A stretch of DNA of 64,000 nucleotides from Methylovirgula ligni (GTDB lineage: Bacteria > Pseudomonadota > Alphaproteobacteria > Rhizobiales > Beijerinckiaceae): positions 2,666,001 through 2,730,000 of the forward strand of contig NZ_CP025086.1 in NCBI RefSeq assembly GCF_004135935.1, in the 5' to 3' direction. This document shows, piece after piece, positions 1 through 64,000 of the stretch (position 1 is the first letter of the stretch; every line of letters begins with the position of its first letter). The notes beneath the pieces were generated by a model. That model worked only from the letters and a program-made list of their open reading frames with translations, searched no databases and had not been told where the DNA came from. The translations under genes and the position numbers were made by a program.

Positions 1-1
1 C

Positions 2-325
2 GAGGTTCTCTGGACCTACGCCGATGCCAGCTTTCTCGCGCACGGACGCGCCCGCGATGGCGATGCGGAGATGCAGCCGGTCTATCTGACCTGCGGCGGC
101 GAAAATCCCAACGCGGCGCGGCTGCGGCTCTTCGTCGACGGCGCCGATGTCGCCGGAAATCTCGCCGCCGATGCCGCCTATGAGCGCGCAATCCTGCTGT
201 TCGACGGCAACGATCCCGACCAGCTCGACGGTGCGCGTTCGCAGTGGAAAGCGCTGAAGTCGAGCGGCTTTCCGCTCACCTATTGGCAGCAGAACGAGCG
301 CGGCGGGTGGGAGAAGAGGGGATAA
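2..325 (+). CDS. holC: DNA polymerase III subunit chi, C-terminal part
   Basis: This is the end of a reading frame that is already open at the first base. About 107 codons are visible, starting with EVLWTYADASFLAHG. The part reading PVYLTCGGENPNAARLRLFVDG followed by ILLFDGNDPDQLDGARSQWKALKSSG and YWQQNERGGW matches the C-terminal half of the chi subunit family (HolC). Chi belongs to the clamp-loader complex and links it to single-strand binding protein. In related genomes holC follows pepA, which would lie just outside the window. The next gene is convergent and begins 25 bases later. The start codon is not visible. Confidence 0.85.
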   Translation, partial: EVLWTYADASFLAHGRARDGDAEMQPVYLTCGGENPNAARLRLFVDGADVAGNLAADAAYERAILLFDGNDPDQLDGARSQWKALKSSGFPLTYWQQNERGGWEKRG

Positions 326-350
326 AAATCCCTTCTCGCGCTTGCCGCTT

Positions 351-1328
351 TCACGCCGCTGCGTCCGAACCCACCTCAAGCTGCCAATCGATGGCTTCAA
401 GGCGGGCGTTGCGCCGAAGGGTCTGAGGCGGCTGCCCGAAGGCTCGCAAAAAAGCGCGGCGCATATGATCCCGGTCGCTAAACCCGGTCTGACGCGCAAC
501 GACGTCGATCGGATGGCGGGTATGCTCCATGAGCGCGCGCGCAGCTTCCGTTCGCATGTTCTCGATCGCTTTGGCGGGCGACTGGCCAGTCTCGGCATGA
601 AAAGCACGGCTGAATTGCCGCGGGCTAAGATGCGCCACCTCAGCAAGCTCGGGCACGGTCAGCGGCTTATGAAGATGTTCGCGGGCGTAGGCGAGGGCGG
701 TCTGAATCCGGTCGGATTTGGGTTCCAGTTCAAGGAGCGTGGAGAATTGCGATTGGCCGCCGGCGCGCCGATGGTAGATGACAAGCTTGCGCGCGACCGA
801 CTTCGCAATTTCCGGCCCGAGATCGCTTTCGATCAATGCGAGGCCGAGGTCGATCCCGGCGGTCATCCCCGCTGACGTCCAGATCGGGCCGTCATTGATG
901 AAAATCCGGTCCTCGTCGACTTTCACCTTGAGAAATTTCTTCTGCAATTCGCGGGCATGAAGCCAGTGGGTGGTGACGCGGCGGCCATCGAGCAGACCAG
1001 CCTCGGCGAGCACGAACGCGCCCGTGCACGTCGCAGCGATACGTCTGTAACGTTGGGGGGAGGCTTTGACGAAGGCGATCAACCCTGGCGTCGGCGCCTC
1101 GGGGATCGTCGCGCCGCCAATGATCAGCGTATCGAACCTGGCATCGCTGAAAGCTTCGCTATCGAGTTTCACGCCAGAAGAGGTTTTGACCGCGCCGCCG
1201 GTTTCCGAAATAAAATGAAGCTCATAGGCAGGCTCTTCCGCCAGCAGATTGGCAATTTCGAAGACCGTCACGACGGCCAGCGCCATCACCGAATAGCCGG
1301 GATAAACCAGGAATGCGACGTCCCGCAT
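351..1328 (-). CDS. GlxA family transcriptional regulator (DJ-1/PfpI plus AraC-type HTH)
   Basis: The 325-residue protein has two domains. Residues 3 to about 170 form a DJ-1/PfpI-like amidotransferase fold, with the nucleophile-elbow-like cysteine at C101 (AATCTGAF). Residues about 205-310 form a double helix-turn-helix of AraC type, ending in the typical DRDHMRRAFLRAFGQPP signature. Proteins of this build are transcription factors of the GlxA family. Their DJ-1 part is thought to sense a ligand and usually has no enzyme activity. The gene is divergent from a short-chain dehydrogenase 119 bases away, which is the most likely target; this is inferred from position only. Confidence 0.88.
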   Translation of the reverse strand: MRDVAFLVYPGYSVMALAVVTVFEIANLLAEEPAYELHFISETGGAVKTSSGVKLDSEAFSDARFDTLIIGGATIPEAPTPGLIAFVKASPQRYRRIAATCTGAFVLAEAGLLDGRRVTTHWLHARELQKKFLKVKVDEDRIFINDGPIWTSAGMTAGIDLGLALIESDLGPEIAKSVARKLVIYHRRAGGQSQFSTLLELEPKSDRIQTALAYAREHLHKPLTVPELAEVAHLSPRQFSRAFHAETGQSPAKAIENMRTEAARALMEHTRHPIDVVARQTGFSDRDHMRRAFLRAFGQPPQTLRRNARLEAIDWQLEVGSDAAA

Positions 1329-1447
1329 GACTTACACCTTATGTCCTAAATAGCCGTATATATGACATTTGAGACTTCGGCGCGCAACCCTATTGTCTTT
1401 CCGCCCGCGGCTCAGAATCTGAGCGATTACGGAAAGGAATAGAACCC
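1329..1447. promoter_or_regulatory. Divergent promoter region between the GlxA-type regulator and the SDR gene
   Basis: This 119-base spacer lies between two divergent genes and must carry both promoters. It is AT-rich close to the regulator. An inverted pair of ATGTC and GACAT half-sites lies around 1340-1366, separated by about 20 bases, and is a possible operator. The dehydrogenase has a good ribosome binding site (GGAAAGGAA) just upstream of its ATG. The operator assignment is a guess from symmetry. Confidence 0.35.
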
Positions 1448-2260
1448 ATGAGCAATGCCAAGGGCACGGCCCTCGTTACAGGCGCGTCTTCGGGCATCGG
1501 TGCCGTCTATGCGGACCGGCTTGCCAAGCGCGGGTATGACTTGATTTTGGTGGCCCGCAACGCGGAGCGGCTGAACGCCGTCGCAAACAGGCTGCGGGCG
1601 GAGACTGGCCGCGCGGTCAAAGTCTTTCCGGCCGATCTCGCCGATAAGGCCGGCCTCGCGAAAGTCGAGGCGGTGCTGCGGGACGATCCGAGCATCAGTG
1701 TGCTCGTCAACAACGCGGGCTTTGGGGCCGTTACGTCGATTCTCCAGGCGGATGTCGATGACATGGAGGCGATGATCGAGCTCAACGTCACCGCGCTGAC
1801 ACGTCTTACCTACGCTGTGGCGCCGGCCTTCGTGGCGCGCGGCAGCGGCACGATCATCAACATCGCCTCTATCGTCGGTATCGCGGTCGAGATGTTGAAC
1901 GGCGTCTATAGCGCGTCGAAATCCTATGTCCTCAGCTTCGGTCACTCGTTGCAAAAGGACTTGGCGGATAAGGGGATTCGGATACAGACCGTCCTGCCTG
2001 GTTCGACGGCGACCGAGTTCTGGGACGTTGCCGGCTATGCGGCGCAGAAGGCGGCGTCGATCACCATGTCCGCGGAAGATTGCGTCGATGCAGCGCTCGC
2101 TGGACTCGATGCCGGAGAATTGGTCACCATTCCGGGGCTTTACGACGGCGACGCGTGGACACGGTGGGAAGCGGGCCGCCGCGAACTTTCAACACAGTTT
2201 GGCAACGCCAAACCCGCACCGCGCTACGAGGTGGAAACACATCGCGTCAGCGCCGCCTGA
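1448..2260 (+). CDS. Short-chain dehydrogenase/reductase
   Basis: A 270-residue classical SDR. The NAD(P)-binding glycine motif TGASSGIG is at residues 11-18, NNAG at 88-91, the catalytic serine at S141 (NIAS) and the YSASK motif gives Y154 and K158. All catalytic positions are intact. The substrate cannot be read from the sequence. The related DltE/YqjQ-like subgroup (oxidoreductases without assigned substrate) has the same VARNAERL element. It is divergent from the GlxA-type regulator, which probably controls it. It sits alone, without a co-transcribed partner. Confidence 0.9.
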   Translation: MSNAKGTALVTGASSGIGAVYADRLAKRGYDLILVARNAERLNAVANRLRAETGRAVKVFPADLADKAGLAKVEAVLRDDPSISVLVNNAGFGAVTSILQADVDDMEAMIELNVTALTRLTYAVAPAFVARGSGTIINIASIVGIAVEMLNGVYSASKSYVLSFGHSLQKDLADKGIRIQTVLPGSTATEFWDVAGYAAQKAASITMSAEDCVDAALAGLDAGELVTIPGLYDGDAWTRWEAGRRELSTQFGNAKPAPRYEVETHRVSAA

Positions 2261-2337
2261 TCCGCGTGACCGATCCAACGGGCATCAACGAGGGGGACGC
2301 AGCGCGGCCCTCTCGCGTTCCCCGCCGATCATGATCG

Positions 2338-2556
2338 CTACGCGGAGCGCCAATGACCCGGCGTTTTCTTATCGTTCTCGTGGCGGACGCGCGCGACGAG
2401 CGGGTGATGGCCTTGGGCCTTCGCCCATTCGATCGCTTCGTGCTGCGTCTTGGTCTTATGCAGCGCATGGCCGGCGTGATCTTCGATCACGTAATCCTCG
2501 ATCGGGCTTCCTTCGCGGTGGCCCTTCGGGCGAGGCTCGATATAGACGTTTGGCAT
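2338..2556 (-). CDS. Small conserved protein of unknown function, 72 aa
   Basis: The 72-residue product starts MPNVYIEPRPKG and ends in HENDKKTPGHWRSA. It is charged and soluble, with no signal peptide or membrane segment. The layout, in which YVIEDHAGHALHKTKTQHEAIEWAKAQGHHPLVARVRH is a beta hairpin then a helix, resembles the small DUF2188-type proteins found widely in Rhizobiales. Very similar short proteins with the MPNVYIEPRPKG start are remembered from that order, so this is likely real in spite of its size. Function is unknown. Confidence 0.65.
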   Translation of the reverse strand: MPNVYIEPRPKGHREGSPIEDYVIEDHAGHALHKTKTQHEAIEWAKAQGHHPLVARVRHENDKKTPGHWRSA

Positions 2557-2622
2557 CGGTCACTCCCCATGACGTGTGCCCGCGTTTGATACCATGAAAC
2601 CAGGGCGGCGCAGTAGGCGAAT

Positions 2623-3534
2623 TTACGACCTTGCCATCAGCGACACGGCCAGCGCGTAGATACGTAGCCGTGCTTGCTCCGGCAGGCTTGCGAGCGTCTT
2701 GAGATAGATCTGGCCAACGGCGCACATGCGCGCGTCGGGGATCGGCGGATTGGGCTGCTTGCCGTCGAGGATTGCGGCGACTTCGGCATCGTTCACGCCC
2801 TGAGCCTTCATCGCGCTCGAAAGCTGGCTGAAGTCGGCGTCGCCCGGCGGGTCGCGCTGGATGCCGTTGGTGCGGCCGCTGACGATCGCATCGAGACCGG
2901 CGATGGCCATGTCCGCGACAAGCGGACGGTGCGTGGCGGAGAAAGTGAAGAAGGCTTCGCTTGCGCCGCCGTAAAGGAAATCGACGCAGAGCTTGGCGTC
3001 GGTCGCTGCCAGCGCCTGCATCATCGCGAGCTGGACATCGAAAATGCGGGCGAGCGCCGGCCCGTCGGCCTTGGCGGCGAGAATGCCGTTCGAGACACGC
3101 ACTTCGCGCACGGCCTGCGAGAGCAGGGAATCGACGTTCCGCACATCCTTGCCGTCGAGCGATTCCTTGGCGAAATCGTCGAGGATCGCGTCGTACTGGC
3201 TCGGCAGCGCCGATTGGAGCCGGGCGAAAAAGACGGCGTAATCCGGCGCGTCGTGGGCGATCTCTTTTTCGATGGTCCCGCGGGCGAGAGCGAGAGGCTC
3301 GGCAGCGGGCGGCTCGGGCGCGGTGACGTTCGGCGCCTCGGCGCTCTGCGTTTCCGCTGCCTGGCGTCCGGCATCGAGGAAAAACGCGACCGCCAGCGCG
3401 ACAGCGATCACCGCCGCAAAGCTTAGAAGCGCCAGACGCAGAACGTCCTGGCCAGCGGGCCCGCGCGCGAGAACTGGACCTTCTTCGCCGTGATACGCGT
3501 CGGACAATTCAGGGTTACTCCAGCCCGGCAGCAC
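2623..3534 (-). CDS. Membrane-anchored hypothetical protein, 303 aa
   Basis: The first 30 residues are polar, then a single membrane segment follows at about residues 32-54 (LALLSFAAVIAVALAVAFFL). A linker rich in Ala, Glu and Pro comes next, and then a mainly helical domain of about 220 residues, presumably outside the cytoplasm (N-in topology). Two cysteines (in AKLCVDFLYGG and DARMCAVGQ) could form a disulfide. I recognise no family. It lies upstream of and in the same direction as the small 72-residue gene, so the two may share a transcript. Confidence 0.7.
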   Translation of the reverse strand: MLPGWSNPELSDAYHGEEGPVLARGPAGQDVLRLALLSFAAVIAVALAVAFFLDAGRQAAETQSAEAPNVTAPEPPAAEPLALARGTIEKEIAHDAPDYAVFFARLQSALPSQYDAILDDFAKESLDGKDVRNVDSLLSQAVREVRVSNGILAAKADGPALARIFDVQLAMMQALAATDAKLCVDFLYGGASEAFFTFSATHRPLVADMAIAGLDAIVSGRTNGIQRDPPGDADFSQLSSAMKAQGVNDAEVAAILDGKQPNPPIPDARMCAVGQIYLKTLASLPEQARLRIYALAVSLMARS

Positions 3535-3558
3535 ACGCCGGTGTCGTCTACTAAGGCT

Positions 3559-3584
3559 TTGATTTAGAGCATGATCGCATGACG
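3559..3584. repeat. Fragment of an intergenic palindromic repeat
   Basis: The stretch TTTAGAGCATGATCGCATGAC between two minus-strand genes resembles half of the small palindromic intergenic elements (AGAGCATGATC...) common in Rhizobiales chromosomes. The matching second arm is not intact here. It is listed because fuller relatives occur near 8158 and 37239. Confidence 0.3.
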
Positions 3585-3611
3585 CTGACTAGGGCGCGGC
3601 GCGCAGTTTCG

Positions 3612-4793
3612 TCAGCCTGCCGCCTTGAGCCGCTCAAAACCGGCCGCGAGATCGGCCTTGAGGTCGTCGGGATCTTCGAGGCCGATGGAAAAGCGCAGCG
3701 CCGGCCCCTCAGGCGCGAATTTGGTCGCCGACCGGTAGGAGCTGCAGTCGAAGGGAATGACGAGGCTCTCATAGCCGCCCCAGGAATAGCCCATGCCGAA
3801 GAGCTTCAACCCGTCGAGAAAGGCGGCGAGCGCTTTTTGCGACGTAGGTTTGAGGAACGCCGAAAACAGCCCCGATGAGCCGCGGAAATCGCGCTTCCAG
3901 ATCGCATGTCCGGGGCAATCGGGCAAAGCCGGATGCAGGACGCGGGCGACCTCCGGCCGTTCGACGAGCCAAGTGGCGAGGGCCAAACCCTGTCGCTCCG
4001 CCTCGCGCAGGCGCAACTCAAGGCTGCGCAGCCCGCGCAAGGCGAGGAAGACATCTTCGGGACCGGGGCAATTGGCGAAGAGATCGAAAGTCGCATGCAG
4101 ACGCGGGAACCAGCGCGCATTGGCCGAGACGAGCCCGAGCAGGAGATCGGCGTGGCCGGAAAGATATTTGGTGCCCGCCTCGACGACGAGATCGACGCCG
4201 AAGCCATGCGCCTGGAAGAACAGCGGTGTCGCCCAGGTATTATCGAGAATGGTGCAGAGTCCCTTCGCGGCGGCGACCGCGACGATCGCCGGCACGTCCT
4301 GAATCTCGAATGTCTGCGAGCCGGGCGTTTCAAGAAAAATGACGCTGGTATTGGGCCGGATGAGAGACGCGATGTCTTCGCCCAGCCAGGGATCGTAGAA
4401 GGTCGTTTCGACGCCGATCCGGGTTAGGAATCGCTCGCAGAAACTGCGCGTCGGCTGATAGACGGAATCGCTGACGAGGATGTGATCGCCTGCTTTCACC
4501 ACAGTGAGCAGCGCGAGCGCGACGGCGGAAAGGCCCGAGGGGGCGAGCACAGTGCCAGCGGCGCCGGTGATCTCGGTCCACGCCGTTTCCAGCGCGTCGG
4601 TCGTCGGCGTGCCGTGCGTGCCGTAAGTATATTTGGCATTGCGGGCGACGAGATCGGCATAGGAGCGGTAAAGCACGGTCGAGCCGCGATAGACCGGCGT
4701 ATTGATGAAACCATGCTGCTCGAACGGGTGGCGGCCCGCATGCACCAGTTTGGTGCGGTCCTTCAAAGGCCTGCTCTCGTCCGATTTCGTCAT
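3612..4793 (-). CDS. metC: Cystathionine beta-lyase
   Basis: The 393-residue PLP enzyme belongs to the Cys/Met metabolism family. It cleaves cystathionine to homocysteine, pyruvate and ammonia in methionine synthesis. Visible family features are the substrate loop YGTHGTPTTDALE, the SGLSAVALALLTVV helix, the cofactor region LDNTWATPLFF and the Schiff-base lysine in VEAGTKYLSGHADLLLG. The MetC-like ending RFSIGLEDPDDLKADL is also present. The frame stays open far upstream, but the ATG at 4793 has the ribosome binding site AGGACAGGA and starts the homologous part, so it was chosen. It is divergent from the aap operon. Confidence 0.92.
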   Translation of the reverse strand: MTKSDESRPLKDRTKLVHAGRHPFEQHGFINTPVYRGSTVLYRSYADLVARNAKYTYGTHGTPTTDALETAWTEITGAAGTVLAPSGLSAVALALLTVVKAGDHILVSDSVYQPTRSFCERFLTRIGVETTFYDPWLGEDIASLIRPNTSVIFLETPGSQTFEIQDVPAIVAVAAAKGLCTILDNTWATPLFFQAHGFGVDLVVEAGTKYLSGHADLLLGLVSANARWFPRLHATFDLFANCPGPEDVFLALRGLRSLELRLREAERQGLALATWLVERPEVARVLHPALPDCPGHAIWKRDFRGSSGLFSAFLKPTSQKALAAFLDGLKLFGMGYSWGGYESLVIPFDCSSYRSATKFAPEGPALRFSIGLEDPDDLKADLAAGFERLKAAG

Positions 4794-5000
4794 CGTCCTG
4801 TCCTGGATGCGCGGACCGGGACGGAATTTCCGTCCGCGGCGCTGAATCGTCGCCATTATGCCCGAGGCTTTACGGCAAATCGCAGATTCGCTGCAATTTT
4901 GGGCTTTTGGCAATTTGTCGCGGCGCTTGACCGCGGTGCGATAAAGTTCTGATAGTCGCGCCCGTCGCGGCGCCACGTTGCGCTTCAGCCGAGAGACGAA

Positions 5001-6029
5001 ATGAAAACCGCATTGCTTAGACTGGCCTTTCTCCTTTCGCTCGGCCTTGCCGCCGTCTTTGCAGCCGGGGCGGCTTCGGCCGGTACGCTCGACCAGGTCA
5101 AGCAGCGCGGTTATCTCAATTGCGGTTCCAATCCGGGCCTCGCCGGTTTCGGTCTGCCCGATTCCAACGGCAATTGGACCGGGCTGGACGTCGATTTCTG
5201 CCGCGCCATCGCCTCGGCGATCTTTGATGATCCAAACAAAGTGAAATTCATTCCGTTGACGGCCAAGGATCGCTTCACTGCCCTGCAATCGGGCGAGGTC
5301 GATGTGCTCGCGCATAACACGACCTGGACGGTTTCGCGCGAGGCGGGGCAGGGCCTGCTGTTTACTGGCATCAACTATTACGACGGCCAGGGCTTCATGA
5401 TTCACAACAGGCTGAACATATCCTCGGCGCTCGAGCTGTCCGGCGCATCGATCTGTGTGCAGCAGGGCACGACCAGCGAATTGAATCTCGCCGATTTCTT
5501 CCATTCGCATCAGATGCAGTATGAATCGGTCGCCTTCGCTACGTCCGATGAGGCGCTGAAAGCCTACGACACGGGCCGCTGCGATGCCTTTACCACCGAT
5601 TCTTCGGCGCTCTACATCGAGCGGCTGAAACTCGCCAATCCCAGCCAGAATATCATCCTGCCCGAGATCATCTCGAAGGAACCGTTCAGCCCGGCGGTAC
5701 GCCAGGGCGATGACCAATGGTTCAATATCGTCAAATGGGTGGGCTTCGCCATGTTCGACGCCGAAGAGGCGGGCATCACCTCGAAGAACGTCGACGAAAA
5801 GATAAATTCCGATGATCCGACCGCGCGGCGCCTGCTCGGTGTCGAGGGCGATTTCGGTCAATCGCTGGGGCTGACGAAGGATTGGGCCTATCGCTTCATC
5901 AAGGCGGTCGGCAATTACGGCGAGAGCTTCGACCGCAACCTCGGCGTCGATTCCAAACTTGGCATAAAGCGCGGCATCAATGCGCTGTGGACACACGGCG
6001 GCATCCAATATGCGCCGCCGGTGCGCTGA
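5001..6029 (+). CDS. aapJ: General L-amino acid ABC transporter, periplasmic binding protein
   Basis: The 342-residue protein starts with a clear signal peptide cleaved near AGAASA-GTL (residue 26-28). The mature part has the family-3 solute-binding fold: LDQVKQRGYLNCGSNPGLAGF, then GLDVDFCRAIASAIF, VDVLAHNTTWTVSRE and RCDAFTTDSSALYIERL. This is the AapJ/BztA type, longer than the usual 250-residue polar amino acid binders and with characteristic cysteines. It is the first gene of aapJQMP and delivers a broad range of L-amino acids to the AapQ/AapM permease. Confidence 0.93.
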   Translation: MKTALLRLAFLLSLGLAAVFAAGAASAGTLDQVKQRGYLNCGSNPGLAGFGLPDSNGNWTGLDVDFCRAIASAIFDDPNKVKFIPLTAKDRFTALQSGEVDVLAHNTTWTVSREAGQGLLFTGINYYDGQGFMIHNRLNISSALELSGASICVQQGTTSELNLADFFHSHQMQYESVAFATSDEALKAYDTGRCDAFTTDSSALYIERLKLANPSQNIILPEIISKEPFSPAVRQGDDQWFNIVKWVGFAMFDAEEAGITSKNVDEKINSDDPTARRLLGVEGDFGQSLGLTKDWAYRFIKAVGNYGESFDRNLGVDSKLGIKRGINALWTHGGIQYAPPVR

Positions 6030-6035
6030 CCCGCA

Positions 6036-7028
6036 GTGGCGACGCTGAGCGGCGCGTTCCGGCGCGGCAACGCGGCGCATAGTGCGCTCGTACAAATCGC
6101 TTTCGTCCTTGGCCTTGGCTTCCTCGTCTATGAAGCCGCCACGCTCGCGCTCGCGCATATGCGCGAGCATCATATCCCGACCGATTTCGGCTTCTGGAAC
6201 GAGCGCGCCGGATTCGACATCGATCCGCATCTGATCGCCTATTCCTTCACCTCGACCTATGGGCGCGCGTTTTTCGTCGGGCTCATCAACACGCTCGTCG
6301 TCAGTGCGGTCGGCGTTGTTTTTGCGAGCCTTCTCGGCTTCGCGATCGGCGCGGCGCGCCTCTCGACCAATCTCGTCATCGCAAAATTTGCAGGCTTCTA
6401 TATCGAAGCGTTCCGCAATGTGCCGCTGCTGCTGCAGATCCTGTTCTGGTACAATGGCGTGCTGAAAGCCTTGCCGGCACCGCGCGCGTCACTGGCCTTT
6501 CCCGGCCATATTTTTCTCAACGATCGCGGCCTGTTCATGCCGGCGCCGACGTTGTCGCCGCTGGGCCTTTCGCTGCCGGTGTTTCACGGCTTCAATTTCA
6601 TCGGCGGCATGAAGCTCTCACCGGAATTCGTCGCGCTGACGCTCTCGCTCGTTCTTTATACCGCGACCTTCATCGCTGAGATCGTCCGTGCCGGCATCGC
6701 CGGCGTGCCGAAAGGGCAGGGCGAGGCCGCCGCCGCGCTCGGTCTCAACGCCGTACAAGCGCGCAAATTCGTCATCGTGCCGCAAGCCCTGCGGCTCATC
6801 GTGCCCCCGCTGACGAGCCAATATCTGAATCTCTTCAAGAATTCGTCGCTGGCCGTGTTCATCGGCTATCCGGACCTCGTGCAGGTCTTCGCTGGGACGG
6901 TCCTCAATCAGACCGGTGCGGCTGTGCCCGTCATCACCGTGACCATGGCCGTCTACCTCTTCGTTTCGCTGCTCGGCTCGCTGGCGATGAATCTCTTCAA
7001 CCGCCGGATTGCGGGAGCCGTGCATTGA
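6036..7028 (+). CDS. aapQ: General L-amino acid ABC transporter, permease AapQ
   Basis: The 330-residue inner-membrane protein of the HisM/BztB type has several membrane segments. The coupling (EAA) loop reads EIVRAGIAGVPKGQGEAAAALGLNAVQARKFVIVPQALR. The start is GTG at 6036, six bases after the aapJ stop, and the frame overlaps aapM by four bases, so translation is probably coupled. At 330 residues it is shorter than the roughly 400 residues of rhizobial AapQ. The region between the first conserved membrane segments and the HGFNFIGGMKLSPEF element is reduced, which is a lineage difference and not a frame break. Confidence 0.9.
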   Translation: MATLSGAFRRGNAAHSALVQIAFVLGLGFLVYEAATLALAHMREHHIPTDFGFWNERAGFDIDPHLIAYSFTSTYGRAFFVGLINTLVVSAVGVVFASLLGFAIGAARLSTNLVIAKFAGFYIEAFRNVPLLLQILFWYNGVLKALPAPRASLAFPGHIFLNDRGLFMPAPTLSPLGLSLPVFHGFNFIGGMKLSPEFVALTLSLVLYTATFIAEIVRAGIAGVPKGQGEAAAALGLNAVQARKFVIVPQALRLIVPPLTSQYLNLFKNSSLAVFIGYPDLVQVFAGTVLNQTGAAVPVITVTMAVYLFVSLLGSLAMNLFNRRIAGAVH

Positions 7029-8155
7029 CACAGGCTTTCGTCCGCGCCGCGCCCGCGCCCCAACTGCCGCCGCCGAAGCAGGCCGATGGGCGCGTGGCGG
7101 CATTGTCGCGCAATCTCCTCGGTTCGCCGAAATCGCTCGCACTCACGTTCGGCGCTTTGGTGCTCGTCATATGGGCGGTGCCCGATCTCCTGCGCTATTT
7201 TATCTTCGGCGCCGTCTGGCATGGCGATGCCGTCACTTGCCGCGCCACGGATGGCGCGTGCTGGCCGTTCATCGCCGAGAAGCTGCCTTATTTCGTCTAT
7301 GGCTCCTATCCGCTCGATCAGCGCTGGCGGGTCGATCTTGTCTTCGCCGTTGGCGGGCTTTTAATCGTTTGGCTGTTGGCGCCGCGTGCGCCGGCGCGGC
7401 GACTCGGCCTGTGGCTCGCCTTTCTCGTCTATCCCGTCCTCGCCTTCGTACTGCTCTACGGCTGGCCGGCACTCGGCCTGCCGCGCGTTGCCAGCGATCT
7501 CTGGGGCGGGATGCTCGTCACCTTGATCGTCTCCGCCGTCGGCATCGTCGTCTCGCTGCCGCTCGGGATTCTGCTCGCGTTCGGGCGGCGCTTCGGCCCC
7601 CTGGCCGTGCGGCTGACCTCGGTTGCCTTCATCGAATTCATGCGCGGCGTACCGATGATCGCGGTGCTGTTCATGGCCAATACGATGCTGCCTTTGTTCC
7701 TGCCCGAGGGCGTCGAGCCCGACAGGCTGGTGCGGCCGCTCGTCGGCGTCGCGCTCTTTGCGTCGGCCTATATGGCGGAAGTCGTGCGCGGCGGCCTTCA
7801 GGCTATCGCCAGAGGACAGAACGAGGCCGGGCAGGCGCTCGGCTTGCGATTCTGGGCGATCCAGCGTCTCGTCATCCTGCCGCAGGTGCTGCGGCTGACG
7901 ATCCCGGCGATCACCAATACTTTCATCGGCCTCTTCAAGGACACGACGCTCGTCGCCACCGTCGGCATTTTCGATTTTCTGCGGACCGTAGATTCGGCGC
8001 GGCTCGATCCCAATTGGTCCGGCCCGACGATCACGCCGACGGCCTATGCTTTCGCGGCGCTCGTCTATTTCGTCTGCTGCTTCAGCCTGTCGCGCTATGC
8101 GCAAGGACTTGAGCGGCGGCTCGCGGCGGGCTACGGCCGCGATCGATTCCAATAA
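7025..8155 (+). CDS. aapM: General L-amino acid ABC transporter, permease AapM
   Basis: The 376-residue inner-membrane protein pairs with AapQ to form the transport channel. The N-terminal half has extra membrane segments and a periplasmic loop with Cys pairs (VTCRATDGACWPF) typical of AapM/BztC. The C-terminal half is the permease domain with the EAA loop EVVRGGLQAIARGQNEAGQALGLRFWAIQRLVILPQVLR. The predicted start is a TTG at 7025 that overlaps the aapQ stop as TTGA, with GGGAG a suitable distance upstream. It is followed by a 73-base spacer holding a palindromic repeat, then aapP. Confidence 0.92.
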   Translation: MTQAFVRAAPAPQLPPPKQADGRVAALSRNLLGSPKSLALTFGALVLVIWAVPDLLRYFIFGAVWHGDAVTCRATDGACWPFIAEKLPYFVYGSYPLDQRWRVDLVFAVGGLLIVWLLAPRAPARRLGLWLAFLVYPVLAFVLLYGWPALGLPRVASDLWGGMLVTLIVSAVGIVVSLPLGILLAFGRRFGPLAVRLTSVAFIEFMRGVPMIAVLFMANTMLPLFLPEGVEPDRLVRPLVGVALFASAYMAEVVRGGLQAIARGQNEAGQALGLRFWAIQRLVILPQVLRLTIPAITNTFIGLFKDTTLVATVGIFDFLRTVDSARLDPNWSGPTITPTAYAFAALVYFVCCFSLSRYAQGLERRLAAGYGRDRFQ

Positions 8156-8157
8156 AT

Positions 8158-8210
8158 TAGAGCGGGATTTGTGCGAAAAACCGCTAAACACTTTTTCGCA
8201 TCCCGCTCTA
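8158..8210. repeat. Palindromic intergenic repeat (AGAGCGGGAT family)
   Basis: This is a nested inverted repeat between aapM and aapP. The outer arms TAGAGCGGGA (8158-8167) and TCCCGCTCTA (8201-8210) are perfectly complementary. The inner arms GCGAAAAA (8173-8180) and TTTTTCGC (8192-8199) are complementary too. The right arm (8191-8210) recurs nearly identically at 61351-61369 upstream of mgtE. Elements like this are scattered in Rhizobiales intergenic regions. Here, inside an operon, the hairpin could tune the amount of aapP message relative to the permease genes. Confidence 0.8.
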
Positions 8211-8228
8211 GGCAGGTTGAGAGACAGG

Positions 8229-8966
8229 ATGACCCAGACGCCCGCCGTCGAGATCGAGCATCTCAACAAATGGTATGGCCGCTTTCATGCCTTGCGCGAC
8301 ATCAATCTGACGGTCGCGCAGGGCGAGCGCATCGTCATCTGCGGGCCCTCAGGCTCGGGAAAATCGACGCTGATCCGCTGCGTTAATGGACTCGAAGGCT
8401 TCCAGGAGGGCAGGCTCGCCGTCGACGGGATTGAACTGACACCCGCCTCAATCGCCGCCGTGCGGCGCGATGTCGGCATGGTCTTCCAGCACTTCAATCT
8501 CTTCGGTCATCTCACTGTATTGCAGAATTGCACGCTGGCGCCGATCGAGGTGCGCAAGATGGACCGGCGCGCCGCGGAAGATCTCGCCCGGCATTATCTG
8601 ACGCGCGTGAAAATTGCCGATCACGCCGACAAATATCCGGCGCAGCTCTCGGGCGGGGAGCAGCAGCGCGTCGCTATCGCCCGCGCGCTCTGCATGAGCC
8701 CCAGGATCATGCTGTTCGACGAGCCGACATCGGCGCTCGATCCCGAGGCGGTGAAAGACGTACTCGACCTCATCATGGCGCTCACGGTCGAGGAAAAGAT
8801 GACCATGCTCTGCGTGACGCACGAAATGGGCTTTGCGCGCCAGGTGGCCGACCGGGTGATCTTTATGGCCGGGGGCGAAATCGTCGAAATCAACGCGCCG
8901 GAAGCGTTTTTCAGTGCGCCGCAACATGCGCGCACGAAGCTATTCCTGAGCCAGATCTTGCGCTGA
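8229..8966 (+). CDS. aapP: General L-amino acid ABC transporter, ATP-binding protein
   Basis: The 245-residue ATPase energises the Aap transporter. It has the Walker A motif GPSGSGKST at residues 39-47, the Q-loop VFQHFNLF near 86-92, the ABC signature LSGGEQQRV at 140-148, Walker B LFDEPTSALD at 162-171 and a switch histidine in VTHEMGFA. The ATG at 8229 follows AGACAGG and marks the start of homology. An open stretch upstream covers the end of aapM and the repeat and was not included. Polar amino acid transporters carry two copies of this subunit. Confidence 0.95.
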   Translation: MTQTPAVEIEHLNKWYGRFHALRDINLTVAQGERIVICGPSGSGKSTLIRCVNGLEGFQEGRLAVDGIELTPASIAAVRRDVGMVFQHFNLFGHLTVLQNCTLAPIEVRKMDRRAAEDLARHYLTRVKIADHADKYPAQLSGGEQQRVAIARALCMSPRIMLFDEPTSALDPEAVKDVLDLIMALTVEEKMTMLCVTHEMGFARQVADRVIFMAGGEIVEINAPEAFFSAPQHARTKLFLSQILR

Positions 8967-9236
8967 CGATGATAGGAACGGGCTGGCTTGCGGGGCCGTT
9001 CGACCGGACGGCGGACCTGAACCTATGCCCATAAGAAATGACACTTTGTGAAAAGTTCCTTAAAGTTTTCATGATTTCCCCATAATTAACAAGGGGATAG
9101 AACAGGAACAGAGTCTCGTTAGGCGCACAAGCCGATGATCTCGCAGCAATATTGCGTATCAGGCGGGACTGAAGGTTTTTTTGATCACTTGACGAAGGAA
9201 CAAATACGGAATAAAGAAAGAACATTACATGTGTTT
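8967..9236. other. AT-rich spacer between aapP and the dnaE region
   Basis: The spacer from aapP to dnaE is 511 bases, and the only likely gene in it is the 31-residue one at 9249. The first part holds TCCCC/GGGGA arms around an AT-rich loop near 9078-9098. The remainder is of low GC and probably carries the promoter(s). Confidence 0.5.
9189..9217 (+). promoter_or_regulatory. Possible sigma-70-type promoter for the 31-aa gene
   Basis: TTGACG at 9189-9194 is followed 15 bases later by AATAAA (9210-9215) in the only clearly AT-rich stretch of this spacer. A start near 9222 would give a leader of about 27 bases up to the strong ribosome binding site at 9237. The -10 match is imperfect. Confidence 0.35.
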
Positions 9237-9248
9237 GGGAGGTGCGGG

Positions 9249-9344
9249 ATGCTATCCTTTCTGGAAGATGCGGCGGAGCTGGCATCGTTGAGTTGTTTTC
9301 TCGCCCTTATTGCCATCGTCGCCCGTGGCAGCGGCCTGGCGTGA
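9249..9344 (+). CDS. Probable small membrane protein, 31 aa
   Basis: A short frame encodes MLSFLEDAAELASLSCFLALIAIVARGSGLA. It starts at an ATG preceded by the near-perfect ribosome binding site GGGAGGTG (9237-9244) with about four bases spacing. The product has an acidic amphipathic start and one hydrophobic helix (residues 10-25), which is the usual build of single-pass microproteins. The same frame is open further upstream, but no better start exists. A promoter-like pair lies just before it. Short proteins with a similar FLEDAA-LAS start are remembered from Rhizobiales. Function is unknown and the existence of the protein is inferred. Confidence 0.55.
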   Translation: MLSFLEDAAELASLSCFLALIAIVARGSGLA

Positions 9345-9477
9345 AACTTTTCGGCCGGATTCCCCGGGGTTCGGAATTCTGTTGAGAGGTTGCGATCCGC
9401 CGCGCGAGCCGTCCCCCGGATGATAAGTTGTGGGCGCGCGAGAACGTCGCGCCGATCATGTCGCTGCGGGGCGCGTA

Positions 9478-12400
9478 ATGGACCTTCCGATTGCCGAAAA
9501 TGGTGCTGGCGCTAGCCTGGGCGGGTTCGATCCCGCACTTGCCGGGCCCGGCGTCGCCGTGACGGCGGCGGTCGGTTTTGTCCATCTCCATGTCCATAGC
9601 TCGTTTTCCTTGCGTGAGGGCGCGCTTTCGATCGGCAGGCTGGTGAAGCTGGCGATGGCCGACGCGATGCCGGCGCTGGCGATCACCGACAGCAACAATC
9701 TTTTCGGCGCGCTGGAATTTTCCGAAAAGCTCGCCAAGGAAGGCATCCAGCCGATCATCGGCGCGGCACTCACGCTCGATTTTGGCGATGGCGGACAGCT
9801 TGCGCCGCGCGGGGCTGAGACGGAGGCCGGCCGGGCCACGGTCGTTCTTCTGGCGAAGGACGATGAGGGCTATCGCAACCTCATGCATCTGGCCTCCTGC
9901 GCCTGGCTCGACCCGGAGCCCGGAGACCCGCCGCATCTGCATCTTGCCCGGCTCGCGGCGCGGAGCAGCGGCCTCATTGCGCTTACCGGCGGCCCGAAGG
10001 GTCCGCTCGACCGTTGTTTTGCGCTGGCGCGGCCGGAGGTTGCGGCGCGGCGGCTCGAATTCCTGCAAGGCTGTTTTGGCGGCACTCTCTATGTCGAGCT
10101 GCAGCGGCACGGTCTGACGCAAGAGCGGGACGTCGAGCCGCATCTGATCGATCTCGCTTACCGCCATTCGCTGCCGCTGATCGCCAGCAACGAGCCCTTC
10201 TTCGCCAGCGCTGAAGATTATGAAGCGCATGATGCTTTGCTGTGTATCGCCGACGGAACTGTCGTTGGCGATCAGACACGCCGGCAGCTCACCCCCGAAC
10301 ATCGTTTCAAGACGCGGGCAGAGATGCGCGAGATTTTCGCCGATCTGCCAGAGGCCCTGGCCAATAGCGTCGAAGCGGCCTTGCGTTGCGCCTATCGCCC
10401 GTTGACCCGCAAACCGATCCTGCCGCGCTTTTCCCGCGCCACGGGGGATGATGAGGCGGCCGAGGCGGCCGAACTCGTGCGTCAGGCGGAGGCGGGGCTT
10501 GCCGCCCGGCTTGCCAAGCGCGGTTTGGCGCCGGGCCTCGCCGAAGCGGACTATAGCGCGCGGCTCGCCTTCGAGCTCGACGTTATCGTCAAGATGAAAT
10601 TCCCCGGTTATTTCCTCATCGTCGCGGATTTTATCAAATACGCCAAACGCAACGGCATTCCGGTCGGGCCGGGACGCGGTTCCGGCGCGGGTTCGCTCGT
10701 GGCTTATGCGTTGACGATCACCGATCTCGATCCGCTACGGTTCGGCCTTCTGTTCGAGCGCTTCCTCAATCCCGAGCGCGTATCGATGCCGGACTTCGAC
10801 ATCGACTTCTGTCAGGACCGTCGCGACGAGGTTATTCGTTATGTGCGCGAGCGTTACGGCGCGGATCGCGTCGCGCAGATCATCACCTTCGGCTCTTTTC
10901 TCGCGCGCGGCGTCATGCGCAACGTGGGCCGCGTCCTCGAAATGCCGCTCGGCCAGGTCGACAAGCTCGCCAAGCTGGTGCCGCAAAATCCGGCAGCGCC
11001 GGTCTCGCTGAAACAGGCGATCGAATCCGAGCCGCGGCTGCGCGAGGCGGCGGAGGCCGAGCCGCGCGTCGCGCGCATGTTGAAAATCGCCGAGACGCTC
11101 GAAGGGCTTTATTCCAATGCCTCGACCCATGCGGCGGGTATCGTCATCGGCGACCGGCCGCTCGAAGAGCTTGTGCCGCTCTATCGCGATCCGAAGTCGG
11201 ATATGCCGGCGACCCAGTTCAACATGAAATGGGTCGAGCCCGCGGGGCTCGTCAAATTCGACTTCCTCGGCCTGAAGACGCTGACGGTGCTCGACAAGAC
11301 GGTGCGGCTCCTGGCGCAGCGCGGCATTGTCGTCGATCTCGCCGAAATTCCGCTCGACGACCGCAAGACCTACGAGATGATGGGGCGCGGCGAGGTGGTC
11401 GGCGTGTTCCAGGTGGAAAGCGCGGGCATGCGCAAGGCGCTTGTCGATATGCGCGCCGACCGTTTCGAGGATTTGATCGCGCTTGTCGCGCTCTACCGGC
11501 CCGGGCCGATGGCGAATATTCCGGTCTATTGCGCCCGCAAGCTGGGTGACGAACCGGTGGAATATCTGCACCCCGGGCTTGAGCCGATCCTGAAGGAAAC
11601 ATTCGGCGTTATCACCTATCAGGAGCAGGTGCAGCAGATCGCCCGCGACCTCGCCGGCTATAGCCTCGGGCAGGCCGACATTCTGCGCCGTGCGATGGGT
11701 AAGAAGATCAAGGCCGAGATGGATGCGCAGCGCGGCCGCTTCGTCTCCGGGGCGGTTGAGCGCGGTCTTTCAAAGGCGGAAGCGGACAAGATCTTCGATG
11801 CCTGCGCGAAATTCGCCGAATATGGATTCAACAAATCGCATTCGGCGCCTTATGCGCTGTTGACCTATCAGACCGCCTATTTGAAGGCCAATTATCCCGT
11901 CGAATTCCTCGCCGCGTCGATGACGCTCGACAAAGGCGCCACCGATAAATTATCGGAATTCGCCAACGAGGCGCGCCGCCTCGGAGTCAAGATCGAGCCG
12001 CCGTCGGTCAACCGCTCCGGCGCCGATTTCGAAGTCGCCGCCAATGCCGATGGCGACTTGTCCGTCGTTTATGCGCTCTCGGCGATCAAGGGTGTCGGCG
12101 AAGGCCAGTCCGCTGCGCTGGTCGCGGCGCGGGGCGGGCGCCCGTTTGCCGATCTTGGCGATTTCGCCGAGCGGATTTCGGCCCGCGATGTCAACAAGCG
12201 CATGCTGGAATGTCTCGCCGCGGCGGGCGCCTTCGACGCGCTCGAGGCCGATCGGGCGCGCGCCGCCGGCGCGATCGAGGCGATCCTGGCTTTGGCGCAT
12301 CGGCGCGAGGACGAGCGTTGCGCCGGCCAATCCGGGCTTTTTGATGCCGAGCGCGTCAACCCGCTCGCCGGCGTCAAGGTTGAGAGCTGGTCGTTGGCGG

Positions 12401-13008
12401 AGCGGCTGCAGCACGAGTTCGAATCCGTCGGCTTCTTCCTCTCCGGCCATCCGCTCGATGCTTACGGCGCCGTGCTTCAACGGCTGCGCGTGCGGCGCTG
12501 GAGCGATTTTGCCCGGGCGGTGAAGCAGGGGGCTTCCGCCGATCGTCTCGCCGCCGTCGTTCTCGACCGGCAGGAGCGGCGCACCCGTTCCGGCAGCAAG
12601 ATGGGCATCGTGCAATTGTCGGATCAATCCGGCCAATATGAAGCTATCCTGTTTCAGGAAGGGCTCAATCAATACCGCGAGTTTTTGGAGAAAGGTGCGG
12701 CGGTTCTCGTCGCGTTGCAGGCAAGTGTCGAAGGCGAGGATGTGCGCGCGCGCATCATCTCCGTTGAGCCGCTCGATCAGGCGGCGAGCCGCCGGCAAAA
12801 GGGGCTGCGTGTCTTCCTCCGTGATCCCGCGCCGCTGCCCTCGATCGTCCGCGGCCTCGCCGGGCGGGGCGATGGCGAGGTTTCGCTCGTCCTGATGACG
12901 GGCGGCGGCGAAGTCGAGGTGAAATTGCCTGGCAGATATCCCGCCAACGCCAATGTCGCCTCGTCGCTGAAGACGATTCCGGGCATCCTCAACGTCGAAT
13001 ATGTGTGA
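9478..13008 (+). CDS. dnaE: DNA polymerase III subunit alpha
   Basis: This is the replicative polymerase of the chromosome, 1176 residues from the ATG at 9478. The N-terminal PHP domain begins FVHLHVHSSFSLREGALS. The palm carries the catalytic aspartates in MPDFDIDFCQDRRDEVIRYV, and the conserved RPGPMANIPVYCARK, GEQ-like YQEQVQQIARDLAGYSLGQADILRRAMGKK and FNKSHSAPYALLTYQTAYLKANYPVEF motifs follow. A tandem HhH region, an OB fold (MGIVQLSDQSGQYEAILF) and the C-terminal tau-binding part are present. A GTG at 9430 would add 16 residues. In many Rhizobiales dnaE follows lolD; here lolD is 40 kb away. Confidence 0.96.
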   Translation: MDLPIAENGAGASLGGFDPALAGPGVAVTAAVGFVHLHVHSSFSLREGALSIGRLVKLAMADAMPALAITDSNNLFGALEFSEKLAKEGIQPIIGAALTLDFGDGGQLAPRGAETEAGRATVVLLAKDDEGYRNLMHLASCAWLDPEPGDPPHLHLARLAARSSGLIALTGGPKGPLDRCFALARPEVAARRLEFLQGCFGGTLYVELQRHGLTQERDVEPHLIDLAYRHSLPLIASNEPFFASAEDYEAHDALLCIADGTVVGDQTRRQLTPEHRFKTRAEMREIFADLPEALANSVEAALRCAYRPLTRKPILPRFSRATGDDEAAEAAELVRQAEAGLAARLAKRGLAPGLAEADYSARLAFELDVIVKMKFPGYFLIVADFIKYAKRNGIPVGPGRGSGAGSLVAYALTITDLDPLRFGLLFERFLNPERVSMPDFDIDFCQDRRDEVIRYVRERYGADRVAQIITFGSFLARGVMRNVGRVLEMPLGQVDKLAKLVPQNPAAPVSLKQAIESEPRLREAAEAEPRVARMLKIAETLEGLYSNASTHAAGIVIGDRPLEELVPLYRDPKSDMPATQFNMKWVEPAGLVKFDFLGLKTLTVLDKTVRLLAQRGIVVDLAEIPLDDRKTYEMMGRGEVVGVFQVESAGMRKALVDMRADRFEDLIALVALYRPGPMANIPVYCARKLGDEPVEYLHPGLEPILKETFGVITYQEQVQQIARDLAGYSLGQADILRRAMGKKIKAEMDAQRGRFVSGAVERGLSKAEADKIFDACAKFAEYGFNKSHSAPYALLTYQTAYLKANYPVEFLAASMTLDKGATDKLSEFANEARRLGVKIEPPSVNRSGADFEVAANADGDLSVVYALSAIKGVGEGQSAALVAARGGRPFADLGDFAERISARDVNKRMLECLAAAGAFDALEADRARAAGAIEAILALAHRREDERCAGQSGLFDAERVNPLAGVKVESWSLAERLQHEFESVGFFLSGHPLDAYGAVLQRLRVRRWSDFARAVKQGASADRLAAVVLDRQERRTRSGSKMGIVQLSDQSGQYEAILFQEGLNQYREFLEKGAAVLVALQASVEGEDVRARIISVEPLDQAASRRQKGLRVFLRDPAPLPSIVRGLAGRGDGEVSLVLMTGGGEVEVKLPGRYPANANVASSLKTIPGILNVEYV

Positions 13009-13084
13009 GCCTGCGATTGTCGCCGCGCCGGTTGCCGCGACATCATCGTCCGGCTAGTTTGGCGCCGTTTTTGGGGGCGCGGCC

Positions 13085-13687
13085 GTGCTGAATTCTTTGT
13101 TGGCGCTTGTCTTCGGATATTTGTGCGGGTCAATTCCCTTTGGCCTCGTGTTGACGCGTTTTGCCGGCACGGCCGATCTGCGCAGCATCGGCTCCGGCAA
13201 TATCGGCGCGACCAATGTGTTGCGTACGGGTCGCAAGGATCTCGCGGCGGCGACGCTGCTCCTTGACGCGCTCAAGGGCCTCGCGGCGGTACTGATCGTC
13301 GCAGCGCTCGCGCCCGGCGTGCCGCCGCTCTTCGCTGCGGCGGGGGCCTTTCTCGGCCACGTTTTTCCGGTCTGGCTTGGCTTTCGCGGCGGCAAGGGGG
13401 TCGCGGTTTTTCTCGGCTGTCTCTTCGGGCTCGATTGGCACGTGGCGCTGGTCTTTGTCGTTGTCTGGCTCGCGGTGGCGGCGGTGACACGCTATTCCTC
13501 GGCCGCTGCGCTGGTCGCGAGCGCGGCGACGCCGCTCGCGCTGGTCGTTGACGGGCGTCGCGACATTGCCATTCTCTATGGCCTGCTGACCGCGCTGGTG
13601 TGGTGGCTGCATCGCGCCAATATCGCGCGGCTGCTTGCCGGGACGGAATCGAAGATCGGCGCGAAGGCGGCGGCGGAAGAGGCATGA
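13085..13687 (+). CDS. plsY: Glycerol-3-phosphate acyltransferase PlsY
   Basis: The 200-residue polytopic inner-membrane enzyme transfers the acyl group from acyl-phosphate to glycerol-3-phosphate, the first step of phospholipid synthesis. The three PlsY motifs are visible: [11 protein letters not shown] with [16 protein letters not shown], then [17 protein letters not shown], and the C-terminal membrane helix with [27 protein letters not shown]. About five to six membrane segments are expected. It starts with ATG (13085) and its stop overlaps the dprA start as ATGA, so the two are translationally coupled. Confidence 0.95.
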
Positions 13688-14913
13688 GCGGCGGCGCGGC
13701 GGGGAGTGTCAAACTTTCTGACGCGCAGCGTTTCGATTGGCTGCGGCTCTGGCGGAGCGAGAACATCGGCCCGCGCACTTTTCATGCGCTCGTCCATCGC
13801 TATGGCGGCGCGCGCGGGGCGCTGGAGGCGCTACCCCGGCTGATGCCGCGTGGCCGCGCGGTGAAGATTGCAAAAGTCGAGGATATCGCGCGCGAATTTG
13901 ACGCCGCCGCCCGCTATGGCACGACCTTCGCGGCTTTCGGCGAAGCCGATTATCCTGCACGCCTCTTCAGGATCGACGCGGCGCCGCCCCTCGTCGCCCT
14001 GCGCGGCCATCTGCCGGCGTTTCAGCGTCCGGCGGTCGCGGTCGTCGGTTCGCGCAATGCCTCGGCGGCGGGGCTCGCCTTCACCGAGCGACTGGTGCGC
14101 GGGCTGGCCGAGGCTGGCTTTGTCATCGTCTCTGGTCTCGCCCGCGGCATCGATCAGCGCGCGCACAGGACGAGTTGCGCGAACGGCTCGATCGCGGTTC
14201 TGGCCGGCGGCCTCGATAAAATCTATCCGGCCGAACACGCGCCGCTGCTTGAATCGCTGCTGGAGCATGGCGCGGCGATCAGCGAAATGCCGTTCGGCTG
14301 GGAGGCGCGCGGCCGCGATTTCCCGCGCCGCAACCGCATCATTTCGGGGCTTGCGGATGGAGTCGTGATTGTCGAGGCGGCGCACCGCTCCGGTTCGCTC
14401 ATCACCGCGCGATTCGCCAGCGAGCAGGGGCGCGAGGTCTTCGCCGTTCCGGGGTCGCCGCTCGATCCGCGCGCCGAAGGCACAAATCAATTGATTCGCG
14501 ACGGAGCAACGCTCTGCACATCGGTCGTGGACGTGATTGAGGGGCTGGCGCGGCAAATTGTTGAGGTGCCAACCCCTGGTTTGTCAGAAGGCGTGAGCGG
14601 CGGACCGTTCGACGCGCTTTTATGGGATGAACTTGATCTGCTGGAGGGTGTGGCCATGCCGCGCGCTCAGGGCGAGGGCGCCCAGTCGCTTGATTCGCCG
14701 CCGGAAGGCGACGCGACTGATACAGCCGGCGGACAGTCGCCACAGGCGCGACTCGTTACTTTGCTCGGCCCATCGCCGGTCTCGGTCGACGAACTCGCGC
14801 GCAGCGCAAATCTATCGACGGGCGAAACACGTGCGATTCTTCTTGAACTGGAATTGTCAGGAAAACTCGTCCGCAGCGGCGGCGATCTGGTCAGTCTGAC
14901 GGGCTCAGTTTGA
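13684..14913 (+). CDS. dprA: DNA-processing protein DprA
   Basis: The 409-residue protein loads RecA on incoming single-stranded DNA during natural transformation. An N-terminal SAM/HhH-like region is followed by the Rossmann fold with [68 protein letters not shown] and [25 protein letters not shown] winged-helix DprA C-terminal domain occupies about the last 60 residues ([38 protein letters not shown]). The ATG overlaps the plsY stop by four bases. topA, the usual next gene in Rhizobiales, is absent here. Confidence 0.94.
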
Positions 14914-15195
14914 CGGTTCGTTGAGCTTGGGCACATGCGATTCGGCTTCGAGCCGCGCCAGGTTCAGGAGATAGGACAAGGTCTCGAGGTCCGCGCCGCC
15001 GGCGAGGGTCGCAAGCTCCGCGGACATGTTAGCAATGTAGTCAGCGACGCCCGCAACGGTTTCGGGTGAATGCTGGCCGGAAACTGAAGAACCCTCTGTT
15101 TTCTTTTGACGCACTTTCGGCACGGGTCTGCGCAACCGCGAAGGCCTGTCGCTACACATATTGGCTCCGGGAAGCTGAGTAAGCTCTGTATACAC
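14905..15195 (-). CDS. Hypothetical protein, 96 aa
   Basis: A small basic then helical protein, convergent with dprA and overlapping its last nine bases. The second half (ETVAGVADYIANMSAELATLAGGADLETLSYLLNLARLEAESH) is an amphipathic helical pair that looks conserved, since short Rhizobiales proteins with the YIADMSAELA-LA-YLLNLARLEAE pattern are remembered. The first half (KVRQKKTEG) is disordered. A later start at MCSDRPSRLRR is possible. The upstream region has an inverted TTAGT/ACTAA pair at 15199-15219 and a minus-strand TTGACA at 15228-15223. Function is unknown. Confidence 0.6.
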   Translation of the reverse strand: MYTELTQLPGANMCSDRPSRLRRPVPKVRQKKTEGSSVSGQHSPETVAGVADYIANMSAELATLAGGADLETLSYLLNLARLEAESHVPKLNEPSN

Positions 15196-15230
15196 GCATT
15201 AGTTGTACATAATGACTAAGCGTGTCAACG
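15196..15230 (-). promoter_or_regulatory. Possible promoter/operator of the 96-aa gene
   Basis: Read on the minus strand, TTGACA (15228-15223) lies ahead of an AT-rich stretch that contains the inverted repeat TTAGT and ACTAA with 11 bases between. No convincing -10 hexamer is found at 17 bases spacing, so the assignment rests on the -35 match and symmetry. Confidence 0.3.
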
Positions 15231-15282
15231 TCCTTATTTTACATAAGGATAAATACTTAGGGACTGTTCGGGCAAATAAGTA

Positions 15283-15307
15283 CTTGCCGGGCAAAGAGCC
15301 CGGCAAG
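15283..15307 (-). terminator. Strong hairpin downstream of the 93-aa secreted protein gene
   Basis: A perfect 10-bp stem, CTTGCCGGGC and GCCCGGCAAG, encloses a five-base loop. On the minus strand, the direction of the upstream gene, it is followed by a moderately T-rich stretch (TACTTATTTG). It fits a factor-independent terminator for the gene ending at 15339. Confidence 0.65.
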
Positions 15308-15338
15308 GGAAAATATATTTCTTTATGCGATAGCGGTT

Positions 15339-15620
15339 TTAGCAGCTACCAGAGCCGACTTTCCCGCTAGGGTTGCTGTCGGCGCCCCCGGATGCAGTCG
15401 AAGTGTGGCCGCTACCGCCGGTGCGATCGCTCGTGCCGCTCGCCTGGTCGGAGCAGGGCTTTGCCTGTCCCTGTTCAGTCATGTTCGAGCCGACCGGCTG
15501 TTGCGGTGAGGTGGAAGGCTTGGAATGCGCGTCTGGATTGGTGCTCGGCATGCTGGTCTGCGCCAAACACAAGCCAGGCGATGCAAGCGAGAGAGCTGCT
15601 GCAAGCACAAGGAATTTCAT
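15339..15620 (-). CDS. Small secreted Ser/Gly/Thr-rich protein, 93 aa
   Basis: The ATG at 15620 has a good ribosome binding site (AAGGAGATG). The product begins with a typical signal peptide (MKFLVLAAALSLASPGLCLAQ). The mature part, about 72 residues, is low-complexity and rich in Ser, Gly, Thr, Pro and Asn, with two cysteines, one of which is the last residue (GSGSC). Such proteins are usually exported and disordered. Homology cannot be judged by eye. A strong terminator hairpin follows, which supports the gene being real and monocistronic. Function is unknown. Confidence 0.65.
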   Translation of the reverse strand: MKFLVLAAALSLASPGLCLAQTSMPSTNPDAHSKPSTSPQQPVGSNMTEQGQAKPCSDQASGTSDRTGGSGHTSTASGGADSNPSGKVGSGSC

Positions 15621-15777
15621 AGCACATCTCCTTCTGTTGGATGCGCGGGACAATTGCCAGCAACAAAAGGAGTTCCGCCGAAATCATTGCCGCGTTGCGG
15701 CGATGATCTGTGATTTTTCAAAGCGTTGCGATGAGCTGCAAGCGCCGGCATTCAGGCGCGCCGGAAATGTGCACCGC

Positions 15778-17154
15778 TCAAAGCGCGAGGTTGGCGGCGA
15801 GGGTTTGCCCTGCGTGCAGGAATCGCTCGGGATCGACGGGCTCGCCATCGATTCGTACTTCATAATGCAGATGCGGGCCTGTGGCGCGGCCGGTATCGCC
15901 GATATGACCGACAACGCTGCCAGCCGCGACGCTTTCTCCCACCGTGACGTCGATGCTGGAGAGATGCGCATAGCGCGTCGCCAGACCGTTGCCGTTGTCG
16001 ATCTCGACAAGATTGCCGTAGCCGCCCATGGAGCCTGCGAAGCTGACGCGCCCCGGCGCGGTGGCGCGAACCGAATCGCCATAGGCGCCATGCAGATCGA
16101 CGCCCGTGTGCAAAGCCGGGCGGCCGAAGAAGGGATCGATGCGCGGGCCGAAGGGTGAAGTCACCTCAAGCTCGCCGGGCAGTGGTGCTTTCAACGGAAT
16201 ATGCGGCAGAACGGCTTCAAGATCTTGCGCCGTCGCAAGAGCGTTTTGCAGATGCGCTGCGGCGCCCGCAAAAGCGGAGCCGTCGGAGAGAACCGGCAGC
16301 GGCACGAAAGGTCCGCCCACGCCGCCCGCAGTATTGCCGTATGGCGCGTGATCGCCGACATGGAAGCGGCTGGCGGAGAGTCCGACAGCGGCGAGCGTAT
16401 CGTGGACGCGGCGTTTCAGCCGGTCGGCCGGACGCTCAAGCGTCGCGAGGAGGGCGAGATCGGTCGCCTCCGTGCGCTGGTAGCGGGCAGCAAGATCATG
16501 CGCGAGGCTGTTGGGTGATTGCGTCGCATTCTCGTCGGCCGGGGCCGCGTCGCTGGTGCTGAAGGGCAAAGTTGCCGGATGGGCGCCATCCTGGAGCCTC
16601 AGGTCGAAGCCCGCCGGGTGCGGCTTGCCATCAAGCGGCGGGTCCGGCGCGGCAAAGCCGGCCGCCGTGGCGGGTGGCGCGGAGGAGGGCGAAATGGCCG
16701 CCGTCGGAGCAGGATCGACCGCACCAGGCGTGTCCGCGTCGGCGGGAAAGTGCATTTGCTTCGCTTCGGCGGCGAAAGTGGCCAGCAGAGCGGTGCGGCT
16801 CTCAACCTGATCCTGGCGCCGCGAGAAGTCGCGCAGGCGCTCGGCGAAATCGGCGGCGTCGCTTGCGGATCGCTGATTGATGTTCTCGACGTCGCGCTTC
16901 AGTGCCGCGATGCGGTCTTCATAGGCGTATTGCATGTCGGCCTGATGCTGCATCAGCCCCGCCAGCACGTCGTCGTGGAAAATCAGATAGCAGGTCGCTG
17001 CAAGATAAATCACCGCGGCAACCGGGATCAGCAGAAACACGACAAAGGCGGCAAAGCGCGGGATCGTCAATGTGCGGGCATGGGCGCGATAGGCAAATGT
17101 CAGAAGGAGACGGTGGTGAGGCTTATGGCCAGCTTGAGCGTGACGGGCGTGCAT
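15778..17154 (-). CDS. M23 family metallopeptidase, membrane-anchored
   Basis: This is a LytM-type murein hydrolase or regulator of murein hydrolases. A basic N-terminus is followed by a membrane helix (about residues 33-58, FAAFVVFLLIPVAAVIYLAATCYLIF). A coiled coil comes next (AYEDRIAALKRDVENINQRSASDAADFAERLRDFSRR), then a Pro/Ala-rich linker. The C-terminal peptidase M23 domain has zinc ligands in HTGVDLH and HLHYEV, so it appears catalytically intact. The start is uncertain: a GTG at 17187 would add 11 residues but sits directly on its own AGGAG. Several TTAA half-sites lie just upstream. The layout suggests a role in growth or division. Confidence 0.85.
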   Translation of the reverse strand: MHARHAQAGHKPHHRLLLTFAYRAHARTLTIPRFAAFVVFLLIPVAAVIYLAATCYLIFHDDVLAGLMQHQADMQYAYEDRIAALKRDVENINQRSASDAADFAERLRDFSRRQDQVESRTALLATFAAEAKQMHFPADADTPGAVDPAPTAAISPSSAPPATAAGFAAPDPPLDGKPHPAGFDLRLQDGAHPATLPFSTSDAAPADENATQSPNSLAHDLAARYQRTEATDLALLATLERPADRLKRRVHDTLAAVGLSASRFHVGDHAPYGNTAGGVGGPFVPLPVLSDGSAFAGAAAHLQNALATAQDLEAVLPHIPLKAPLPGELEVTSPFGPRIDPFFGRPALHTGVDLHGAYGDSVRATAPGRVSFAGSMGGYGNLVEIDNGNGLATRYAHLSSIDVTVGESVAAGSVVGHIGDTGRATGPHLHYEVRIDGEPVDPERFLHAGQTLAANLAL

Positions 17155-17203
17155 CACCAGACCCAACCAATTTCGAGGGAAAAACACTCCTGATAGGACT
17201 GTG

Positions 17204-17223
17204 TTAAGGTTAATATTCCTTAA
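17204..17223 (-). promoter_or_regulatory. Cluster of TTAA half-sites upstream of the M23 gene
   Basis: Three TTAA tetramers occur at 17204, 17210 and 17220 within 20 bases, the region from which the M23 peptidase gene is transcribed. CtrA, the alphaproteobacterial cell-cycle regulator, binds TTAA pairs spaced by seven bases. The spacings here are two and six, so the match is imperfect. Confidence 0.3.
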
Positions 17224-17235
17224 AGATATCTGGTC

Positions 17236-17709
17236 TCAGGCGAGGGTCTGCGCCGCCGCGAGCACGGCCGCTGCGTGGTCCGGTACTTTCACCTTGCGCC
17301 AGACCTGGGCGATTTTTCCATCGGCCGCGATCAGAAAGGTTGTGCGCTCGACGCCCATGTATTTGCGCCCGTAGAGACTCTTCTCCGCCCAGACGCCGTA
17401 GGCTTCCAGCATGGCTCTCGATTCATCGGAGATCAGTTCAAGATCGAGTGCGTGCTTGGTCTTGAATTTGGCGTGGCTCGCGACCGAGTCCGGAGACACG
17501 CCGACGACCGTAGCCCCGGCTTTGGCGAAGCCGCTTTTGAGCCCGCTGAAATCGATGGCCTCGCGGGTGCAGCCGGTCGTATTGTCCTTCGGATAGAAAT
17601 AAAGCACGAGCTTTTTTCCGGCGAAGGATTTGAGCGTTCGGACGGTGCCGGAATCGTCCGGAAGTTTAAAATCCGGGGCCTTGTCGCCGGGGCCAGGGCT
17701 GCCGCTCAT
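17236..17709 (-). CDS. bcp: Thiol peroxidase / thioredoxin-dependent peroxiredoxin (BCP type)
   Basis: The 157-residue peroxiredoxin reduces peroxides and alkyl hydroperoxides using thioredoxin. The peroxidatic cysteine is C47 in PKDNTTGCTREAIDF. The usual resolving cysteine five residues later is absent here (alanine), as in many one-Cys-like BCPs, so resolution needs another thiol. The conserved R in GVERTTFLI is present. It is upstream of and in the same direction as the M23 gene. The AsmA-like gene is divergent from it. Confidence 0.93.
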   Translation of the reverse strand: MSGSPGPGDKAPDFKLPDDSGTVRTLKSFAGKKLVLYFYPKDNTTGCTREAIDFSGLKSGFAKAGATVVGVSPDSVASHAKFKTKHALDLELISDESRAMLEAYGVWAEKSLYGRKYMGVERTTFLIAADGKIAQVWRKVKVPDHAAAVLAAAQTLA

Positions 17710-17852
17710 TTCCGCCTTCCTTTCGTCTCATTAAACGGCAAACGCTTACGCGAGCCGGGGCCAGTCGAGCGCGTGGAGTTTCGACAAGCCACCTATATTC
17801 GGGTACGAATCGGCTTTCCAGTTCAGTCTGTTGCCGAAGGGCCACTTCCGGT

Positions 17853-20800
17853 TTGGTCGATCACAGCGACGATATTGGCGGCGTGCGCGAGACCAGGGAT
17901 GCCCTCGTCCGGCGCGAAATGCATGCTCCCGCTGTACTGCGCAGCCCCCTGCGACCGCAATTCACGCTTCTCATCTGGCTGACGCGCCGGCTTGTCGGTT
18001 CGCGCGGCAGCCTCGTCCTGATCAGCGTGATTGCCGCCACCCTTCTGGGGCTTTATCTGGCCAAGGGCCCGATCGCCCTGGCGGGCCTCGGGCCGCGCAT
18101 CACGCAGGCGCTCAACGAGAAGGTCGCCCCCGATTATGCGTTCAAACTCGGCGGCTTGTCGGTCACGACGCATGGGCTCGGCCCGACGCTCGCGATCGAC
18201 AATCTGATCCTTGAAAACCGTGAAGGCGCGACGATCCTTTCGGCGCCGCATGCCGAGATCTCCGTCGATCTCATTTCGCTCATCTATGGCAAGGTGGTGC
18301 CGACCCGGCTCGAAATCTTCGGCGTAGAGGTACGCCTCGCCTTGCGGCCGGATGGCTCGCTGGCCGTCTCGGCGGGCAATGGCAAGCAGCAAAGCCTGCT
18401 CGTCAGCTCGCTGACGGCGGCGATGGCGACGCCAGGCGCCTCGGCACCAGTGGCGCCCGAACTGCCGCCGCTTGCCGGCGCGGCGCGGCCGCGCTCGCTG
18501 GCGATGAAGCGCATCGCCGCCGCGCTGCGGCTCTTGATCGACATTGCGACGCGGCCGACGGGTCCACTGGCGAAAATCGATCGCGTCGCGATTTCGCAGG
18601 GCCGCTTCGTCATCGAAGACGAACTCAACAACGAAACGAAGCTCTACGAGGGCCTCCAGCTTTCGCTCGCCAAGACCGGAGGAGGCACCAATCTCGATCT
18701 TTCGGCGCAGGGCCCGAATGGTCCCTGGTCGGTTTCCGCGCGCGCCGCTGGCAAGCCCGGCGCGGCAAGACGGCTCGATTTCAATTTCAAGAATATCTCC
18801 ATCGACGAGATTTCACTTGTCAGCGGCGCCCGCAATATTGGCGCGGATTTCGATATGCCGGTGTCGAGCCACCTGACCGTCGCGATCGATCCGAAGAATC
18901 AACTGACCGACGCCAGCGGCAGCCTGCATTTCGATCCCGGCTATTTGCGTTTCGACGATCCCAACGATGAACCGCGGCTGATCGATTCAATCGATACCGC
19001 CTTTCACTGGGACGGTGCGGCCCGCCAGATGGTCGTCGACAATGCGCAGGTTCGGACCGGGGGAACCGACCTCACCCTGCACGGCGCTATCACGCCGCCA
19101 GTGCGCGAGGGCGATGACTGGCTGATCGGCCTCACCAATTCGAAGCGCGGCGTCTATGGTGCAGAGCGGCCGGGCGAAGACCAGATCTTCTTCGACCATA
19201 TCGATTTCCAGGGCCGTCTCGCCCTCGACAACAAGACGTTCCATATCGATCGTCTGGCCTTCAGCGGACCCAACAACGGTTTCGCCATGGCGGGCGCGGT
19301 CGATTGGAAGAACGGGCCGCATATGAGCATGGGTGCTTCGCTTTCGCCGACACCGGCGAAAATCGTGATGCGGCTCTGGCCCGCCTTCATGGCAGCCGAC
19401 ATTCGCATGTGGTTCCTGGAGCATGTCAAAGGCGGGATCATCACGCACGGCACGCTGCGGATGAATTTCGACGCGGCGATGATCGATCACATGCATCATC
19501 AATATCCGCCACCGAATCCGGCCCTCGCGATCGACTTCGCCGTCTCCAACGGCTCGCTCACCTTCCTCAAGGGCGTGCCGCCGCTCGACGGCGTCGAAGG
19601 CTCCGGCCATATCACCGGCCGCACCTCGACCTTCACCGCGACGAGCGGGCATATGCAGGTCGGTTCCGTCGGTGTGCTGACCTTGTCCGAGGGCGGGTTC
19701 CACATCGACCACGCCGAGATAAGGCCAACCCCGGCGGAGTTTTCCGCCCGTGTGACAGGCGATATTCGCGCCGTCGGGGCGCTGCTTAACCTCGACGCCT
19801 TGAAGCCCTTCGTCTCGCTGCCGGTCGATACTACCCAGATCAGCGGCCAGATCGACGGACAGCTTGGCATTCTCCTGCGGCTCGGTCCCGGCGCCGATCC
19901 GAAGAGAGACTTCAAGCTCAGCGTCGATTCCACAACGACGCAATTCTCGGCCCAGAAGCTGCTCGGCAACCAGGACCTCACCGACGCCACGCTCAGGGTG
20001 AGCGTCAATAACGACGGTCTGCACGCCTGGGGCAAAGGCCATTGCCTTGGCGGCCTCGCCGACATCGATGTCACCCGGCCGGTCGGCGCGCCCTACGGCA
20101 AGGCAGTCGTCTCCATGGAGATGGACGACGCCGCCCGCGCCAAGCAGGGCCTAGCCGTGCTGCCCGGCCTTTCCGGCCCCATCGGCATGCGCATTACCGC
20201 GCCGCTCGGCGCGCCCGGCCCCGTTAAAGCGCAGATCGATCTCGATCTGGCTCGCGCCGAAATCGACGGCCTCGGCATCGTCAAGCCCGCCGGCCGGCCT
20301 GGAAAAGCCAGCTTCGAATTATCCGCCAACGACGATCACACGACGACACTCGATCAGCTCGTCGTCGATGCGGGCGGCGCATCGATTAAGGGATCGGTCA
20401 AGATTGGCACGCCCGACGATCCTTCGCAGTTTTCCGCGCATCTGACGCAGGTCAAACTCTCGCCGGGTGATGATGCGAGAGTGGATCTCAGCAAAGCTGC
20501 GGACACGGTCAAGGTCGTCATCCACGCCGTCTCCTTCGATGGGCGGCCGTTTCTGAAAACCCTGACGCTGACTCACGCCGAAGACAAAGGGGCCGACGAA
20601 GCCCCATCTCACGCGGCGAAAGGCAAACAGGCCGCGCGGCTGCTCGCAAAGACGACGACGGATCTCAACATCGATGTCGCGATGAAGGCGGAAAGCCTCG
20701 TCGGCTTCAACAAGGTCGCGATGAGCAATGTCGACCTGCATCTCGTCAAAAATAGTGACACGCTGAAACAGTTCGCGCTCACCGCCCGCATGGGCCGTCA

Positions 20801-21482
20801 ATCGACGATCGTCGGCCATCTCGATCACGCCGATTCACCGGCACCCCAGCTCGACCTGACGACCGACAACGCCGGCGGCCTGCTGGCCTTTATCGATCTC
20901 TATAAACACATGAAGGGCGGGGTTTTGAATGTCGAGATGCGTCTCGGCCACGACGCGATGGCAGGCTCGCTGATCGTCAAAAACTTCGTTCTTGCGGACG
21001 AGCCGGCCTTGCGCCGCCTCGTCTCCGAAGGCGTGCCGCGCAACACCCGGACCGGCGAGCCGGCCTTCGACCCGGACGCTGTTTCCTTCCGCAAATTGCA
21101 GGTGAACTTTCAGCGCGCCGAGGGCCGCCTCGATATCAGCGACGGCGTGATTTACGGCTCGCAAATCGGCGTCACCGCCAATGGCTGGCTCGATTTCGCA
21201 GCAAGCCGCGTTGATCTTCAGGGCACATTCGTCCCGGCCTATGACGTGAACAATTTCTTCACGAAAATTCCGTTTTTCGGCTTGCTCGCCGGAGGTTCGA
21301 ACGAAGGACTCTTCGCCATCAATTATCATATCGTGGGTTCGCCGCGGCAACCGACGCTGAACATCAACCCTTTCTCAATCGCGCCCGGCATCCTGCGCAA
21401 AATCTTCGGCTCGATCGATCTGACCAATCCCGACAGCGAATCTGAGGCGCCTCCGCCACCGGGCGCGGACGGGAGACAGTAG
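17853..21482 (+). CDS. Large AsmA/YhdP-like (DUF3971) envelope protein
   Basis: The 1209-residue protein has a cytoplasmic N-terminus, one membrane helix at about residues 52-72 (SLVLISVIAATLLGLYLAKG) and a long periplasmic part built of repeating beta strands. The AsmA-like C-terminal block is at about 1010-1190 (GGVLNVEMRLGHDAMAGSLIVKNFVLADEP, GSQIGVTANGWLDFAASRVDLQGTFVPAYDVN, FAINYHIVGSPRQPTLNINPFS). Proteins of this class are thought to form bridge-like grooves that carry phospholipids to the outer membrane. The gene pair bcp and tyrS around it is usual in Rhizobiales. A later start at MHAPAVLRS is possible. Confidence 0.82.
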   Translation: MVDHSDDIGGVRETRDALVRREMHAPAVLRSPLRPQFTLLIWLTRRLVGSRGSLVLISVIAATLLGLYLAKGPIALAGLGPRITQALNEKVAPDYAFKLGGLSVTTHGLGPTLAIDNLILENREGATILSAPHAEISVDLISLIYGKVVPTRLEIFGVEVRLALRPDGSLAVSAGNGKQQSLLVSSLTAAMATPGASAPVAPELPPLAGAARPRSLAMKRIAAALRLLIDIATRPTGPLAKIDRVAISQGRFVIEDELNNETKLYEGLQLSLAKTGGGTNLDLSAQGPNGPWSVSARAAGKPGAARRLDFNFKNISIDEISLVSGARNIGADFDMPVSSHLTVAIDPKNQLTDASGSLHFDPGYLRFDDPNDEPRLIDSIDTAFHWDGAARQMVVDNAQVRTGGTDLTLHGAITPPVREGDDWLIGLTNSKRGVYGAERPGEDQIFFDHIDFQGRLALDNKTFHIDRLAFSGPNNGFAMAGAVDWKNGPHMSMGASLSPTPAKIVMRLWPAFMAADIRMWFLEHVKGGIITHGTLRMNFDAAMIDHMHHQYPPPNPALAIDFAVSNGSLTFLKGVPPLDGVEGSGHITGRTSTFTATSGHMQVGSVGVLTLSEGGFHIDHAEIRPTPAEFSARVTGDIRAVGALLNLDALKPFVSLPVDTTQISGQIDGQLGILLRLGPGADPKRDFKLSVDSTTTQFSAQKLLGNQDLTDATLRVSVNNDGLHAWGKGHCLGGLADIDVTRPVGAPYGKAVVSMEMDDAARAKQGLAVLPGLSGPIGMRITAPLGAPGPVKAQIDLDLARAEIDGLGIVKPAGRPGKASFELSANDDHTTTLDQLVVDAGGASIKGSVKIGTPDDPSQFSAHLTQVKLSPGDDARVDLSKAADTVKVVIHAVSFDGRPFLKTLTLTHAEDKGADEAPSHAAKGKQAARLLAKTTTDLNIDVAMKAESLVGFNKVAMSNVDLHLVKNSDTLKQFALTARMGRQSTIVGHLDHADSPAPQLDLTTDNAGGLLAFIDLYKHMKGGVLNVEMRLGHDAMAGSLIVKNFVLADEPALRRLVSEGVPRNTRTGEPAFDPDAVSFRKLQVNFQRAEGRLDISDGVIYGSQIGVTANGWLDFAASRVDLQGTFVPAYDVNNFFTKIPFFGLLAGGSNEGLFAINYHIVGSPRQPTLNINPFSIAPGILRKIFGSIDLTNPDSESEAPPPPGADGRQ

Positions 21483-21490
21483 AATCCAAT

Positions 21491-21517
21491 CTCCCATTCC
21501 GCGTTCGCTCATGGGAG
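21491..21517. terminator. Inverted repeat between convergent genes
   Basis: CTCCCAT (21491-21497) and ATGGGAG (21511-21517) form a 7-bp stem with a 13-base loop between the ends of the AsmA-like gene and tyrS. No T-run follows in either direction, so a terminator role is only suggested by position. Confidence 0.35.
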
Positions 21518-21524
21518 AGGGGAC

Positions 21525-22793
21525 TTAATTCACCGGCTTCAGCAGCACGTGCTTCTTCTTGCCCAGCGAGAGTTTTATCGCGCCGTCGATCAGGTCGTCC
21601 AATCCAAGATTCGCGCGCTCATCCGCCACCGTCGCATCGTTGACCTTCAGGCCGCCGCCCTTGATTTGCCGCCGCGCTTCGCCGGTCGAACCGACCAGTC
21701 CCGCTTTGACGAAAGCCGAGAGAACGCCAAGGCCGGCCTCAAGCTCTGGCCGTGCGATGCCGACGCTCGGCAGGCTCGCCGCGGCAATACCTTCTTCAAA
21801 GGCCTGCCGCGCCGTCTCGGCCGCTTGCTCGGCTGCGGTGCGGCCATGCACCATAGCCGTTGCTTCCGTCGCGAGGATCTTCTTGGCCTCGTTGATCTCG
21901 GCGTCGCGCAGCGCGGCGAGCCGGTCAATTTCGTCCAGCGGCAGTTCGGTGAAAAGCTTCAGGAAGCGCGCGATGTCGCCATCCTCGCAATTGCGCCAAT
22001 ATTGCCAATAGTCATAGACGGAGAGCATGTCGGCATCGAGCCAGACCGCGCCCTGCGCCGTCTTACCCATCTTGGCGCCGGAGGCGGTCGCGAGCAGCGG
22101 CGACGTCAACGCATAAAGCTGCGGCGTGCCGAGCCGGCGGCCAAGGTCGATGCCGGTGATGATATTGCCCCATTGATCGGAGCCGCCCATCTGCAGCGTG
22201 ACGCCATGACGCCGGCTGAGCTCGACGAAATCATAAGCCTGCAGGCACATGTAATTGAATTCGAGGAAAGAGAGCTCGTGCTCGCGATCGAGCCGCAGCT
22301 TGACCGAATCCATCGCCAGCATGCGGTTGACCGAGAAATGCCGGCCGATGTCGCGCAAAAAGTCGATGTAGTTGAGCCCGAGCAACCAATCGGCATTGTC
22401 GGCCATGATCGCGTCGTGTTTGGCCGCGCCGAAGGTCAGGAATTTTGAGAAGACCTGTTTGATCCCGGCTTTATTGGCCTCGATGGTCTCGTCCGTCAGC
22501 AGTTTGCGGCTCTCGTCCTTGCCCGAGGGGTCGCCGACGCGCGTCGTGCCGCCGCCCATCAATGCGATCGGCTTGCCGCCGGTCTTCTGCAACCAGCGCA
22601 GCATCATGATCTGGACGAGCGAGCCCACATGCAGCGAGGACGCTGTGCAATCGAAGCCGATATAGGCGACAAGATCGCCGCTCTTCGCCTTCGCGTCGAG
22701 CCCCGCAAGGTCCGAGCACTGGTGCAGGAAGCCCCGCGTTGAGAGCACGCGAAGAAAATCGGACGTGGGGCGGAAGGCTTCGGACACGGGCAC
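21525..22793 (-). CDS. tyrS: Tyrosyl-tRNA synthetase
   Basis: The 422-residue class I synthetase charges tRNA-Tyr. The HIGH-type motif is HVGS at residues 55-58, the tyrosine-binding YMCLQAYDF and GGSDQWGNI elements are present, and the KMSKS-type loop reads KMGKT at 241-245. A C-terminal S4 RNA-binding domain occupies the last 65 residues ([18 protein letters not shown]). All catalytic elements look intact. Its usual divergent neighbour in the order, anmK, lies 2.9 kb away with four unusual coding elements in between. Confidence 0.96.
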
Positions 22794-22888
22794 CTGCGCG
22801 ATTGGGAAATGCGCCGCGAAACTAACCCCCGGCGGCGCCGCGTCAAGAGCAGGCGCGCCCTAACCATGTTCCTGCCAGCGGGGGCGGC

Positions 22889-23058
22889 CTAAGGCGGCGC
22901 GAAAAGCGGTGTGATGCCGAGCGTATCGATATAGACAATCCCTTCTTCGACCCACAGCGGATATTCGGCGAGCGCGCTTTCCTGAGATGCTTGTCGGCGA
23001 TGACGAGCCGCATCCCGCCCTCGGCAACGGTGTCGGCTTTGCACACGCGGGTAAACAT
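22889..23058 (-). pseudogene. Internally deleted remnant of a T4MO-type Rieske ferredoxin
   Basis: The first 25 codons read MFTRVCKADTVAEGGMRLVI. The frame then has to shift near 22983-22985, after which 30 codons read ALAEYPLWVEEGIVYIDTLG and end ITPLFAPP before a TAG. The two parts resemble the first and last segments of toluene/isoprene monooxygenase Rieske ferredoxins (TmoC family: an N-terminal F-K-C start and a C-terminal LAEYPVEV-IYVSTKGI segment, from memory). About 55 residues that carry the CxH and CxxH cluster ligands are missing. It therefore cannot hold a [2Fe-2S] cluster. No oxygenase genes are nearby. Confidence 0.6.
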
Positions 23059-23140
23059 GGCCGCTCCTGGCCCGGATTCTGCACATTCGGTTCAGCAAAA
23101 AGAATGCCGTCCAGACAGCGTCAGAATCCGGAGCGCGAAC

Positions 23141-23962
23141 ATGAATCTTCCTGAAGGGAGCCTGCTGCAGCCCTTCGTCGCGCAACGTCTCGAAGACCTG
23201 AAAAAGGCGAAAGCCAAGCGCTCCATCGGCCAGTTGCAAGGCAAGATCGGCGAAATGCCGATCACGCGCGGCTTTGCCAGTGTCTTGGCGGCGCATTTCG
23301 TTGCGAAGGGCGAGCCCGGCGTCATCGCCGAGATCAAGGGAGCGTCGCCTTTCGAAACGAATTTCCGCCGGCCGGTCAATTACCGCGATTTCGGTGAGGA
23401 TTTCGAAGCTGTCGGTGCGGTATGCCTTTCCGTCGCGATCGAGAGAAAAGCCTTTGCCGGGTCCATCGCCGATCTGGCGACCGTCAGTCAGGCTGTGCAT
23501 ATTCCGATCCTGGCGCGCGACATCGTGATCGATCTTTATCAGGTGCTTGAGGCGCGTCACGTCGGCGCCGACGCGATCACTCTCTCCGTTGCGCTGCTCG
23601 GTGACGAATTGCCGGAATTCATTCAACGCGCGACGGCGGTGGCGCTCGATGCCTTCGTCGAGGTCCATACAGTGGACGAACTCGATCGTGCCCTTGCCGC
23701 GGGCGCCAAACTCATCGCCGTGACGAACCGCGACATTCACACCTTTGAACTCAAGCCCGGCACCTGCGCGGAATTGCTACCGAAGATCTCGGCAGGTAAG
23801 GCACTCGCGGTCGCGGAAGGCGATCTCGGCACAGCCGAGGATATCGCCGCTATGGGCGCGGCCGGCGCCAAGGCCGTGCTCATGGGCATCAGATTGATGA
23901 AGAACCGCGATCCCGCCGGCGTGCTCGAACGCGCGCTTGGCGTTGAGACATTGGAGGACTGA
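23141..23962 (+). CDS. TrpC-like protein (indole-3-glycerol phosphate synthase fold) with altered catalytic positions
   Basis: The 273-residue TIM barrel aligns along its length with indole-3-glycerol phosphate synthase. Retained positions are E64 and K66 in AEIKGASP, E174 in AFVEVH and N196-R197 in VTNRDI. Two positions differ. The family's LRKDF lysine, the general acid, is R126 here (ILARDIVID), and the phosphate-site ESGI motif reads EGDLG (226-230). Normal TrpC of this order sits with trpD and moaC, which are not here. It may be a paralogue with another role or a weak enzyme. The ATG at 23141 follows GGAGCG. It is divergent from the Rieske remnant. Confidence 0.7.
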   Translation: MNLPEGSLLQPFVAQRLEDLKKAKAKRSIGQLQGKIGEMPITRGFASVLAAHFVAKGEPGVIAEIKGASPFETNFRRPVNYRDFGEDFEAVGAVCLSVAIERKAFAGSIADLATVSQAVHIPILARDIVIDLYQVLEARHVGADAITLSVALLGDELPEFIQRATAVALDAFVEVHTVDELDRALAAGAKLIAVTNRDIHTFELKPGTCAELLPKISAGKALAVAEGDLGTAEDIAAMGAAGAKAVLMGIRLMKNRDPAGVLERALGVETLED

Positions 23963-24107
23963 TCCTCCGCGCCTTATCGCGATCTGAGGGCTGGCACCCA
24001 TATTGCTGACCTTGCGATGATCGAAGCGTGAACCTTCTCAGACACTTTGCTGTGTCGGAGATGCGTCATGTTTTGCGCGAAAGGTTACAAAGGAGCGCGT
24101 CGGGCCG

Positions 24108-24860
24108 ATGACGGATATGGCGGAACTGAGGAAACGCAAGGAACCGCTCAATCTGGCGATCGTCTATGTCGATCCCGATTCTTTCATCGCCAACATCGTG
24201 GGCTGGCTGGAGATTACCAATTTCATCTCGGCGCAGCGGCTTGGCGAGGCGCAAGTGCCGGCTGATGGACTGACGCCGAAGCTGACGCCCGAAGACCTGC
24301 GCAAGGGCAATGTGCATGAGATCGGCAATGATGCCCTCTTTGCCTTCTGCATGACGGCGGCGCTCAAGGGTGACAAGCCGGCGATCGACAAGGTCGAGGC
24401 GGCGCTGCTTGAAAGCATGGGCAAGGATTTTCCCGGCGCGTCGGCGCTTTGGTATTTCCGCGGCCAGATCGACGCGCCGGTGACGCTTGAGGATTTCGTC
24501 GGTCAGGCGGGCAAGAAAATGCTTCTCGGTGACATTCCGCCGCCGCCTTTGCGCGCCAAGGAAAACTGGAGCAACGGCCTGCGTTTCTTCGAAAAGGCGC
24601 GCAAGTCCAACTTCAATCACGAGATCATGTATCCGCTCGCGAAATGGACGCGCGAGCGCTGGAACGAGACTTTGGAGAAAGGCGTCGCCTTCCTCGCGCA
24701 TATCGAGGATAGCGTGCCCGTTCTGCGCGACGTGCTGGAAGATGCCCGCAACGACCAGCCCTTCATCGCCAATGCGCTGCTTCGGCTCGCCCCGGCGGTC
24801 GATATGGAATTGACCGAGGAGTACGAAGGCTTCCTGCGCTCGCTGGCACGGCGGAACTAG
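24108..24860 (+). CDS. Hypothetical protein, 250 aa
   Basis: The soluble, mostly helical 250-residue protein has no signal peptide and no membrane segment. Recognisable stretches are MTDMAELRKRKEPLNLAIVYVDPDSFIANIVGWLEITNFI near the start and YPLAKWTRERWNETLEKGVAFLAHIEDSVPVLRDVLEDARN near the end. I do not recognise a family. The stop overlaps the stop region of the convergent ParA-type gene by four bases, which shows tight packing. It lies in the unusual block between tyrS and anmK. A start at the second Met (MAELRK) is also possible. Confidence 0.7.
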   Translation: MTDMAELRKRKEPLNLAIVYVDPDSFIANIVGWLEITNFISAQRLGEAQVPADGLTPKLTPEDLRKGNVHEIGNDALFAFCMTAALKGDKPAIDKVEAALLESMGKDFPGASALWYFRGQIDAPVTLEDFVGQAGKKMLLGDIPPPPLRAKENWSNGLRFFEKARKSNFNHEIMYPLAKWTRERWNETLEKGVAFLAHIEDSVPVLRDVLEDARNDQPFIANALLRLAPAVDMELTEEYEGFLRSLARRN

Positions 24861-25495
24861 CCGAACACCCGTTTGAGCATGGCGCCGCTGGCGCTCTCGG
24901 CAATCTCGCGTAGGTAATGGTTCGCGGCTTCGAGCCCGGTGCCGCCGTGGTCGAATTCGGATTGCAGGCCATCGCGCAGGCCCCAGGCGGCGGGCAGGAG
25001 CGGGAAGCCCTCCGTCTCGATCTTCTGCTGCGCCTGCGCGATCTGGCGTTCGGAGCGGCCGGTCTTCGACAGGATCAGGGCAATCTTGCCCTCGGCGCCC
25101 TGACGGGCGAGGCGGCGGGCAAGGGCGAGGGTGGGGCGCAGATCGTCCTCCGACGTGCCGGTCGGCAGAAAGACGACGGAGCTTTCCTCCGCGACCTCTT
25201 TCGTCAGATCGTCGGCGAGGCCGCGTGTATCGGCGACGATGAGATCGAAATTCTCTTCGGTCTTGCGCAGCTTTTTCAGGCTTTTGAACGCGCGCGTATC
25301 GATTTCGGGCTCAATATTGCGGCGCAGACGCGCGGCATTCCATTCGACGCAAGTCAATTGCTCAAGGTCGAAATCGGCGAGCAGAACCTTGTGGCCCGCG
25401 CGCGCCGCCGCGACGGCGAGAAGGCGCGCGAGGCTGCTTTTGCCGACGCCGCCCTTCTGCCCGACGAAGGCAACGAGGCTGAGTTCTTTCTTCAT
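24857..25495 (-). CDS. ParA/MinD-type ATPase, orphan
   Basis: The 212-residue ATPase has the deviant Walker A motif KGGVGKSS at residues 14-21, the switch region LLADFDLEQLTCVEW and a Walker B-like VADTRGLADDL. It matches small ParA-like partitioning or positioning ATPases. The chromosomal parAB pair is not around and no ParB-like gene is adjacent, so its cargo is unknown. An open frame runs 40 codons further upstream, but MKKELSLVAF at 25495 begins the family match. It is convergent with the unknown 250-residue protein with a four-base overlap. Confidence 0.85.
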   Translation of the reverse strand: MKKELSLVAFVGQKGGVGKSSLARLLAVAAARAGHKVLLADFDLEQLTCVEWNAARLRRNIEPEIDTRAFKSLKKLRKTEENFDLIVADTRGLADDLTKEVAEESSVVFLPTGTSEDDLRPTLALARRLARQGAEGKIALILSKTGRSERQIAQAQQKIETEGFPLLPAAWGLRDGLQSEFDHGGTGLEAANHYLREIAESASGAMLKRVFG

Positions 25496-25669
25496 GCCAA
25501 GCGCCTCACACCCTTTGCTCTGTAAGAGCCGAACCCAGCGGTCACTTGCCGCACTGAAATACAAGGGGACATCGCCAGGCGGGCGCAAGTTTTTTCCAGA
25601 GGGCTGATCGCGCAATCGCTTTTTTTACGGTGGATTGTCATAATAGGCGCTGCTCTGGAGGGAATATCG

Positions 25670-26779
25670 GTGACGCGCGCGCTTGGCTTGATGAGCGGAA
25701 CATCTCTCGACGGTATCGATGTCGCCATCATCGAGACAGATGGCGCTGCGGACGTCACGCAGGGACCGGCGCGGTCTTTCGCTTACGACGACGAGGACCG
25801 CGCGCTTCTGCGCGCTGCCTTGGCCGCAGCGCAAGACCTGCCAGCCGACCCTGCTGCGCGCATGGCGCGTCCGGGCGTCCTCGCCGAAGCGGAGCGCCGC
25901 GTCACAACCCGCCATGCCGAGGCCGTGCGCGACTTTCTGATCGCGGAAATGATCGATCCGGCTTCCGTCGATATCGTCGGCTTTCACGGCCAGACCGTGA
26001 TTCATCGCCCGGCCGAGCGTTTCACGGTGCAGATCGGCGACGGCGTCCAACTCGCGCGGTCGGTCGGCCGGCCTGTCGCTTATGATTTTCGCGCTGCCGA
26101 TGTGGCGGCAGGCGGGCAGGGCGCGCCGCTCGTGCCCATCTATCACCGCGCACTGGTCGAGGCGGCCGGATTCGCGGAGCCGATCGTCGTCGTCAATATC
26201 GGCGGCGTCGCCAATCTCACCTATGTCGATGGCGGCGCGCCGGTCGCCTTCGATACCGGGCCGGGCAATGCGCTGATCGACGACACGATGTTTTCGCGCG
26301 CCGGCGAGAAGATGGACGGCGGCGGGTTGACCGCCGCAGCCGGCAAGGTCAATCCCGTCGCGCTCGCCGAACTGCTGGCGCATCCTTTTTTCGCACTGCC
26401 GCCGCCGAAATCGCTCGACCGCAATGCATTTTCAAGCGCCGCCGTCGCCGCTCTGCCGCTCGAAGATGCCGTCGCGACGCTCACCGCCTTCACCGCGCAC
26501 AGCATTGTCCGCGCGCTCGACCACCTGCCGAAGCAGCCCAAGCTCGTCGTACTTGTCGGCGGTGGCGCGCATAATCTGACGTTGCGTTGGCAATTGATGC
26601 AGCTCCTGCCTTGCGGGCTGGTGGTGGCCGAGGCTCTCGGTTGGTCGGGTGACGCGCTGGAGGCGCAAGCCTTCGCTTATCTCGCCGTGCGGCGGCTGAA
26701 GAATCTGCCGATCACGTTCCCGACAACGACAGGAGTCGCGGAGCCTATGCCGGGCGGTTTGATCGCTGGCGCGAATTGA
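25670..26779 (+). CDS. anmK: Anhydro-N-acetylmuramic acid kinase
   Basis: The 369-residue sugar kinase phosphorylates and opens 1,6-anhydro-MurNAc released from peptidoglycan, giving MurNAc-6-phosphate for recycling. Family marks are GLMSGTSLDGIDVA at residues 6-19, VDIVGFHGQTVIHRP, VAYDFRAADVAAGGQGAPLVPIYH, VVNIGGVANLTY and FDTGPGNALID. The start is GTG at 25670 with TGGAGGGAA upstream. In many Rhizobiales it is divergent from tyrS; here other coding elements separate them. Confidence 0.95.
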   Translation: MTRALGLMSGTSLDGIDVAIIETDGAADVTQGPARSFAYDDEDRALLRAALAAAQDLPADPAARMARPGVLAEAERRVTTRHAEAVRDFLIAEMIDPASVDIVGFHGQTVIHRPAERFTVQIGDGVQLARSVGRPVAYDFRAADVAAGGQGAPLVPIYHRALVEAAGFAEPIVVVNIGGVANLTYVDGGAPVAFDTGPGNALIDDTMFSRAGEKMDGGGLTAAAGKVNPVALAELLAHPFFALPPPKSLDRNAFSSAAVAALPLEDAVATLTAFTAHSIVRALDHLPKQPKLVVLVGGGAHNLTLRWQLMQLLPCGLVVAEALGWSGDALEAQAFAYLAVRRLKNLPITFPTTTGVAEPMPGGLIAGAN

Positions 26780-26869
26780 CCTACGCGCGGAACCATCGTC
26801 ACACTAGCATGCGGATTGCGGGCTAGGGTGCCGGCGATCCAATTCCGCTGCGAGCCGCAAGGAGCTGCC

Positions 26870-27436
26870 ATGCCCCGCCTGACGCCCATTCCGCCTGCTG
26901 AACTCAGCCCCGAGCAGCGCGTGCTCTATAACGACATGAAGGAAGGGATTGAGACGAATTTTAAGGGTTTCACCGCCATCCGCAGCGACGGTGCGCTGAT
27001 CGGGCCCTGGACGGCGTGGCTCACCGAGCCGAAGTTCGGGGAAGCGAGCTGGCATCTCGTCCGTGCACTCGCCGACAAGCCTGCGTTGCCGCGCAATGTG
27101 CGCGAGGTCGCCATTCTCGTCACCGGCGCGCATTTCAAATCGGCCTATGAGCTTTATGCGCATGTGTTGGTCAGCGAGTTGCGCGGTCTCTCGGATGAAA
27201 AGATTTCAACGATCGTTGCCGGTCAGCGGCCTGTCGATCTGACTCGCGAAGAGGCCGTCGCCTATGATTTCGCCAGCGCCCTCATCAGCGGCGGCACCTT
27301 GCCGGAGCTGACCTACCGGAGTGCGGTGCAACTCTTCACGCCGCATGGCGCGGCGGAGCTTTCCTATCTCGTTGGGCTGTATGCGCTCGTGTCGATCACG
27401 CTCAACACGTTCGACATTCCGGTGCCGGAAGTGTAG
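26870..27436 (+). CDS. Carboxymuconolactone decarboxylase family protein
   Basis: The 188-residue all-helical protein has the family core REVAILVTGAHFKSAYELYAHVLVSELRGLSDEKI. The AhpD-type CxxC pair is absent, so it is not a peroxidase of that kind. The conserved E and H of the gamma-carboxymuconolactone decarboxylase subgroup are kept, but no partner genes for the beta-ketoadipate pathway are nearby, so the reaction is open. The ATG at 26870 follows AAGGAGCTGCC and begins MPRLTPIPPAELSPEQR, typical of the group. Confidence 0.8.
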   Translation: MPRLTPIPPAELSPEQRVLYNDMKEGIETNFKGFTAIRSDGALIGPWTAWLTEPKFGEASWHLVRALADKPALPRNVREVAILVTGAHFKSAYELYAHVLVSELRGLSDEKISTIVAGQRPVDLTREEAVAYDFASALISGGTLPELTYRSAVQLFTPHGAAELSYLVGLYALVSITLNTFDIPVPEV

Positions 27437-27451
27437 GCGGCCAGACAGACC

Positions 27452-28201
27452 CTAGATGAGCGGGCGCGTGGCGTTTTCGACATCGTCTACGCGCGCCAAT
27501 TTCTTCAAGGCATCTTCATTGATGATCCTCAAGGTCCGGTCATCGAGCTCGATCGATCGTTCCTTGCGCAGTCTTTGCAAGGTCTTGTTGGTGTGGACGA
27601 GGGAGAGTCCGAGCGTATCGGCGAGATGGCTTTGTCGCATGGGCATATCGAGCTGGTTGCGCTTCGTCATCCCCAGTCCGCGCGCCTTGTCGAAAAGATA
27701 CCAAAGCAGATAGGCAATGCGCTCGATCGCGGTTCTGCGCCCGAGTGAGAGGATTTGCTCGTCCAGACTGCGCTCCTGGTTCGCCGCGAGCCAAGTGACG
27801 TCATAGGCGAGTTGCGTGTCGCTCGCGAAGAACGTCCAAAGCTTGTCGCGTGGGAAAACGCAGAGCACGGAATCGGTTAGCGCCTCGATGCCATGTCCCA
27901 AGGTTTCCGACATGGAAGATTGCAAGCCGAGAAAATCGCCAGGCAACGCATAGTTTATGATCTGGCGACGGCCATCCTCGAGGGTCTTATAACGGAACGC
28001 CCAGCCGGACAAAACTGTAAACAGGTGGCTCGCACGGGCTTGCTCAAGCAATATGGTTCCACCCGGCGCGACGGTCAGCTCACCGATTTTAAAAGCCTGA
28101 ATGACGTTTACATCGATAAGCCGCCCGCCAAAGACGGGAAGCTCGCGCAAGGGACACTTCGCACAAGGCGTGGCGATGTTCTGACTTGCTGTGCTCGCCA
28201 T
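27452..28201 (-). CDS. Crp/Fnr family transcriptional regulator
   Basis: A regulator with an N-terminal cyclic-nucleotide-binding-like fold (GELTVAPGGTILLEQARASHLFTVLSGWAFRYKTLEDGRRQIINYALPGDFLGLQ) and a C-terminal Crp-type HTH (MPMRQSHLADTLGLSLVHTNKTLQRLRKE, near residues 175-205). Two N-terminal cysteines, C13 and C16 in TPCAKCPL, remain, but a classical FNR cluster needs three there plus a central one, so iron-sulfur sensing is doubtful. It was started at the ATG at 28201; a start at 28261 would add 20 residues. It is divergent from a sensor kinase, a pairing common in Rhizobiales stress regulation. Confidence 0.85.
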   Translation of the reverse strand: MASTASQNIATPCAKCPLRELPVFGGRLIDVNVIQAFKIGELTVAPGGTILLEQARASHLFTVLSGWAFRYKTLEDGRRQIINYALPGDFLGLQSSMSETLGHGIEALTDSVLCVFPRDKLWTFFASDTQLAYDVTWLAANQERSLDEQILSLGRRTAIERIAYLLWYLFDKARGLGMTKRNQLDMPMRQSHLADTLGLSLVHTNKTLQRLRKERSIELDDRTLRIINEDALKKLARVDDVENATRPLI

Positions 28202-28355
28202 AAAATCAGATCCGATAAATGCTGTGAAAAATCTGCGCCTCATAAGAGGCCGTGAGATCAATCACAAGCAAGCCTTCCTCCCGGCGACTCGCTTATGTCA
28301 AAGTTAAATGACCCGCACGCCAGAAGGGTCTACGCACCGCACGGCTGGAGGTGCG

Positions 28356-29357
28356 ATGCGCATTTTCGATTTTATGGATCGTATCGAGCGGACGGACGCG
28401 CACGGCGCCCGTAGCTATCTCTTCGCCTTGGCTGCTACGGCGCTGGCAGCCGTGTTGCAGAACACTTTGACTGCTGCGACGTTCCCTTTCCCGCTTTTGT
28501 TCTATGTGCCCGCCATCGGCCTGGCGACGCTCTATGGCGGCGCGGGCCCCGGCGCTTTGGCAGCTGTCCTGTCGGCGCTCGGTGTTTTCCATTTTGCATG
28601 GCCCGGGCCCCACGTCGGCGTGCAGGGATGGACGCTGATCCTGCCTTATATTGTTTATGCTACTGTAATAGCTGGATATGTATTCATAATCAGCGCGCTC
28701 CGGACGAGGTTCGCCGAGATGCGGCGGCAGCACGTCGAGGCGGCGGCAGAGCTCAATTCGCTCGATGGGAAGTTGCGCGCGCTCCAGCATCGCATGACCA
28801 GCAACATGCAGGCCGTGGCGAGCTTGCTGACATTGGAGAAAATGAAGCTGCGATGGGACCCCGGCGCGGTTCGCGTCCTCGATGACGCCCGGCAGAGAGT
28901 CGTCGATATGAGCCGGATCAGCCGCCGGCTGAACGAGCGGGTCGTGGAAGGACTAGAGATCAAGGACTATCTGCAATTGCTCTGCGCGGATTTTCAATCG
29001 GCCGCCGCTTCGCACGAAATCGTCAGCGTCGTTTCGGACGATGTCGATATCAAGGACCCGGAAAAGCTGATGGCCTTGTCCGTGCTGATTGGCGAAGCCA
29101 TCGGCAATGCGTTGAAACACGCATTTCCTGACAAGCACGTCGGAACGATTTCCGTCGCGCTCAAGCGCATCACCCCGACTTCTTGCCGCTTGATCGTTCA
29201 AGACGACGGTTGCGGCTTGCCGCAGCACATCGACCTCGCGGACCCGGCCACAAGCGGCTTTCTCATCATGCAGGCGATGGCGGTTCAGATCGGCGGCAAA
29301 CTTGAAACTTTGCCGTCGTCATTGGGCACGACGCTGAGCGTGCGTTTCGACGCCTAG
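28356..29357 (+). CDS. Membrane sensor histidine kinase, HWE/HisKA_2-like
   Basis: The 333-residue protein starts with a four-helix KdpD-like (DUF4118) membrane region at about residues 20-115. A helical dimerisation part follows with the phospho-acceptor H145 in LQHRMTSNMQ, a degenerate form of the usual HRVKNNLQ. The ATPase domain has the N-box GEAIGNALKHAF and the G-box DDGCGLP. The ATG at 28356 has CTGGAGGTGCG upstream. No response regulator is adjacent. Phosphate is probably passed to a regulator elsewhere, such as the general stress response PhyR, but this is inference. Confidence 0.8.
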   Translation: MRIFDFMDRIERTDAHGARSYLFALAATALAAVLQNTLTAATFPFPLLFYVPAIGLATLYGGAGPGALAAVLSALGVFHFAWPGPHVGVQGWTLILPYIVYATVIAGYVFIISALRTRFAEMRRQHVEAAAELNSLDGKLRALQHRMTSNMQAVASLLTLEKMKLRWDPGAVRVLDDARQRVVDMSRISRRLNERVVEGLEIKDYLQLLCADFQSAAASHEIVSVVSDDVDIKDPEKLMALSVLIGEAIGNALKHAFPDKHVGTISVALKRITPTSCRLIVQDDGCGLPQHIDLADPATSGFLIMQAMAVQIGGKLETLPSSLGTTLSVRFDA

Positions 29358-30046
29358 CTTGTCCGCTCGGCGGGTTCCGCGCGCGTCGGCGTCGGCAGCT
29401 TCGGCGGATTGCCGAGGCGGCGGTCGAGATAAATGCCGACTTCTTCGATGAGCGGCTCGACGCAATTTTCGAAGAAATGGTTGGCGCCGGGAATGACCGC
29501 GTGCTCGATCGCGATGCCCTTCTGCGTCTTCAGCTTCTCGATCAATCCGGTGACCTCCTTCAGCGGCGCGACGCGGTCCTGATCGCCGTGGACGAAGAGG
29601 CCCGAGGACGGGCAGGGCGCGAGGAAAGAGAAGTCGAAGCGGTTGGCCGGCGGCGCGACCGAAATGAAGCCCTCGACCTCCGGCCGGCGCATCAGAAGCT
29701 GCATGCCGATCCAGGAGCCGAAGGAGACGCCGGCGATCCAGCAGGCGCGCGCTTCGGGGTTGATTGCCTGCGCCCAATCGAGCGCGGCCGCCGCATCCGA
29801 GAGTTCGCCCTGGCCGTGGTCGAACGCGCCCTGACTGCGACCGACACCGCGGAAATTGAAGCGCAGCACCGAAAAGCCGCGCTCGGCGAAAGCATAATAG
29901 AGATTGTAGACAATTTGGTTGTTCATCGTCCCGCCGAACTGCGGGTGCGGATGCAGGATGATGGCGATCGGCGCCCCACGCTGCGCCGAGGGGTGGAAGC
30001 GCCCCTCGAGACGACCGGCTGGACCGTTGAAAATGACCTCGGGCAT
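29354..30046 (-). CDS. Alpha/beta hydrolase
   Basis: A 230-residue hydrolase of the dienelactone/YpfH-like group: IILHPHPQFGGTMNNQIVYNLYYAF (an oxyanion-hole strand), GFSVLRFNFRGVGRSQG, the nucleophile elbow GVSFGSW with the catalytic serine, the acid in HGDQDRVAPL and the histidine in PGANHFFENC. All triad members are present. It is the usual divergent neighbour of the suf operon in Rhizobiales, but no link to iron-sulfur assembly is known. Its stop overlaps the kinase stop region by four bases. Confidence 0.85.
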   Translation of the reverse strand: MPEVIFNGPAGRLEGRFHPSAQRGAPIAIILHPHPQFGGTMNNQIVYNLYYAFAERGFSVLRFNFRGVGRSQGAFDHGQGELSDAAAALDWAQAINPEARACWIAGVSFGSWIGMQLLMRRPEVEGFISVAPPANRFDFSFLAPCPSSGLFVHGDQDRVAPLKEVTGLIEKLKTQKGIAIEHAVIPGANHFFENCVEPLIEEVGIYLDRRLGNPPKLPTPTRAEPAERTS

Positions 30047-30126
30047 TCGATCTCCTAAAAGCTTGCGGTGTGCTCCGCACTAGCCGCGGTATGCCGCGCC
30101 GCAGGCCTGCTATCCCGCGGGTTTGC

Positions 30127-30155
30127 TTGACGCATAGGCCACTGGCCCACATAAT
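30127..30155 (+). promoter_or_regulatory. Promoter of the suf operon
   Basis: TTGACG (30127-30132) and CATAAT (30150-30155) are separated by 17 bases, an optimal sigma-70-type arrangement. The expected start is around 30162, which falls directly on the iron-control palindrome. The leader to the first gene is about 160 bases. Confidence 0.65.
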
Positions 30156-30160
30156 CTGGC

Positions 30161-30177
30161 GTTAGAATTGTTCTAAC
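30161..30177 (+). promoter_or_regulatory. Irr-type iron-control box upstream of suf
   Basis: GTTAGAATTGTTCTAAC is a perfect palindrome around a central three bases. It matches the known Irr box pattern (TTAGAA-N3-TTCTAA), the binding site of the Rhizobiales iron regulator Irr. The location at the transcription start predicts repression when haem and iron are scarce, in line with other Rhizobiales suf operons. Binding is inferred. Confidence 0.7.
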
Positions 30178-30321
30178 CGTTTCGGCGCGTTATAGCGCCA
30201 GTCCAAACGGCATGCCGGCAAATCAGGGGTCTTCCTCTACACGCCCGGCCATCCGAATTGCAATTATTTTGGCACGGCGAAGGGCTTTTTCATTTCGCCT
30301 TGCGCCAGGGAAGGGTGATCA

Positions 30322-31497
30322 GTGCAGCGTTCGCGCGCCTATCTCGATCATAATGCGACGACGCCGCTGCGGCCCGTGGCGCGCGAGGCCATGCTTGTAG
30401 CCTTGACGCAGGAGGGCAATGCCTCGTCCGTGCATCATGAAGGCCGGGCGGCGCGGGCGCGGCTCGAATCGGCGCGCGAGGCTTTGGCTGGCTTCGTCAA
30501 AACCCAGCCCAAGAATGTTTATTTCACCTCGGGCGCGACCGAGGCACTGAACCTCGCTCTCACGCCAGAACTTGAGCTTGACGGTAACAAAGCCCCGTTC
30601 GAGATGCTTTTGGTCGCGGCCGGGGAACACGCCTGCGTTCTCGCAGGGCATAGATTCCCCGCGACCGCCGTGGAGAAACTGCCGCTGACGGCAGACGGCG
30701 TCCTCGACCTCGCCGCTCTCGACGCGGCTCTGGCCCGCCACGCGGGGCGCCGGGTGCTGCTGGCGCTCCAGGCGGCCAATAACGAGACGGGCGTCATCCA
30801 GCCGGTTGCCGCGGCCGCGGCCCGGGTTCACGCCGCCGGCGGAGCCTTGGTTTGCGACGGTGTCCAGGCGGCGGGCAAGGCACCCAGTGACTTTTCCGCC
30901 CTGGACGCGGATGTTCTGGTGCTTTCGGCCCATAAAATAGGTGGTCCACAGGGGACGGGGGCCCTTTGTTTTGCAAAGAGTCGCCATCATATTTTAAATG
31001 GTCTAATTCGAGGGGGAGGTCAGGAGCGTGGGCTCCGCGCCGGAACCCAGAATGTCGCCGCGATCGTGGGCTTTGCGGCCGCGGCCGAGGCTTTGGCTCA
31101 GGCGGGGGTGGCCGAAATGGCCCGGCTCGCCGGTCTGCGTGACCGGCTGGAGCGGGCGGTTAAGGCCCTCGCGCCGGAGGCCGTGATTTTTGGCGCGGGA
31201 GCGCCACGTTTGCCCAATACGGCGAATTTCGCCGTGCCGGGTGTGGGGGCGGAGGTTTTGTTGATGGCGCTCGATCTCGAAGGCGTCGCGGTCTCGTCAG
31301 GGTCCGCCTGCTCTTCGGGCAAGGTCAAGCGCTCGCATGTTCTCGAGGCGATGGGCGTGCCGCCTGCATTAGCGGAAGGCGCGATCCGGGTCAGCCTCGG
31401 CTGGAATAGCGAGGAGGACGATGTGGAGCGGTTTCGGATCGCCTTCGTCAGGGCGGTCGAGACGCTCAAGGCAAAGCGGGTGAAGCCCGCCGCGTAG
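30322..31497 (+). CDS. Cysteine desulfurase, IscS/NifS class
   Basis: The 391-residue PLP enzyme removes sulfur from cysteine as an enzyme-bound persulfide for iron-sulfur assembly. The N-terminus is YLDHNATTPLRP. The Schiff-base lysine is K205 in LVLSAHKIGGPQG and the persulfide cysteine is C330 in SSGSACSSGKVKRSHVL, on the long flexible loop of group I enzymes. It starts with GTG at 30322 after GGGAAGGG. It is the first gene of the suf operon, which thus has two desulfurases of different class, this one and SufS. Confidence 0.92.
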   Translation: MQRSRAYLDHNATTPLRPVAREAMLVALTQEGNASSVHHEGRAARARLESAREALAGFVKTQPKNVYFTSGATEALNLALTPELELDGNKAPFEMLLVAAGEHACVLAGHRFPATAVEKLPLTADGVLDLAALDAALARHAGRRVLLALQAANNETGVIQPVAAAAARVHAAGGALVCDGVQAAGKAPSDFSALDADVLVLSAHKIGGPQGTGALCFAKSRHHILNGLIRGGGQERGLRAGTQNVAAIVGFAAAAEALAQAGVAEMARLAGLRDRLERAVKALAPEAVIFGAGAPRLPNTANFAVPGVGAEVLLMALDLEGVAVSSGSACSSGKVKRSHVLEAMGVPPALAEGAIRVSLGWNSEEDDVERFRIAFVRAVETLKAKRVKPAA

Positions 31498-31550
31498 GAA
31501 TTGAAGTCTGAACCAGCGGTCCTTGAAACCGCCGAGGTGAGGAGAGAAGA

Positions 31551-33035
31551 ATGGCTGCGGTGCAGGAAACGATCGATCGCGTCAAAGCGATCGACGTGAG
31601 CGAATACAAGTACGGGTTCTCGACCGATATCGAGTCGGACAAGGCGCCCAAGGGTCTCAACGAAGATATCGTCCGTTTTATTTCGGCGAAGAAGAACGAG
31701 CCGGAATGGCTGACCGAATGGCGGCTTGAAGCCTATCGCCGTTGGCTGACGATGACGGAACCGCGCTGGGCGCGCGTTTCCTACGGCCCGATCAATTATC
31801 AGGATCTCTATTATTACGCTGCGCCGAAGACGGCTGCGGGGCCGAAGTCGCTTGACGAGGTCGATCCGGAACTTCTGAAGGTCTACGAGAAGCTCGGCAT
31901 CCCGTTGAACGAGCGGGCGATCCTCGCCGGCGTCGAAGGCGCGGGCGAAACAAGCGGCCGCATCGCCGTCGATGCGGTGTTCGATTCCGTCTCGGTGGTC
32001 ACGACCTTCAAGGAAGAGCTTGCCAAGGCCGGCGTCATCTTCTGCGCCATCTCAGAGGCGGTGAAGAACCATCCCGAACTCGTGCGCAAATATCTTGGCT
32101 CGGTTGTGCCGCCCACCGACAATTTCTTCGCGACGCTGAACAGCGCCGTGTTCTCGGACGGCTCGTTCGTTTATGTGCCGCCGGGCGTGCGCTGCCCGAT
32201 GGAGCTTTCGACCTATTTCCGCATCAACGAGAAGAATACCGGCCAGTTCGAACGCACTTTGATCATCGCCGACAAGGGCGCCTACGTCTCCTATCTCGAA
32301 GGCTGCACGGCGCCGAAGCGCGACGAGAACCAGCTCCATGCCGCGGTCGTCGAGCTGATCGCGCTCGAAGACGCCGAGATCAAATATTCGACGGTGCAGA
32401 ACTGGTATCCGGGCGATTCCGAAGGCAAGGGCGGCGTCTATAATTTCGTCACCAAGCGCGGCGATTGCCGCGGCGCGCGCTCGAAAATCTCCTGGACGCA
32501 GGTCGAGACCGGCTCGGCCATCACCTGGAAATATCCGTCCTGCATCCTGCGCGGCGACAATTCGCGCGGCGAATTCTATTCGATCGCGATTTCGAATGGC
32601 CATCAGCAGGTCGATTCCGGCACCAAGATGATCCACCTCGGTAAGAACACGACGAGCCGGGTGATCTCGAAGGGCATTGCCGCCGGCCATTCGCAGAACA
32701 CCTATCGCGGTCAGATCTCCGCGCATCGCAAGGCGACGGGCGCGCGCAATTTCACCAATTGCGACTCGCTGCTCATCGGCAACGACTGCGGCGCGCATAC
32801 CGTGCCCTATATCGAGGCGCATAACCGCTCGACGCAATTCGAGCATGAGGCGACAACCTCGAAAATTTCAGAGGATCAGCTCTTCTATTGTATGCAGCGC
32901 GGGCTCAATGCGGAGGAGGCGACGGCGCTCATCGTCAACGGCTTCGTCCGCGACGTGTTGCAGCAATTGCCGATGGAATTCGCCGTCGAGGCGCAGAAGC
33001 TGATCGCCGTTTCGCTCGAAGGCAGCGTTGGCTGA
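31551..33035 (+). CDS. sufB: Fe-S cluster assembly scaffold SufB
   Basis: The 494-residue scaffold forms the SufBC2D complex on which iron-sulfur clusters are built. Typical blocks are [88 protein letters not shown] and [23 protein letters not shown]. The last holds the cysteine that accepts sulfur, and [20 protein letters not shown] follows. The ATG is preceded by GAGGAGAGAAGA. The protein is full length with all known functional residues. Confidence 0.96.
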
Positions 33036-33067
33036 CGCCCGCGCCTTCGCCCACAAGGATTAAAGCC

Positions 33068-33820
33068 ATGTTGGAAGTCAAGAACCTGAGCGTGTCGATC
33101 GGCGACCGCGAAATCCTGAAGGACTTCAACCTCCAGGTCGCGGACGGCGAGGTCGCGGCGATCATGGGGCCGAACGGCTCCGGCAAATCGACGCTCTCCT
33201 ACGTTATCGCCGGCAAGCCGGACTATGAGGTCACGTCGGGCGAAGTGCTGCTCGATGGCGAGAACATTCTCGAATTGTCGCCGGACGAGCGCGCCGCCAA
33301 GGGCGTGTTCCTCGCCTTTCAATATCCGGTCGAGATTCCGGGCGTCACGACGATGACCTTTCTGAAAGCGACGCTCAACGCCATCCGCCGGCAGCGGGGC
33401 GAACCGGAGCTTTCGATCCCGGATTTCGTGAAGCGCGTGAACAAGGCGGCAGCCAAGCTCGACATCAAGCCCGATCTCCTGAAGCGCGCGGTCAATGTCG
33501 GCTTCTCGGGCGGCGAGAAGAAGCGCATGGATATTTTCCAATTGGCCTTTCTGGAACCGCGCTTCGCCATTCTCGACGAGACGGATTCCGGCCTCGATAT
33601 CGATGCGTTGCGGGTCGTCGCCGATGGCGTCAACGCCTTGCGCACGAAGGATCGCAGCTTCCTCGTCATCACGCATTATCAGCGCCTGCTCGAATATATC
33701 GTGCCGGACAAAGTGCATGTGATGGCGGGCGGCCGGATCGTGCGCAGCGGCGGCAGGGAGCTGGCGCATGAACTCGAAAAGCGCGGCTACAAGGATTACG
33801 TCGAAGCGGAAGTGGCATAG
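33068..33820 (+). CDS. sufC: Fe-S cluster assembly ATPase SufC
   Basis: The 250-residue soluble ABC-type ATPase drives structural change in SufBC2D. Walker A GPNGSGKST is at residues 34-42, followed by the SufC-specific FLAFQYPVEIPGV, the signature FSGGEKKRMDIFQL, Walker B FAILDETDSGLDID and a switch histidine in VITHYQRLLEYI. It begins 32 bases after sufB, and sufD starts three bases after its stop. The ATG at 33068 starts the homologous part. Confidence 0.96.
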   Translation: MLEVKNLSVSIGDREILKDFNLQVADGEVAAIMGPNGSGKSTLSYVIAGKPDYEVTSGEVLLDGENILELSPDERAAKGVFLAFQYPVEIPGVTTMTFLKATLNAIRRQRGEPELSIPDFVKRVNKAAAKLDIKPDLLKRAVNVGFSGGEKKRMDIFQLAFLEPRFAILDETDSGLDIDALRVVADGVNALRTKDRSFLVITHYQRLLEYIVPDKVHVMAGGRIVRSGGRELAHELEKRGYKDYVEAEVA

Positions 33821-33823
33821 GCC

Positions 33824-35152
33824 ATGAGCATTCAGATCATTCCCACGGCAACAGCGGCGGAAAACGCGCTGGCGGAGACATTCAGAGCCGCCAAAGCGAC
33901 TCTGCCGGGCAATACCGCGGTGGCCGAACAGCGCGCCCACGCCTTCGAGGCTTTCGCCCGTGCCGGCCTGCCGAACCGCCGCCTCGAAGCCTGGCACTAT
34001 ACCGATCTGCGCAATCTGATGCGCCAGGCGCTGCCGCTCGCGCCGGTGCCCAATGCGCGGGACATTGCAAAGCTCGCCACGGAGGCGGCGCGCTTGCCGT
34101 CGCCGCGGCTTGTCCTCGTCGATGGTGTCTTCGCGCCGGAACTGTCCAGCCCGGTGCCTGCGGGCGTGACGGTGACGTCGCTTGCCGCCGCCCTCGCCAA
34201 GGGCGAACCGGCACTGACTGAGGCCCTCGGCGCTGTCTGGGCGGAAGCCGACGATGCGATCATCTCGCTCAATGCGGCTTTGATGCAGGATGGCCTCGTC
34301 ATCGATGTGGCGCCGGGCGCCAAGCTCGAAGCGCCGCTCCATATCGTCTATGCGACCGTGGCGTCGGAGCCGGCGGCGCGTTTCTCGCGCTCGCTGGTGC
34401 GCGTCGGCGCGGGTGCCACATTCCGCTTCAACGAATTGAGCCTGGGGCAGGGCGGCCGCACGGGCCAGACCAATAATGTGCTGATCCTCGACGTCGGCGA
34501 TGGCGCCGATGTGGCGCATACGCTCTCGCTCACCGGGACGGAACCGGGCAGCCTGCGGCTCGAAACCTTCCTGGTGAAGCTCGGGGCGAAGGCGAAGTTC
34601 GACAGTTTCGCGCTGATCACCGGCGCGGGACTGGTGCGCCGGCAAATCTACAAGCTCTTCGCCGGGGCCGACGCGAAGGCCGCGCTGCGCGGCGTGTCCC
34701 TGCTGCGCGGGCGCGAACATGCGGACACGACGCTCTTCGTGCGCCATGCGGCGACGGGCTGCGAGGGCCGCCAGAATTTTCGCTATATCCTCGATGATGA
34801 GGCGACGGGTATCTTTCAGGGCAAGATCGTCGTCGATCGCCTCGCCCAGAAGACCGATGGGCGGATGCTCGCCAAGGCTCTGGTGCTCAACGACGACGCG
34901 ACCATGAACAGCCGGCCGGAGTTGGAAATCTTCGCGGATGACGTGGCCTGCGGTCACGGCGCGACCGTCGGCGGCCTCGATGCCGATCAGCTCTTCTATC
35001 TCCAGGCGCGCGGCCTGCCGGCGAAGGAGGCGGAAGCCTTGTTGCTCGAAGCTTTCGCAGCCGAGCCTGCCGACGCGATCGGCGATGACGCGCTCGTCGC
35101 CGCCTACCGCGCCGAGATCGCGGCCTGGCTCGCAGGGAGGGCGAAGGCATGA
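33824..35152 (+). CDS. sufD: Fe-S cluster assembly protein SufD
   Basis: The 442-residue partner of SufB is a beta-helix protein needed for iron delivery to the scaffold. It has the pattern LPNRRLEAWHYTDLRNLMRQALP near the start. The C-terminal core reads GREHADTTLFVRHAATGCEGRQNFRYILDDEATGIFQGKIVVDRLAQKTDGRMLAKALVLNDDATMNSRPELEIFADDVACGHGATVGGLDADQLFYLQARGL, including the histidine in the CGHG block. It overlaps sufS by four bases (ATGA). Confidence 0.95.
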   Translation: MSIQIIPTATAAENALAETFRAAKATLPGNTAVAEQRAHAFEAFARAGLPNRRLEAWHYTDLRNLMRQALPLAPVPNARDIAKLATEAARLPSPRLVLVDGVFAPELSSPVPAGVTVTSLAAALAKGEPALTEALGAVWAEADDAIISLNAALMQDGLVIDVAPGAKLEAPLHIVYATVASEPAARFSRSLVRVGAGATFRFNELSLGQGGRTGQTNNVLILDVGDGADVAHTLSLTGTEPGSLRLETFLVKLGAKAKFDSFALITGAGLVRRQIYKLFAGADAKAALRGVSLLRGREHADTTLFVRHAATGCEGRQNFRYILDDEATGIFQGKIVVDRLAQKTDGRMLAKALVLNDDATMNSRPELEIFADDVACGHGATVGGLDADQLFYLQARGLPAKEAEALLLEAFAAEPADAIGDDALVAAYRAEIAAWLAGRAKA

Positions 35153-36387
35153 ATGAGCATGTCGCCGCGCCGCTCGATGTGGCCAAGATCCGGCAGGATT
35201 TTCCGATCCTGGGGTTGAAGCCCTATGGCAAGACGCTGGTTTATCTCGACAATGCTGCTTCGGCGCAGAAGCCGCGGCAGGTCGTCGATCGCATGGTCCA
35301 CGCGACCTATAACGAATATTCGAACGTCCACCGTGGGCTGCATTATCTCGCCAATGCCGCGACCGAAGCCTATGAAGCCGCGCGCGAAAGCGTGCGAGGG
35401 TTTCTCAACGCCGGCAGTATCGACGAAATCATCTTCACCAAATCGGCGACGGAAGCGATCAATCTCGTCGCATCCTCGTTCGGCCAGCGCTTCATCAACG
35501 AGGGCGATGAGATCGTCCTCTCGATCATGGAGCATCACGCCAATATCGTGCCCTGGCATTTCCTGCGCGAGCGCAAAGGCGCGGTGCTGAAATGGGTGGA
35601 TGTCGATGACGAGGGCAATTTCTCGCTCGAAGCCTTCGAAGCCGCGCTGACGGACAAGACCAAGATCGTCGCCATCACGCATCTCTCGAACGTCCTCGGC
35701 ACGGTTACGCCGATCAAGGAGATCGTGAAGATCGCCCACGCCCGCGGCATCCCGGTGCTGGTCGATGGGGCGCAGGGCGCCGTGCATCTCGATGTCGATG
35801 TGCAAGACCTCGATGTCGATTTCTACGCGATCACCGGCCACAAGCTTTACGGGCCGACCGGCGTCGGCGCGCTTTATGGCAAGGCGGAATGGCTGGAGAA
35901 ACTGCCGCCATTCCTTGGTGGCGGCGAGATGATCAACGAAGTCACGAAGGACCACGTGACCTATAACGATCCGCCGCATCGCTTCGAGGCCGGCACGCCG
36001 CCGATCGTCCAGGCCGTGGGCCTCGGCGCCGCGCTCGATTATATGCGCGAGGTCGGCCGGGCGAAGATCCATGCGCATGAGACGGCGCTCGGCCAATATG
36101 CGCATGAACGCATGTCGCAGCTCAATTCGGTGCACATCTTCGGCCGCGCCAAGGGCAAGGGCGCGATTCTCGCCTTCAATCTCAAGGGCGCACACCCCCA
36201 CGATGTGGCGACGATCATTGATCGCGAAGGCGTGGCAGTCCGCGCCGGTACGCATTGCACCCAGCCGTTGCTGGCGCGGTTCGGCGTGACCTCGACATGC
36301 CGTGCCTCGTTCGCGATGTACAATACGTTCGAGGAAGTCGATAAGCTCATCGAGGCTTTGCAGCGGGCGGAGGGTCTCTTTGGCTGA
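35149..36387 (+). CDS. sufS: Cysteine desulfurase SufS
   Basis: The 412-residue group II cysteine desulfurase supplies sulfur to the SUF scaffold. It shows YLDNAASAQKP near the start, the Schiff-base lysine K232 in AITGHKLYGPTGVG and the persulfide cysteine C370 in RAGTHCTQPLL, in the short loop typical of the SufS class. Group II enzymes need a SufE or SufU partner, and none is encoded in this operon, so SufE must come from elsewhere. It overlaps sufD by four bases and the SufT-like gene by eight. Confidence 0.95.
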   Translation: MNEHVAAPLDVAKIRQDFPILGLKPYGKTLVYLDNAASAQKPRQVVDRMVHATYNEYSNVHRGLHYLANAATEAYEAARESVRGFLNAGSIDEIIFTKSATEAINLVASSFGQRFINEGDEIVLSIMEHHANIVPWHFLRERKGAVLKWVDVDDEGNFSLEAFEAALTDKTKIVAITHLSNVLGTVTPIKEIVKIAHARGIPVLVDGAQGAVHLDVDVQDLDVDFYAITGHKLYGPTGVGALYGKAEWLEKLPPFLGGGEMINEVTKDHVTYNDPPHRFEAGTPPIVQAVGLGAALDYMREVGRAKIHAHETALGQYAHERMSQLNSVHIFGRAKGKGAILAFNLKGAHPHDVATIIDREGVAVRAGTHCTQPLLARFGVTSTCRASFAMYNTFEEVDKLIEALQRAEGLFG

Positions 36388-36808
36388 GGACATGATCACC
36401 GAGACGGCGCAGACACCAGCGGGCGGGGCCGCACCGGCCGTCGAACCGGCATCGCCCAATTCGCCGCAATGGTTCTTTGCGCCCGGCGTCACGCCGGACG
36501 AACGCGCGCGGCTGACCGAGGAGGCGATTGCGGCGCTGAAGACCGTCTTCGATCCGGAAATCCCCTGCGACATTTACGAGCTTGGGCTGATCTATTGCGT
36601 CGTCATCGACGACAGCCGTAAAGTGCTGATCGACATGACGCTGACGGCGCCAGGCTGCCCGGTCGCCGGGGATATCGTCCAATCGGTCGAGAACGCGGTC
36701 GGCACCGTGGGCGGCGTGTCGGCGGTCGAGGTCAACATGGTCTTCGATCCGCCGTGGGATCAAAGCCGGATGTCGACCGAGGCGCGGATCGCGCTCGACT
36801 TTTATTGA
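36380..36808 (+). CDS. SUF system assembly protein, MIP18/DUF59 type (SufT-like)
   Basis: The protein has a disordered N-terminal part of about 45 residues, then a DUF59 domain with VFDPEIPCDIYELGLIYCVVI and TLTAPGCPVAGDI, the two signature motifs of the family. Such proteins help in cluster maturation or transfer and are regularly encoded in suf operons. The start is open. TTG at 36380 has GGAGGG five bases before it and reads LAEDMITE, while ATG at 36392 lacks a well-spaced site. TTG was chosen for the ribosome site. It overlaps the sufS end. Confidence 0.85.
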   Translation: MAEDMITETAQTPAGGAAPAVEPASPNSPQWFFAPGVTPDERARLTEEAIAALKTVFDPEIPCDIYELGLIYCVVIDDSRKVLIDMTLTAPGCPVAGDIVQSVENAVGTVGGVSAVEVNMVFDPPWDQSRMSTEARIALDFY

Positions 36809-36856
36809 TGTGAACGAACGCCGGCGTACCTATATAAGGGTCACGCGAGGAGATAG

Positions 36857-37237
36857 ATGATGGCGAAAGCCAAGTTCCCGATCATGACTTTGACGCAGGC
36901 GGCAGCCGATCGCGTTCGCACGCTGATGGCCGACCGCGCCATCGCCGGGCTGCGCGTCGGGGTCAAGAACGGCGGCTGCGCCGGCATGTCCTATACGCTG
37001 GATTATGCCGAGGCGATCGGCCCTTACGATGAGGTTGTCGAGGACAAGGACGTGAAGGTCATCGTCGATCCGAAGGCGCTGATGTTCCTTCTCGGCACCG
37101 AGATGGATTTCCGTACGGACAAGCTCGGCTCGGGGTTCACCTTCAACAACCCGAATCAGACGGGGGCCTGCGGTTGCGGCGAATCCGTCGCCATCACGCC
37201 AGCCAGCGAAGCCCAGATCGCGGAAGCACGCGGCTAA
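36857..37237 (+). CDS. sufA: A-type Fe-S carrier (SufA/IscA family)
   Basis: The 126-residue HesB-type carrier takes clusters to target proteins. The three conserved cysteines are C41 (KNGGCAGMSY), C105 and C107 (TGACGCGES). The start shows two consecutive ATG codons (36857 and 36860) after GAGGAGATAG. It is the last gene of the suf operon and is followed by a palindromic repeat that may end the transcript. Confidence 0.92.
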   Translation: MMAKAKFPIMTLTQAAADRVRTLMADRAIAGLRVGVKNGGCAGMSYTLDYAEAIGPYDEVVEDKDVKVIVDPKALMFLLGTEMDFRTDKLGSGFTFNNPNQTGACGCGESVAITPASEAQIAEARG

Positions 37238-37238
37238 A

Positions 37239-37286
37239 GCATCGGACCGAAAAGTACGCGAAGCGGTTTTCGGATCAATCCGATGC
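37239..37286. repeat. Palindromic intergenic repeat (GCATCGGACCGAAAA family)
   Basis: Nested inverted arms GCATCGGA (37239-37246) with TCCGATGC (37279-37286), and CCGAAAA (37247-37253) with TTTTCGG (37267-37273), make a near-perfect 15-bp hairpin two bases after sufA. The same element type, an AGCATCGGACCGAAAA...TTTTCGGATC palindrome, is frequent in Rhizobiales genomes. It may work as a transcript end or RNA stabiliser for the suf operon. Confidence 0.8.
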
Positions 37287-37339
37287 GATGAAAAGAACTT
37301 GACGTCGCGCGGCGGAGAACACGTCCACCGCCGTGAGTT

Positions 37340-38905
37340 TTAGGCTTCCTCCGCCTCTTCCACGACACTCGGCTTCAGCTTCACCGGGCGCAGCAAAAAG
37401 CTCGGGACATGATCTCCCATGCCGACGACGGGTTGATCGTCATGGCCATTGTCGCGCGATCTGGCGCGATCGGGGCGTTGATGGCTGCGCTCCCTGTGAT
37501 CCGGCACTTTTTGCTCTGGCGCCCTAGGGGCGTGTTGCCGTGGCTCGTGTTGTCTCGGCTCTTGTGACCTTGCCTCTTGTGGCCTTGGGTCGTGTGCTTT
37601 GGCGGCCGCAGGGCCATTGCTCTTTGGGGCGTCGTGAGGAGCCTCGCGCGTCCGTTTGCTCTGTTCGCGCGGCTCGCGCGCGCTGTGTTCGCGCGGGGCA
37701 CGGGTGCGCTCGCCGCTGGTCCGGCGGCCGCCGCGCTGGCGCGGGGAGGCTTCCTCCTCGTCGTCCTGCGTGAGCGTGTCGAGCGTCGCGCCTTGCTGCC
37801 ATTCGACAACGCGGCCGATCAGCTTCTCGATTTCTGCAAGATGCTTCTGGTCAGCGCGGGTGACGATCGAGATCGCCGTGCCCAGTTTGCCGGCGCGGCC
37901 GGTGCGGCCGATGCGATGGACATAATCCTCGGCATGGACGGGCACGTCGAAATTGAAGACATGGCTGACATCGGGAATATCGAGGCCGCGCGCCGCGACA
38001 TCCGAGCAGACGATGAGATCGACTTCGCCGTTCTTGAACGCGTCGAGCGAGGCCATGCGCGAGCGCTGGTCCATGTCGCCATGCAGCGCGCCGGCGCGGA
38101 AGCCATGCTTCTGCAGCGATTTGTGCAGGATCGCCACATCGCGCTTGCGATTGCAGAAGATGATGGCGTTCTTGAAATTATCGACCGAGCGGATGAGGTG
38201 GCGCAAAGTCTCGCGCTTGGCCGGGCCGGACGGGGAGGCGACGAGCACCTGGGCGATGGTCGCGGAGGTAGAGGCAGCCGGGGCGACTTCGATACGGACG
38301 GGATTGTGGAGGAAAGCCTCGGTGAGGCGAACGATTTCGGTCGGCATTGTCGCCGAGAAGAAGAGCGTCTGCCGAGTGAAGGGGACAAGCTTGCAAATGC
38401 GTTCGATGTCGGGAATGAAACCCATGTCGAGCATCCGGTCGGCTTCGTCGATCACTAGGATCTCGATGCCGGTCAGGAGCAGCTTGCCGCGCTCGGCGAA
38501 ATCGAGCAGGCGGCCGGGCGTCGCAATCAGCACGTCGGCGCCGCGCATGATCTTGGTTTCCTGATCGCCGAAGGAGACGCCGCCGATCAGGAGAGCGACG
38601 TTGAGTTTGTGATTGATGCCGTAGCGGCCAAAGCTTTCCTCGACCTGGGCTGCCAATTCCCGCGTCGGCTCAAGGATGAGGGTGCGCGGCATTCGCGCGC
38701 GGGCGCGGCCTTGTTCGAGGCGCGAGAGCATCGGCAGCGTGAAGGCTGCGGTCTTGCCGGTGCCGGTCTGGGCAATCCCGAGCACGTCGCGCCCGGCGAG
38801 GACTTCGGGGATGGCCTGGGCTTGAATGGGAGTAGGTGTGGTGTAACCGGAAGCTTCTACCGCCTGTAGAACCTTCTCGCTGAGACCAAGTTCTCTAAAA
38901 GTCAT
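37340..38905 (-). CDS. DEAD-box ATP-dependent RNA helicase (RhlE-like)
   Basis: The 521-residue helicase has all core motifs: Q-motif YTTPTPIQAQAIP, Walker A AQTGTGKT at residues 45-52, PTRELAAQ, TPGRLLDF, DEAD box in VIDEADRMLDMG, SATM, and HRIGRTGRAG near 340. The core ends near residue 375. The last 145 residues form a very basic, disordered tail full of Arg, His, Gln and Pro, with repeated QEPRQHEPRQHAPR units, which probably binds RNA. Such helicases act in ribosome assembly, mRNA decay and cold growth. It is convergent with the suf operon. Confidence 0.93.
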   Translation of the reverse strand: MTFRELGLSEKVLQAVEASGYTTPTPIQAQAIPEVLAGRDVLGIAQTGTGKTAAFTLPMLSRLEQGRARARMPRTLILEPTRELAAQVEESFGRYGINHKLNVALLIGGVSFGDQETKIMRGADVLIATPGRLLDFAERGKLLLTGIEILVIDEADRMLDMGFIPDIERICKLVPFTRQTLFFSATMPTEIVRLTEAFLHNPVRIEVAPAASTSATIAQVLVASPSGPAKRETLRHLIRSVDNFKNAIIFCNRKRDVAILHKSLQKHGFRAGALHGDMDQRSRMASLDAFKNGEVDLIVCSDVAARGLDIPDVSHVFNFDVPVHAEDYVHRIGRTGRAGKLGTAISIVTRADQKHLAEIEKLIGRVVEWQQGATLDTLTQDDEEEASPRQRGGRRTSGERTRAPREHSAREPREQSKRTREAPHDAPKSNGPAAAKAHDPRPQEARSQEPRQHEPRQHAPRAPEQKVPDHRERSHQRPDRARSRDNGHDDQPVVGMGDHVPSFLLRPVKLKPSVVEEAEEA

Positions 38906-39173
38906 ATTCGTCCTGAAAACAGCGCATGCGGTCCGGCTGCGGATCGCGACTTTGCGAATTACGACACGGACATTGCGCGCTAAAGCTCAAAGGCGCTTCC
39001 GGTACCCGGAATGGACCGAGCGGCAAACTTGGCGCCTTAAGGGAAATCGGACACGCCCCAGTTTTGGGCGAATCTGCCGGTCCGAACCGCTCTTTAACGC
39101 TGATATCGGCAGGATGCAAACGGATTACAAGCTCACGCCGGTGCATGAGGCGCAAATCTCTGGAATAAAATGA

Positions 39174-40007
39174 TTAATTCGTTGCCAATCGCGCCGCCGG
39201 CTGCTGCCGGGGCGAGAAAATCCGCATCAGGACGAAGATCGTCGCCAGAACCGCCACATAAACGATGAGCTGCAATTGCGTCGGCTGGTCGGTATAGCCG
39301 AGCAGGGTGTGGGCAATGCGGCCGACCCAGGAATCGTCGGCGAGCAGCCAGGACGTGTCCCAGACCGTGCGGTCGAGCACGGTAACGATGTCGCCCTGAT
39401 CGAGGAAGCCGACCGCCTGGGCCGCCATGCCTGCCGCGATGAAGGAGATGAGCGCCGTCGTCACGCGGAAGAGATAGCGCATCGGGATGGTGATGAGGCC
39501 GCGGAAGGTGAGATAGGCGACGGCCACGCCGCCCAGAAGCCCGAGCACGCCGCCGATGAAAATATTGGCCACTGTCGTGCCGCCGTTGGCCAGCACGCCA
39601 TAGAGAAACAGCACGATTTCCGAGCCTTCGCGCAGCACTGCGACGGCGACGACGATGGCGAGCGCAAACAGCGACTTCGAACCGCTGCTCACCTCCCGCC
39701 CGAAGGAGCTGAGTTCCTGCGTCATTTCGCGGCCGTGCCGCGCCATCCAGACATTGTGCCAGGTGAGCATGACGACGGCCAGCGAGAGCACGGAGGCGTT
39801 CAGGACTTCCTGGCCCGTGCCGGCGAGAGCCTCGGCGATCAGGCCGGTGAATAGCGCGACAATGCTGGCCCCGAGAACGCCCGCCGCGACACCGCCCAGG
39901 ACATAGCGCAACCGGTGCGGCACGGTCTGCGTGACGGCGAGGACAACACCCACGACAAGGCCGGCTTCGACAACTTCACGAAAGACAATGATGAGGGCCG
40001 CGATCAC
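39174..40007 (-). CDS. FTR1 family iron permease
   Basis: The 277-residue inner-membrane protein has seven expected membrane helices and two REXXE iron-transfer motifs: REVVE at residues 10-14 and REGSE at 126-130. It belongs to the FTR1/EfeU high-affinity iron permease family. EfeO and EfeB partners, which oxidise or bind ferrous iron in the EfeUOB system, are not adjacent. No Irr or Fur-like palindrome was found in the region upstream. The closeness of the suf operon fits an iron-related neighbourhood but they are not co-transcribed. Confidence 0.88.
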   Translation of the reverse strand: MIAALIIVFREVVEAGLVVGVVLAVTQTVPHRLRYVLGGVAAGVLGASIVALFTGLIAEALAGTGQEVLNASVLSLAVVMLTWHNVWMARHGREMTQELSSFGREVSSGSKSLFALAIVVAVAVLREGSEIVLFLYGVLANGGTTVANIFIGGVLGLLGGVAVAYLTFRGLITIPMRYLFRVTTALISFIAAGMAAQAVGFLDQGDIVTVLDRTVWDTSWLLADDSWVGRIAHTLLGYTDQPTQLQLIVYVAVLATIFVLMRIFSPRQQPAARLATN

Positions 40008-40323
40008 GATGATCCACTTTCAGCGATTTCAGGGGTCGCCCGAGAAGGGAGAAACGCAGGCTTTTGAGCCAGCCTTGCTTTGCGCTCTACTATATGAGCG
40101 CGGCACATGACTGCAAGGATCGGCGCCTGCATTTAGAATGCTTCAAAAACGAGCGTGAATTCGCCTGGGATTTATTTGGCCGAAGCGAGAAATCTGCAGT
40201 TGGGTCCGGTCACCGCCCTGATTTGGAAGGGCGACAAACTCTCGTGTATAGCGCTGAGCGCGGGGTGTGGAATGATTTCCGCCGAGTCGGGATGGCCGCC
40301 TGACGGGCTTGGATAAATAAAAG
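40008..40323. other. Non-coding stretch between FTR1 gene and glmU
   Basis: This 316-base stretch lies between two divergent genes and should hold both promoters. Short open frames in it have no ribosome binding site and mixed composition. I see no clear hairpin, known operator or RNA in it. Confidence 0.5.
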
Positions 40324-41679
40324 ATGACTTCTAAAGACGCGCAAAAACGAACCTGTCTCGCGATCGTCCTCGCGGCTGGCCAAAGCAAGCGCATGCGCTC
40401 GGATCGGCCGAAGGTTCTGCACGAACTCGCGGGCCGCTCGCTGCTCGCGCATGTGCTGGCGTCGGTGGGTGCGGCGGGGGCGGAGCGTGTGGCGCTCGTC
40501 GTCGGCCCGAGCCACGATGACGTGGTCAAAGAAGCCAAGAGTATCGCGCCCGATATCGATGTCTTCGTGCAATCGCCAGCGCTCGGCACCGCCCACGCCG
40601 TGCTCGCGGCCAAAGCGGCGATTGCCGAGGGCTATGACGATATCCTCGTCGCCTTTGGCGATACGCCGCTGGTGCAGCCGGAAACCTTTGCACGGCTGCG
40701 CACGGGGCTTTCCGCGCCGGGCCGCGCCGTCGCGGCGCTCGGCTTTCTCGCCAGCGATCCGCGCGGCTATGGCCGGCTGATTCAGGAGGGCGATACGCTG
40801 ATCGCGATCCGCGAGGACCGCGATCTGCGCAATGACGAGGGCGAGATCCTCTTCTGCAATGCCGGTCTGATGGCGATCTCCGGCGCGACGGCGTTGCCAC
40901 TGCTTGAATCGATCGGCGCCGCCAATGCGCAGGGCGAATTTTACCTGACCGATATTGTCGCTGCGGCACGCCGTGACGGCCTGAGCGCCGTCGCGATCGA
41001 TGCGCCGGAGGAAGAAGTGCTCGGCATCAACGATCGTCAGCAGCTCGCCGTGGCGGAGGCGGTCTTGCAGGATCGGCTCAAGGCCTATGCGATGCGCGGG
41101 GGCGTTACCTTCGTCGATCCGAGCCGTGTGCAGCTTTCCTACGACACGACCTTCGGTCGCGACGTGCTCATCGAGCCGGATGTGTTTTTCGGACCGGGCG
41201 TGAAAGTTGGCGACGGTGTGACGATTCGTTCTTTTTCCCATCTCACGGGGGCGGAGATCGGCCCGCGCTGCATTATCGGGCCGTTTGCGCGGCTGCGGCC
41301 CGGCACGGTGCTCGCGGAGGATGTGCACATCGGCAATTTCGTCGAGGTGAAGGCTTCAGTGCTCGCCGCGGGCGTCAAGGCCAATCACCTCGCCTATATC
41401 GGCGACGCATCGATCGGCGCGAAGACGAATGTCGGCGCCGGCGTCATCACCTGCAATTACGACGGCTTCGCCAAATTCCGCACCGAGATCGGGGACGGCG
41501 TCTTCGTCGGCGTCAATTCGGCGCTTGTCGCGCCGGTGAAGATCGGCGATGGCGCCTATATCGGGACCGGCTCCGTCATCACCGAGACTGTCGAACCGGA
41601 CGCGCTGGCGCTCGCCCGCAGCCACCAGGTTCAAAAGCCCGGCTGGGCGAAGGCATTCCGCGACAAGCAGAAGAAATAG
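40324..41679 (+). CDS. glmU: Bifunctional GlmU (GlcN-1-P acetyltransferase / UDP-GlcNAc pyrophosphorylase)
   Basis: The 451-residue enzyme makes UDP-N-acetylglucosamine for peptidoglycan and lipopolysaccharide. The N-terminal pyrophosphorylase has LAAGQSKRMRSDRPKVLHELAGR at about 17-39 and a uridyl site around ALGTAHAV and FGDTPLVQP. The C-terminal left-handed beta helix carries the acetyltransferase site with RPGTVLAEDVHIGNFVEVK, NHLAYIGDASIG and GAGVITCNYDGFAKFRT. GlmS, which feeds this pathway, lies 1.3 kb downstream in the same direction, interrupted by an oppositely oriented gene. Confidence 0.95.
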   Translation: MTSKDAQKRTCLAIVLAAGQSKRMRSDRPKVLHELAGRSLLAHVLASVGAAGAERVALVVGPSHDDVVKEAKSIAPDIDVFVQSPALGTAHAVLAAKAAIAEGYDDILVAFGDTPLVQPETFARLRTGLSAPGRAVAALGFLASDPRGYGRLIQEGDTLIAIREDRDLRNDEGEILFCNAGLMAISGATALPLLESIGAANAQGEFYLTDIVAAARRDGLSAVAIDAPEEEVLGINDRQQLAVAEAVLQDRLKAYAMRGGVTFVDPSRVQLSYDTTFGRDVLIEPDVFFGPGVKVGDGVTIRSFSHLTGAEIGPRCIIGPFARLRPGTVLAEDVHIGNFVEVKASVLAAGVKANHLAYIGDASIGAKTNVGAGVITCNYDGFAKFRTEIGDGVFVGVNSALVAPVKIGDGAYIGTGSVITETVEPDALALARSHQVQKPGWAKAFRDKQKK

Positions 41680-41682
41680 CGC

Positions 41683-42891
41683 TCAGGCGGCCTGCGGCAG
41701 CGTCCCGTCCGCGCGGCGCGTGGCGAAGATCACATAGGGCACGAACGCGAGAATCACGAAGGCCCAGGGATCGAAGCCCCCACTCGCCGTGATCCAGATG
41801 AGGGACGGCAGAAAAGCGAGCGGCAGAAGCGCCGCCCAGTCCCGCCAGTCGCCGCCCTGACGCCAGAGATGCGCGGCCAGCATCGCCATCGGCAGCGCCC
41901 AGATCGCGAGATCATATTCGAGCATGATCGGCGTCGCCAAAGGCATCGCGATGCAGAAGGCGAGCGCGCGGGCGAAAAGACCCTGCGCGCGCCGCCAGAC
42001 CCAGAAGACCAGCGCGAAAGCGCCGAGCGTCGCCATCGCCTGGGCGATTTCCGCTGCGCGGTGGCTCAGCGTCAGCTTGTAGACGGCGGCGAAGACGGTC
42101 GGCACGCGATTGCTCTGTACCGGATTGCCGAGGATCATGGCCGCGTGGTCCGGCAGATGCGCCAGGAATTTCCACCAGATGTCGGCGCCGAAACAGGCGA
42201 AGCTGAGCAGGACAAGCGCGGCGCTTGTCGCGGCAAGCACCAGCAGCGCGCGATACTCCCGCGCGGCCAGCAGGCAGACCGGCGCCAGGATGAAGACTTG
42301 CGGCTTGTAGATCAGCAGGCCGAAGAGAAATCCTGCGAGCCACGCGCGGCGATCGGCGAGCGCCAGAAGGCCGCCGGCGATCAGCGCCGCGGTCAAGGCG
42401 CCGTTCTGTCCGTCCGCCGCGTTCTGGATGAGCGGCGGCGCGATCAGGACGAGAGGCAAAGCGAGCCCGGAGAGACGCCGGACAAGGAGCCCCAAGCCGA
42501 GCGCGCCCGCGCCGACCCAGGCCGTCAGCGCGATTAGATAGGGCAGGCGCGACAAAGGCGCCACGAAGAGCAGAAAAGTCGGCGGATAGGCCCAGGGAAA
42601 GTGCTGGGCAAGCCCGGAAATGGAATCCTGAAGCGCAAAAAAGCGCGGCTGATCGAAAACCGCGATAGCGTCGCCTGCGTGGACGAGGATCGAGGCGGCG
42701 TAGAATGTTAGGAAATCATTCCCCACGACCGATCCGGCGCCATTGCGCATTCCGCCAGCGGCAGGCACAAGACAAAGGCCGAGCGCCAAAGCTGCATAGA
42801 TGCCGGCGAGCGTCCGCAGCGCCACAAGCGGCAGGCCGCGGCTCAGCGGCGGCCCGGTCCGGGCCAATTGGCCTTTGGCGAGAAGGGTCAT
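41683..42891 (-). CDS. GT87/DUF2029 family polyprenyl-phosphate glycosyltransferase-like membrane protein
   Basis: The roughly 400-residue protein has about ten membrane helices. Family marks are NDFLTFYAASILVHAGD near residues 55-70 (with the conserved Asp of GT-C enzymes), HFPWAYPPTFLLFVAPLS, GQNGALTAALIAGG and LIYKPQVFILAP. Enzymes of the GT87 type use a lipid-linked sugar donor on the outer side of the inner membrane. Acceptor and sugar are unknown. The start at 42891 has GGGGAG upstream. It sits between glmU and glmS, which often are next to each other. Confidence 0.8.
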   Translation of the reverse strand: MTLLAKGQLARTGPPLSRGLPLVALRTLAGIYAALALGLCLVPAAGGMRNGAGSVVGNDFLTFYAASILVHAGDAIAVFDQPRFFALQDSISGLAQHFPWAYPPTFLLFVAPLSRLPYLIALTAWVGAGALGLGLLVRRLSGLALPLVLIAPPLIQNAADGQNGALTAALIAGGLLALADRRAWLAGFLFGLLIYKPQVFILAPVCLLAAREYRALLVLAATSAALVLLSFACFGADIWWKFLAHLPDHAAMILGNPVQSNRVPTVFAAVYKLTLSHRAAEIAQAMATLGAFALVFWVWRRAQGLFARALAFCIAMPLATPIMLEYDLAIWALPMAMLAAHLWRQGGDWRDWAALLPLAFLPSLIWITASGGFDPWAFVILAFVPYVIFATRRADGTLPQAA

Positions 42892-43015
42892 TCGGCTCCC
42901 CGGCGGACGCATTGGGCAAGCGTTCACTTTATGGAGCCTATTGCTCTCTGATTTGCTAACGAGGCCCGGGGCTCATAAGTCCCCAGTGCCGAGTGACGGC
43001 AAAAGGGAAGATCAA

Positions 43016-44851
43016 ATGTGCGGAATCGTTGGTATTCTTGGAAATGGCCCGGTCGCGGGACTGCTCGTTGAAGCCTTGGGCCGGCTTGAATATCGCGGTT
43101 ATGATTCCGCCGGGATCGCTACGCTGGAGGGCGGCAAGCTCGTGCGCCGACGCGCCGCGGGCAAGCTGAAGAATCTCGAAGCGCTGCTCGCCGCCGAGCC
43201 GCTTTACGGCCATTCCGGCGTCGGCCACACGCGCTGGGCGACGCATGGCAAGCCGACGGCCGAGAACGCCCATCCGCATCGCAACGGCAAAGTCGCTGTC
43301 GTCCATAACGGCATCATCGAGAATTTCCGCGCCTTGCGTGAGGAGTTGAAGGCCAGAGGCCATGCCTTCGAGTCAGAGACGGATACCGAGGTCGTCGCGC
43401 ATCTTGTCGGCGAGGCTTTGGCCCAGGGCCTTTCGCCGCTCGAGGCGGTGGCCGAAAGCCTGCCGAAGCTGAAAGGCGCCTTCGCGCTCGCCTTTCTCTT
43501 CGAGGGTGAGGACGATCTCTTGATCGGCGCGCGGGCCGGCGCACCGCTCGCCATCGGCTTCGGCATCGGGGCGCGCGACGGCGAGATCTATCTCGGCTCG
43601 GACGCTATCGCGCTCGCGCCGCTGACCGATCAGCTCGCCTATCTCGAAGAGGGCGATTATGCCGTCCTGACGCGCCAGGGCGCCAAAATTTTCGATGCCG
43701 CCAATCTGCCGGTCGAGCGTAAGCGGGTCAGCGCGCCGGTTTCGGCCTTCCTTTTCGACAAGGGCAATTACCGGCACTTCATGGCCAAGGAAATCCATGA
43801 GCAGCCCGAGGTCGTCGGCCGCACCCTGTCGCATTTCCTCGATCTGTCCACAGGCACCGTGTCGCTGCCATTCGAATTGCCGGTCGATGCGGCGACGCTG
43901 CCGCGGCTGACGATCTCGGCCTGCGGTACGGCCTTTATGGCCGGGCTCGTCGCGTCCTATTGGTTCGAGCGCATCGCGAGATTGCCGGTCGAGATCGAAG
44001 TCGCCTCGGAATTCCGCTATCGCGAACCGCCGATGGAGAAGGGCGGGCTGATGCTGCTCATCTCGCAATCGGGCGAGACGGCCGATACGCTCGCGAGCCT
44101 GCGCTACGCCAAGGCGCAAGGGCAGAAAATCCTCTCGATCGTCAACGTCCCGACCTCGACGATGGCGCGCGAGAGCGATGTCGCGGCGCTCACTTTGGCG
44201 GGGCCGGAGATCGGCGTCGCCTCGACCAAGGCCTTTACCTGCCAATTGGCGCTGCTCGCCTGTCTGGCGCTCGCCTTCGCCAAGGCGCGCGGCACGATCG
44301 ACGCGAAGGAGGAAGCGCGGCTCGTCGCCGAACTCACCGCCGTACCCGGCCTCATTGCCGAGGCGCTGAAGCGCGAGCCGCAGGTCGAACTCCTGGCGCG
44401 CGATCTCAGCAAGGCGCGCGACGTGCTCTATCTTGGCCGCGGCACCTCCTATCCGCTGGCGCTCGAAGGCGCGCTGAAGCTGAAGGAAATCTCCTACATC
44501 CATGCCGAGGGCTATGCCGCCGGCGAGTTGAAGCACGGGCCGATTGCGCTGGTCGATTCCGATCTGCCCGTCATCGTCCTCGCGCCGCGCGACCACGTGT
44601 TCGAGAAAACGCTATCGAACGTGCAGGAGGTCGCGGCGCGCAACGGGCGGATCATTCTCATCTCCGAGCCCGAAGCTGCACATGAGCTTGGCGTGCCGGC
44701 GGAGGTGATCGCTTTGCCGAAGATGGCGCCGGACTTTTCCGCGCTCGTCTACGCCGTGCCGGTGCAATTGCTCGCCTATCACACGGCTGTCTTCATGGGC
44801 AAAGACGCCGACCAGCCGCGCAATCTCGCCAAGAGCGTGACGGTGGAATAG
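43016..44851 (+). CDS. glmS: Glutamine-fructose-6-phosphate aminotransferase (isomerizing)
   Basis: The 611-residue enzyme makes glucosamine-6-phosphate, the entry to amino sugar synthesis. The catalytic cysteine is residue 2 (MCGIVGILG), which fixes the start at 43016. The glutaminase part has HTRWATHGKPTAENAHPH. Two SIS domains follow with SACGTAFMAGLVASYWFE, ISQSGETADTLASLRYAK, and the isomerase part with LGRGTSYPLALEGALKLKEISYIHAEGYAAGELKHGPIALV, ending in NLAKSVTVE. No glmS ribozyme-like structure is evident in front. Confidence 0.96.
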   Translation: MCGIVGILGNGPVAGLLVEALGRLEYRGYDSAGIATLEGGKLVRRRAAGKLKNLEALLAAEPLYGHSGVGHTRWATHGKPTAENAHPHRNGKVAVVHNGIIENFRALREELKARGHAFESETDTEVVAHLVGEALAQGLSPLEAVAESLPKLKGAFALAFLFEGEDDLLIGARAGAPLAIGFGIGARDGEIYLGSDAIALAPLTDQLAYLEEGDYAVLTRQGAKIFDAANLPVERKRVSAPVSAFLFDKGNYRHFMAKEIHEQPEVVGRTLSHFLDLSTGTVSLPFELPVDAATLPRLTISACGTAFMAGLVASYWFERIARLPVEIEVASEFRYREPPMEKGGLMLLISQSGETADTLASLRYAKAQGQKILSIVNVPTSTMARESDVAALTLAGPEIGVASTKAFTCQLALLACLALAFAKARGTIDAKEEARLVAELTAVPGLIAEALKREPQVELLARDLSKARDVLYLGRGTSYPLALEGALKLKEISYIHAEGYAAGELKHGPIALVDSDLPVIVLAPRDHVFEKTLSNVQEVAARNGRIILISEPEAAHELGVPAEVIALPKMAPDFSALVYAVPVQLLAYHTAVFMGKDADQPRNLAKSVTVE

Positions 44852-44982
44852 GAGCTCGAACACGAGTGCTGCCTGCGTTAAAGCCGCGTTCTGCCGGTAT
44901 GACGCCTGATATCTTCGTAGATGTAAACTGAGACGGAAAGCTGGTTCCGCGGCCAAGCGCAAGCGCAGCGAGCCCGGCCCTA

Positions 44983-45993
44983 TCAGAATGGCTTGCCGCA
45001 GGCCGTTTGCGGCAAGGACAAGGAGGGATTCGTGACGAATGTCCGATCGGTTATCGTTTCGAGGAAGGCAATTAGCTCGGCAACATCGCCACGTGGTATG
45101 ATCTGCGCCATGTTCGAGTCGCCGCCAACATGCGCGCGGATCGCCGCTTCCAGAGTCTTGGCCGAACCATTGTGCAGATAGGGTGCGGTGATCGCTACGT
45201 TGCGCAGGCTCGGCGTGCGGAAGCGATTCTTATCCATAGTGCGGCCTGTTACGGTCTCTAGACCTTCGTCGTGGGGATTGCCTGTCCCGATGTTGTGATA
45301 ATCGAGGTCGGTGAAATTGACACCGGAGTGACAGGCTGCGCAACCGGCCTTGCCGAAGAAGCTAACCATGCCGGCTTTTGCGAAGGGTGTAATCGCGTTG
45401 GCATCGCCGCGCTGGTAACGGTCAAAGGGCGAATCGAAGGAAAGCATTGTGCGTTCGAAGCTGGCGATGGCCTTGACCGTGTTCGCTACCGTGATCGCGT
45501 CTTTCGGAAAGGCCGCGGCGAACATTTGCCGGTAGCAGGTGTCGGATTGCAGTCGCCCGACCAGCACCGTCATTTTGCCATGCATACCCATCTCCACCGG
45601 ATGGGTGTTGGTCAAAGGCATGACGGCTTGTTGCTCCAAGCGGTGGCGGGTGGAATCGGCCCATGTCAGCGGATCGAAATAAGCGACATTGGCGAGACCC
45701 ATCACATTGCGCAGTCCCTGTACGTCGCCGATGCCGGGGTGGGTGGCATTGCCATCCGTGAAACCCCGACCTTGCTCATGGCAAGTGGCGCAGGCTGTTG
45801 TTCCATCGAGCGACAAATCGGCATCGTAGAATAGCCTTCGGCCGAGCGCGACCTTGGCAGCCGACATAGGATTGTCCGCCGGCACCTTCGGCGGCGTTAC
45901 GCCGGCCGGCAAATGCCAGTCGTAAGCCGCTGCAGGCACGCCACGCCAGGCCACCCAGACAAAGGCGATTATCAAAGTCAGCCGCGCGATCAC
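44983..45993 (-). CDS. Di-haem cytochrome c peroxidase/MauG-like protein
   Basis: The 336-residue periplasmic protein has a signal peptide (cleaved near VPAAA-YDW) and two CXXCH haem sites, C68-H72 (CATCHEQ) and C218-H222 (CAACHSG). The family C-terminal motif TPSLRNVAITAPYLHNG is present. These features place it among bacterial di-haem peroxidases and their MauG/MbnH relatives. The GTG at 45993 overlaps the stop of the upstream gene as GTGA, so the two products are coupled and are likely partners. Some MauG relatives oxidise a residue on a partner protein instead of reducing peroxide, which is the reason to look closely here. Both genes are divergent from a TonB receptor. Confidence 0.88.
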   Translation of the reverse strand: MIARLTLIIAFVWVAWRGVPAAAYDWHLPAGVTPPKVPADNPMSAAKVALGRRLFYDADLSLDGTTACATCHEQGRGFTDGNATHPGIGDVQGLRNVMGLANVAYFDPLTWADSTRHRLEQQAVMPLTNTHPVEMGMHGKMTVLVGRLQSDTCYRQMFAAAFPKDAITVANTVKAIASFERTMLSFDSPFDRYQRGDANAITPFAKAGMVSFFGKAGCAACHSGVNFTDLDYHNIGTGNPHDEGLETVTGRTMDKNRFRTPSLRNVAITAPYLHNGSAKTLEAAIRAHVGGDSNMAQIIPRGDVAELIAFLETITDRTFVTNPSLSLPQTACGKPF

Positions 45994-46535
45994 AGTTTGG
46001 GCGAGATCATGATATCGAGCGTCGGCGCCGCATTGGCCGAGATCTGTACGATGTAGTGGCCCGGCTTGAGCGGAAAGGCGACGGCCTTGCGGATGCTGGA
46101 ACACTCTGGCCCGTGGCCGTGAGCTGTCGAAGCGATCTTGCTTGCCCCCGAGACGACATCAATCCAGGCGCCGGAGCCGAGACTGAATTGATACGTGCCA
46201 GCTTTGCTGATCTGCACCGCCAGAATTCCGCCATAAGCCACTGAGCCTCCCGGCTTGTCAGGCTCGACGACGTAAGCGACCTCACGCGTGTGATGCAGCG
46301 TTGCCTGGACTGCCTGACCGGATTTGAGCGTAGCTGCTGCCGAATCTGCCTCCTTGGTCGCGCTTTGCAGCGGCGTCTTCGACGTCCAACCGCTTAAGGC
46401 TTGCGGCAAAGACGTATCCAGGGCGGCGCATGGTTTCTGGGAGCCGGGCATCTCCTGCGCCAACGCGGCAGGACACGGCAGCGCGAGCACAAACGAAAGC
46501 ACAGCGCATCTTGCAAGCATTTCCCGTTGCTTCAT
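45990..46535 (-). CDS. Small secreted protein coupled to a di-haem peroxidase
   Basis: The 181-residue protein has a signal peptide cleaved near PAALAQ-EMP. The mature domain, about 155 residues, is beta-rich (QATLHHTREVAYVVEPDKPGGSVAYGGILAVQISKAGTYQFSLGSGAWIDVV). It has two cysteines, C36 and C145, several histidines (H81, H82, H139, H141) in HH and HGHGPEC contexts, and tryptophans W50 and W124. I do not recognise the family. The tight coupling to the di-haem enzyme and the divergent TonB receptor suggests a periplasmic metal-binding or modified partner, as MbnP is for MbnH. No MbnP sequence match was seen by eye. Confidence 0.7.
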   Translation of the reverse strand: MKQREMLARCAVLSFVLALPCPAALAQEMPGSQKPCAALDTSLPQALSGWTSKTPLQSATKEADSAAATLKSGQAVQATLHHTREVAYVVEPDKPGGSVAYGGILAVQISKAGTYQFSLGSGAWIDVVSGASKIASTAHGHGPECSSIRKAVAFPLKPGHYIVQISANAAPTLDIMISPKL

Positions 46536-46762
46536 TCAACTTTCCTCAAAGCGCGCTCACGGTCCTAAAGCAACCCCGGCATTGCCGGGGATTGAAGGGC
46601 CAAGCTGTATTGACAGAGTTATAGCTTAACATTAATGGATTTCTTCGTGCAATATACAAAAATATATAGCTTTGGGTGATGAACGGCGCGTTGATCGGGC
46701 TCTCCACGCCGCCAACGAGTTCACTCCGGCAAACGACTGAATGGGTACGGGGGTACTAAATC
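46536..46762. promoter_or_regulatory. AT-rich divergent control region of the peroxidase/TonB module
   Basis: The 227-base spacer holds a 7-bp GC hairpin, CCCCGGC-att-GCCGGGG at 46574-46590, then a strongly AT-rich stretch at 46610-46680. TTGACA at 46610-46615 is a good -35 for rightward transcription, with ATTAAT at 46631-46636 (15-base spacing) as a possible -10. I see no canonical Fur or Irr palindrome. Confidence 0.45.
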
Positions 46763-48853
46763 ATGAGCAATATAAATACGCGTATTTTGCGCTTCGGCCG
46801 CAACGGCATCGGTGCCGGCATTGCCCTGGCGCTGGCAACGACGGTGGCACGGGCCCAGGATCCGGCGGTTTTCAATCTCGGCGAGATCGACGTCACGGCG
46901 CCGAACGATTCCCAAAATCAGACCACCGACAATGGAGCCGCCCTCGGCGCCACGACGATCACCAATCAGCAGATGTACGAATTCGATCTTAATACGCTCG
47001 ATCAAGCGGCAACGCTCGCCCCGAGCGTTGTCCAATCGAGCTCGGGAAATGCGCGTAACGAGTCGGTGCTGTTTGTCCGCGGTTTCAACCGTTATCAGGT
47101 GCCGCTTTCAATCGATGGCGTGCGCATCTATCTGCCCTATGATGATAATCTCGATTTCGCACAATTTCTTACCGCTGATATTTCCGAGGTTCAGATCGCC
47201 AAGGGCTACGTCTCGGTCCTCGACGGCCCGGGTGCCATTGGTGGTGCGATCAATCTCGTCAGCCGCAAACCGCAAAAGGCGATCGAGGGCGAAATACGAG
47301 AGGGGACGGAATTCGGCGACGGCCAGTTTCTCGGTGCTTCTACGAATCTATATCTCGGGACCCGACAACCGAATTGGTATCTGTCGGGAAGCGCCAATTT
47401 GGTTCAGCTCAATGGTTTCCCGCTGTCCGAGTCCTTCACGCCGACAGATTCCCAAGGTCCGGGCCTTCGCGACCATTCTGAAACGCTCAACGCCAGCGGG
47501 AGCGCCCATTTCGGATTCACGCCGAATGCGACAGATGAGTATTCAATCAACTTCGTCAAACAAGTCGGCCAAAAAGACGCGCCGTTCCAGACCGATCTCC
47601 CGGTGACTTCTCAGAAAAACTGGACTTGGCCTTATTGGAACGTTCAAAATATCTATTTTCTGTCCAATACCGCGATCGGTGATTCTTCTTATGTGAAGAC
47701 ACGCCTTTATTACAGCCGGTTCGACAATGCGCTGTATGCTTACAATCCTGACGGTCTGTTTGACCTGCAAACGTTCAAAGGAGCTTTCCAAAGCTTTTAC
47801 CACGATTACGGCATCGGCGGCAGTGTCGAAGCCGGCACCAATTTCGGTAAGTTCGACACGCTCAAGGGAACGCTTCAGTATCGCCGCGATGATCATCAAG
47901 CGTATGAATGGGCACCCACTACCGGAGTCCAACCGCAGACCGTTGACCTTACGGACACTTATACGGTTGCGCTCGAAAATACGGTGCACATAAACAGGCA
48001 GTTGGATTTCGTTCTGGGGACGGCCTACAACTGGCGAGACACGCCCGAGGCGCAATATTACAGCTCTACGGCTCCCGGCAATATCGCCTATTATGCGACG
48101 AACAAGCTTGGTGCACCGGACGGCCAGGGGGCTTTGATCTGGCGCTACTCGGATAGTGACACATTGTCCGCAAATATCTCGTCACGAGAGAGATTTCCGA
48201 CGATGTGGGAACTCTATAGCGCAGAATTCGGCAATGCGCTTCCAAATCCCACTCTTCAGCCTGAGCGCGCAACCAATTATCAGATTACCTGGAGCAGGAA
48301 GTTCGGCAGCACAGGTGATGTCAGCGCCGCTGTTTTCTACAGCGACGTCCAAAATCTTATCGAAGGGGTCGAGCTCAGCCCCAGTTTAGTTCAGAATCAG
48401 AATGTCGGGACCGGTTATTTTGTTGGTGCCGAAGCCTCGGGCTCCTATCAACTGCGTGACGATCTTTCTATCGGCGGGAATGTATCCTTCATCCGCCGCC
48501 ATGTCGACGATCCGCAGGGAACTGGCGCGACGCTCCCGACCTACGAGCCTACGGGCGTCCCTTTCGCTGAGGGATTCCTGTATGTGACCTGGTCGCCATT
48601 GCACAATCTCAATTTGACTCCCAGTGTCCAAATCGCCGATAGCCGCTGGACGGAAAACGAAACTGGTCCAACCTATTATTATTATCAGACCGGCGCCTAT
48701 CATCTCGTAAACTTCATAGGCAGCTATCAGTTCGATAATCATTTCACCTTGCAAGCCGGCGTCAAGAACCTGCTCGATCAGAACTACGCTCTCTCCGATG
48801 GCTATCCCGAGGCGGGACGGACATTCTTCCTCAAGGGCCGGCTGGTCTTCTGA
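46763..48853 (+). CDS. TonB-dependent outer-membrane receptor
   Basis: The 696-residue protein has a signal peptide (cleaved near VARAQ-DPA), a plug domain of about residues 35-165 (ATLAPSVVQSSSGNARNESVLFVRGFNRYQVPLSIDGVRIYLPYD, VQIAKGYVSVLDGPGAIGGAINLVSRKP) and a 22-strand barrel, ending in the typical aromatic F696 (FFLKGRLVF). It imports some ligand, likely a metal chelate, with energy from TonB. The ligand cannot be read. The gene has many codons with A or T at the third position, unlike neighbouring genes, suggesting later acquisition. It is divergent from the secreted protein and di-haem peroxidase genes. Confidence 0.92.
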   Translation: MSNINTRILRFGRNGIGAGIALALATTVARAQDPAVFNLGEIDVTAPNDSQNQTTDNGAALGATTITNQQMYEFDLNTLDQAATLAPSVVQSSSGNARNESVLFVRGFNRYQVPLSIDGVRIYLPYDDNLDFAQFLTADISEVQIAKGYVSVLDGPGAIGGAINLVSRKPQKAIEGEIREGTEFGDGQFLGASTNLYLGTRQPNWYLSGSANLVQLNGFPLSESFTPTDSQGPGLRDHSETLNASGSAHFGFTPNATDEYSINFVKQVGQKDAPFQTDLPVTSQKNWTWPYWNVQNIYFLSNTAIGDSSYVKTRLYYSRFDNALYAYNPDGLFDLQTFKGAFQSFYHDYGIGGSVEAGTNFGKFDTLKGTLQYRRDDHQAYEWAPTTGVQPQTVDLTDTYTVALENTVHINRQLDFVLGTAYNWRDTPEAQYYSSTAPGNIAYYATNKLGAPDGQGALIWRYSDSDTLSANISSRERFPTMWELYSAEFGNALPNPTLQPERATNYQITWSRKFGSTGDVSAAVFYSDVQNLIEGVELSPSLVQNQNVGTGYFVGAEASGSYQLRDDLSIGGNVSFIRRHVDDPQGTGATLPTYEPTGVPFAEGFLYVTWSPLHNLNLTPSVQIADSRWTENETGPTYYYYQTGAYHLVNFIGSYQFDNHFTLQAGVKNLLDQNYALSDGYPEAGRTFFLKGRLVF

Positions 48854-48869
48854 CGGCAGCGACCGAGAT

Positions 48870-48897
48870 ATAGCGTGGGTCGGTAGAGCCACGCTAT
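48870..48897 (+). terminator. Terminator hairpin after the TonB receptor gene
   Basis: ATAGCGTGG (48870-48878) and CCACGCTAT (48889-48897) form a 9-bp stem with a 10-base loop, followed by TTCTCC. It lies 17 bases after the receptor stop and between convergent genes, so it may serve both directions. Confidence 0.6.
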
Positions 48898-48925
48898 TTC
48901 TCCGCTGCGCTCGGCGAATTCCAAA

Positions 48926-49348
48926 TCAGCTCGCCGGCTTCTTCTGCATCTCGCGCCAGCGTTTTGCCGCGCGCGCGGCGTTCGCTTGCGGCGCATCGAG
49001 GAAATAGACCAGCGAGGCTTGCGACGAGAAGCAGAGGATTTTGTGCGTGTCGGGATCGTTCCAGTAAAGCGAGCAATCGGTCGGGATGCGCTTGCCCGCG
49101 GCGACGCCAATGGCGTCATTGTCGCCGAATTCGCCCTTGCCCTGCATCGGATGCGGCCGGCCGATGTCCCACATGTCCCAATCGCCGCCTTTCCTGGACT
49201 CATGCACGGTGAATTTCATCGCGGCCGCGGAATCTGCCTCGGGGTCCTCCGGCGTCGCCGCGGGCTTGACGTCCTGCGCGCGCGCCGCGACGAGCGCGAT
49301 CATCAACAGAGCCAGCAAGGCGAAGAACCGCGCGCCAGTTTTCGTCAT
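48926..49348 (-). CDS. Secreted hypothetical protein, 140 aa
   Basis: The start at 49348 begins a clear signal peptide (MTKTGARFFALLALLMIALVAARAQ). The mature part reads VKPAATPEDPEADSAAAMKFTVHESRKGGDWDMWDIGRPHPMQGKGEFGDNDAIGVAAGKRIPTDCSLYWNDPDTHKILCFSS, with two cysteines that may pair. I do not recognise a family, though the SLYWNDPDTHKILCFSS block looks conserved in layout. The same frame is open 34 codons further upstream, without signal-peptide character. It is convergent with the TonB receptor gene and divergent from the LysR regulator. Confidence 0.65.
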   Translation of the reverse strand: MTKTGARFFALLALLMIALVAARAQDVKPAATPEDPEADSAAAMKFTVHESRKGGDWDMWDIGRPHPMQGKGEFGDNDAIGVAAGKRIPTDCSLYWNDPDTHKILCFSSQASLVYFLDAPQANAARAAKRWREMQKKPAS

Positions 49349-49479
49349 CCAAAGGGCCTCCCTTGTCGCAAGCGCGTTCGAGATGGCGCGCCCATGCGGG
49401 GGATTGTAAGCTCCCGCCACGCGGAACGGGCATTGAGATGTCTTATCCACGCCATGAGCCGTATTAATGGCGAGAACCG

Positions 49480-50376
49480 ATGCTGTACGATACGATCCTT
49501 CTGCGGACCTTCGCCGCTGTCTGCGATACCGGCAGCTTCACCAAGGCCGCGCGGATGGTGAACCTCACGCAATCCGCGGTCAGCCTCCATATCAAGCGGC
49601 TCGAAGAGCAGATCGGCGCGCGCCTGCTGCGGCGCGGCGCGGAAGGCGTTGGGGCGACGGAGCAGGGCGAGGTTCTGCTCTCCTATGCGCGGCGCATTCT
49701 CGCCCTGAACAAGGAGGCCGAGCGGCGTCTCGGCGGCAAGGGCGACGGGCTTATCCGCATCGGCGCGCCGGAATATTTCGATCTCAACCAGCTTTCGGTC
49801 CTGATCCGGCAGTTTTCCGCGCAAAATCCGGCTCTGCGCCTGCAGATCGAATTGGGCATCGGCCCCGACATTGCGGCCATGCTCGAAGCCGGTGACCTCG
49901 ACCTTGCGATCCTCAGCCGGGAGATCGGCGAGGGCGACGGCATCGCGCTTTCGCGTGAGCGGCGCATCTGGGCGGCAGGCCGGGCGATGCGCCTCGGCCC
50001 CGACCAGCCAGCGCCGCTTGCCCTCTATCCGGCGAATTGCCGGTGGCGCCAGGTCGTTCTGGAGCAGCTTGACCGCGCCGGGCGGCCGTGGACGATTGTG
50101 GCGCAAAGCTCCGGCATCGCTGGCATTCTCGCCGCGCTCGACGCCGGTCTGGCGATCACCATCTTTCCGGAAAGCAGCCTGCCGGAGACGCTGCGTCCGC
50201 TGGGCAGCGCCGAGGTGCTTCCGGCCTTGCCGGACTTTGAATTCGTGCTGCGCCGGAGCCAGACCCGCAGTGTCGCGGTCGATCATCTGGCCGAGATGAT
50301 CGCCAGCTTCTTCCAGCTCTCGGCGGCGCTGCGCAAGGCACCGGAAAAACAGGCTGGGCGCCTCATTCACTCCTGA
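49480..50376 (+). CDS. LysR family transcriptional regulator
   Basis: The 298-residue regulator has the N-terminal winged HTH (LLRTFAAVCDTGSFTKAARMVNLTQSAVSLHIKRLEEQIGARLLRR, residues 6-51) and a periplasmic-binding-like effector domain from about residue 90 (LIRIGAPEYFDLNQLSVLIRQFSAQNPALRLQIELG). The effector is unknown. The adjacent 140-residue secreted protein gene is divergent, 131 bases away, and could be a target by position. Confidence 0.9.
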   Translation: MLYDTILLRTFAAVCDTGSFTKAARMVNLTQSAVSLHIKRLEEQIGARLLRRGAEGVGATEQGEVLLSYARRILALNKEAERRLGGKGDGLIRIGAPEYFDLNQLSVLIRQFSAQNPALRLQIELGIGPDIAAMLEAGDLDLAILSREIGEGDGIALSRERRIWAAGRAMRLGPDQPAPLALYPANCRWRQVVLEQLDRAGRPWTIVAQSSGIAGILAALDAGLAITIFPESSLPETLRPLGSAEVLPALPDFEFVLRRSQTRSVAVDHLAEMIASFFQLSAALRKAPEKQAGRLIHS

Positions 50377-50489
50377 GCCAGGCGCGCCCGGCCGGCAAAG
50401 TTGCCTTTTGCAGCCCTTTGCGATTGTTTCGGCCGCCGTCGCAAGCTATTGCGGCGCATCAGTTTCTCTAGCTCACATGTGCCGCCTTT

Positions 50490-51809
50490 ATGCGTCTTTC
50501 CCGTTATTTCCTGCCTATTCTCCGCGAAAATCCCAAAGAGGCCGAGATCGTCTCGCACCGGCTGATGCTGCGTGCCGGCATGATCCGGCAGGAAGCCGCA
50601 GGCATCTACGCCTGGCTGCCGCTCGGCTTCCGCGTGCTGCAGAAGATCACGCAGATCGTCCGCGAGGAGATGGACCGGGCGGGGGCGATCGAACTGCTGA
50701 TGCCGACGCTGCAACTCGCAGATCTCTGGCGCGAGACCGGGCGTTACGATGCCTATGGTCCAGAGATGTTGCGCATCAAGGATCGGCACGAGCGCGAATT
50801 GCTCTACGGCCCGACCAACGAGGACATGATCACGGAGATATTCCGTGCCTCGGTCCGCTCTTATCGCGACCTGCCGAAGAACCTCTACCATATCCAGTGG
50901 AAGTTCCGTGACGAGCAGCGGCCACGTTTTGGCGTCATGCGCGGCCGTGAATTCCTGATGAAGGATGCCTATTCCTTCGATATCGACGAGGCGGCGGCGC
51001 GGCGCTCCTATCAGCGCATGTTCGTCGCCTATCTGCGCATCTTCGCCCGCATGGGATTGAAGGCGATTCCGATGCGGGCCGAGACCGGGCCGATCGGCGG
51101 CGACCAGAGCCACGAATTCATCATCCTCGCCGATACCGGCGAATCCGGCGTCTACATCAATTCCGATGTGCTCGACCTGCCGATCCCGCCGGCCGATGTC
51201 GACTACGACTCGGACCTGTCGTCGATCATCGCGCAATGGACCACGCTTTACGCGGCAACGGACGATGTCCACGATGCCGCCCGCTTCGCCAAGGAGACGC
51301 CGCCTGAGAAGCAGCTCCACAAGCGCGGAATCGAAGTCGGCCAGGTGTTCTATTTCGGCGATAAATATTCCAAGCCCATGAAGGCGGTCGTCACCGGGCC
51401 CGACGGCGTCGAGCGGCCTGTCCTCGGCGGCTCCTATGGCGTCGGCGTCTCGCGCCTCGCCGGCGCGCTGATTGAGGCGGGGCACGACGAGGCCGGCATC
51501 ATCTGGCCGGAGGCCGTCGCGCCGTTCCGAATCGGGATCGCCAATCTCAAGGTCGGCGACGCCGCGACCGACGCGGCGTCCGAGAAACTCTACGGCGCCC
51601 TCCAAAAAGCCGGGATTGACGTTCTTTATGACGATATGGACGAGCGGCCGGGGGCTAAATTCGCGCGCCTCGACCTGATCGGCCTGCCGTATCAGATCAT
51701 CATCGGGCCGAAAGGCCTTGCCGAAGGACAAGTCGAAGTGAAGACCCGCAGCACCGGTGCCCGCGAGAACATTTCCCTCGATGCGGTCGTCAACCGTTTC
51801 GCCGGCTAA
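50490..51809 (+). CDS. proS: Prolyl-tRNA synthetase, short form
   Basis: The 439-residue class II synthetase charges tRNA-Pro. Motif 1 is in [35 protein letters not shown], motif 2 in [32 protein letters not shown], motif 3 in [16 protein letters not shown], and the anticodon-binding domain is at the C-terminus. It lacks the roughly 130-residue editing insertion (INS) of the 570-residue enterobacterial enzyme. That is known for Rhizobiales and relatives, where a separate ProXp-type deacylase clears Ala-tRNA-Pro. No such gene is in the window. It is followed by lolC/E, a usual order in the group. Confidence 0.95.
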
Positions 51810-51828
51810 GCCGTTCGGGAGGTGAGCG

Positions 51829-53085
51829 ATGGCCATATTCGCGCCGTTCGAATGGACGATCGCGACGCGCTATCTGAGGGCGCGGCGCTCCAGCGGCTTT
51901 GTCTCGGTGATCGCCGGCTTTTCCTTCTTCGGCATCATGCTGGGCGTTGCGACGCTGATCGTCGTGATGTCGGTCATGAACGGCTTTCATAAAGACCTGC
52001 TCAACAAGATCGTCGGCATCAACGGCCATATTTTCCTGCAAGCGGCGGATACGCCGCTCACCGATTACAACACCGTGGCCAAGCAGGTCGAGAAAGTGCA
52101 GGGCGTCGATCTCGCCATCCCGATGGTCGAAGGCTCCGCCTTCGCGTCGTCGAACTTCGCCCAGAACGGCAGCGGCGTTCTCGTCCGCGGCATCCAGGAG
52201 ACCGACATCCGGCGCCTGCCGGGCATTGCCAACAATGTCCGCGCCGGGACGCTCGACGGGTTCGATACGGCGGGCGGCGTCGCCATCGGCCAGCGTCTCG
52301 CCGAAAATCTCAATCTGCGCGTCGGCGACAAGATCAAGGTCATGACCGCCAATGGCGCCCAAACGCCGTTTGGCGTCGCGCCACGCGTCAAGGCTTACAA
52401 GGTCGTGGCGATCTTCGAGATCGGCATGGCCGAATTCGACGGCATTTTCGTCTATATGCCGCTGCCGGAAGCGCAGGCCTTTTTCAATCTCGACAAGCAG
52501 GCGAGCGTCGTCGAACTCTTTCTGCACGATCCGGAAAATATCGACGCCGTGCGCGGAAAGATCGAGCAGATCATAACGCGGCCGATCATCATGACCGATT
52601 GGCGCGAGCGCAATAAGACCTTCTTCGATGCGCTCAATGTCGAGCGCAACGTCATGTTCATCATCCTGACCCTGATCGTGCTGGTCGCCGCGCTCAACAT
52701 CATCTCCGGCCTGATCATGCTGGTGAAGGACAAGAGCCACGATGTCGCGATCCTGCGCACGATGGGCGCGACGCGCGGCGCCGTCATGCGCATCTTCCTG
52801 ATCACCGGGGCCTCGATCGGCATCGCCGGGACTCTCGCAGGCTTTCTGCTTGGGCTGCTGATCGCGGAAAATGTCGAGACGATCCGGCAATTTCTCAACC
52901 AGATGCTGCACGCCAATCTGTTTCCGGCGGAGCTTTACTTCCTTTCGCGGCTCCCCTCGGTGGTCGATCCGCGCGATGTCGCGACCGTCGTTATCATGAC
53001 GCTTGCTCTGTCGATCCTGGCGACGCTCTATCCGTCCTGGCGGGCGGCCAAGCTCGATCCCGTCGAAGCCTTGCGCTACGAGTGA
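51829..53085 (+). CDS. Lipoprotein-releasing ABC transporter permease (LolC/E type)
   Basis: The 418-residue inner-membrane protein has four membrane helices: one near residues 22-47 ([31 protein letters not shown]) and three in the last third. A large periplasmic MacB-like domain lies between. Together with LolD it detaches outer-membrane lipoproteins and passes them to LolA. Only one permease gene is present, so the complex is expected to be a homodimer of the LolF-like kind and not a LolC-LolE pair. lolD starts two bases after its stop. Confidence 0.93.
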
Positions 53086-53086
53086 C

Positions 53087-53770
53087 ATGAGCGAACCCGT
53101 CCTTCAGCTTCAGGGCATCACGCGCGTCTACAAGCAGGGAGGCGCGGCGCTCGCCGTGCTGAACGACGCCGAATTCACCCTGTTCCCCGGCCAGTCGGTG
53201 GCGTTGGTAGCGCCGTCGGGCGCCGGTAAATCGACGCTTCTGCATGTCGCCGGCCTGCTTGAGCGGCCCGATGGCGGCGAAGTCTTCATCAATGGCGTGG
53301 CGACGTCGCAGCTCTCGGACGACGCCCGCACGGCGCTCCGGCGCAATACGGTCGGCTTCGTCTATCAGTTCCATCATCTGCTGCCGGAATTCACGGCGGT
53401 CGAGAATGTCATGCTGCCGCAGATGATCGCCGGGCTTTCGCGCCAGCGGGCTCGGGCGCGGGCGCTCGAATTGCTTGACTATCTCGGCCTCGCCGCGCGG
53501 GCGAAGCACCGACCGGCCGAGCTTTCCGGCGGCGAGCAGCAGCGCGTCGCCATCGCCCGTGCCGTCGCCAATGCTCCGGGTATTCTGCTCGCCGATGAAC
53601 CGACGGGAAATCTCGACCCCCATACCGCCGATCATGTCTTCTCGGCGCTGGAAACGCTGGTCGAGGCGACGGGCCTTGCAACATTGGTTGCAACGCATAG
53701 CCAAGCGCTCGCCGCACGGATGACTCGGCGGGTGACCCTTGATGAAGGAAATGTACGGGAGACGGGCTAA
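53087..53770 (+). CDS. lolD: Lipoprotein-releasing ABC transporter ATP-binding protein
   Basis: The 227-residue ATPase powers lipoprotein release with the upstream permease. Walker A is APSGAGKST near residues 42-50, the Q-loop [22 protein letters not shown] is LolD-typical, the signature is [14 protein letters not shown], and Walker B is [11 protein letters not shown], with a histidine in VATHSQ. The ATG at 53087 lies just after the permease stop. In many Rhizobiales dnaE comes next, but here a PilZ gene on the opposite strand does. Confidence 0.94.
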
Positions 53771-53810
53771 GCGTTGAGGCGGGTATTCCGGCTTGCGTGC
53801 CCGACGGGGT

Positions 53811-54224
53811 TCAGGCCGCGATCGTGGGGTCCTGACCGAGGTCTTCCAGGCGTTTGCTCAGTTCCTGAACGCGCCGTTTGAGTTCGACATTCTGGGCTTC
53901 AAGGTCGCGCAGACGCGCGGCGGCTTCGGCGCCGGCGTGGGATGCAATAGGCTTTTCGGCGGACTGCTGCGCCGCGTCGATAAAGCTGACGCCGATCGAA
54001 TCCTTATCCCGCCACACCAATCGCGCATGATGGCTGCGCTGCTTGGCCGGAACGAACACATCGAATTCGGACGGCACGGCCAGCGTGTCGCTCAACGCAA
54101 TTCTGGCGCCGCCCACCGAATAATTCTTGATGATACAATCAATGGTGGTCATACGATTGTTGTATGTTATCTGCGCGCGCAGAAAACTTCGTATGCGCTC
54201 CGTCGATCTCAGCTCGTGCTGCAT
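53811..54224 (-). CDS. PilZ-domain protein with C-terminal coiled coil
   Basis: The 137-residue protein starts at ATG 54224 with AGGAGG upstream. A PilZ fold covers about residues 4-85 (RSTERIRSFLRAQITYNNRMTTIDCIIKNYSVGGARIALSD, and RHHARLVWRDKDSIGVSF). A heptad-like helix follows (AAARLRDLEAQNVELKRRVQELSKRLEDLG). The canonical c-di-GMP motif RxxxR and D/NxSxxG are partly kept: R-S-T-E-R at the start and N-Y-S-V-G-G later, so nucleotide binding is plausible. It may link c-di-GMP to motility or envelope functions. It is convergent with lolD. Confidence 0.85.
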   Translation of the reverse strand: MQHELRSTERIRSFLRAQITYNNRMTTIDCIIKNYSVGGARIALSDTLAVPSEFDVFVPAKQRSHHARLVWRDKDSIGVSFIDAAQQSAEKPIASHAGAEAAARLRDLEAQNVELKRRVQELSKRLEDLGQDPTIAA

Positions 54225-54407
54225 ACGAGGCCTCCTAGCACTGCCGCGCATCTCATCAAATCTGCAATTAGTGTAGTTGTCTTGGGTTAATACTTGCTCA
54301 ACTTAGCCGGAGAAACGCACGTAACCTCAAGGGGATTTGAAGAGCCTCGCGCAGGTGCAAAGGGTGCCGGCCTATGCTAACGTTGCGATACTTCGGGGGT
54401 ATTTAAC

Positions 54408-54548
54408 GTGCTTTTTCGTGTAATCGGTTTGCTCGGAATTCTGGCGTTTTCGCTCGCCACGAGCGGCTGCACGTCTTGCGGCAAGCTGGACCAGTTCCAG
54501 TCGCCGACGCTCCCGAAATTATGCCATGCGGATACCGCGCCGAATTAA
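54408..54548 (+). CDS. Small lipoprotein, 46 aa
   Basis: A GTG at 54408, eight bases after GGGGGT, opens a frame of 46 residues. It reads MLFRVIGLLGILAFSLATSG, then CTSCGKLDQFQSPTLPKLCH, then ADTAPN. There is a hydrophobic signal helix and a lipobox-like L-A-T-S-G-C. The mature 26-residue peptide has three cysteines including the lipidated one. Short Rhizobiales lipoproteins with a P-x-x-P-K-x-C ending are remembered, which supports a real gene. It is too short for many gene finders. Just upstream of mntR, but a separate function is likely. Function is unknown. Confidence 0.6.
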   Translation: MLFRVIGLLGILAFSLATSGCTSCGKLDQFQSPTLPKLCHADTAPN

Positions 54549-54718
54549 TCTGCTCGCTGAAACGGATCGATACCGTGACGCGCCAGCCGGGCAGGCGCTC
54601 GGTCGCCACTGTAGCCTCGGCAACAGAATACTCAATCAGCTTTAAATCGAACTTGGATTGATGTTCGCGCCCGAACGAGGCAGTCTTGCGCGCGTCTGGC
54701 CAACGCAAAAGGGACGAG

Positions 54719-55204
54719 ATGGCTGCGAAGACCGTTAATGCACCGCAAGACCAGGCTGGTCTGCCTTCGGAAGCGGATCAGGCCGAGCGCTTTGGCAAGG
54801 CGCGCTCGGCTCAGGCGACGGCCGTGCTCGAGGACTATGTCGAATTGATCGACGACCTGCTGAAGTCCGAAGGCGAAGCCCGGCCGACCGACATCGCCCG
54901 CCGGCTGGGTGTCTCGCACGCCACGGCCATCAAGAGCATCGCCCGGCTGAAGCGCGAAGGCTTCGCCACGTCCAAACTCTATCGCGGCGTCTTCCTGACG
55001 CCGGAGGGCGCGGCGCTGGCCGCCAAAGTGCGGGCCCGGCACCGGCTCGTGGTTGACCTCCTGGTCGCGATTGGTGTGCCACAGCACTGCGCGGAGCTTG
55101 ATGCCGAGGGCATTGAACACCATGTGTCGGATGTTGCGCTCGCTGCTTTCGCCCGGTTTCTGGAACGCAGCGGAGCCGGCGGCCGACGGAGCAAGCCGGA
55201 ATAA
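54719..55204 (+). CDS. mntR: Manganese-responsive regulator MntR
   Basis: The 161-residue DtxR/MntR-type regulator has the N-terminal winged helix (ATAVLEDYVELIDDLLKSEGEARPTDIARRLGVSHATAIKSIARLKREGFATSKLYRGVFLTPEG) and a dimerisation/metal domain (HRLVVDLLVAIGVPQHCAELDAEGIEHHVSDVALAAFARFLE). The metal-binding H, C, E and H residues in QHCAELDAEGIEHH are present. It represses Mn uptake (mntH or sit genes) when Mn is ample. No Mn transporter is adjacent, so targets lie elsewhere. A start at 54686 is possible. Confidence 0.9.
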   Translation: MAAKTVNAPQDQAGLPSEADQAERFGKARSAQATAVLEDYVELIDDLLKSEGEARPTDIARRLGVSHATAIKSIARLKREGFATSKLYRGVFLTPEGAALAAKVRARHRLVVDLLVAIGVPQHCAELDAEGIEHHVSDVALAAFARFLERSGAGGRRSKPE

Positions 55205-55243
55205 TCGGCCGAAGTTCAGTTACCATAAGTCTTGAATTGCGGG

Positions 55244-55269
55244 GGGCCCGTGCATTTGCACGTAGGCCC
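55244..55269 (+). terminator. Hairpin after mntR
   Basis: Inner arms CGTGC (55249-55253) and GCACG (55258-55262) and outer arms GGGCC (55244-55248) and GGCCC (55265-55269) form a 10-bp stem with a two-base bulge and a 4-base loop. It lies 40 bases after the mntR stop; the following TTAAG is only weakly T-rich. Confidence 0.55.
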
Positions 55270-55411
55270 TTAAGTGCGTTTCAAGGGTCGTGACATTAGG
55301 GCAACAGCTCGGGAGCATCTTCTACAGATGCGATGCACCGAAGAAGAAGGCCGCTTTTCAGCCATAAACCAACGGCTAGTCTGAAATCACTCGAAGGAAG
55401 CGAAGTGGTGT

Positions 55412-55464
55412 CGAGCCTCACCTACAACAGTCTCATTTGCAGAAACAGTTGTAGGCGGAGTTCG
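55412..55464. ncRNA. Candidate structured RNA element (long hairpin)
   Basis: Left segments CGAG, CTC and CCTACAAC pair with GTTGTAGG, GAG and TTCG, giving about 15 pairs broken by small bulges, with a 19-base loop. The 8-bp CCTACAAC/GTTGTAGG arm (55421-55428 and 55448-55455) is perfect. It lies inside a 455-base region with no gene. Function and strand are unknown. Confidence 0.35.
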
Positions 55465-55660
55465 TCATCAGGAGTCATCGCCCGCGCCCCCCGCGTGGCA
55501 TTGGGTGTCCCTCATTGGGGCTGTCGCTCACTTTTCGAACCAAGCGGGGTCATGAGAGTTGCAAGCGCGCGTCGTCGATAAGCAGAACTTTCCCAGCCGC
55601 CATGTGACGGAAGGGGCGGAGCGCCGTGACGCCGCCTGGTGGCAGGCGAGATTCGGCGCT

Positions 55661-56506
55661 ATGCAGATAGTTCAGCCTCGCCTCGCCCTTATCGGCGCGG
55701 CAGCGTTGCTGGCCGCCACAATGCTTGCGCCGGGCCCCACGATTGCCTTCGACGGCACACCGCAATCGGCCGAAAACGCCGACAAGACCCCGCTGCAGAT
55801 TTTCAAGAATCCCGAAGCCGCGCTACGCGCCGGGCTGGAGGATTTCAGGAGCGGCGATTCCCGCTCGGGCCTTCAGGCGTTGAAATACGCGGCGGCGGGC
55901 GGCGAGTCGCTCGCGCGCTGGAAACTGGCCAAAATGTATGCCGATGGCGACGGCGTTCCCCAGGACGACGAAAAGGCCTACGATTACTTCGAGCAGATCG
56001 TCGACAATTACGACGAGGATAATTCCAGCGCGCGTGAAGAAGCGGTTGTGTCCAGCGCCTTCGTCGCGGTCGGTGCTTATAGCCTCACAGGCATAGCGAA
56101 CAGCAAGGTTGCCGCCGATCCGATGCGCGCGCTTGAGATGTTCCAGTATGCCGCGACGAATTTCGGCAATGCCGATGCGCAATATGATCTCGCCCGCATG
56201 TATCTCGACGGCGTTGGCGTCAACAAGGACGCGGGGCAGGCGGCGCGCTGGCTGCATCTTGCGGCCGAGAAGAACCATGCCGAGGCCCAGGCGCTGCTCG
56301 GGCAATTGCTATTCACCGGACGCGAGGGCGTCGCGCGCCAGCGCGGTCTCGGCCTGATGTGGCTGTCGCTCGCCCAGCAATCGTCCGGGCAGGACAAGAA
56401 GAATCAGTGGATCGCCGATCTTTACCAAAAGGCGAATGCCGCCGCGAGCGACACCGACAAGCAGATCGCCGCGCTTTATCTGTCCGATTTTAAGAAGCGG
56501 CACTGA
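55661..56506 (+). CDS. exoR: ExoR-like periplasmic Sel1-repeat regulator
   Basis: The 281-residue protein has a signal peptide (MQIVQPRLALIGAAALLAATMLAPGPTIAF) and Sel1/TPR-like repeats: ALKYAAAGGESLARWKLAKMYADGDGVPQDDEKAYDYF, NADAQYDLARMYLDGVGVNKDAGQAARWLHLAAEKNHAEAQALLGQLL. Length, order and wording match ExoR of Sinorhizobium, which holds the sensor ExoS/ChvG inactive in the periplasm and so controls exopolysaccharide and motility through ChvI. The exoS/chvI genes are not in the window. Start 55661 begins the signal peptide; the frame is open upstream without such a feature. Confidence 0.85.
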   Translation: MQIVQPRLALIGAAALLAATMLAPGPTIAFDGTPQSAENADKTPLQIFKNPEAALRAGLEDFRSGDSRSGLQALKYAAAGGESLARWKLAKMYADGDGVPQDDEKAYDYFEQIVDNYDEDNSSAREEAVVSSAFVAVGAYSLTGIANSKVAADPMRALEMFQYAATNFGNADAQYDLARMYLDGVGVNKDAGQAARWLHLAAEKNHAEAQALLGQLLFTGREGVARQRGLGLMWLSLAQQSSGQDKKNQWIADLYQKANAAASDTDKQIAALYLSDFKKRH

Positions 56507-56560
56507 GCGCCGCGTCGCGGCATCGCATTTCTTCACCGATCATCGAAGCGCGTGAGACGT

Positions 56561-56581
56561 GGCAATCCTGGCAGGATTGCC
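56561..56581 (+). terminator. Hairpin after exoR
   Basis: GGCAATCCT and AGGATTGCC form a perfect 9-bp stem with a GGC loop, 55 bases after the exoR stop. No clear T-run follows, so factor-independent termination is uncertain. Confidence 0.5.
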
Positions 56582-56840
56582 GCGTCGATTGTCGTTCTGA
56601 TTATCGCGGCGTGACGACGTTACGATGCGCGGCGTCGGTGTGCCGTTAACTTCCCGACGAAAGCACGAACGGAGCAGTGACGAATCACTGATCGGGCGCG
56701 ATTAGCGCTTTGTTCCCGGCGAGATCTTGCGTCCGCGGCGATACCGGCCACTATTTTCCGTAAATTGATGGCGCAAGACTGGCGCGCGCGGCCATCAGGA
56801 TTAAGTTTTTTGTTTCGTTTTGAAGCGCGACGGATCGGCT
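56582..56840. other. Spacer between exoR terminator and acylphosphatase gene
   Basis: With the hairpin and exoR trailer this spacer is 334 bases. No reading frame with a ribosome site was seen. A GTGACGAATCACTGATC stretch near 56677 has weak symmetry. The end is AT-richer (56755-56820) and probably holds the acylphosphatase promoter. Confidence 0.4.
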
Positions 56841-57143
56841 ATGGCGGATAAGGAAAAGATCGTTGCTGTATGGATCAGCGGCGCGGTGCAGGGCGTCGGC
56901 TTTCGCGTCTTCGTGCAGCGCACGGCGGAGCGCCACGGCGTGAACGGCTTCGTGCGCAATCGGATCAATGGCGATGTCGAGGCGCTTTTCGCTGGAACGA
57001 TCGAAGCCGTCGATGCGCTCGTCGGGGCTTGCCGCAGCGGCCCGGCGGGCGCGCGTGTCGCCCATCTTGCCTTGTACGAACCAGATGCCGCCGTGCTGGC
57101 TGAATTGCCGCTCCGCGGCTTCGTCCTTTTGCCGAGCCTGTGA
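56841..57143 (+). CDS. acyP: Acylphosphatase
   Basis: The 100-residue enzyme hydrolyses acyl phosphates such as acetyl phosphate and 1,3-bisphosphoglycerate. The motif ISGAVQGVGFRVFVQRTAERHGVNGFVRNRINGDVEALFAG has the phosphate-loop R22 and the catalytic N40. The C-terminal FVLLPSL strand replaces the common F-x-R ending. The ATG at 56841 (MADKEK) was chosen; an earlier ATG at 56820 would add seven residues. It stands alone, convergent with the HxlR gene. Confidence 0.9.
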   Translation: MADKEKIVAVWISGAVQGVGFRVFVQRTAERHGVNGFVRNRINGDVEALFAGTIEAVDALVGACRSGPAGARVAHLALYEPDAAVLAELPLRGFVLLPSL

Positions 57144-57145
57144 TC

Positions 57146-57544
57146 CTAGCGGGCCGCGCTGGCGCGATCGAAACGCTCGCGCGCCGTATCGATCTGATCG
57201 ACATGCGCAAGCGCCCATTGCCCGAGCGCCATCACCGGACGGCAGAGCGAATGGCCAAGCTCGCTCAAGGCATAATCGACGCGCGGCGGAACGGTGGGGT
57301 AGATCGTCCGCGTTACCAAGCCGTCGCGCTCGAGTCCGCGCAGGGTCAAGGTCAACATCCGCTGCGAAATGCCGTTGACGCGCCGCTTGATCTCGCTGAA
57401 GCGCAGCTCACCTTCGGCGAGCTGCATGACGATAAGCACGCTCCACTTGTCGCCGACACGGGCGAGAACCTGGCTCACCTTGCGGCAGTCGGCATGTTCG
57501 ACCCGCGGCTTGTCGATAGTTACGTCCATGTTCGTCGCGCCCAA
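57146..57544 (-). CDS. HxlR family transcriptional regulator
   Basis: The 132-residue winged-helix regulator has the family core [81 protein letters not shown]. The conserved cysteine near residue 20 (ADCRKV) is the redox or quinone sensor position in relatives such as YodB and QorR. It is divergent from azoreductase with a 75-base spacer, a well-known pairing, so it probably represses azoR until a quinone or oxidant is present. A start at the second Met (MDVT) is possible. Confidence 0.9.
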
Positions 57545-57591
57545 AAATGTGCCTTCTTGCGGCTTCTAACAGCAGTGCCGTAATTAGTCTA

Positions 57592-57602
57592 GGTTACAAA
57601 CC
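57592..57602. promoter_or_regulatory. Possible HxlR operator between hxlR and azoR
   Basis: GGTTACAAACC is a perfect inverted repeat (GGTT-ACA-AACC) in the 75-base divergent spacer, about 18 bases before the azoR start. Its position would block azoR expression when bound. The link to the HxlR protein is inferred from location. Confidence 0.4.
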
Positions 57603-57619
57603 AATACCAAGGTGGACCT

Positions 57620-58243
57620 ATGACGACTCTGCTGCAAATCGATTCCAGCATTACCGGGCCGAATTCGGTGAGCCGGACGCTCACAACCGCCATCGTGGAA
57701 AAGCTGCGCGAGGCCAATCCAGGCCTTCGGGTGATCCATCACGACCTTGCTGCGGCGGCGCCCGCGCATGTGACTCCGGCGAATTTCCCCTCGGCCCATC
57801 CGATTTCTGCGGCGGCGGGCGACGCTCCGGAATTTGCCGCAGGCCGCGCCGCGAGCGATGCGATCCTCGACGAGTTTCTCGGCGCCGATATCGTCGTCAT
57901 CGGCGCGCCCATGTATAATTTTTCCATCCCCAGCCAGTTGAAGGCCTGGATCGACCGCATTCTCGTGCCGGGCAAGACCTTCTCCTACGGCGCAGAGGGC
58001 TTGAAGGGCCTTGCGGCCGGCAAGCGCGTCATCATCGCCGTTACGCGCGGCAATTTTTATGGCCCCGGCCAGCCGACGGCCTCCTTCGAGCATGTCGAGA
58101 CCTACCTGCGCTCGGTCTTCGCCTTTGTCGGTATCCCCAACCCGGAAGTCATCATTGCCGAAGGCGTGCAGCTCGGGCCGGACGCGCGCCAGACCGCGCT
58201 CGATAAAGCCTTGCAGCAGACCGCGGGACTGAACGCCGCCTAG
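57620..58243 (+). CDS. azoR: FMN-dependent NADH:quinone oxidoreductase/azoreductase
   Basis: The 207-residue flavodoxin-like enzyme reduces quinones and azo compounds with NADH. Visible family motifs are LLQIDSSITGPNSVSRTLTTAIVEKL (FMN phosphate site), VVIGAPMYNFSIPSQLKAWIDRILVPGKTFSYGAEGLKGLAAGKRVIIAVTRGNFYG and YLRSVFAFVGIPNPEVIIAEGV. The substrate in the cell is probably a quinone. It is divergent from an HxlR regulator. The ATG is preceded by AAGGTGGACCT. Confidence 0.92.
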   Translation: MTTLLQIDSSITGPNSVSRTLTTAIVEKLREANPGLRVIHHDLAAAAPAHVTPANFPSAHPISAAAGDAPEFAAGRAASDAILDEFLGADIVVIGAPMYNFSIPSQLKAWIDRILVPGKTFSYGAEGLKGLAAGKRVIIAVTRGNFYGPGQPTASFEHVETYLRSVFAFVGIPNPEVIIAEGVQLGPDARQTALDKALQQTAGLNAA

Positions 58244-58244
58244 C

Positions 58245-58964
58245 TCAGACGGTTCGGCCGAAGATCGACTCGAACGTCTGGCGGAGGGCGCGATCGACCT
58301 CCACCAGGCTCGCCGTGCCGCCGAGATCGGCAAGGCTGGTGAGGCCGAGATGCGGGGCGGCGATGCCGCAGGGCGTGATGCCGGCATAATGCGACAGGTC
58401 CGGCGCGACGTTGAGCGAAATGCCGTGGAAGGACACCCAGCGCCGCACCCTGATGCCGATGGCGGCGATCTTGTCTTCGGCTGGTTCGCCGTCCGGGCCG
58501 CTTGGCTTGTCCGGCCGGGCGACCCAGACGCCGACGCGATCTTCGCGGCGCTCGCCACGCACGCCAAATTGCGCGAGCGTGGCGATGATCCAATCCTCCA
58601 GCGCGGCGACAAAGGCCCGGACATCCTGCCCGCGCCGGCTCAAATCGAGCATGACATAGCCGACCCTTTGGCTGGGTCCATGATAGGTGATCTGCCCGCC
58701 GCGGCCCGTCTGGTGCAGCGGGAAGCGCAAGGCCCCTGCGTCGAACTCCGCCGCGGATGTGCCGGCGGTATAGAGCGCTGGATGTTCGAGAAGCAGCACT
58801 TCTTCGGCCGCCGCGCCTGCCGCGATCGCGGCGACGCGAGTCTCCATCAGGTCCAGCGCTTCGGCGTAGGGCGTCAGTCCGTCGAGCCTGCGCCATTCGA
58901 CCGGCGCGGCGTCCTGCGCGTGCAAGGCGCGGGCGATTTGCTCACGCTGGATCAGGCTGCGCAC
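58245..58964 (-). CDS. lipB: Octanoyltransferase LipB
   Basis: The 239-residue enzyme moves octanoyl from acyl carrier protein to lipoyl domains, the first step of lipoate synthesis. It shows [19 protein letters not shown], the [21 protein letters not shown] block, the lysine K165 in [23 protein letters not shown] and the catalytic C199 in ITPCGI. Catalytic residues are complete. Its start overlaps the end of the glutathione transferase gene by 13 bases, so the two are one transcript. Confidence 0.94.
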
Positions 58965-59593
58965 AATTGAACGCTCGGCCGCGCCGCGACACTCTCGAAC
59001 CAGCGGCGCAAATGGATATGATTGTCCATGACCGGCAATTTGAGCCGCCCGGCGATAAAATCAAGCGTCACGAAGCCAGTGATGTCGGCGGCGGTGAATT
59101 CGGCGCCGGCCACAAAGAGCGAGCGCGACAGGTGCTCGTCGAGATCGAAGAAAAAATCGGCGAGCCGCAATTTGCCGCGCTCGACGAGCGCCGGGATCTG
59201 TTCGTAGTCGCGCGGACCGGTGAGCGCCCGCGACCGCAAACCCCGGAGGAAATTCCCCACCGCCTCCATGCCGGGAAGGAAGCCGTCAAGCTCCATTCGC
59301 CGTTCCCACATCGTCACCAGCGCCTTGCCCTGCGGGTCGCGCCCAAGCAGCGGCCGCTGCGGTTCGGCCTCCTCGAAATAGCGCCAGATGGCCAGGACTT
59401 CGGTGATCAGCGTGCCGTTATCGAGTTGGAGCGCCGGGACGGTGCAGCGTGGATTGACCGCGCGATAGCCGGGGGAGAGCTGCTCCTGCGCGGTGAGATC
59501 GATTGTCTGACTTGGAACGGAAATCCCTTTTTCCGCCAGAAAAATGCGGACGCGGCGGCAATTCGGGGCGACGGGATAATCGTAAAGCCGCAT
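58952..59593 (-). CDS. Glutathione S-transferase family protein
   Basis: A protein of 213 residues with a thioredoxin-like N-terminal domain ([26 protein letters not shown], with [21 protein letters not shown] as the gamma-glutamyl site) and a helical C-terminal domain ([21 protein letters not shown]). The S/N at the PNCRR position is the usual activating site. Substrate is unknown. The ATG at 59593 begins the homologous part; another at 59623 would add ten residues. It precedes lipB on the same transcript. Confidence 0.85.
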
Positions 59594-59680
59594 TGTCCGG
59601 GCTCTTTCGGCAAAGAGGCGCATATCGTGGGCCCCGAGCCTTGTCAGGGCAGGGGGTTTTTGTTAGACGACACGACCTTC

Positions 59681-59765
59681 GCGGCCATGGCGGAATTGGT
59701 AGACGCGCTAGCTTGAGGTGCTAGTTGGGAGACCAGTGGAGGTTCGAGTCCTCTTGGCCGCACCA
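59681..59765 (+). tRNA. tRNA-Leu (GAG)
   Basis: The acceptor arms GCGGCCA (59681-59687) and TGGCCGC (59755-59761) pair fully, followed by A and the encoded CCA. The anticodon loop TTGAGGT, between CTAGC and GCTAG, gives anticodon GAG at 59715-59717, reading CUC and CUU. There is a long variable arm as expected for class II leucine tRNA, and the T loop has GGTTCGAGTCC. It is in the direction opposite to the glutathione transferase gene. Confidence 0.97.
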
Positions 59766-59835
59766 AGCCCTTTTTGTGCTTCGTTCTCAAGGCGCACCTG
59801 CCGTGCCCCGTCTCGGCGCGCGGCAGGTGACCCGC

Positions 59836-60132
59836 CTATAATGCCGGCTTGCCGGCGCTGACGTTGCGAATCGCTGCGACAATGGCGGTCAGCACCGCGC
59901 CGAAAACGCCGCCGCCGACTGCTTGTCCGGCGAGCGCGGCGATATCGACATGGCCGACGTTTTCCAGCGCCGGAATAACGATACTGAGGAATGAAGTCCC
60001 TGCGGCGCCGCCTATGGCGCCGACAAGCGAATTGCCCAGCGTTCCGAGATCGAGGTTTTTGACGGTGGACGCTATGCCGTTACCGCCTAACGCGCCAGCA
60101 ACGAGCTCTACGACAAGACCGATGGCGGACAT
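59836..60132 (-). CDS. Glycine-zipper-like membrane protein, 98 aa
   Basis: A 98-residue hydrophobic protein rich in Gly and Ala (LVVELVAGALGGNGIAST, LGNSLVGAIGGAAGTSFL, LAGQAVGGGVFGAVLTAIVAAI), with three membrane-compatible stretches spaced by glycine-rich turns. No signal peptide. Similar short glycine-rich proteins are frequent in Bradyrhizobium-like genomes. Function is unknown. The start has a ribosome site (AGGGAG) upstream. It sits alone, after tRNA-Leu and in the opposite direction. Confidence 0.7.
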   Translation of the reverse strand: MSAIGLVVELVAGALGGNGIASTVKNLDLGTLGNSLVGAIGGAAGTSFLSIVIPALENVGHVDIAALAGQAVGGGVFGAVLTAIVAAIRNVSAGKPAL

Positions 60133-60269
60133 CTGAATCTCCCTATTGGCGAGCCGCCGCGATCAAGCTTTGACGGCCGCGCGCTGTAGTTTAGCCGATT
60201 TGAGTAAGCATATCAGTTGCGGTCAAGCCATTACGCTACCGGGCCGTGTTCTGCACACAGAAAGCTCGC

Positions 60270-61205
60270 TCAGAAAGCTGACTTGCCCCGCGCCATTTGC
60301 GGCTCAGGTAAAGTCTGTGGAAGATTTTGTCCTTTGTTTGCCGGGGCCTTATGGCCGGCGAGCCGCGGAATGATCTTGGCCAGGATTTCCTCTGTCTCGG
60401 ATTTCCAGCCGGGAGGTGCCGGGCGCAGCGGCGGCCTGTCCGGACCGGGCGCGATATGGACGATCTTGTAGCCGCGCTGTTTGAGGGCACGCAGAAGCTG
60501 CGGCAGCATCTCCGCCGTCGAGACGCGGCTATCGTGCAGCAGCAGAATGCCGCGCCGGGCGCGATCGAGCCGCTTGAGAACGAGATCGAGTTCGGCTTGC
60601 GGCGTCAGCAGCAGCCAGTCCGATGCCCAAAGGTCCGAGCCGAAGACTCCGACATTGCGGCTCTCGAGCCAGGAGACGAGCGCCGGGGTATCGGCAAAGC
60701 CGGGGAAGCGGAAAAAGGTGATCTGGCCATTGGAATGGCCGTAGGCCGCCGTCTCGTCGGCGGTAAAGCCACGCAGAATATCCACGCGTGCGGCGGCATT
60801 GGTCATCAGCCGCAGCGTCCGCGCCGGATGCGAGAAGGTGTGGTTGCCGATCGAATGGCCCTCGGCCACTTCGCGCCGCGCCAGCGCGGGATGCGCCTCG
60901 GCATTGCGGCCGATAAGGAAGAATGTCGCCTTGACGCATTCTTGCGCCAGCGCATCGAGCACCTTCGGCGTTGTCGCCGGCCAGGGGCCATCGTCGAAGG
61001 TCAGCACCACTTCGTGATCCGCGAGCGCCAGCGTCTGCGGATAAGTCTGCAATCCGATCGCGAAACCGCCGGCCGTCGACAGTGTGAGCGTGCGCTCGGT
61101 GCCGAGCTTGTCCGGGCCGCAGGCCGGCGCTGCGGTGCAGGCACCGGTGAGAAACATAAAAAGCAGGGCGCCGGCGCCAAATCGCCGCGCCAGAATTTGC
61201 AGCAT
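60270..61205 (-). CDS. Secreted polysaccharide deacetylase (NodB/CE4 family)
   Basis: A 311-residue protein with a signal peptide (FGAGALLFMFLTGACTAAPA) and a NodB homology domain: VVLTFDDGPWPATTPKVLDAL (catalytic Asp and the metal Asp), ECVKATFFLIGRNAEAHPAL and GHSIGNHTFSHPARTL (metal His pair), with a later RFPGFADTP and LLHDSR. The metal site D-H-H is complete. It may remove acetyl groups from peptidoglycan or a surface polysaccharide. The ATG at 61205 starts the signal peptide; 61262 would add 19 residues. Neighbouring mgtE is divergent. Confidence 0.88.
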   Translation of the reverse strand: MLQILARRFGAGALLFMFLTGACTAAPACGPDKLGTERTLTLSTAGGFAIGLQTYPQTLALADHEVVLTFDDGPWPATTPKVLDALAQECVKATFFLIGRNAEAHPALARREVAEGHSIGNHTFSHPARTLRLMTNAAARVDILRGFTADETAAYGHSNGQITFFRFPGFADTPALVSWLESRNVGVFGSDLWASDWLLLTPQAELDLVLKRLDRARRGILLLHDSRVSTAEMLPQLLRALKQRGYKIVHIAPGPDRPPLRPAPPGWKSETEEILAKIIPRLAGHKAPANKGQNLPQTLPEPQMARGKSAF

Positions 61206-61350
61206 TGAGGGTTTGCCTTCCTGAAACGGCCTCCTTATGAACCGGCAAGCCGTCAAGATCACGATGATTTTGCACCGAACTGGTCCAAAATCAGGAACGT
61301 GGCCGATTCTGAAGACTTAAAACGAAACTTACATAAGACGCCGGCATCGC

Positions 61351-61369
61351 TTTTTCGCATCCCGCTCTA
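61351..61369. repeat. Half copy of the AGAGCGGGAT palindromic repeat
   Basis: TTTTTCGCATCCCGCTCTA is identical to the right arm of the repeat at 8192-8210, 20 bases before the mgtE start. The left arm is missing, so it is a truncated copy. Confidence 0.75.
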
Positions 61370-61389
61370 GCGTGAGTCAGGATTAGCAA

Positions 61390-62808
61390 ATGACCCATTT
61401 CGACCCCGAGTCTCAGGGTGATGTCGCCGAACTCGCGCCGGAAGACGGCGAAGAGGGCGTGATCCGGCCGGAATTCGTTGCCGATGTCGCCGATGCGGTT
61501 GCGGCCGAAGACCCGGACGAAGTGCGGCGTCTGGCGGGCGAGTTGCACGAGGCCGATCTTGCGACGCTCATCGAGAATCTGCCCAGCGACTCGCGCCCGA
61601 AGCTCATCGAACTCATGGGCCGCGACTTCGACTTCGCCGCGCTCACGGAAGTCGATTCCAACATCCGCGACCAGATTTTTGAGGAATTGCAGACCCGGAC
61701 GGTCGCCGAGGGCATGTCGGAACTCGAGCCCGACGACGCGCTCGTACTGCTCGAGGATTTCAACAGGAAAGAACAAAGCGAAATCCTCGAGGCGATGCCG
61801 GCTATCGAGCGCGTCGCGCTCCAGCGCAGTCTCGAATATCCGGAGAATTCCGCCGGCCGCCTGATGCAGACGACGCTGGTGACGGCGCCGCCGTTCTGGA
61901 CCGCCGGGCAGATGATTGATTTTCTGCGCGACGCGCCGGAGGAGGATCTGCCCGAATCCTTCTTCGAGATTTTCGTCGTCGATCCGGCGCACCGGCTGCT
62001 CGGCACTGTGTTTCTCGACCAATTGCTGCGCGTCAACGCTCAGGCGGAACTCGGCAACATTCTCGACACGGACCGGCGACGCATTGATGTCGATGAAGAC
62101 CGCGAGGATGTCGCGCGGCTGTTCCAGCGCTACAATCTGATTTCGGCGCCGGTTGTCGATAGAGCCGAGCGGCTCGTCGGCGTCGTCACCATCGACGATG
62201 TCGTCGATGTTATCCGCGAGGAGGCGGACGAGGAGATCAAGGCGCTCGGTGGCGTCTCGCCCAGCGAGGAACTCTCGGACTCGATCTGGTGGACGGCAAA
62301 AAGCCGCTTCCTCTGGCTCTTCGTCAATCTCATCACCGCTTTCATCGCTTCGTCGGTCCTCGGCATCTTCCAGAATCAATTGCAGAAGATGGTGGCGCTC
62401 GCGGTTCTTGCACCGATCGTCGCGAGCCAGGGCGGCAATGCGGCGACACAGACCATGACCGTCGTCGTGCGCGCCTTGGCGACGCGGCAGCTTACAAAGC
62501 TCAACACCTGGCGCGTCATCGGCCGCGAGGTTTTCGTCGGCGGCTTGAACGGCGCTATATTTGGAATTATCACGGGCGTGGGCGCGCTGTTCTGGTTCGG
62601 CTTGCCGGGCCTCGGCATCGTTATCGCTTTCGCGATGGTGACGAACCTCCTCGCCGGCGCGCTGGGCGGGATTTTGATTCCGCTGGCCTTGCACAGATTG
62701 AGGATCGACCCGGCCGTCTCCTCCGGCGCCTTCGTCACGACGGTCACCGATTGCGTCGGCTATGGCTCGTTTTTGACCTTCGCGACGCTGTGGTTCGGGC
62801 TGAGATAA
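61390..62808 (+). CDS. mgtE: Magnesium transporter MgtE
   Basis: The 472-residue channel has the N-terminal MgtE domain (DEVRRLAGELHEADLATLIENLPSDSRPKLIELMG), two CBS domains (ESFFEIFVVDPAHRLLGTVFLDQLL and LISAPVVDRAERLVGVVTIDDVVDVIREEADEEIKALGGV) and five membrane helices from about residue 300 (WLFVNLITAFIASSVLGIFQ). The conserved pore sequence QGGNAATQTMTVVVRAL is intact. Mg binding to the cytoplasmic part closes the pore. No riboswitch was recognised in the short upstream spacer. Confidence 0.94.
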   Translation: MTHFDPESQGDVAELAPEDGEEGVIRPEFVADVADAVAAEDPDEVRRLAGELHEADLATLIENLPSDSRPKLIELMGRDFDFAALTEVDSNIRDQIFEELQTRTVAEGMSELEPDDALVLLEDFNRKEQSEILEAMPAIERVALQRSLEYPENSAGRLMQTTLVTAPPFWTAGQMIDFLRDAPEEDLPESFFEIFVVDPAHRLLGTVFLDQLLRVNAQAELGNILDTDRRRIDVDEDREDVARLFQRYNLISAPVVDRAERLVGVVTIDDVVDVIREEADEEIKALGGVSPSEELSDSIWWTAKSRFLWLFVNLITAFIASSVLGIFQNQLQKMVALAVLAPIVASQGGNAATQTMTVVVRALATRQLTKLNTWRVIGREVFVGGLNGAIFGIITGVGALFWFGLPGLGIVIAFAMVTNLLAGALGGILIPLALHRLRIDPAVSSGAFVTTVTDCVGYGSFLTFATLWFGLR

Positions 62809-62811
62809 AGC

Positions 62812-64000
62812 CTAAGTCGGATTTTCGAGCGAGAACGTCTCCGAGCTTTCGTCATAGGCGAAGACCTCGCCATAGCGGCCCCAGGTGATGACGCTCTTCA
62901 AGGTCCGCTCGGCATATTCCTCCGACATATAATCCTCAAGTTCTTCGAGGAAGCGCGTTTCGCGCGCCGAGTGCGTCGGGCGCTCGTCGAGCACGGTCTT
63001 GATCCGCGTCGCCAGTGGTACGTAGGCGACGAGATGATCGCCGAAGAGTTTCTTGCGCGCGTCGACATCCATTTCGGCGAAGCGCATGCCGGCCGGCGTC
63101 AGCTTGATGTCGCCTTCGGCGAATTCGGCGAAGCGCAGAAGCTGCAGGGTTTCGCCGACGGGGAACAGATCGTCGATCGCCATTTGCAAGCTGTCGGCGA
63201 GCGGCGGCAGGTCGGCGTGGCCGTGATAGGGCGCCCCCGCCAGAGTCTCCATGAGGCCCGCCATCGTATTGGTCGAGACTTCCGGCAGCGACATGCCGAG
63301 GCCGAGGCCGGGGAACGCGCCTTCGCGGCCGGGCGCCGGCGCGGCGGCACGGCGCGTCATGAGCGCATAAATGCGGTCGACCAATTGGCGGAATTCCGGT
63401 GCCAGGCGATTGCGCGGATAGGGGAGCGTGACGTGGATTTCCTCGGCGATGCGGCCGGGGTTCGATGAGAGAACGAGGATGCGATTGCACATCAGCACCG
63501 CCTCCTCGATGTTGTGCGTCACCATCAGGATCGACTTGATCGGCACGCGGCCTTCGACCCAGAGATCGAGCAGGTCGGTGCGCAGCGTTTCCGCCGTGAG
63601 CACGTCGAGCGCCGAGAAGGGCTCGTCCATCAAAAGGATCGTCGGATCGACCACGAGCGCGCGGGCGAAGCCGACACGCTGGCGCATGCCGCCCGAAAGC
63701 TCCTTCGGGAAAGCGGATTCAAAGCCGTCGAGGCCGATGACGTCGATCGCCTTCAGCGCCCGTGGGCGCGCTTCCGCCTCGGGCACTTTCTTGGCGCGCA
63801 GGCCAAGTTCCACATTGGCGAGCACCGACAACCAGGGAAACAGCGCGGCGCTCTGGAAGACCATGGAGATCGAATCATACGGTCCGGTCACCGGCTCCTG
63901 CCGGAAAAGCACTTCGCCGTCGGTCGGCCGCGTCAGCCCGGAGATGATGCGCAGAAGCGAGGACTTGCCCGAGCCGGAGCGGCCGAGCAAGCCAACGATC
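62812..64000 (-). CDS. ABC transporter ATP-binding protein with AAA-associated C-terminal domain (partial)
   Basis: The gene runs off the right edge; the visible part starts inside the nucleotide-binding domain (LLGRSGSGKSS Walker A). The Q-loop FQSAALFPWLSV, the signature LSGGMRQRV, Walker B ILLMDEPFSALD and VTHNIEEAV follow. After about residue 225 comes an AAA-associated C-terminal domain (LPPLADSLQMAIDDLFPVGETLQLLRFAEFAEGDIKLTPAGMRFAEMDVDARKKLFGDHL). This build is seen in NrtD/TauB-like nitrate, sulfonate or related importers of Rhizobiales. The permease gene should lie just outside. Three bases separate it from mgtE (convergent). Confidence 0.9.
   Translation of the reverse strand, partial: IVGLLGRSGSGKSSLLRIISGLTRPTDGEVLFRQEPVTGPYDSISMVFQSAALFPWLSVLANVELGLRAKKVPEAEARPRALKAIDVIGLDGFESAFPKELSGGMRQRVGFARALVVDPTILLMDEPFSALDVLTAETLRTDLLDLWVEGRVPIKSILMVTHNIEEAVLMCNRILVLSSNPGRIAEEIHVTLPYPRNRLAPEFRQLVDRIYALMTRRAAAPAPGREGAFPGLGLGMSLPEVSTNTMAGLMETLAGAPYHGHADLPPLADSLQMAIDDLFPVGETLQLLRFAEFAEGDIKLTPAGMRFAEMDVDARKKLFGDHLVAYVPLATRIKTVLDERPTHSARETRFLEELEDYMSEEYAERTLKSVITWGRYGEVFAYDESSETFSLENPT

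Follow-up and report, generated by a model that had tools for sequence, protein, structure and literature searches.

Three adjacent genes of the alphaproteobacterium Methylovirgula ligni, encoding a TonB-dependent receptor, a small secreted protein and a di-haem peroxidase-like protein, probably constitute a molybdenum-repressed, TonB-energised outer-membrane uptake module, as judged from their sequences and those of their relatives. They lie in a window of 64,000 nucleotides (contig NZ_CP025086.1, positions 2,666,001 to 2,730,000), the whole stretch of DNA that was analysed. The original prediction had proposed a metal-uptake or protein-modifying system, by comparison with MbnH and the copper-binding MbnP; a metal-uptake module is indeed likely, but the copper/MbnP part is not supported, as the signals point to molybdenum. 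Molybdenum is most likely the metal because Mo-boxes are present between the genes and elsewhere in the genome, because boxes recur in the receptor promoters of relatives, and because modA or ModE-like genes are found as neighbours.

The receptor (window positions 46763 to 48853, plus strand; 696 aa) scores above the cut-offs for both domains of a TonB-dependent receptor, the Plug (PF07715, 59.4 bits) and the barrel (PF00593, 107 bits). It is divergent from an operon on the minus strand comprising the small gene (45990 to 46535; 181 aa) and the di-haem gene (44983 to 45993; 336 aa), whose GTG start overlaps the TGA stop of the small gene in the sequence GTGA (45993-45990). The three genes were as originally described, with W50, W124 and an HGHGPEC cluster in the small protein, the GTGA overlap, two CXXCH sites in the peroxidase and the divergent receptor. 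The remark that the receptor's codons are richer in A/T than those of its neighbours also holds, since its GC3 is 62% (GC 54.0%) against 80-84% in five neighbouring genes, a comparison that leaves out the di-haem gene. Both transcription units share a 227-bp gap, in which a consensus promoter was not found. The leader of the small gene contains a G-C hairpin (46574 to 46590, minus strand; one found against a shuffle mean of 0.3), a possible attenuator or terminator. The same divergent layout of receptor and small-dihaem pair is present in Sphingomonas naasensis, Novosphingobium sp. JCM 18896 and Acetobacter indonesiensis, and is also annotated on a plasmid of Sphingomonas paeninsulae. Such recurrence in other genomes is more than chance. 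The earlier view that the three genes belong together is supported.

The shared gap contains two Mo-box-like palindromes (46603 to 46626 and 46648 to 46671), the mark looked for in a ModE regulon, each matching 14 of the 16 positions of AGCTATAT-N8-ATATAGCT; the second also matches 14 of the 20 positions of the E. coli ModE consensus (shuffle P 0.007). None of 2000 shuffles of the gap reached 14/16 even once. An initial box pattern, CGNTATAT-N8-ATATANCG with 2 mismatches, was discarded, as it gave 6 sites in the genome versus 5 for its control and none in the window. The AGCTATAT form was derived from two hits of that pattern when the window site had already been noticed, so that the pattern was not chosen independently of the window sites. 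Allowing at most 2 mismatches it yielded 8 sites in 3.3 Mb (2 for the reversed control), and with 3 mismatches 10 sites (control 6). Two of the eight are those in the gap and one has no gene assignment. Of the rest, one immediately precedes modB-modC, one sits about 0.4 kb ahead of moaA, one is at the start of an MHYT-LytTR gene leading into coxM-coxL-like genes (a CO-dehydrogenase-like molybdenum operon), one precedes a second TonB receptor, beside tonB-exbB-exbD, and one an ABC operon. Boxes of this form are absent at the genome's modA and at a paralogue of the small gene (L002). No ModE gene adjoins the trio, and the best ModE-like protein of the genome (C1:269629) scores 63.4 bits with TIGR00637, for which the cut-off is 98.5.

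Homologues of the receptor occur in several orders of Alphaproteobacteria, and the sample took in 20 of the 22 receptor-bearing genomes besides this one. Leaving out that of the window, a box at p <= 0.05 is present in 17 of 28 receptor promoters (combined shuffle p 4.5e-16); the other 11 have no significant box, and neither has the gap of S. paeninsulae (P 0.126). In 1.09 Mb of DNA from relatives, 27 sites match at least 14 of the 20 positions of the ModE consensus; 13 of these are close to the 5' ends of 29 receptor frames, in regions that make up 1.5% of the bases. Genes for ModE-like proteins, Mop/TOBE proteins or moeA are found near the receptor relatives. The ModE-like genes adjoin the receptor or the small gene at 12 of the places sampled, and plasmids from M. 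extorquens CM4, Sphingomonas sp. NY01 and Novosphingobium sp. RL4 have one close to the module; in strain NY01 a Mop/TOBE protein above its cut-off is also encoded near the module. The plasmid of Methylorubrum extorquens CM4, pCMU01, bears the receptor, the small gene, the di-haem gene and boxes as well, and there an IS5 separates the receptor from the small gene. A plasmid record of Pseudomonas aeruginosa holds a distant receptor homologue with a 17/20 box beside moaA and nar genes.

The small protein has a signal-like N-terminus by eye, and no Pfam or NCBIfam family exceeded its cut-off. The best named Pfam candidate, FYTT (E 0.26), fell far below and was rejected, and a sequence search of the PDB returned no relative (best E 0.52). 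Neither MbnP nor any other NCBIfam model matched at E <= 1, which, within the reach of Pfam and NCBIfam, bears out the original view that the protein is unlike MbnP. It was studied through two family alignments (A1 and A3) and a structure model (pLDDT 87.7), for which the single PDB match at E < 0.001 was the collagen-binding (PPC-like) domain of a collagenase (E 4.5e-4, TM 0.42 on the query); from this model we use the description 'beta-sandwich, PPC/CBM-like' and no closer name. Relatives, some annotated 'homogentisate 1,2-dioxygenase', are found beside modA or beside TonB receptors, and some beside modABC; one search for them used a single peptide pattern and the best 80 of 95 relatives. 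The small gene adjoins modA in 21 of 118 unique loci, and in one (L010) ModA and the small protein form a single 436-codon frame. At another (L184) it adjoins only a 170-codon piece of a receptor of this family, next to a different TonB receptor. For 69 of the 118, many from Mesorhizobium, no molybdenum gene or receptor lies within 2.5 kb.

The di-haem enzyme, with motifs CATCH and CAACH, belongs to the di-haem cytochrome c peroxidase (CCP_MauG) superfamily (PF03150, 172.1 bits against a cut-off of 25.6 when the profile was run on a longer 373-aa frame). Its nearest curated family is TIGR04039 (MbnH family di-heme enzyme; 295.4 bits, cut-off 362.85) and its nearest solved structure the di-heme enzyme 6e1c. 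A histidine is aligned with a tyrosine of 6e1c, presumably the haem-ligand position of the MbnH family, and is found in 13 of the 14 enzymes linked to a small gene. In a survey that started from the small gene or the receptor, and so cannot show how frequent such enzymes are elsewhere, the di-haem gene was present only where both occur (14 loci), and it was missing from 13 of 27 receptor-small loci, from all 21 small-modA loci and from all 6 receptor-only loci. The genes at these 14 loci fall into two clades that look as if they had been recruited separately. With TIGR04039, six other window-type enzymes score 244.9-297.8 bits and six Hyphomicrobium-type enzymes 147.2-163.1 bits. A second di-haem enzyme of the genome (L028) has neither a small gene nor a receptor nearby in 3.9 kb.

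Is the small protein a substrate of this enzyme? The original prediction held that wide occurrence of the small family without a di-haem neighbour would refute such a pairing, and this is what was found, at 104 of 118 loci, many of them short or ended by a contig. All 14 small proteins encoded next to a di-haem gene have a tryptophan equivalent to W50; the position was counted from the first conserved cysteine, since hmmalign displaces W50 by a single column in one of the groups. W124 occurs in 114 of 118 members (one Arg, three gaps) with or without the enzyme, and so is probably structural and was dropped as a specific target. The HGHGPEC cluster was likewise dropped as an enzyme-tied site: the motif H-x-x-G-P-x-C is a trait of one subfamily (12/12 in alignment A3), some members of which are without the di-haem gene.

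A copper system of the MbnH/MbnP kind, or a MauG-like protein-modifying pair, working with a TonB receptor, would fit the nearest family and structure of the enzyme, the overlap of the two genes and the W50-equivalent. We nevertheless consider it highly improbable, as the enzyme falls under both the MbnH and the MauG cut-offs, the small protein matches no NCBIfam model, the tyrosine is replaced by histidine, regulation and neighbours are of the molybdenum type, and most small proteins have no such enzyme nearby. Alternatively, the receptor could import an iron siderophore or haem, with molybdenum control arising from competition between molybdenum and iron chelates or from the iron need of molybdenum enzymes. 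The best-scoring models for the receptor are hemin and siderophore receptors, all below cut-off, and homologous receptors in Paracoccus and Bartonella have as neighbours ABC transporters of the FecCD type, which commonly go by the name of iron transporters. However, transporters of this type can carry molybdate, as MolBC of Haemophilus does, and the many receptor promoters with Mo-boxes, together with modA or ModE among the neighbours of the small protein, make this explanation very unlikely.

A further alternative concerns the enzyme alone, which could be a periplasmic H2O2 peroxidase of the usual kind, produced on failure of the molybdoenzymes and placed in the operon for regulatory convenience. 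Membership of PF03150 and its absence from nearly half of the receptor-small loci are consistent with this, but the tight 4-bp overlap with the small gene, the fact that two divergent clades share this gene neighbourhood and the absence of the enzyme from the small-modA loci make it unlikely.

For the molybdenum uptake module, the following mechanism may be envisaged. A ModE-type repressor would switch off both transcription units while molybdate is plentiful; under molybdate scarcity the receptor would bring in a molybdenum-chelate complex, which is more likely than molybdate itself. In the periplasm, the beta-sandwich protein would bind the cargo and hand molybdate towards ModA/ModBC, and the di-haem protein may be an accessory redox enzyme through which molybdate is held or freed. 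The di-haem step is the least certain of the mechanism. Tentatively, the enzyme might act on the small protein, with W50 the best candidate; that it acts on the organic ligand of the imported complex is only slightly less likely, and other redox roles account for the remainder. In a bolder version, which is speculative and rather unlikely, a dedicated TonB molybdenum route would employ an enzyme of the MauG/MbnH type with His ligation, acquired on two or more separate occasions, that oxidises the beta-sandwich partner (prime candidate W50) and thereby makes or unloads a molybdenum site. If true, protein modification by a di-haem enzyme would here serve an oxyanion metal.

ModABC transports molybdate across the inner membrane. 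The outer-membrane step of molybdate uptake is little treated in the parts of the literature available to us, and a TonB receptor under Mo-box control, together with a defined partner in the periplasm, would make that step directly testable. If true, the proposal would also provide a function for a secreted family now annotated as homogentisate 1,2-dioxygenase, and a setting for di-haem enzymes with histidine replacing the MbnH tyrosine. A review names complexes of iron, zinc, cobalt and nickel as cargo of TonB receptors (PMC4965479). No paper on this system was found in the literature searched, a partial coverage with most subscription journals outside it.

The trio resembles several known systems and differs from each. 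Like MbnH-MbnP, it couples a MauG-superfamily enzyme to a small secreted partner, and TonB receptors occur near MbnH-MbnP pairs; unlike them, its enzyme falls below the TIGR04039 cut-off with histidine for the 6e1c tyrosine, its partner matches no MbnP model, and it has molybdenum-type boxes. With MauG and methylamine dehydrogenase (TIGR03791; 3l4m) it shares the di-haem superfamily and a sequence match over ~245 residues, but its enzyme scores 187.9 bits against 443.85, and the small partner is unrelated to methylamine dehydrogenase as far as family searches show. Its palindromes are of the same kind as a published ModE box (PMC545781). As in a ModE regulon with ModABC, the palindrome also precedes modBC and moaA in this genome and relatives of the small gene lie beside modABC, whereas the trio has in addition a TonB receptor of the outer membrane, a periplasmic protein that is new and a di-haem enzyme, and in the cases examined the ModE-like proteins encoded close to the module are without the molybdate-binding half, except at one locus (L053). 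A molybdate route involving the outer membrane is also described for Pseudomonas aeruginosa, where the T6SS-ModA-IcmP route relies on secreted ModA and on IcmP, described as an outer-membrane metalloproteinase (PMC8602904); in the trio, a TonB receptor with a PPC-like protein takes the place of ModA and IcmP. Taken together, the trio looks like a variant form of TonB-dependent metal uptake, for molybdenum rather than copper.

The gene layout given in the original prediction was borne out. On the minus strand, a small secreted protein gene (45990-46535, 181 residues) ends in a GTGA overlap with the start of a di-haem enzyme gene (44983-45993, 336 residues, two CXXCH haem sites), and a 227-bp gap separates it from the start of a divergent TonB receptor gene (46763-48853, plus strand, 696 residues). 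The enzyme is a PF03150 member whose nearest curated family is MbnH, and its profile scores fall below both the MbnH and MauG cut-offs. The idea that the small protein might be a new type fits the profile search, in which no Pfam or NCBIfam family scored above cut-off; no PDB relative was found at sequence level. Its predicted structure, a confident model (mean pLDDT 87.7), is a beta-sandwich behind a disordered N-terminus; fold comparison gave weak matches to domains of the PPC-like and carbohydrate-binding kinds. The small-gene leader contains a seven-pair G-C hairpin (46574-46590, minus strand) with a run rich in T after it, a possible attenuator.

Of 396 other genomes from the order, 22 have a receptor homologue at E <= 1e-60. 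The small gene adjoins the receptor in 14 of the 20 receptor-bearing genomes taken for neighbourhood inspection, and the di-haem gene does too in six of those 14. The divergent layout is repeated in Sphingomonas naasensis, Novosphingobium sp. JCM 18896 and Acetobacter indonesiensis, and on a Sphingomonas paeninsulae plasmid annotated with a TonB-dependent receptor, a homogentisate 1,2-dioxygenase and a cytochrome-c peroxidase; from the size and export of the small protein, we take the dioxygenase name to be a putative misannotation. These arrangements indicate that the three genes travel together. Broken copies were also seen: Methylorubrum extorquens CM4 plasmid pCMU01 has the order receptor, IS5, small gene, peroxidase, with IS5 separating the first two genes (L182:6141-8304), the S. 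naasensis di-haem gene is split over two overlapping frames (L073:6326-7467), and the family receptor of Sphingomonas sp. NY01 is reduced to one piece (L184:4383-4892). Two Azospirillum plasmids (L183:2144-7923 and L190:2137-7905) carry a row of four genes, for a solute-binding protein, a DHOR-type di-haem oxidoreductase, a TonB receptor homologue and a TonB protein, with a weak ModE-type box ahead of it (13/20, P 0.02-0.04); no small gene was found at these loci, and the oxidoreductase appears to be a third kind of di-haem partner.

The regulation of the module points to molybdenum. In the source genome (one contig, 3.3 Mb), the box form AGCTATAT-N8-ATATAGCT has eight sites with at most two mismatches (reversed control, two), six of them at telling places. 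Two lie in the 227-bp gap, where none of 2000 shuffles attained even one 14/16 site. Others stand directly before modB-modC (both above NCBIfam cut-offs), ∼0.4 kb before moaA (above cut-off), and at the start of an MHYT-LytTR gene. The coxM-like and coxL-like genes into which this gene leads have CO/glyceraldehyde dehydrogenase as their best models, the coxL frame being truncated at the end of the retrieved stretch. A perfect 16/16 palindrome (L175:5836, G000:C1:1827835) precedes a second TonB receptor (L175:5955-8237) adjoining tonB-exbB-exbD-like genes. Because the pattern was refined only after the window site had caught attention, the strongest independent point is the recovery of modBC, moaA and the cox-like operon. 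One remaining site has no clear gene; the other, a perfect palindrome, precedes an uncharacterised NMT1-like ABC transporter operon and a Met-rich 399-aa protein with no Pfam match, a region (L174:4753-8526, G000:C1:481752 onward) that is possibly another molybdenum-regulated uptake route.

In relatives, boxes were scored over the 20 positions of the Escherichia coli ModE consensus, ATCGNTATATA-N6-TATATANCGAT (as excerpted from PMC545781). Related loci totalling 1.09 Mb contain 27 sites that match at least 14/20 positions: 13 within the 16 kb surrounding the 5' ends of 29 receptor frames, five within 65 kb surrounding small, modA or modE frames, and nine elsewhere. In shuffle tests, p <= 0.05 was obtained for 17 of the 28 receptor promoters (combined p 4.5e-16); the 11 without a significant box include the full-trio loci L056, L073 and L078. 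On plasmids, boxes precede the CM4 receptor (17/20), a small gene that stands alone in Methylovirgula sp. HY1 (15/20) and the NY01 small gene (14/20, P 0.002), while the best box in the S. paeninsulae gap is not significant (13/20, P 0.126). A Pseudomonas aeruginosa plasmid record carries a 31%-identical TonB receptor (L188:4820-7384) with a 17/20 box ending 13 bp upstream; its neighbours are moaA, nar genes and a molybdopterin-domain gene of 182 aa. ModE-like genes adjoin the receptor or small gene at 12 inspected places (L053, L062-L066, L072, L073, L077, L005, L010, L016). Three plasmids also have such genes close to the module: pCMU01, together with a moeA-type gene annotated Glp; NY01 p1, where a Mop/TOBE protein scores 76.1 bits against a cut-off of 55; and a plasmid of Novosphingobium sp. 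RL4. The eight of these ModE-like proteins that were scored against TIGR00637 gave 62.7-95.8 bits, all below the 98.5 cut-off.

The neighbourhoods of the small-protein family also point to molybdenum. Within 2.5 kb of 118 unique members, we counted a di-haem gene at 14, a receptor without one at 13, modA at 21, a ModE-like gene as sole such neighbour at one, and none of these at 69, many of them on short stretches and many from Mesorhizobium, where multiple copies (L088-L143) have no molybdenum gene or receptor close by. All of modA, modB and modC fall inside 4 kb at 11 of 80 named loci. ModA (above cut-off) and the small domain share a single uninterrupted 436-codon frame at L010:568-1875; provided that the assembly is correct, this is a natural fusion. 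M. ligni also has a 31%-identical paralogue (L002:1369-1866, G000:C1:528970) near an aquaporin-family gene, with no box or di-haem gene.

Conservation differed between the two tryptophans named in the original prediction. W124 is family-wide, as are C36, C145 and K150. A W50 equivalent (Trp 10-16 residues past the first conserved Cys) is present in 14/14 small proteins with the enzyme, 10/13 at receptor loci without it, 6/22 at modA or modE loci and 13/69 others. This distribution could reflect descent, since 12/12 window-type members of the subfamily alignment have the Trp whether or not the enzyme is present. R149-K150 could suit an oxyanion. Among the 69 proteins with no molybdenum gene, receptor or di-haem gene nearby, 36 have Leu instead of Y115.

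Pairwise identities are 44-52% among window-type enzymes (window, L074, L078), 48-78% among six Hyphomicrobium-type enzymes and 28-33% between the groups; linked enzymes share 27-34% with the unlinked M. ligni paralogue L028, near the between-group range. On the simplest reading, the two groups would have been recruited separately. In MauG the distal haem ligand is Tyr294; classical peroxidases have Met there. We take this ligand to correspond to the position that aligns with a Tyr of the di-heme enzyme 6e1c, where His occurs in 13 of the 14 linked enzymes and Tyr in the remaining one (L069) and in L028. A His/His haem, if present, would speak against these enzymes simply copying the MauG mechanism.

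Most likely, the module works as an uptake scheme. Low molybdenum would lift ModE-type repression and the receptor would bring in molybdate or a molybdenum chelate, steps suggested by the boxes and neighbour genes. The periplasmic small protein would carry the cargo towards ModA, as the modA link of its family suggests, and the di-haem enzyme might modify the carrier or oxidise the chelate, as its co-occurrence with the other two genes hints. Counted against this scheme, no ModE gene lies beside the window trio, and no box of the M. ligni form precedes the small paralogue or modA (L157:5935-6759, G000:C1:2298934), which is separate from modB-modC (C1:2212406) and directly precedes D-Ala ligase-, ftsA- and ftsZ-like genes. 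Paracoccus and Bartonella have homologous receptors next to FecCD transporters, and the di-haem enzyme is missing from 13 of the 27 loci with receptor and small gene.

We found no report combining TonB receptors, Mo-boxes and di-haem enzymes in the literature searched, which was partially covered; the nearest outer-membrane route reported there is T6SS-ModA-IcmP (as excerpted from PMC8602904). We regard the module as a form of metal-repressed TonB uptake, set apart by its metal, most likely molybdenum, and by its unusual redox partner.
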